From Bdellovibrionales bacterium CG10_big_fil_rev_8_21_14_0_10_45_34 (GTDB lineage Bacteria; Bdellovibrionota; Bdellovibrionia; Bdellovibrionales; 1-14-0-10-45-34), in the NCBI GenBank assembly GCA_002778785.1, contig PEZS01000012.1, forward strand, positions 1 to 15,959: DNA of 15,959 nucleotides, in the 5' to 3' direction. Positions 1 to 15,959 of this stretch are shown here, in pieces (positions within the stretch are counted from its first letter, which is position 1; every line of letters begins with the position of its first letter). Below the pieces are notes generated by a model. The model ran no database searches. It saw only the letters and a list, made by a program, of their open reading frames with translations, and was not told the DNA's origin. A program made the position numbers and the translations under genes.

Positions 1-89
1 GTTCTTCCGAATAGCCGAGATTAGAGCAAAAGTTCAGTCAGAGGCGGGGTAATCAAACTCCCACTCCCTCGGTGTCATTTTGCAATGAT

Positions 90-443
90 TCAATACGTTG
101 AGCCCTGTCCGCCATTGCAGGCGACTGAGCCACTTGCGGGCGCCGTTGTTTGTGTTTCGCTCAGACACCATTTTGCCGCGCCACTATCACCGGCTATTGC
201 GACTGTGATTGCCACATCATTTGTTACAACCGCCGAACCTGATGTTAAGTCACTTAATACTAATGAAGCAATTGTTGAATCATCTGTGGGACTTGAACTT
301 CGAAGATCCTTTAGGTTTTCGTCAAGGTATCCACAGCTCGTCACAGCAAAAGGAGCTAATGCAACTGAGATCGGCAACAGACGCGCTCTGAAAGACGCGC
401 CGAAAAGCCCTAAATTTTCGAAAAACGTCCAGAGTTTTGCCAT
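90..443 (-). pseudogene. Truncated lipoprotein gene (N-terminal fragment)
   Basis: The 117-aa product starts with a lipoprotein signal peptide: a long n-region, a hydrophobic stretch LLPISVALAPFAV (about residues 22-34) and a Val-Thr-Ser-Cys lipobox with Cys at about residue 37. A Ser/Thr-rich extracytoplasmic segment follows. Near the C-terminus is AKWCLSETQTTAP followed by a Cys-x-Gly-Gly segment, which I associate with large repetitive surface lipoproteins of Bdellovibrio. Such proteins normally run on for hundreds of residues, but here the frame stops at GGQGSTY and nothing like the continuation is visible in positions 1-89 in any frame. I infer a truncated gene, broken at about position 95. 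No strong ribosome binding site precedes the ATG at 443. It could instead be a genuine short lipoprotein. Confidence 0.5.
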
Positions 444-586
444 GAAGACTCATCGAAACAGTTGATCCTCAGGTTTAGACATTTGATTGGGTACCCTGAC
501 CTAACCGCCGCAAGTGCGAGTTGAAGTGACACTTATCTCAAATTAATCCAGGATCGGGTTGGATGCATTTTTATCGTGGATCAAGA

Positions 587-795
587 CTATAATAACCAGG
601 AGCTGGCGTAATTGTAAGCGCGATTGTCAGGTCCAATCATCTTGTATGGCGTTCCCATCAGACGGTTGCTCACATAGTTTTGTTTTCCAAATCCCCTTCT
701 TGATGGCGGATTGAATTTTCTTCGATTTTGACTTCGTCAAGAAACGAAATCCTGATGCTGGCGACAGTTTCTCTGCTTAAAACTGTATTTTCAGG
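587..795 (-). pseudogene. Possible gene relic with a frameshift
   Basis: On the minus strand the bases from 795 to 670 read as an uninterrupted stretch containing VASIRISFLDEVKIEEN and ending at TGA. A second frame then reads GFGKQNYVSNRLMGTPYKMI and on to a TAG at 587-589. Both stretches have protein-like composition and abut with a frame change, as expected of one gene that has lost its frame. There is no plausible start codon or ribosome binding site, and I recognise no family. Chance open frames remain a real alternative. Confidence 0.22.
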
Positions 796-824
796 CTAGG
801 AATTTCTAAATATCTGAAATTAGA

Positions 825-954
825 TGGTTTTTAAATTCGCAAAATGACACAACTGGTGCGCGAATCGAACAAGTAGACGAACCGCTTGCTACGTTTGTAA
901 TCGAACTGGAAGCCTATCCCGAGGCTAAGCTAATTATTCAGAAATCTGAAATTT
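825..954 (+). pseudogene. Possible C-terminal gene remnant
   Basis: This frame is open from just after an in-frame TAA and encodes about 43 residues, including ATFVIELEAYPEAKLIIQK, before a TAA at 952-954. The amphipathic pattern is protein-like, but there is no ATG, GTG or TTG start near its beginning and no ribosome binding site. It ends two bases before the 957-1013 palindrome. I infer a leftover gene end at best and assign no family. Confidence 0.2.
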
Positions 955-956
955 AA

Positions 957-1013
957 ATGGAGAACATGCTTTGGTGATCAATCCAGTTCGCCAAACGAGA
1001 AGACGTTCTCCAT
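957..1013. repeat. 57-bp imperfect palindrome
   Basis: The outer arms ATGGAGAAC (957-965) and GTTCTCCAT (1005-1013) are perfect reverse complements. Nested inside, TTTGGTGA (970-977) pairs with TCGCCAAA (988-995) with one mismatch. The element could fold as a long two-tier hairpin around a 10-nt loop. No T-tract follows on either strand, so it is not a standard intrinsic terminator. It lies 17 bp before the -35 of the toxin-antitoxin promoter. It may be a regulatory site, a small mobile palindrome or a remnant recombination site. Confidence 0.5.
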
Positions 1014-1029
1014 TAAGCCATCTTAAATC

Positions 1030-1058
1030 TTGTATGTGTCATATATTTATGACATAAT
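1030..1058 (+). promoter_or_regulatory. Toxin-antitoxin promoter with embedded operator palindrome
   Basis: A sigma70-like promoter is visible: TTGTAT (1030-1035), a 17-bp spacer and CATAAT (1053-1058, five of six consensus bases). A perfect palindrome GTCATA-TATT-TATGAC (1038-1053) fills most of the spacer and touches the -10. HTH antitoxins of this type commonly repress their own operon by binding such palindromes, so this is the likely operator. The predicted transcription start (about 1065) falls next to the GTG at 1066, implying a leaderless or nearly leaderless transcript. Confidence 0.55.
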
Positions 1059-1065
1059 TAAATTT

Positions 1066-1386
1066 GTGAAATCGATTCGAATCCACAAAAAAGTAAGCAA
1101 AGAGCTGGAGAAACTCGATTTCTCTATGAAGCGGCGGCTGGCCGAACTCTTCGCCGTCCTGAGTGAGGGTGAGAACCTCGGTATGCCGGTGAGTCGTCCC
1201 ATACCGATCATAGCTCATGGTGTGCATGAGTTGCGTGTTAAAGACCACGCCGGGCAGTATCGGGTCTTTTATTACACTAGGAAGGCAGATGCGATTTTAG
1301 TTTTTCATTTTTTTAAAAAGAAGACTCAAGAAACGCCGTCGCAAGAAATTGAAACCGCAACGGGACGGCTAAAGGAGATGTTATGA
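1066..1386 (+). CDS. HigB/RelE-superfamily toxin (Gp49-like)
   Basis: This is a predicted type II toxin of the RelE/HigB superfamily, phage-derived Gp49-like branch, whose characterised members are ribosome-dependent mRNA endonucleases. Recognisable parts are an N-terminal helix (VSKELEKLDFSMKRRLAELF), the segment HGVHELRVKDHAGQYRVFYY that forms the core sheet with basic residues, and the C-terminal VFHFFKKKTQETPSQEIETA, typical of this family. I chose GTG at 1066 (106 aa). A TTG at 1030 also opens the frame, but it coincides with the predicted -35 and operator, and no ribosome binding site precedes either codon. The gene overlaps its antitoxin by 4 bp (ATGA). Toxin-first order is normal for HigBA-type operons. 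Function rests on family resemblance and pairing, with high confidence in the pair and less in the start. Confidence 0.85.
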   Translation: MKSIRIHKKVSKELEKLDFSMKRRLAELFAVLSEGENLGMPVSRPIPIIAHGVHELRVKDHAGQYRVFYYTRKADAILVFHFFKKKTQETPSQEIETATGRLKEML

Positions 1387-1667
1387 AATCCTATTTTGAA
1401 GCCAAGAATCTAGATGAACTTTGTTCCCTTTTGGGTCTTCCTGAAAGTGAAGCACCAAAACTTCGAATGAGGCTTGATTTGGCGAAGGCCATTCGAAAGA
1501 CGATTGAAAAAAAAGAGCTAACTCATGCGCAAGCTTCTGTGAAAACAGGAATCGGCAGAACCGTTATCACGGCCATCATGAACGGCAACCTTGATAAAAT
1601 TTCAACTGACCGACTGATCGATATTGCGCAGGCTCTTGGCTTGAAACTGCATTTGAAGGTGGCCTAA
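1383..1667 (+). CDS. XRE/HigA-family antitoxin
   Basis: The 94-aa HTH protein has a helix-turn-helix region at about residues 46-90 (LTHAQASVKTGIGRTVITAI onwards, ending IAQALGLKL). It resembles the XRE-type antitoxins that accompany Gp49-like toxins. Its N-terminal 40 residues probably contact the toxin. The ATG overlaps the toxin stop as ATGA and is preceded by AAGGAG (1372-1377) at ideal spacing, so translation is probably coupled. Expected roles are neutralising the toxin by complex formation and repressing the operon at the 1038-1053 palindrome. No terminator is evident after the stop. Confidence 0.87.
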   Translation: MKSYFEAKNLDELCSLLGLPESEAPKLRMRLDLAKAIRKTIEKKELTHAQASVKTGIGRTVITAIMNGNLDKISTDRLIDIAQALGLKLHLKVA

Positions 1668-1797
1668 AAACATTTTCACACTGGCTTCCCATTACCACTG
1701 AACAACTGGTGCCCAGAACTGGACGACTTTCGAACTGCCTGCGTCATCTACTCTCAGAGTGCCGTTGCTTAGGCGCAATATCGAATCCTATCGAATA

Positions 1798-1826
1798 TTG
1801 ACACATTTTACGTCCACCGCTAATCT
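1798..1826 (+). promoter_or_regulatory. Candidate promoter for the 1988 gene
   Basis: A perfect TTGACA (1798-1803) is followed after 17 bp by TAATCT (1821-1826), a weak -10. It would give a leader of about 155 nt. The -35 match is good but the -10 is poor, so this is tentative. Confidence 0.3.
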
Positions 1827-1923
1827 CGTCGCATAGGTTAGGCAGATACCTTGCGCCTGCGCACTAAAGCTTGCACTCGAGCACTGTCATTGAGCTCATC
1901 GTTCTCTAAATCATATTAAACTT

Positions 1924-1942
1924 AACATCGCTCATCGATGTT
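1924..1942. repeat. Hairpin upstream of the 1988 gene
   Basis: AACATCG (1924-1930) and CGATGTT (1936-1942) form a 7-bp stem with a CTCAT loop, followed by two more T. It lies 45 bp before the ATG. It could be an operator, a weak terminator for the toxin-antitoxin transcript, or chance. Confidence 0.3.
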
Positions 1943-1987
1943 TTGGAGCAGGCGACAAAGCGTTAGTGGGCAATATGTGAGGTTTAT

Positions 1988-2641
1988 ATGAAGAAGCCAT
2001 TGGTTTCGCCGTCCTTTCTTAAACAGAAAGCCAGACAACTAAAAAAAGAGAAGTCGCTAAGTCAGCATCAGGCTCTTGAAGAGGCATCAAAGATGCTTGG
2101 GTTTTCGAATTATCGAAACTATCTAAATTTATTGGAGTCCAATGCTCCGAAGCCCAAGCCAGCAACCAAAGAACAGATTGAGGTTTTGAGGTTAGATAAA
2201 GAAGATATTGCTTTAAAAAGAGCCCATTCCTTGATTGCCGAGACTAAAAAATCCAAGACTCAACTACATGAATTGCTAAAAAACCTAAAGGCAGTCGAAA
2301 AATCAGACGCGGACGTTCAGGCAATTTGCGAGAAAAGCACCGCACTTAATAGATACCTTGAGCTGAATTTCTTTAGCGATTTCTTACGAGATGAGGAATG
2401 CGAAATCGAAGACTTTGCTCCTTACCACATAGCAAAGCAGGTCACTTTGAAGAATCTTGCGTTTAGATTTGAAGATGAAGTGCTTTTCGTTGAGGGCGAT
2501 TATGATCTGATACTCGAATTCGCCTTTGATTACGATAAAGATGATAAATCGGATACATTCAAAGATCAGGAAATGTTCGGCTCATTTGAGCTAACAATAG
2601 ATAAAAATTTGGAAATCAACTTCGAGAATCAAGACATTTGA
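1988..2641 (+). CDS. Hypothetical protein with Glyoxalase_8-like N-terminal helices
   Basis: The 217-aa protein is cytoplasmic by appearance, with no signal peptide or membrane span. Residues about 9-50 (LKQKARQLKKEK, SQHQALEEASKMLGFSNY) match the pattern of a small helical domain found at the N-terminus of many plasmid and mobile-element proteins, annotated as Glyoxalase_8 or glyoxalase-superfamily-like (LKxxAKxLxxx...SHxQALExxAxxLGFxxW). A Lys/Glu-rich helical, possibly coiled segment follows at about 55-120. The C-terminal half is acidic and probably beta-rich (VLFVEGDYDLILEFAFDYDK). The start is supported by GTGAGG. It converges on the restriction operon with 23 bp between stops. The function is unknown. 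Confidence 0.75.
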   Translation: MKKPLVSPSFLKQKARQLKKEKSLSQHQALEEASKMLGFSNYRNYLNLLESNAPKPKPATKEQIEVLRLDKEDIALKRAHSLIAETKKSKTQLHELLKNLKAVEKSDADVQAICEKSTALNRYLELNFFSDFLRDEECEIEDFAPYHIAKQVTLKNLAFRFEDEVLFVEGDYDLILEFAFDYDKDDKSDTFKDQEMFGSFELTIDKNLEINFENQDI

Positions 2642-2664
2642 CACAATTGGTAGACGATTTACTG

Positions 2665-3528
2665 TTAGCTAATGATGGTTCCGACCTTGAAAAGGGACGC
2701 GTCCAACGGTGAGCGAGCTTTAGGGTTCAACAAAATCTTTAAGTCTTTTCCTGAGTCCATCATGTCAACTAGATGTCTGGTAGATGTGAATACACCGCTG
2801 ACGGAGGGATTATTCAATAATCCCTCCGTTGAAATTGATGCCTGTTGGCTCTTCTGAATCGACTTCTGCTCAGGAAAGACAACCTCTACATCTTCATTCC
2901 TCTCAACGGTGTCGCCAAGATGAACCGAAACTTTAAAAGCCATTGCTCCGACTCCCAACAGCGCTCGAACAGCTAATGGTGGATACTGGTCAGCAAGGTC
3001 TGAGTCCCGCATTTCTCCCGTATTAATTGCGATGACCACTGCATCTTCAGGAGAAATTATTTTCTGCTCGATATATCTTTCAATTTTTCTCGCTTTGTCT
3101 GCAAAAGCACTGGTTACACGAAGAACCATCTTATCGACAGGAAGTGTTCCAGCTCGCCCAACTGGCGGACGTGTCACCTCGTTATCATTAGTACCGGCTT
3201 TCACGGCAACCGCTTCGATCCAAATTTTCTTACCATCAGGTAAAAGGACGCAAAAGTCTGGTCCTTCACCATTTACTTTGTGACCTTTGAATCCCGCAAC
3301 CTTGTAGAGTACCCACGAAAGATACATCTCCCACCATCGCTGTTGGGGATTTTCAACAGCATCTTGCTGAAAATGAGAATCCCCACAATATTGCCAGTGG
3401 TGCTCAAGAAGTTTAGAGCAATAGTCGCGTACCTCTTGTCGATTATGATGAGACTTATTGAAAGCGTAGACATCATTTTTCCCAGCCTTCTCTTCAAAGA
3501 AGTTATTAGTTCTTTTCCCTTGGCTCAT
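2665..3528 (-). CDS. Putative PD-(D/E)XK-like protein, last gene of the restriction operon
   Basis: The 287-aa product has a central block RWWEMYLSWVLYKVAGFKGH (about 64-83), then GPDF (89-92) and KKIWIEAV (100-107). The spacing of Glu67, Asp91 and Glu105 in helix-beta-beta order is that of a PD-(D/E)XK nuclease core. However, the usual lysine two residues after the second acid is Val107 here, so activity is uncertain; Lys110 is nearby. The segment VLRVTSAFADKARKIERYIE and DAVVIAINTGEM (163-173) complete an alpha/beta fold. I recall this architecture only in uncharacterised proteins. The ATG lies 3 nt after the upstream stop, with AGGA at good spacing, so it is co-translated with the operon. 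A 29-bp palindrome sits inside the 3' third. No terminator is visible downstream. Confidence 0.75.
   Translation of the reverse strand: MSQGKRTNNFFEEKAGKNDVYAFNKSHHNRQEVRDYCSKLLEHHWQYCGDSHFQQDAVENPQQRWWEMYLSWVLYKVAGFKGHKVNGEGPDFCVLLPDGKKIWIEAVAVKAGTNDNEVTRPPVGRAGTLPVDKMVLRVTSAFADKARKIERYIEQKIISPEDAVVIAINTGEMRDSDLADQYPPLAVRALLGVGAMAFKVSVHLGDTVERNEDVEVVFPEQKSIQKSQQASISTEGLLNNPSVSGVFTSTRHLVDMMDSGKDLKILLNPKARSPLDASLFKVGTIIS
2801..2829. repeat. 29-bp perfect palindrome within a coding region
   Basis: Arms ACGGAGGGATTATT (2801-2814) and AATAATCCCTCCGT (2816-2829) are exact reverse complements around a single C. It lies within the PD-(D/E)XK-like gene, where the minus strand encodes STEGLLNNPSV. 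A perfect 14-bp inverted repeat is unlikely by chance in a coding sequence. It would form a strong mRNA hairpin or cruciform. Confidence 0.85.
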
Positions 3529-3531
3529 TCA

Positions 3532-4308
3532 CTAATCCTGTGGTTCATTTTTTAATTGTTCCAAATTTGGCTTTATCGTCCCCAAAATCCTGTGTGCATG
3601 GTAGTAGCCTGCCAAAGTCTTCGAGCGCTCCGTTTCTTCTGGAGCGAACCATGACAGCGCCGAGCGAAATGAAGAGATAAAACAAAGAAAATCGACGGTA
3701 GCCATCGCTTTATAGAAGTTGATGGGTTCGCCATAGTCTTCGTCTGCATACGCCCCATGCAAGATTCCATGGCGGTTGGTATTATCGGTATGTGGATATT
3801 TACTAGATTCAATATAGAGATGCTGATCCGCATACTCTTTGAATGAGTCCATCATCGAAATGATTTCACCGACCGCACCGATTTTATATTTTTTCGCGTC
3901 ATCTCTACAGCTATCCGCTAAGGCAATAAAAATATTCCGAGTGGATACTCTGTCGCATTTTATCGAACGACTCTTCGCTAAGTTGGTCCCGGCGCCTTCT
4001 ATGACTGGCATCAAACCAGTCACGGCAATATGATTCAACCCAAGGAAATGTGCGCGTATCGACTCCGCGATGATCTCTTTATATTCCTTTATGAATGGGA
4101 CAACCGGATAACGACTTACCACCATGGCGGATATATTTTCAGGCGAGTAAATCAGGGATAATAAAGACTCCAACTCTTTCTGCGTGAACGCACCATTAGA
4201 GTCGATAATCTTTTTATACATCATGTTTAAAAAACCCATGGATATAAAGGGAGGGATAAACCAACCGACACTATTAAAAGCTGTCTTAAAATGATTTAAG
4301 TCATGCAT
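3532..4308 (-). CDS. HEPN-like protein with R-x4-H motif
   Basis: The 258-aa, mostly helical protein carries NRHGILHG at residues 178-185. Arg179 and His184 fit the R-x4-6-H signature of HEPN ribonucleases, and the Asn-Arg-His...His-Gly form is common among HEPN-like proteins of defence loci. Ahead of it, AVTGLMPVIEGAGTNLA (about 95-111) resembles the conserved helix of such proteins; after it come DYG (191-193) and a hydrophobic helix ATVDFLCFISSFRSAL. The N-terminal ~90 residues are unassigned. The ATG overlaps the end of the DUF2971 gene by 8 bp, implying coupled translation and possibly a complex. I infer RNA cleavage, perhaps on infection. The motif is seen directly; the activity is not. 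A non-catalytic HEPN scaffold is the alternative. Confidence 0.75.
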   Translation of the reverse strand: MHDLNHFKTAFNSVGWFIPPFISMGFLNMMYKKIIDSNGAFTQKELESLLSLIYSPENISAMVVSRYPVVPFIKEYKEIIAESIRAHFLGLNHIAVTGLMPVIEGAGTNLAKSRSIKCDRVSTRNIFIALADSCRDDAKKYKIGAVGEIISMMDSFKEYADQHLYIESSKYPHTDNTNRHGILHGAYADEDYGEPINFYKAMATVDFLCFISSFRSALSWFAPEETERSKTLAGYYHAHRILGTIKPNLEQLKNEPQD

Positions 4309-5212
4309 ACGGTTTTGGCTTCAACTTGTAGTGGTGAGGGTCAGGTATCATCTCGTAGATTCTAGCTTCCGGATTCCTATTAATCGCGAGATCAACAATC
4401 GAGTCCTTAGTTTCTTTTGGCATCTTGCAACCTAAGTATACAGAAGCCAGCTCGTCGTCATGATATGTGAGGCAGTGGTTTTTCTTACCCTCAAATAAAT
4501 TAACTAATATAGGCATATAGAGTCGGATTTCCTCCTCATACGCCCATTCTAAACTTTTTGTTTTTGTAATTTTCTTTGTGTATTCAGCCAGAATATCTTC
4601 AGTTTTGCGAAACATCGACTTTATCAAAAAGTCTTTATGGGATTCGTATAAGTAAGGTCTGTTGTTGGTGTACTCGACATCTTCAGCCAAAATCAACATT
4701 GAGTCCTTCTCCACATTTGGCGAGAACTCCAACACTGCACCTTGATGCTTTTCTGCGTAATGTGCCCATAAAAGATAATTATCAAACCGCTTAGAAGCAC
4801 AAAATATACCCGATAGCTCGAATGCCGTTTTAATGTGTGCTAAAGTTTCAGCTCCGCTTGCACGCAGACTCTCTTCATCCCAAATTTTTTTGGCAAAAAA
4901 CTCTTTTCTTAAGTTCGCCCTGTATGACTCTGATGCGTTTGAAAGAGCTGACCTAACTGCGACAAATATATCCGATTGCGCACTGCCGTTACCTTCAGGC
5001 AAGACTTCGTCTGAAGTAGACAATGCTATGAATTCATCGAGGTGAGCTTCTAGGTCAAAGGCGTCATAACCAAAAAGAGTCTGGATAGAAATGTCGAAGG
5101 GGTCGTTGAAATATAGAGGAGAGGAGAAAAGAAGAGTTCCGTTTTGCAAGATTGCCGTGGCACCAGCTATATCAACATATTTAAAAAGTTGTTTTTTCGC
5201 TGTTGCCGACAA
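4301..5212 (-). CDS. DUF2971 family protein
   Basis: The 303-aa protein matches the DUF2971 pattern in order: LFKYVDI near the N-terminus, LLFSSPLYFNDPFDIS (27-42), IFCASKRFDNYLLWAHYAEK (136-155) followed by HQGAVLEF, and LEWAYEEEIRLY (221-232). These are the family's conserved blocks and the length is typical. Its biochemical role is not established; members often occur in accessory and defence regions. The start is TTG at 5212, one base after the stop of the 75-aa gene, with GAAGGA upstream. No alternative start keeps the conserved LFKY block. It overlaps the HEPN gene by 8 bp, suggesting the two act together. Its position behind mod-res suggests an accessory defence role, which is inference. 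Confidence 0.85.
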   Translation of the reverse strand: MSATAKKQLFKYVDIAGATAILQNGTLLFSSPLYFNDPFDISIQTLFGYDAFDLEAHLDEFIALSTSDEVLPEGNGSAQSDIFVAVRSALSNASESYRANLRKEFFAKKIWDEESLRASGAETLAHIKTAFELSGIFCASKRFDNYLLWAHYAEKHQGAVLEFSPNVEKDSMLILAEDVEYTNNRPYLYESHKDFLIKSMFRKTEDILAEYTKKITKTKSLEWAYEEEIRLYMPILVNLFEGKKNHCLTYHDDELASVYLGCKMPKETKDSIVDLAINRNPEARIYEMIPDPHHYKLKPKPYA

Positions 5213-5213
5213 A

Positions 5214-5441
5214 TTAAAGGTCCTTCAGGTCAGGATAGTCCTCTAGAACTTCTTGAGGAACTTTAAGTCCACGATTGAGTGCAATCTCAACTGAGCTCTT
5301 GTGCTTAGAGAAATTTCCCGTAACGGTCGAATTGCCTCTGGGCGCTCCGAACTTAGCTTCATACTCAGTCTTGGTCATTTGCCAAGGCTGTTTCTCTATT
5401 TTTTCAGGTGAGCGCTCTTGCTCATTTGTTATGTCATCCAT
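5214..5441 (-). CDS. Small protein with VPxEVLxDYPDL motif
   Basis: The 75-aa hydrophilic protein lies 8 nt after res and 1 nt before the DUF2971 start. An acidic N-terminal tail leads to MTKTEYEAKFG (22-32), then HKSSVEIALNRGLKVPQEVL (47-66) and DYPDL. The pattern His-x3-Val-x2-Ala-Leu-x2-Gly-x-x-Val-Pro-x-Glu-Val-Leu-x-Asp-Tyr-Pro-Asp-Leu recurs in my experience as a terminal module of large phage or plasmid proteins; here it stands alone. AAGGGG precedes the ATG. It may bridge Res and the downstream proteins, be an adaptor, or be the residue of a larger gene. Confidence 0.7.
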   Translation of the reverse strand: MDDITNEQERSPEKIEKQPWQMTKTEYEAKFGAPRGNSTVTGNFSKHKSSVEIALNRGLKVPQEVLEDYPDLKDL

Positions 5442-5449
5442 GTTACCCC

Positions 5450-8131
5450 TTAGTCTTTAAACTCTCTAAAGTTCTCTACCATTTGTTTGAAGTTTTTCAT
5501 CTCGTACTTTTCAAACGATTCTTGATCGACAAAAACGAAGTCGTATTTTATTTTCTTTTGGACGCGATTTATATCTTCGCACCATTGCTTTAATCGGAAC
5601 ATTTTTAAAGGAACGTCCAAATCCTCTAAGCCCTTTGTTTCGACAATGTAAACCTCGTTATTAGCGACTTTTACGAAAAAGTCCGGGTAATAATTAGAAA
5701 TGTCGCCATCCGCATTCACATAGTCGATTTTGAAGTGAACCGCCAAATAGTTCTTCGAGTAAGAAATCACATCTTCGCATTCCTCAAGAAAGGTCGAAAA
5801 CTCAAGCTCTAGGTGACTATCACCGATGACCTTATTAAAAACGCTTTTCTTGGGAACTATAAACCCTTGTTCCTTAGCGATAAATGGACGGGTATTTCGT
5901 AACTTAATGTAGTCACGAATTTCTGCATCACCCTTATCCTGAACAGTAAGATCATTGATTTTCTTTTTAAAAGTTTCAATGATGGTTCGCGTAGCTTCAA
6001 CTTCCGAAAGATTTCTAACAGTATTCGGCGTGTCTAATTCAATTTCCTTGCCAAAAAGTTGGCTCGATATGAACTCTTTAACTTTTCCATAAAGGATGGC
6101 GTATCCGCTGACTAAACGTAGATCTTTCATTATTGAATGCGTAAAATAGCCGGCAACGCTGTTAAAATCGATTAAGCCAGACGCATCAAGAACCGTTGTA
6201 TGGGTAATATTCCCGGTTGTGATATCTTTAAAAACAATCTCCCTCTGCTCTTCGTCCGAAAAGTCCTGATATCCGACCGGCTTGTGTCCGAACTTCGACA
6301 CATCAAGATTATTTAGATTTTTATATTCTCGATAAATCCGTGGCGTCATAATTGGAATTTCAATATCTAATGCTTCTAAATCTTTCTTTTTATTTTCGCT
6401 ATCAATCTCAACGACCAATGGTGTTCGTGACTGCGAACCGCTTCCCATTGGACCGCGCTCAAGCTCCACGCCCTCTTGCTGAATGGACTCAACAAAATCC
6501 ATGAATGCTGGCGTTCCAACAATGCTTACAAATTCTTGGATATTTCCGGGATACATTTTACGAAGACCACGCCCCAAGGCTTGCTCTGGCAAAATGTTAT
6601 TTTGTGCCGTAAACGCTCTTAAACCCACAATTGTGGTCACATTTCGAACGTCCCAGCCTTCACGTAAAACCATCACAGAAATGATAGCTTTGTAGTGGCT
6701 ATCGTTGCTGTCGATAGTATTGGCTTGCTCACGCAACTTATCTAGCTCTTCTTTATTTTTTCCAGAGCTTGCTTCAGAGATTTCACCATTGTTTTTGGTG
6801 TGAATAACTAGAACTGCACCCTTAAGGTCGGCGTATGTATTTTCTAAATAGTCTGCCAGATCATCGCAGTTCTTTGTATCATCCGTCATGATGAAAAGGA
6901 TGGCTTTTTTGTCGAGTTTTAAATGCTCTTCATAAGCTTTGCGCCACTCAATAACTCCGAGATTGATGTAGTCCGAATACTTCTCTGTAAATTTAGAACT
7001 TTTCTTTTCAGTGAGCTTGGCACGGCTTGGACCATCTGGAACAAGGGGATGCTTTACTACGTTCTGCTTAATTGCTTCTACTAACGGGTAGTCAGATATT
7101 GTCTGAACAAAAATTGCTCCATTAGCGTGCTTTGGCGTCGCGGTAACATCGAGCTGTAATGAAAGCGCAGTTCCTTTTTGTTGCAGACGATTGTGAATAT
7201 CTTGGATAGATTTAAACCAAGCGTTCTGTGGATCATGAACGTGATGAGCCTCATCATTGATAACCATTAGCTCTTCGATATCTCTGACTATTTTACTCAG
7301 ATCAACTTTAGAGTCGTTCGTCGCCCCAGTCGGCTTTGTTCCCAAGAAATAGTCCATTGAGTCTTCATCCTCAGCGGAAGCTGGGATATCATTGCCCGAG
7401 TAAACTCGGTGAATATTCGTAAGAAAGATGTTTCCGATGGGATTTGTGATTCGCACATCATCTTGTATGTGTAGATCTAACTGAAAATCAGATTTCCACT
7501 CACGCCCATCAAAGCCATCATAAGGTAGTACGGGATCGTCTTTTAAGAAAATGCGAAGCCCTTTGAAGTCTTTATAAATACGATCAAGGACAATAATGTT
7601 AGGCGCAATCACCAAAAAATTTCGAGCCATAGGCGACGTCTCTTCATAAAGTTTATGAAAAAAGCTCCATGCCAATGCGAGACTAATAACTTTAGTTTTT
7701 CCTGCGCCAGTTGCCATTTTAACAACAAACCGCTTCCACGTTTCGTCGAACATATTTGCAGACACAGCGCCCGAGCTGTCGAATCTTATAAGATCGTATT
7801 TGTCCTTAACCTTCATCACATCCACCAAATAGACAATCGTCTCTAAGGCTTCACGTTGGGAAAAGAAGTATTGAAACTCAGATGATGAGTCACTTTTTTG
7901 AATAAGATGAGGTGTTTTAAACCACCAATTTAATAAGCTCTTGCTAGTCTGGGTTGCGCCTTCGTATCCGCTATCTCTGAACTGCTTAACTTTCTTCCGA
8001 AGCTCCGGGACGAGCGGTGGCATAAGCTTGTCTGCACTTGTACTTCGTAAGGTTTCATCCGCAGGAAACCATCGAATTGAAGGATCGAGAATGGCGTGTG
8101 GTGATTCTGGAAAGTTGGGATGCAAAGCCAT
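5450..8131 (-). CDS. res: Type III restriction enzyme Res subunit (helicase-nuclease)
   Basis: The 893-aa protein is an ATP-dependent translocase that, with Mod, cleaves unmodified DNA in type III systems. Visible motifs are Walker A KMATGAGKT (138-146), DEAH box INDEAHH (Asp293-His296), motif III DVTATPKH (Thr330-Thr332), motif V VLREGWDV (488-495) and motif VI QALGRGLRKM (517-526) with Arg521 and Arg524. The C-terminal PD-(D/E)XK nuclease is seen as YYPDFFVKV (Asp817) and IVETKGL with Glu831 and Lys833. All key residues are present and the length is normal, so it is predicted to be active. The junction with mod is TAATG (1-nt overlap), with AAGGA upstream, giving coupled translation. Confidence 0.96.
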   Translation of the reverse strand: MALHPNFPESPHAILDPSIRWFPADETLRSTSADKLMPPLVPELRKKVKQFRDSGYEGATQTSKSLLNWWFKTPHLIQKSDSSSEFQYFFSQREALETIVYLVDVMKVKDKYDLIRFDSSGAVSANMFDETWKRFVVKMATGAGKTKVISLALAWSFFHKLYEETSPMARNFLVIAPNIIVLDRIYKDFKGLRIFLKDDPVLPYDGFDGREWKSDFQLDLHIQDDVRITNPIGNIFLTNIHRVYSGNDIPASAEDEDSMDYFLGTKPTGATNDSKVDLSKIVRDIEELMVINDEAHHVHDPQNAWFKSIQDIHNRLQQKGTALSLQLDVTATPKHANGAIFVQTISDYPLVEAIKQNVVKHPLVPDGPSRAKLTEKKSSKFTEKYSDYINLGVIEWRKAYEEHLKLDKKAILFIMTDDTKNCDDLADYLENTYADLKGAVLVIHTKNNGEISEASSGKNKEELDKLREQANTIDSNDSHYKAIISVMVLREGWDVRNVTTIVGLRAFTAQNNILPEQALGRGLRKMYPGNIQEFVSIVGTPAFMDFVESIQQEGVELERGPMGSGSQSRTPLVVEIDSENKKKDLEALDIEIPIMTPRIYREYKNLNNLDVSKFGHKPVGYQDFSDEEQREIVFKDITTGNITHTTVLDASGLIDFNSVAGYFTHSIMKDLRLVSGYAILYGKVKEFISSQLFGKEIELDTPNTVRNLSEVEATRTIIETFKKKINDLTVQDKGDAEIRDYIKLRNTRPFIAKEQGFIVPKKSVFNKVIGDSHLELEFSTFLEECEDVISYSKNYLAVHFKIDYVNADGDISNYYPDFFVKVANNEVYIVETKGLEDLDVPLKMFRLKQWCEDINRVQKKIKYDFVFVDQESFEKYEMKNFKQMVENFREFKD

Positions 8132-10245
8132 TATTTTTTATCCTTTCCAATCAGTTCAATGACCGTCATCGTGTCGTTGCCGAAAATATCGACGACCTTA
8201 ATTGCGACCTTTTGGGTTTTCGACTCAAACTCATAGAATGGACTCATCAGCTCCAGTGAGCGGTCCTTTTTAGTTCGGAAAGACTGCCATTCATTCTCGA
8301 ATATATAGTCACCAGTCCAAATATCTTCGAAATCGCCAGTGGTTTCATTCTTGGTTCGAATAGTTTCTTTTTTACTTCCATAGTTGAAGTCTACTGACCA
8401 ATAGTCTACCCAGTCGCTCCATTTCTCCGTCAGTCGCTCCCGCGTTATTTTCCCTTTTGCATCTTTAACTATTTTGACGATCTGACCTTGTTCGATCACC
8501 ACCTTGCTGGCTTTATTTTTCAAGTGTTCTGCAATATCGTTCGTTGCATCTTGGCTATAGAATACAGAAAAATCTTTTAACTCAATTGCAACACTATCTT
8601 TTTTCTTGTGTGCTTTCGCTTCAATGTAGGCAACATCATGGAATGAAACTTGATTTCTCTCCACCGCGCGTTTGTCAAATACGTCGGCAGGAATATATTT
8701 CGGGGCAATATCGATGCCCTTGCGTTTTGCTTCTTCCAGCGAGTCAGGAAAAAGCCCCATCTCAAATTCAAAACCAAGAATGTCAATTTTAGTAATTTTC
8801 TTTTGTCGACACTCGGAGATTATTTCCTCAACAAAAAGACGTGAAACGGGCATATTTACGGGTCCGATTGCTACCAGGCGACCGTTCTTTTTTCCTTGGA
8901 AAATCTTGAATCCTGTTGTTCCTTCCGCTTTGTAGGCTTTAAGGATAAGGTCTATAAAAGCCTGTTCCTTTTCCACTTGTTGCTTAGCTTTTTGCTCTTC
9001 GCGCAGGTCAGGGTTTAAGCCCACATACATTTGCCGTTCATACTTACCAAGGTTCAGAATTTCAAAAGCTCGATAATCCTCACCACTATTTTTTAACTCG
9101 CGTTGGACTCCAATCATGCGCTTACGAGTCGTATGAATAGCAAATTTACCCAAATCGGCGGCTATCCACTTACGCTTTAATCGCTCCGCAACAATCGCCG
9201 TAGTACCTGATCCGCAAAAGAAATCAGCAACGAGGTCGCCTTCATTAGTGGTCGCATTAATGATTCGTTCTACTAGCGCTTCAGGCTTTTGTGTCGGATA
9301 TCCCAATCGCTCATTTGCCATAGGGTTTATGACTGGGATTTCCCAAACATCACTAGCTTCCTTGTCTGAGCTTTCAACGTAAAGATAGTTGCCATCTTTA
9401 TCCTTTTGCCACTCATTTTTCCCAAGCTCTTTGTTCCACTTTCTTAAAGGTTGCTTTCTAACCTCTTTAACCGGAATTCGAATTGGATTGTAGGTTATGT
9501 CTTTCGATCGTCCATACCAATAAATTGTGTTGTGAAATGAGTCGAAAGTCTGTGAGTTTGCCCCGTACTTATTTGTATAGTACCAGATGATTTCGTTATG
9601 AAAATTGTCACGACCAAATACCTCAGCAAGGACCAAATCCATAACTGAGCTAACTCTCCAGTCACAGTGGACAAAAATACTTCCATCCGGGGAAAGTAGA
9701 TCTCGCATTAATCGCAATCGCTCGTGCATCATAGCGACGAAAGAATCTACACCTTTGCCCCATGTGTCGCGGTATGCGATCTCTTCGAGAATACTCGGTT
9801 TCTTCGTCAGCTTTTCATCGCCGATTTCAATATCCATTGAAAAATCGGCACCAACATCAAAAGGAGGATCAATATAGATGAGTTTTAGTCCTCCCTGTTT
9901 CTCGATTTCATCACGGAGTGGTCCATTTTTAAGCGACGAAAGAATGAGTTTGTTGTCACCCCAAATTAACTTATTAGTCCAACCCCGAAGCTGGCGCCCG
10001 CGAGAATCAATATCAAAAAGACTCTGCTGAAGCTTGGTGTCAACTTCCTCGCGTGGTTCATCAACCTGCTCGATAGTTTGAAATGGCAAAACAATATTGC
10101 ATACGTCATTAGATTTTCCGTTCCAGACAAGTTCAACTTCGCGCTTATCTTCAAAAAGTAAAAATCTATACTTATCTGGAAGTGGTTTTCCCGCTTCGAT
10201 AAAGCGAGCGACTTCTTGTTGTTCAATCTCAGTTAGTTTTGCCAT
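8131..10245 (-). CDS. mod: Type III DNA methyltransferase Mod subunit
   Basis: The 704-aa protein is predicted to methylate adenine in an asymmetric site, provide specificity to Res and protect host DNA. The catalytic DPPF is at Asp126-Phe129 (KLIYIDPPFDVG), and the S-adenosylmethionine loop DFFCGSGTTA is at 341-350. Motif IV before motif I is the beta-class order shared by type III Mod proteins, with the target-recognition region expected between them (about 200-310). YPTQKPEALVERII (316-329) is the usual segment before motif I. The C-terminal half, to about residue 700, is lysine-rich and less familiar. The ATG overlaps the HTH gene by 13 bp, with AGGG at suitable spacing. I see no simple-sequence tract suggesting phase variation. 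The recognition site cannot be read from sequence alone. Confidence 0.95.
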   Translation of the reverse strand: MAKLTEIEQQEVARFIEAGKPLPDKYRFLLFEDKREVELVWNGKSNDVCNIVLPFQTIEQVDEPREEVDTKLQQSLFDIDSRGRQLRGWTNKLIWGDNKLILSSLKNGPLRDEIEKQGGLKLIYIDPPFDVGADFSMDIEIGDEKLTKKPSILEEIAYRDTWGKGVDSFVAMMHERLRLMRDLLSPDGSIFVHCDWRVSSVMDLVLAEVFGRDNFHNEIIWYYTNKYGANSQTFDSFHNTIYWYGRSKDITYNPIRIPVKEVRKQPLRKWNKELGKNEWQKDKDGNYLYVESSDKEASDVWEIPVINPMANERLGYPTQKPEALVERIINATTNEGDLVADFFCGSGTTAIVAERLKRKWIAADLGKFAIHTTRKRMIGVQRELKNSGEDYRAFEILNLGKYERQMYVGLNPDLREEQKAKQQVEKEQAFIDLILKAYKAEGTTGFKIFQGKKNGRLVAIGPVNMPVSRLFVEEIISECRQKKITKIDILGFEFEMGLFPDSLEEAKRKGIDIAPKYIPADVFDKRAVERNQVSFHDVAYIEAKAHKKKDSVAIELKDFSVFYSQDATNDIAEHLKNKASKVVIEQGQIVKIVKDAKGKITRERLTEKWSDWVDYWSVDFNYGSKKETIRTKNETTGDFEDIWTGDYIFENEWQSFRTKKDRSLELMSPFYEFESKTQKVAIKVVDIFGNDTMTVIELIGKDKK

Positions 10246-10454
10246 ACAGTCCCTTGCTTATCGTCTTCGATTTTTGAAATTGCACCGCCATCCATGACCC
10301 ACTGATCGACTTCGCGAGCTTTGAATTTCCAAAGTCGCCCCACGCGATGAGCCGGAATTTTCTTTTTTTCTAGCCAGCGATAAACAGTCTCTTTGGATAC
10401 TCCCAAGTGAGCACCAATTTCTTCGACCGATAGCCAACGCTCCGATTCACCCAC
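10233..10454 (-). CDS. Excisionase-like HTH protein, first gene of the restriction operon
   Basis: The 73-aa protein is almost entirely one DNA-binding domain of the HTH_17/excisionase (MerR-like) type: WLSVEEIGAHLGVSKETVYR (7-26), then WLEKKKIPAHRVGRLWKFK, followed by REVDQWV. The start is GTG at 10454, preceded by a perfect GGAGGA 6 nt upstream (10461-10466). It overlaps mod by 13 bp, so their translation is coupled. I infer a regulator of its own operon, analogous in role to the controller proteins of some restriction systems. A role in recombination, as for true excisionases, is possible but no integrase is present. Confidence 0.85.
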   Translation of the reverse strand: MGESERWLSVEEIGAHLGVSKETVYRWLEKKKIPAHRVGRLWKFKAREVDQWVMDGGAISKIEDDKQGTVWQN

Positions 10455-10494
10455 GGCAATTCCTCCAAAACTATCTTGTGCAGTTTACGATAAA

Positions 10495-10523
10495 ATTAAA
10501 TCAACCGTGGTTCTCTTTGACAA
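10495..10523 (-). promoter_or_regulatory. Promoter of the type III restriction operon
   Basis: Read on the minus strand: TTGTCA (10523-10518), a 17-bp spacer, then TTTAAT (10500-10495). Each box matches five of six consensus bases. The predicted start near 10488 gives a leader of about 34 nt to the GTG at 10454 and a transcript covering all seven genes. Confidence 0.65.
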
Positions 10524-10596
10524 GCTAATACAATGAAAGCCTACGAAGAGACTTCCTTTGGCAATGAACTGTTACTGCCTGCGTTATGCGGTTTGA

Positions 10597-10610
10597 TGCC
10601 TAATTAGGCA
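10597..10610. repeat. 14-bp perfect palindrome
   Basis: TGCCTAATTAGGCA is fully self-complementary. It overlaps the stop codon of the doubtful minus-strand ORF ending at 10600 and lies about 75 bp upstream of the restriction operon -35. It could be an operator for the HTH protein. No function is proven. Confidence 0.5.
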
Positions 10611-10803
10611 GGTCGTCCCAATCCTTTTTATTTACAAATCCGGCTTGATTCTTGTCTCCCGTTTTAAGCCACGCAGGAGCACCAAACCGGAGCACTTCCA
10701 ACTTTTTACCGGACGTGGCGACTAGAGCCCGGCATCCTAATTTCGTGCGCAGGAGAGGAGCCATAGAGAAGCACCACGAGAACAGGTCCAAGTATTCAGG
10801 CAA
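10600..10803 (-). CDS. Doubtful small or 5'-truncated ORF
   Basis: The frame encodes 67 aa from a TTG at 10803, with an AGG nearby. It stays open upstream to about 10863 without a better start, which suggests a gene that lost its 5' end. The C-terminal half (KKLEVLRFGAPAWLKTGDKN, then GFVNKKDWDDLP) has protein-like composition. I recognise no family. Because it lies across the likely promoter region of the XRE operon it may equally be a chance frame. Confidence 0.3.
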   Translation of the reverse strand: MPEYLDLFSWCFSMAPLLRTKLGCRALVATSGKKLEVLRFGAPAWLKTGDKNQAGFVNKKDWDDLPN

Positions 10804-10829
10804 TTCAGCCTCAAGACTCGGACAGATCG

Positions 10830-10843
10830 CCTGAGAGATCAGG
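10830..10843. promoter_or_regulatory. Candidate XRE operator
   Basis: CCTGA (10830-10834) and TCAGG (10839-10843) are reverse complements separated by GAGA, about 58 bp upstream of the XRE gene ATG. Short palindromes with such spacing are typical targets of XRE-type dimers. This is suggestive only. Confidence 0.3.
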
Positions 10844-10900
10844 TTTAACTGCGGGATCGGTCTTTAAATTCCGAAAAAACTCGTGAACAGGATTAATAGG

Positions 10901-11218
10901 ATGGAAGACACAAGCGACTTTGGAACGCGATTAGAGAGACTGTGCAAAGAGAAAGGTATCACTCCAAGTGAACTTGCTCGACGAACATCTTTGTCTCGAA
11001 AGTCGATATTCGAATGGGTGGGAAAATCAGGACGCATTCCTCGTCATCCGCTTCATTTAAAAAAGTTGTGCGAGTTTTTTAAGGTTTCACCGGCATGGCT
11101 GTTATGGGGAGAAGAAGAACAAGTCAGTACTATCGAGTCTCTGATTTCGAAAACTGATCTTCATGTTGGGATGTATGAAATCTCGATTAAGAAAATCGAT
11201 CCGAAGTCCAAAAAATGA
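10901..11218 (+). CDS. XRE-family transcriptional regulator
   Basis: The 105-aa protein has an HTH_3-type domain over about residues 6-70: FGTRLERLCKEKGITPSELA, then RRTSLSRKSIFEWV as recognition helix and LKKLCEFFKVSPAWLLWGE, a typical XRE ending. A short tail with a beta-like HVGMYEISIKKID may dimerise. I chose ATG 10901, which has AGGA 8 nt upstream, over the in-frame GTG at 10883, which has none. The stop is followed at once by the leader of a 62-aa gene, and three further genes in the same direction look co-transcribed. It probably represses this operon; the ligand or inducer is unknown. Confidence 0.85.
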   Translation: MEDTSDFGTRLERLCKEKGITPSELARRTSLSRKSIFEWVGKSGRIPRHPLHLKKLCEFFKVSPAWLLWGEEEQVSTIESLISKTDLHVGMYEISIKKIDPKSKK

Positions 11219-11232
11219 TGAGGGATACAAAT

Positions 11233-11421
11233 ATGGGTACAGTGGCACGTTATATTTTTAGTTCGTCTACAGATGCAGAGCAATGCATGGAGCAACTTTG
11301 GCGAAGGATGTCTGGTGGATTTTCCCGCGGAGGAAATGAGATCTACATTGAAGTTTCATGCAGTGATCTGCAATTGGCTTCGCAAATTTGCCGAGCCTGT
11401 GGCGGACGCTTAGGAGGATAA
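11233..11421 (+). CDS. Small alpha/beta protein of unknown function
   Basis: This is a 62-aa protein from ATG 11233, preceded by GAGGGA (11220-11225) at 7 nt. ATGs further upstream at 11215 and 11218 overlap the XRE stop and lack a ribosome binding site. The predicted order is strand (VARYIFSS), helix (AEQCMEQLWRRM), strand (NEIYIEVSCS), helix (LQLASQICRACGG), a compact ferredoxin-like pattern. Cys-Arg-Ala-Cys near the end could bind metal or be structural. I recognise no family. It is translationally linked to the lipoprotein gene 1 nt downstream. Confidence 0.65.
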   Translation: MGTVARYIFSSSTDAEQCMEQLWRRMSGGFSRGGNEIYIEVSCSDLQLASQICRACGGRLGG

Positions 11422-11422
11422 A

Positions 11423-12463
11423 ATGAATACATTTAAAAATTTGGTCGTCATAACTTCTTTAAGTATTGGTCTAAGCGCTTGCGGTGGCGGAGGAGGAAGC
11501 TCCACATCTTTGCCGTCCAACGGCGATTCCAATCCTGGCGGTGGAAGCGGAGGTGGCGGATCACCTAGCGGTGGCAACGGTACTGCTTCGTACTATGGCT
11601 TTAATAGTGCGAACAGTATTGTGTCGAATGCCTTACCACCATTCGTTGCTGGCGAGCAGTTTGTGGTGACTGGGGAAGTCGCATTCGTTGTTTCCGATCT
11701 GGACAATAGAACCGCTGATTACATGATCTACGAGCCGATCTGTCTTTCGGGGGTTTTAAGCTATGACTACAATGCAGTCTTAGTAAAAGGCGATCCAACG
11801 GCACCGTCTCGCGTACGCATCTCGGCAAGCTCAACGAGTACAACGATCACCGAGTACACTGAACTTCAGTCAGGCGCAGGGTATGTTGATAAAACTACGG
11901 AGACTAATACAGGCATCTGTAACAACGGCGAGTTTTATTCTTCTGTGAGCCAATGGATTGTATTCCAGAATGGAAGATCGATCTTGCTAAAAGATATGGA
12001 CAATAACATTTACTTTGGCTTTAGAAATCAGCTTGTTGATAAATCCTTGCTGTTGGCGAAGCAGTACAAAGCCTATCATCAACTTAATAACGGAGCTGTT
12101 GATGTCGCGAACAAGCTTACTACTTGGAGCTCAGCTTCAGCAAGCGTCGTGAACCTCGACGCTTCGTCTTCGCCATCAGATTCTTCGTTTGGCTTTAGCT
12201 CCCCAAACACGACAGCGAAAGGTTTCGCAAGCACTACACGAGGATCTCACTATACGATTCAAGGCAACTTCTCTAGAGTGTACGACAATCAAACTGCAAC
12301 TGTTCCAATGATTGGAGTGACTGCGACACTCTCGGGGAAGAATATTTCGATTCAGAATGCTGTTCACCACACCTGCGGATCTGGCGACGTTTATTCCCAT
12401 AATGGACAGAATGTTTGCGATTTCGTAGGATCTGGCGCCGTCAGCTTCTATTTCGAACAATAA
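11423..12463 (+). CDS. Glycine-linker lipoprotein
   Basis: The 346-aa exported lipoprotein has a signal peptide MNTFKNLVVITSLSIGLSAC whose lipobox Leu-Ser-Ala-Cys20 is followed by a Gly5 run and a Gly/Ser/Asn/Pro-rich linker to about residue 55. The rest is a Ser/Thr-rich, beta-type domain ending in FVGSGAVSFYFEQ, which looks like an amphipathic terminal strand. Cysteines at about 107, 166, 319 and 333 may form disulfides. The start has a perfect AGGAGG (11412-11417). The CGGGGG lipoprotein style is common in Bdellovibrio. It is the exported component of the XRE-led operon. No catalytic motif was seen; a surface or outer-membrane role is inferred. Confidence 0.85.
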   Translation: MNTFKNLVVITSLSIGLSACGGGGGSSTSLPSNGDSNPGGGSGGGGSPSGGNGTASYYGFNSANSIVSNALPPFVAGEQFVVTGEVAFVVSDLDNRTADYMIYEPICLSGVLSYDYNAVLVKGDPTAPSRVRISASSTSTTITEYTELQSGAGYVDKTTETNTGICNNGEFYSSVSQWIVFQNGRSILLKDMDNNIYFGFRNQLVDKSLLLAKQYKAYHQLNNGAVDVANKLTTWSSASASVVNLDASSSPSDSSFGFSSPNTTAKGFASTTRGSHYTIQGNFSRVYDNQTATVPMIGVTATLSGKNISIQNAVHHTCGSGDVYSHNGQNVCDFVGSGAVSFYFEQ

Positions 12464-12480
12464 GGGAAGGAGGCGATTTT

Positions 12481-13074
12481 ATGTCGGCAACAATTTATAA
12501 AATCGTCTCTTCTGCTATTGCGACAATCGTAGTTGGTAGAGTTCTGTTTCTAGTGTCAAAACAAATTCTGCTACTTGCAAGGAAGCTAAATTCAGTCACG
12601 AAGCGCAGACTTCGTACTACTATCGAGATCTCGGAGGGTGAGAAAAACAAAAAATGGTTCGCCGAATACCAGTGTAAAGAAAAGGAAAAGCGAGATCTGG
12701 TCGAGCGTGAGCATTACCAATACAAAGGGACCTATGTAAACTTATCGACCATTCAAAGGGATCGCAAAACTCTATTTGAAAGCCGTTGGACGAATTGGAA
12801 GTTCAATAAAGATAACTGCGAACTGAATGCCCCTGGCGACTACCACTCCCAGTGTCTGAAGATGTTTGGCGAGATGTCTCACGCGAGAAAAGCTATCATC
12901 GCAAAAGACCCAACATTCTGGAACCAAGAGAAAGAACGCTTTTGGATTAAGATTTGCCATCCACAAATAAAAAATGTCGATATTCATGGTCAAAATCTTT
13001 TCGATACTAGGCAGAGAATTTTGGCGGAGGAGGAGTTTAATCAGGACGATGGCGATGATCGTTCATCAGCTTAG
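12481..13074 (+). CDS. Single-span membrane protein, hypothetical
   Basis: The 197-aa product starts at ATG 12481 with GGAAGGAGG just upstream; the frame is open earlier but overlaps the lipoprotein gene. One N-terminal membrane segment (YKIVSSAIATIVVGRVLFLV, about residues 6-25, extending through LLLARKL) anchors a basic, helical cytoplasmic domain of about 160 residues with KWFAEYQCKEKEKRD and a Trp-rich block (RWTNWKFNKDNCEL). The end is acidic. No family is recognised. It lies 17 bp after the lipoprotein gene and probably works with it at the envelope. Its last 38 bp overlap a convergent gene. Confidence 0.72.
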   Translation: MSATIYKIVSSAIATIVVGRVLFLVSKQILLLARKLNSVTKRRLRTTIEISEGEKNKKWFAEYQCKEKEKRDLVEREHYQYKGTYVNLSTIQRDRKTLFESRWTNWKFNKDNCELNAPGDYHSQCLKMFGEMSHARKAIIAKDPTFWNQEKERFWIKICHPQIKNVDIHGQNLFDTRQRILAEEEFNQDDGDDRSSA

Positions 13075-13372
13075 CCTTTTTCTCAGCATCTTTGATACGC
13101 TTCCTCATTCGATAAGCCTCGTACTTTTCTTTTAAGTCCTGATTCTGATATTGAGCCAATAGAAAAAACCAAGAAACGACTAGGTATGAGAAGCCAAATC
13201 CGTAAAAATTGAACCAGATCTCTGCGGTTCCAACAAACCCGACCCATTCTGCCAGTGGCTTTACAAAAACAATGAACAAGGCTGATAGCCATATTCTAAC
13301 AAAGCCTTCATAAACGAATTCGTAGCCCTTCTGCTTCACTCTGCGATCTAAATGGGAGAATGATTGGACCAT
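13037..13372 (-). CDS. Two-span membrane protein, hypothetical
   Basis: The 111-aa protein has two hydrophobic helices: FVRIWLSALFIVFVKPLAEW (about 24-43) and a second over about residues 52-75 (FGFSYLVVSWFFLLA). The C-terminal tail is basic and charged (RMRKRIKDAEKKAKLM). Positive tails suggest both termini are cytoplasmic. The stop lies inside the end of the convergent membrane-protein gene (38-bp overlap) and the start is 26 bp from a divergent gene. No clear ribosome binding site precedes ATG 13372. Function unknown. Confidence 0.6.
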   Translation of the reverse strand: MVQSFSHLDRRVKQKGYEFVYEGFVRIWLSALFIVFVKPLAEWVGFVGTAEIWFNFYGFGFSYLVVSWFFLLAQYQNQDLKEKYEAYRMRKRIKDAEKKAKLMNDHRHRPD

Positions 13373-13373
13373 T

Positions 13374-13394
13374 CCATTTAGGTCGGTCTGGAGG
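13374..13394 (+). promoter_or_regulatory. CCATTTA plus GGAGG leader motif, copy 1
   Basis: CCATTTA (13374-13380) is followed after 9 nt by the ribosome binding site GGAGG (13390-13394), 4 nt before the ATG at 13399. The same arrangement precedes the next two genes. Here no strong hairpin with the ribosome binding site is evident. Confidence 0.4.
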
Positions 13395-13398
13395 CTTT

Positions 13399-13758
13399 AT
13401 GGAGCGATTACCGCCGTTTTTTCTCAACAAGGATGTTGTAGGACCAAATTCACTACGGCTCTTTTTATTATTCTACCAGTCTTCAAAAACCTACCCTCAA
13501 CGAAGAACCCATCGATTTACCAGAGACGATCTGGTGAAGATCACGCATCTTTCCTACAACTCCTGTCAGGCAGGCATAGCCGAGTTAATATTGCTTAAAA
13601 TTGTTATTTTAGATCCATTTGATATTTCAAAGACTCACTTCATTGTAAACAAGAGTGAGGAATACAATTGGGAGGAATTACGAAGACGGCAGGGTTTAAA
13701 AATTGATGGGGTACCAAATTCTGCTGAGGGTTCTCCGGAGAATAAGGATTCCGACTAG
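13399..13758 (+). CDS. Winged-helix-like protein, hypothetical
   Basis: The 119-aa product starts at ATG 13399 behind GGAGG; an in-frame ATG at 13360 has no ribosome binding site and would overlap the divergent gene. It opens with PPFFLNKDVVGPNSLRLFLL. A helix-turn-helix-like region follows (RFTRDDLVKITHLSYNSCQA, about 54-73), then a helix and a beta wing ELILLKIVILDPF...THFIVN. This is the shape of winged-helix modules of plasmid replication or regulatory proteins. The C-terminus is polar and disordered-looking. The layout resembles the N-terminal part of the 294-aa protein further on, so the two may be related. DNA binding is inferred. Confidence 0.7.
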   Translation: MERLPPFFLNKDVVGPNSLRLFLLFYQSSKTYPQRRTHRFTRDDLVKITHLSYNSCQAGIAELILLKIVILDPFDISKTHFIVNKSEEYNWEELRRRQGLKIDGVPNSAEGSPENKDSD

Positions 13759-13805
13759 GGTTTTACATATAAACTTTGAATTTTTAAGGTTTCACCAAAT
13801 TTTGA

Positions 13806-13835
13806 TGATCCTCCATTTAGAAATTCGGAGGATCA
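13806..13835 (+). promoter_or_regulatory. Hairpin sequestering a ribosome binding site
   Basis: TGATCCTCC (13806-13814) is an exact reverse complement of GGAGGATCA (13827-13835), with a 12-nt loop. GGAGG is the ribosome binding site of the gene at 13839, so it would be fully paired. The left arm contains CCTCC, an anti-Shine-Dalgarno sequence, and runs into the shared CCATTTA motif (13813-13819). Confidence 0.7.
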
Positions 13836-13838
13836 ATT

Positions 13839-14075
13839 ATGACGAATCAAATTAATAAGTTCCGATTTCACTATGTTCCTGAGCTACCTAATCAAACCTG
13901 TTTCCTCATCTCTAGGAATGATGAGGATATGCCTGTAGCCTTTATTGAGTTCGCTGAAGGAAAGTATGAAGTTTCAAGAATACGAGAGCTGTCACTAGCT
14001 GACCACCTTCTCATTCTTCAAGAGGCTGAGAGATACCGAGATTCATTTTTCAATCCTGACTTTTGGAATCTTTAA
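13839..14075 (+). CDS. Small hypothetical protein
   Basis: The 78-aa cytoplasmic protein starts at ATG 13839, 7 nt after GGAGG. It appears alpha/beta: FRFHYVPE, CFLISRNDEDMPVAFIEFAE, then YEVSRIRELSLADHLLILQE as a helix and a short tail. Cys near residue 21 is its only one. I recognise no family. It lies between two winged-helix-like genes on the same strand and its ribosome binding site is held in a 9-bp hairpin, so translation may be conditional. Confidence 0.65.
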   Translation: MTNQINKFRFHYVPELPNQTCFLISRNDEDMPVAFIEFAEGKYEVSRIRELSLADHLLILQEAERYRDSFFNPDFWNL

Positions 14076-14087
14076 TTTATCAGTTTG

Positions 14088-14120
14088 TTTGGCATTAGCC
14101 CATCAAGGGCGTTTGCCAAA
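14088..14120. repeat. Imperfect inverted repeat between genes
   Basis: TTTGGCA (14088-14094) pairs with TGCCAAA (14114-14120), and inside them GCCC (14098-14101) pairs with GGGC (14107-14110); the three bases between the arms on each side mismatch. There is no following T-tract, so it is either a weak terminator for the 78-aa gene or a protein-binding site. The outer arms resemble those inside the 957-1013 palindrome (TTTGGTGA/TCGCCAAA). Confidence 0.45.
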
Positions 14121-14222
14121 GAACTCTATTATTAATCGTTATTCTAACTACGTCCAATCGGCGTGGGCACAAGACCACTAGTGTGGGTAAAAACAGAGAT
14201 CAGAAGCAACTTTTTTATTTCT

Positions 14223-14252
14223 CCATTTATTTATCAACCCACGGAGGTGGGT
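14223..14252 (+). promoter_or_regulatory. Hairpin-loop ribosome binding site with CCATTTA motif
   Basis: ACCCAC (14237-14242) pairs with GTGGGT (14247-14252), displaying GGAG of the ribosome binding site in the loop, 4-9 nt before ATG 14257. Upstream, CTCCATTTA (14221-14229) repeats the 9-mer found at 13811-13819 and offers CTCC as an alternative partner for GGAG. Two mutually exclusive folds are therefore possible. Confidence 0.55.
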
Positions 14253-14256
14253 ACAA

Positions 14257-15141
14257 ATGAATGAGAAAAAAGATAACAAACTTGCCTTTATTTTTACGCC
14301 GATTCCTTTTGTCCTACTGAGAGCGTACGACCTACTAACAAAAAATGACCGAGATCTTTTGGTTCAGATCGCGTCTTTTGGTCCAAACGGTTGCTTCTTG
14401 AGTGTAAACAAGATTACCGAAAAAATTCTAGTCTGTGGGGAGCCCGCATTCTACCGCTCTGTCTACAAACTCAAGCATCTAAAGCTTATTAAGTTCAAAA
14501 GAGGCAACAGAAAAATGTCTAACCGATATTTCTTCGAGACAGACCCCAGAAATTGGCGACTTACCGAAGACTTGCATAAAAAAATTCAGGAAGATGCTGG
14601 GAAGCTGGGGATCACAGATCTTAAATTCAATAACGAGCCATTTCCAAACGTGTTCGGCTTCGTCACTTCTTTCAATATCTGTTATCCCAGTCATAAAATC
14701 GAGAATTCAAAAAAGATTAAAAATCCTCAAGAAAATTACAGACAGCCTGTAGCAGAAGATGATTCTTATCTCCAGATCACGAAATGGCAAAACAGAATTG
14801 AACAAATGGAGCGAAGTAAAACCACTTTCTTAATCATCAAAAATTATAATTATTTTAGTCAAAATATTTCCGCTTACAAAGCTTGGAAAGATGGAGTGCT
14901 GAATGATTATTCTGCAAGCGAAACTGAAAAAAGATATATTAAGGCGTTAATTGAAAAGTTTGAGTTAATTGCTAAAAATCCAAAAAGTGAATTCGAAAAA
15001 CAATGTTTTGTGTTGATGGAAGCCCTATTGAATGATGGGAAATCTGGATTTGAAATCGAAGGCGCTCTATTGAAGTTAAAAAATCGCTACGATCAGGAAA
15101 TTGCATTACAGGCGTCTGTAGACGGAGATCCCGAGAAATAA
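14257..15141 (+). CDS. Winged-helix (replication-initiator-like) protein, hypothetical
   Basis: In the 294-aa protein, residues about 12-90 read as an HTH_36/RepA_N-like winged helix: TPIPFVLLRAYDLLTKNDRD, LLVQIASFGPNGCFLSVNKI, then YRSVYKLKHLKLIKFKRGNR as helix and wing. Such domains occur in plasmid or phage replication initiators and in regulators. The middle (about 110-170) is polar. The C-terminal half is helical and charged (TEKRYIKALIEKFELIAKNP). No iteron array or origin is visible nearby, so replication is not supported beyond the fold. The start has GGAGG in a hairpin loop. A minus-strand terminator begins at its stop codon. Confidence 0.72.
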   Translation: MNEKKDNKLAFIFTPIPFVLLRAYDLLTKNDRDLLVQIASFGPNGCFLSVNKITEKILVCGEPAFYRSVYKLKHLKLIKFKRGNRKMSNRYFFETDPRNWRLTEDLHKKIQEDAGKLGITDLKFNNEPFPNVFGFVTSFNICYPSHKIENSKKIKNPQENYRQPVAEDDSYLQITKWQNRIEQMERSKTTFLIIKNYNYFSQNISAYKAWKDGVLNDYSASETEKRYIKALIEKFELIAKNPKSEFEKQCFVLMEALLNDGKSGFEIEGALLKLKNRYDQEIALQASVDGDPEK

Positions 15142-15167
15142 AAAAGGCAGTGCCGTAGCATCTGCCT
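15139..15167 (-). terminator. Intrinsic terminator (minus strand)
   Basis: AGGCAGTGC (15145-15153) pairs with GCA (15158-15160) and CTGCCT (15162-15167), with one bulged T and a CGTA loop. On the minus strand this stem is followed by an uninterrupted T run (plus-strand A run 15141-15145 and beyond), the classical layout. It would end transcription of the 49-aa minus-strand gene 26 bp upstream. On the plus strand the T-tract is poor. Confidence 0.7.
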
Positions 15168-15192
15168 CTCTTAACCGGAGTTCTCATGAAAC

Positions 15193-15342
15193 CTAGGTCT
15201 TGGACGATTGGATTATGTATTGAAAAATCATGGCATCACTTGGTCTAACATTAGCTGTGAGTATTAGCTTTTCCCCGCGCGGAAACTTCAGAATATCCCC
15301 TTGGGTGACAAAAAGCTTAAATGTCTTCGGTGCGATTGTCAT
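15193..15342 (-). CDS. 49-aa hypothetical protein
   Basis: A short minus-strand gene runs from ATG 15342 to TAG 15193-15195. GGAG lies 10 nt upstream of the ATG, and a good minus-strand terminator starts 26 bp after the stop. The product starts MTIAPKTFKLFVTQGDILKF and looks beta-rich with alternating hydrophobic residues (KLILTANV, then MIFQYIIQ). I recognise no family. Its start and ribosome binding site coincide with the presumed end of the IS66 remnant, so the insertion may have trimmed its promoter or upstream codons. The coding reading is favoured by the paired terminator. Confidence 0.45.
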   Translation of the reverse strand: MTIAPKTFKLFVTQGDILKFPRGEKLILTANVRPSDAMIFQYIIQSSKT

Positions 15343-15345
15343 AGC

Positions 15346-15372
15346 GTAAGCGCTCCATTTCGTCTATGTGAC
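15346..15372 (+). mobile_element. Candidate left end of an IS66-family element
   Basis: GTAAGCGCTCC at 15346 lies about 80 bp before the IS66-type tnpA start. IS66-family terminal repeats characteristically begin with GTAA. The other end is not in the window, so neither the repeat pair nor a target duplication can be confirmed. Confidence 0.4.
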
Positions 15373-15424
15373 TTCGAGACCTGCCTTTCGTAAGTCTAAG
15401 TAAGACAAGAAGGAGGTCAGAGTA

Positions 15425-15751
15425 ATGGGAATAGATCGAGCGACAAACGAACAGAAGTGGCATTCATTGATAACAAAGCAGTTAGGTAGCGGTATGAGCG
15501 TTGCCGATTTTTGCAGTGAGCAGAGGATTTCAAAAACAAATTTTTACATTTGGAGAAGTAGACTGGTGGGCAAACGGTCTTCTTCGGCAGATGTGCCTGT
15601 GTTTACTCGCGCGGTGGTAAGCTCTGAGTCTCTTACCTGCGAGCCGGCAGCTAATCGGCGAGCGCTACCTCATCAAATATCTGCTAACGCAAGGTGGGTG
15701 GCTGAGTTCTTATATCATTTTCTCGGGGCACGCGATGAAGTCAGCAAGTGA
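15425..15751 (+). CDS. tnpA: IS66-family TnpA-like accessory protein (possibly damaged)
   Basis: The 108-aa protein follows the IS66 TnpA pattern: NEQKWHSLITKQLGSGMSVA (8-27), DFCSEQRISKTNFYIWRSRL (28-47), a DNA-binding helix pair, then a variable region. The C-terminal ARWVAEFLYHF is also typical, but the residues between about 75 and 88 do not fit. In the next frame the DNA reads LIGERYLI, closer to the usual family segment, suggesting compensating small indels. GGAGG precedes the ATG. The stop overlaps tnpB, as is normal for the family. Its role in intact elements is accessory to transposition; here it is probably inert. Confidence 0.75.
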   Translation: MGIDRATNEQKWHSLITKQLGSGMSVADFCSEQRISKTNFYIWRSRLVGKRSSSADVPVFTRAVVSSESLTCEPAANRRALPHQISANARWVAEFLYHFLGARDEVSK

Positions 15752-15959
15752 GTTTAAATTGGTGTATATCCACAGAGACCCTGTAGATATGAGAAAGTCG
15801 ATCGATGGTCTTTCAAGTATAGTGCAGCTCTCAGGTGTGGCAAACTTGTTTGAGCCAAATCTGTTTGTATTTTCGTAAATCGTAGAAGTTCCCCGTATTT
15901 ACTGATTTAGCTTGAACTGGTAGGGGGTTTTTGCAGGAAGTCCAGCGTGCAGCTCTTGT
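15735..15959 (+). pseudogene. tnpB: Broken IS66-family tnpB
   Basis: From ATG 15735 the frame reads FKLVYIHRDPVDMRKSIDGL, the diagnostic TnpB opening (VYxxxxPVDMRKSIxGL), and continues to LFEPNLFVFS before TAA at 15876-15878 after 47 residues; intact TnpB is about 110-120 aa. Just after the stop another frame reads Asn-Arg-Arg, which normally follows LFVF. Further degraded similarity (around CGTATTTACTG, 15895-15905) suggests indels and stops. The large transposase gene tnpC is not in the window. I call a decayed element; a recent frameshift is less likely given several lesions. Confidence 0.7.

Follow-up and report, generated by a model that had tools for sequence, protein, structure and literature searches.

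We analysed a 15,959-base stretch (hereafter, the window) that makes up the whole of contig C12 in a 3.06-Mb genome. Its seven-gene operon is best explained, with a probability of roughly 0.6, as a mobile island of defence genes: a type III-like restriction core that has acquired, behind its last gene, an autonomous module of three genes for DUF2971, HEPN-type and PD-(D/E)XK-like proteins (hereafter, the trio), putatively an additional layer of defence by abortive infection. The seven open reading frames follow one another on the minus strand from position 10454 to 2665 in the order HTH, Mod, Res, p75, DUF2971, HEPN-type and PD-(D/E)XK-like (Table 1), with intergenic distances of -13 (HTH/Mod), -1 (Mod/Res), +8 (Res/p75), +1 (p75/DUF2971), -8 (DUF2971/HEPN) and +3 nt (HEPN/PD). 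These frames and gaps agree with a preliminary description of the locus, in which all seven genes overlapped or lay within 8 nt of each other, and such packing suggests co-transcription starting upstream of the HTH gene. Promoter-like matches in the sequence numbered 12, below the mean of 17.5 in shuffled sequences.

Table 1. Features of the seven-gene operon and its flank (window coordinates)
Feature	Position	Strand	Evidence
HTH_17/excisionase-type DNA-binding protein, 73 aa, first gene, probable operon regulator	10233..10454	-	HTH_17 7.7e-16; excise TIGR01764 2.1e-17; MAD1 72.4 bits (cut-off 80)
Mod, beta-class N6-adenine methyltransferase of type III kind, 704 aa	8131..10245	-	N6_N4_Mtase 3.5e-48; MTase_III 1.1e-117; DPPF aa 126, FCGSG aa 343
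Mod hypervariable stretch, putative target-recognition region, about aa 200-320	9266..9649	-	six-Mod comparison; G209 DNA alignment break
Res, SF2 helicase + C-terminal PD-(D/E)XK nuclease, 893 aa	5450..8131	-	ResIII 3e-16; REase_III 2.7e-18; motifs intact
p75, 75 aa, last gene of restriction core	5214..5441	-	81-99% identity behind Res in G045, G161, G209
Joint between the two modules	5195..5265	.	blastn G045 5265-9228; G078 2714-5195; junction alignment
DUF2971 protein, 303 aa, TTG start, PADLOC candidate family PDC-S31	4301..5212	-	PF11185 35.1 bits; PDC-S31 6.3e-38; invariant motifs
HEPN-type predicted RNase, 258 aa	3532..4308	-	motif N178-R179-H180-x3-H184 in 13 divergent relatives
PD-(D/E)XK-like protein, 287 aa	2665..3528	-	PD-T7-1/PD-T7-5 kinship; P90-D91, E105 conserved; canonical Lys absent
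orf217, convergent neighbour of the trio	1988..2641	+	beside trio in G209 (94%); adjoining PD gene in G102 (54%)

The two modules became apparent when the operon was compared with other genomes. In a member of another family of the same order, the Bdellovibrionales (G045, locus L024), HTH-Mod-Res-p75 are present at ~77% nucleotide identity with the same gaps, and p75 is followed, in the place of the trio, by a gene for a 1,021-aa TrlF-family ATPase (NF045780, 677.8 bits, cut-off 350). A further genome of the order (G078, loci L014/L030) carries the trio at 81% nucleotide identity, the spacing between its genes being identical. A histidine-kinase gene precedes it by 39 nt, and T4SS/conjugation genes are close by; the 17.8 kb of sequence covered at this locus contain no Mod-Res, and no Res match is listed for this genome in our search of the phylum. 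The blastn matches and junction alignments place the breakpoints between the p75 stop and the DUF2971 start, and at the PD stop. Another copy of the core with p75 was found in G161 (L040), where the contig ends ~100 nt later in sequence unlike either the trio or TrlF, and two rhizobial plasmids encode a Mod-Res pair (about 66-74% identity) and no p75. Since p75 tracks Mod-Res in G045 and G161 and the trio also stands alone in G078, the module break falls after p75, not after Res, and the earlier proposal that the four extra genes form one extension of Mod-Res is not supported.

All seven genes, together with orf217 and the following genes up to o294, are present in the metagenome-assembled genome KLAP30 (G209, loci L029/L039/L086-087), which is labelled as related to the parent genome of the window only at the phylum level; thus, the joined form has been horizontally transferred, and the seven genes constitute a real conserved unit. 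The longest alignable block between the window and KLAP30 shows 88.6% nucleotide identity over 7.6 kb. Identity along the alignment is mosaic: it is 92-100% over positions 1600-6300, except within the HEPN gene, where it falls to 82-87%, and ~75-80% over much of positions 6400-10000. The most similar tract thus takes in the 3' end of res together with p75 and the trio, and with them the joint. The dN/dS ratios between the two genomes are 0.03-0.13 for Res, p75 (0.05), the trio and orf217, and those of the trio between the window and G078 are 0.032-0.062, although the trio is unlinked from Mod-Res there. Each module is therefore under purifying selection, the trio even without Mod-Res. Together with intra-module gaps that are nucleotide-identical in other genomes, these values bear out the claim that the genes are packed beyond chance. 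The coupled starts, which had been cited in favour of a composite system, are ancestral inside each module and uninformative about coupling between the modules.

Our searches covered 368 genomes of the phylum (Bdellovibrionota) and a GTDB-based contig set, and mainly reached close relatives. The phylum search detected Res relatives with p75 behind them in four genomes (the parent genome, G209, G045 and G161), close PD relatives likewise in four (the parent genome, G209, G078 and G102), and the full seven-gene set in two. A scan of the GTDB-based contigs for close HEPN relatives yielded five loci, with Mod-Res in KLAP30 only. Thus, the DUF2971, HEPN and PD genes do recur together (window, G209 and G078), as anticipated, but in neither the 368 phylum genomes nor the GTDB-based contigs did the trio appear beside Mod-Res outside a single island lineage, so that the expected recurrence with mod-res in unrelated genomes was not borne out. 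The composite defence system put forward in the preliminary description is only partly supported: the seven genes form a conserved, transferred unit and the trio recurs, but p75 goes with the core and the trio is also found on its own.

The core shares with type III restriction-modification systems (EcoP15I/EcoP1I) a mod gene located directly before res, a beta-class Mod with a central variable recognition region and a Res that combines an SF2 helicase with C-terminal nuclease motifs. Type III cleavage depends on two inversely oriented sites and ATP, and hemimethylation protects the DNA. In Mod, DPPF precedes FCGSG with the variable region between them, the beta-class type III arrangement, and EcoP15I Mod was matched in the PDB at 3.6e-12. 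Across six Mods (five comparisons), amino acid identity over residues ~200-320 is 7-50%, against mostly 65-100% elsewhere, and the DNA alignment of the window with KLAP30 breaks at this stretch; such variability looks like exchange of the target-recognition region. Res carries the motifs of a type III Res, namely, Walker A (GAGKT, 142), DEAH (293) and a C-terminal PD...ExK motif (PDFFVKVANNEVYIVETK, 816), and is divergent, with no sequence match in the PDB. Besides the divergent Res, the locus differs from type III systems in the additional HTH and p75 genes and in the three unrelated genes behind them.

The HEPN-type protein matched no family in Pfam, NCBIfam or the other family libraries searched. 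In 13 sequences, with identities down to 20%, N178, R179 and H184 of the motif R179-H180-x3-H184 are invariant, and position 180 is occupied by His or, in one sequence, by Asn. This agrees with the published motif of HEPN RNases, Rx4-6H with N, D or H following the Arg (PMC3710099), and the protein is likely an RNase-type effector. Its distant relatives are encoded in Shewanella, Providencia, Acinetobacter, Stenotrophomonas, Erwinia and IMG/VR contigs, and their surroundings contain no copy of this Mod-Res and no PD homologue; several adjoin the integrase and cI genes of P2-like prophages, including Yersinia phage vB_YenM_56.17. Defence hotspots have been documented in P2-like phages (PMC9122126). 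More generally, distant relatives of the trio proteins are mostly solitary. Among viral contigs, single PD and HEPN queries, as well as Res and p75 queries, returned no match, and alignment queries retrieved distant relatives only.

The DUF2971 protein belongs to Pfam family PF11185 (3.6e-8, above the gathering cut-off of 22 bits) and matches PADLOC PDC-S31 across its length; PDC-S31 is a candidate family with no mechanism attached to it, and it is part of a trio here. The protein has the invariant motifs NDPF, W-HYAE and W-YE-E-R, and its motifs might hint at an ADP-ribosyltransferase-like fold; the AlphaFold model (pLDDT 34.5) was too poor for a fold search, and our literature search found no established activity for DUF2971. 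The PD protein, which has no Pfam or NCBIfam match, matches over some 110 residues the PADLOC models of the defence proteins PD-T7-1 (8.7e-8) and PD-T7-5 (1.4e-7), both listed as PD(D/E)XK proteins (PMC10952713). It differs from them in that the match is local, in its place within a three-gene module and in the absence of the canonical Lys: P90-D91 and E105 are invariant, and none of the five sequences has Lys two residues past E105, so that the PD...(D/E)xK signature is incomplete. The protein may accordingly be inactive as a nuclease, or the invariant K145 might, as a conjecture, stand in for the canonical Lys. Its low-confidence model (mean pLDDT 39.9, too poor for a fold search) places H61-78, E81-84, E92-95, E101-107, H141-154 and E163-169 one after another, an arrangement that could correspond to the alpha-beta-beta-beta-alpha-beta core of PD-(D/E)XK nucleases. 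Sequence and profile searches of the PDB with the three trio families gave nothing credible.

Judging from these domain assignments, HTH-Mod-Res-p75 would methylate and cut foreign DNA in type III fashion, and the trio would back it up by abortive infection, in which the HEPN protein, as an RNase, would halt translation or growth, the PD protein would act on DNA or serve as a DNA-binding sensor, and DUF2971 would be a regulator or a further enzyme. The trio would function without need for Mod-Res. The main rival, which we consider rather unlikely, is an integrated system in which Mod/Res, perhaps by way of p75, would detect foreign DNA, or would respond to being inhibited by a phage anti-restriction protein, and would then release the trio as an effector at the level of the cell. 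The packing of the seven genes as one operon and the preservation of the joined form across distant genomes, with the highest identity over the joint, speak for it, and HEPN genes beside restriction systems are of a known kind, at least 16 HEPN clades being linked to restriction-modification (PMC3710099). There is also the precedent of PrrC, described in PMC2610378 as held silent by its linked restriction-modification enzyme (type Ic EcoprrI) until an anti-restriction factor of the phage activates it. Like PrrC/EcoprrI and RloC, the present locus houses an HEPN-type RNase with a restriction system; in those cases, however, the system is of type I rather than type III-like, and the HEPN protein here has no ATPase match, that is, it is not an ABC ATPase-HEPN fusion, has DUF2971 and PD partners and is also found without restriction-modification. 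Furthermore, the trio is under strong purifying selection in G078 without Mod-Res, the core is maintained in G045 without the trio, and other HEPN relatives have no link to type III restriction-modification. An obligatory machine with Mod/Res as the sensor and the trio as the effector is thus argued against by the separability of the two modules; the high-identity tract across the joint leaves room for cooperation between them. Such a tract would be expected if the joined function was selected, and counts against a purely modular reading.

It is unlikely, although not without parallels, that the trio is a toxin-antitoxin-like cassette for addiction or island stabilisation, in which DUF2971 or the PD protein neutralises the HEPN RNase, and is not primarily directed against phages. 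HEPN toxins are commonly paired with a neighbouring partner, as PMC7641770 sets out for MNT/HEPN, the 8-nt translational overlap of DUF2971 and HEPN is kept in all three loci, and the trio is located on islands and beside conjugation genes. However, close HEPN relatives mostly lack DUF2971 or PD neighbours, so neither is a general antitoxin, and DUF2971 mostly occurs without an HEPN gene.

The best reading of the 3' end of the core is a slot behind p75 that could receive other defence modules, based on four cores, two of which carry the same island and one of which ends ~100 nt past p75, and on two different followers. A stronger version, which we regard as improbable, makes p75 a plug-in point where the Res/p75 end couples physically to interchangeable effectors (the trio in two genomes and TrlF in a third) that are triggered by restriction or by its inhibition by phage. 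That the trio is a functionless passenger which landed behind res by chance is highly implausible: the joint is seen in one island lineage only and its 1-nt gap could have come from a single recombination event, but the three trio genes are intact and under purifying selection, and the joined form has spread between distant genomes.

Under the favoured reading of a mobile island with a core and an autonomous module, the locus suggests that phage defences are assembled from interchangeable parts. PrrC already provides a case of an RNase linked to a restriction locus; here, the two halves are seen both joined and apart, and the exact joint is visible. Because the same core has different followers and the same trio different hosts, co-location and cooperation can be told apart by swapping modules. 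The locus also offers a conserved candidate defence module of three genes and an HEPN family with members in P2-like prophages; the trio, the HEPN family and the slot appear undescribed within the literature and databases searched.

Several further associations were considered and set aside. The first-gene HTH resembles MAD1 of the MADS system and is likewise followed by a DNA methyltransferase, but the MAD1 score is below the cut-off and the operon contains no MADS kinase or ATPase genes; membership was therefore rejected. DUF2971 and HEPN genes lie within ~1.2 kb of each other in Pseudocolwellia (L032), a pattern that was not repeated at other loci, so that a recurrent pair was discarded, and the DUF2971-HEPN DNA had no match in E. 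coli genomes. Finally, orf217 was rejected as an obligatory part, since in the phylum it occurs mostly without a PD gene and has another relative orientation in G102.

The target-recognition stretch of Mod (window 9266-9649) is unlike that of every relative, its counterpart in G209 included, although the island of that genome, which is related only at the phylum level, is otherwise 88.6% identical; the sequence comparison points to an exchange of recognition domains in Mod. Identity to G209 also changes stepwise within res at 6300-6400, from mostly 75-85% upstream to 92-100% downstream, and this step suggests a recombination breakpoint inside the gene. A Gly-rich lipoprotein-like gene beside a Cro/CI-type regulator is present on both this island (11423-12463, plus strand) and that of another Bdellovibrionales genome, G045 (L024, 3507-4637; 29% identity), and it perhaps belongs to the island backbone. 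The transposase gene at the contig end (see table) probably accounts for the assembly stopping there.

Further features of the window
Feature	Position	Strand	Description
Toxin-antitoxin pair	1030-1667	+	Gp49/RelE-like toxin (PF05973, 1.3e-19), then HTH_37 antitoxin
IS66-type TnpA	15425-15751	+	NF047593; at contig end

Relatives of the operon genes were also found in other contexts. In genome G102 (L015, 796-4163), orf217, the convergent neighbour of the distal trio in the window, adjoins a homologue (73%) of the PD-(D/E)XK-like protein; this pair lies next to genes for a Dam-family methyltransferase and for a DUF7687 protein resembling restriction enzymes, so that the PD gene stands there beside a different kind of restriction system. 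On a Sphingomonas insulae plasmid (L043), a distant Mod-Res pair is followed by codirectional genes for an AAA ATPase, a restriction endonuclease, a PD-(D/E)XK protein and a UvrD helicase, a further extended type III-like operon. Members of the HEPN family encoded by P2-like phages (L067, L068, L070 and L077; 384-483 aa) adjoin integrase and cI, and carry an additional N-terminal part and, in most, a C-terminal addition as well; the phage gene, which lacks a family annotation, is a candidate for prophage defence.
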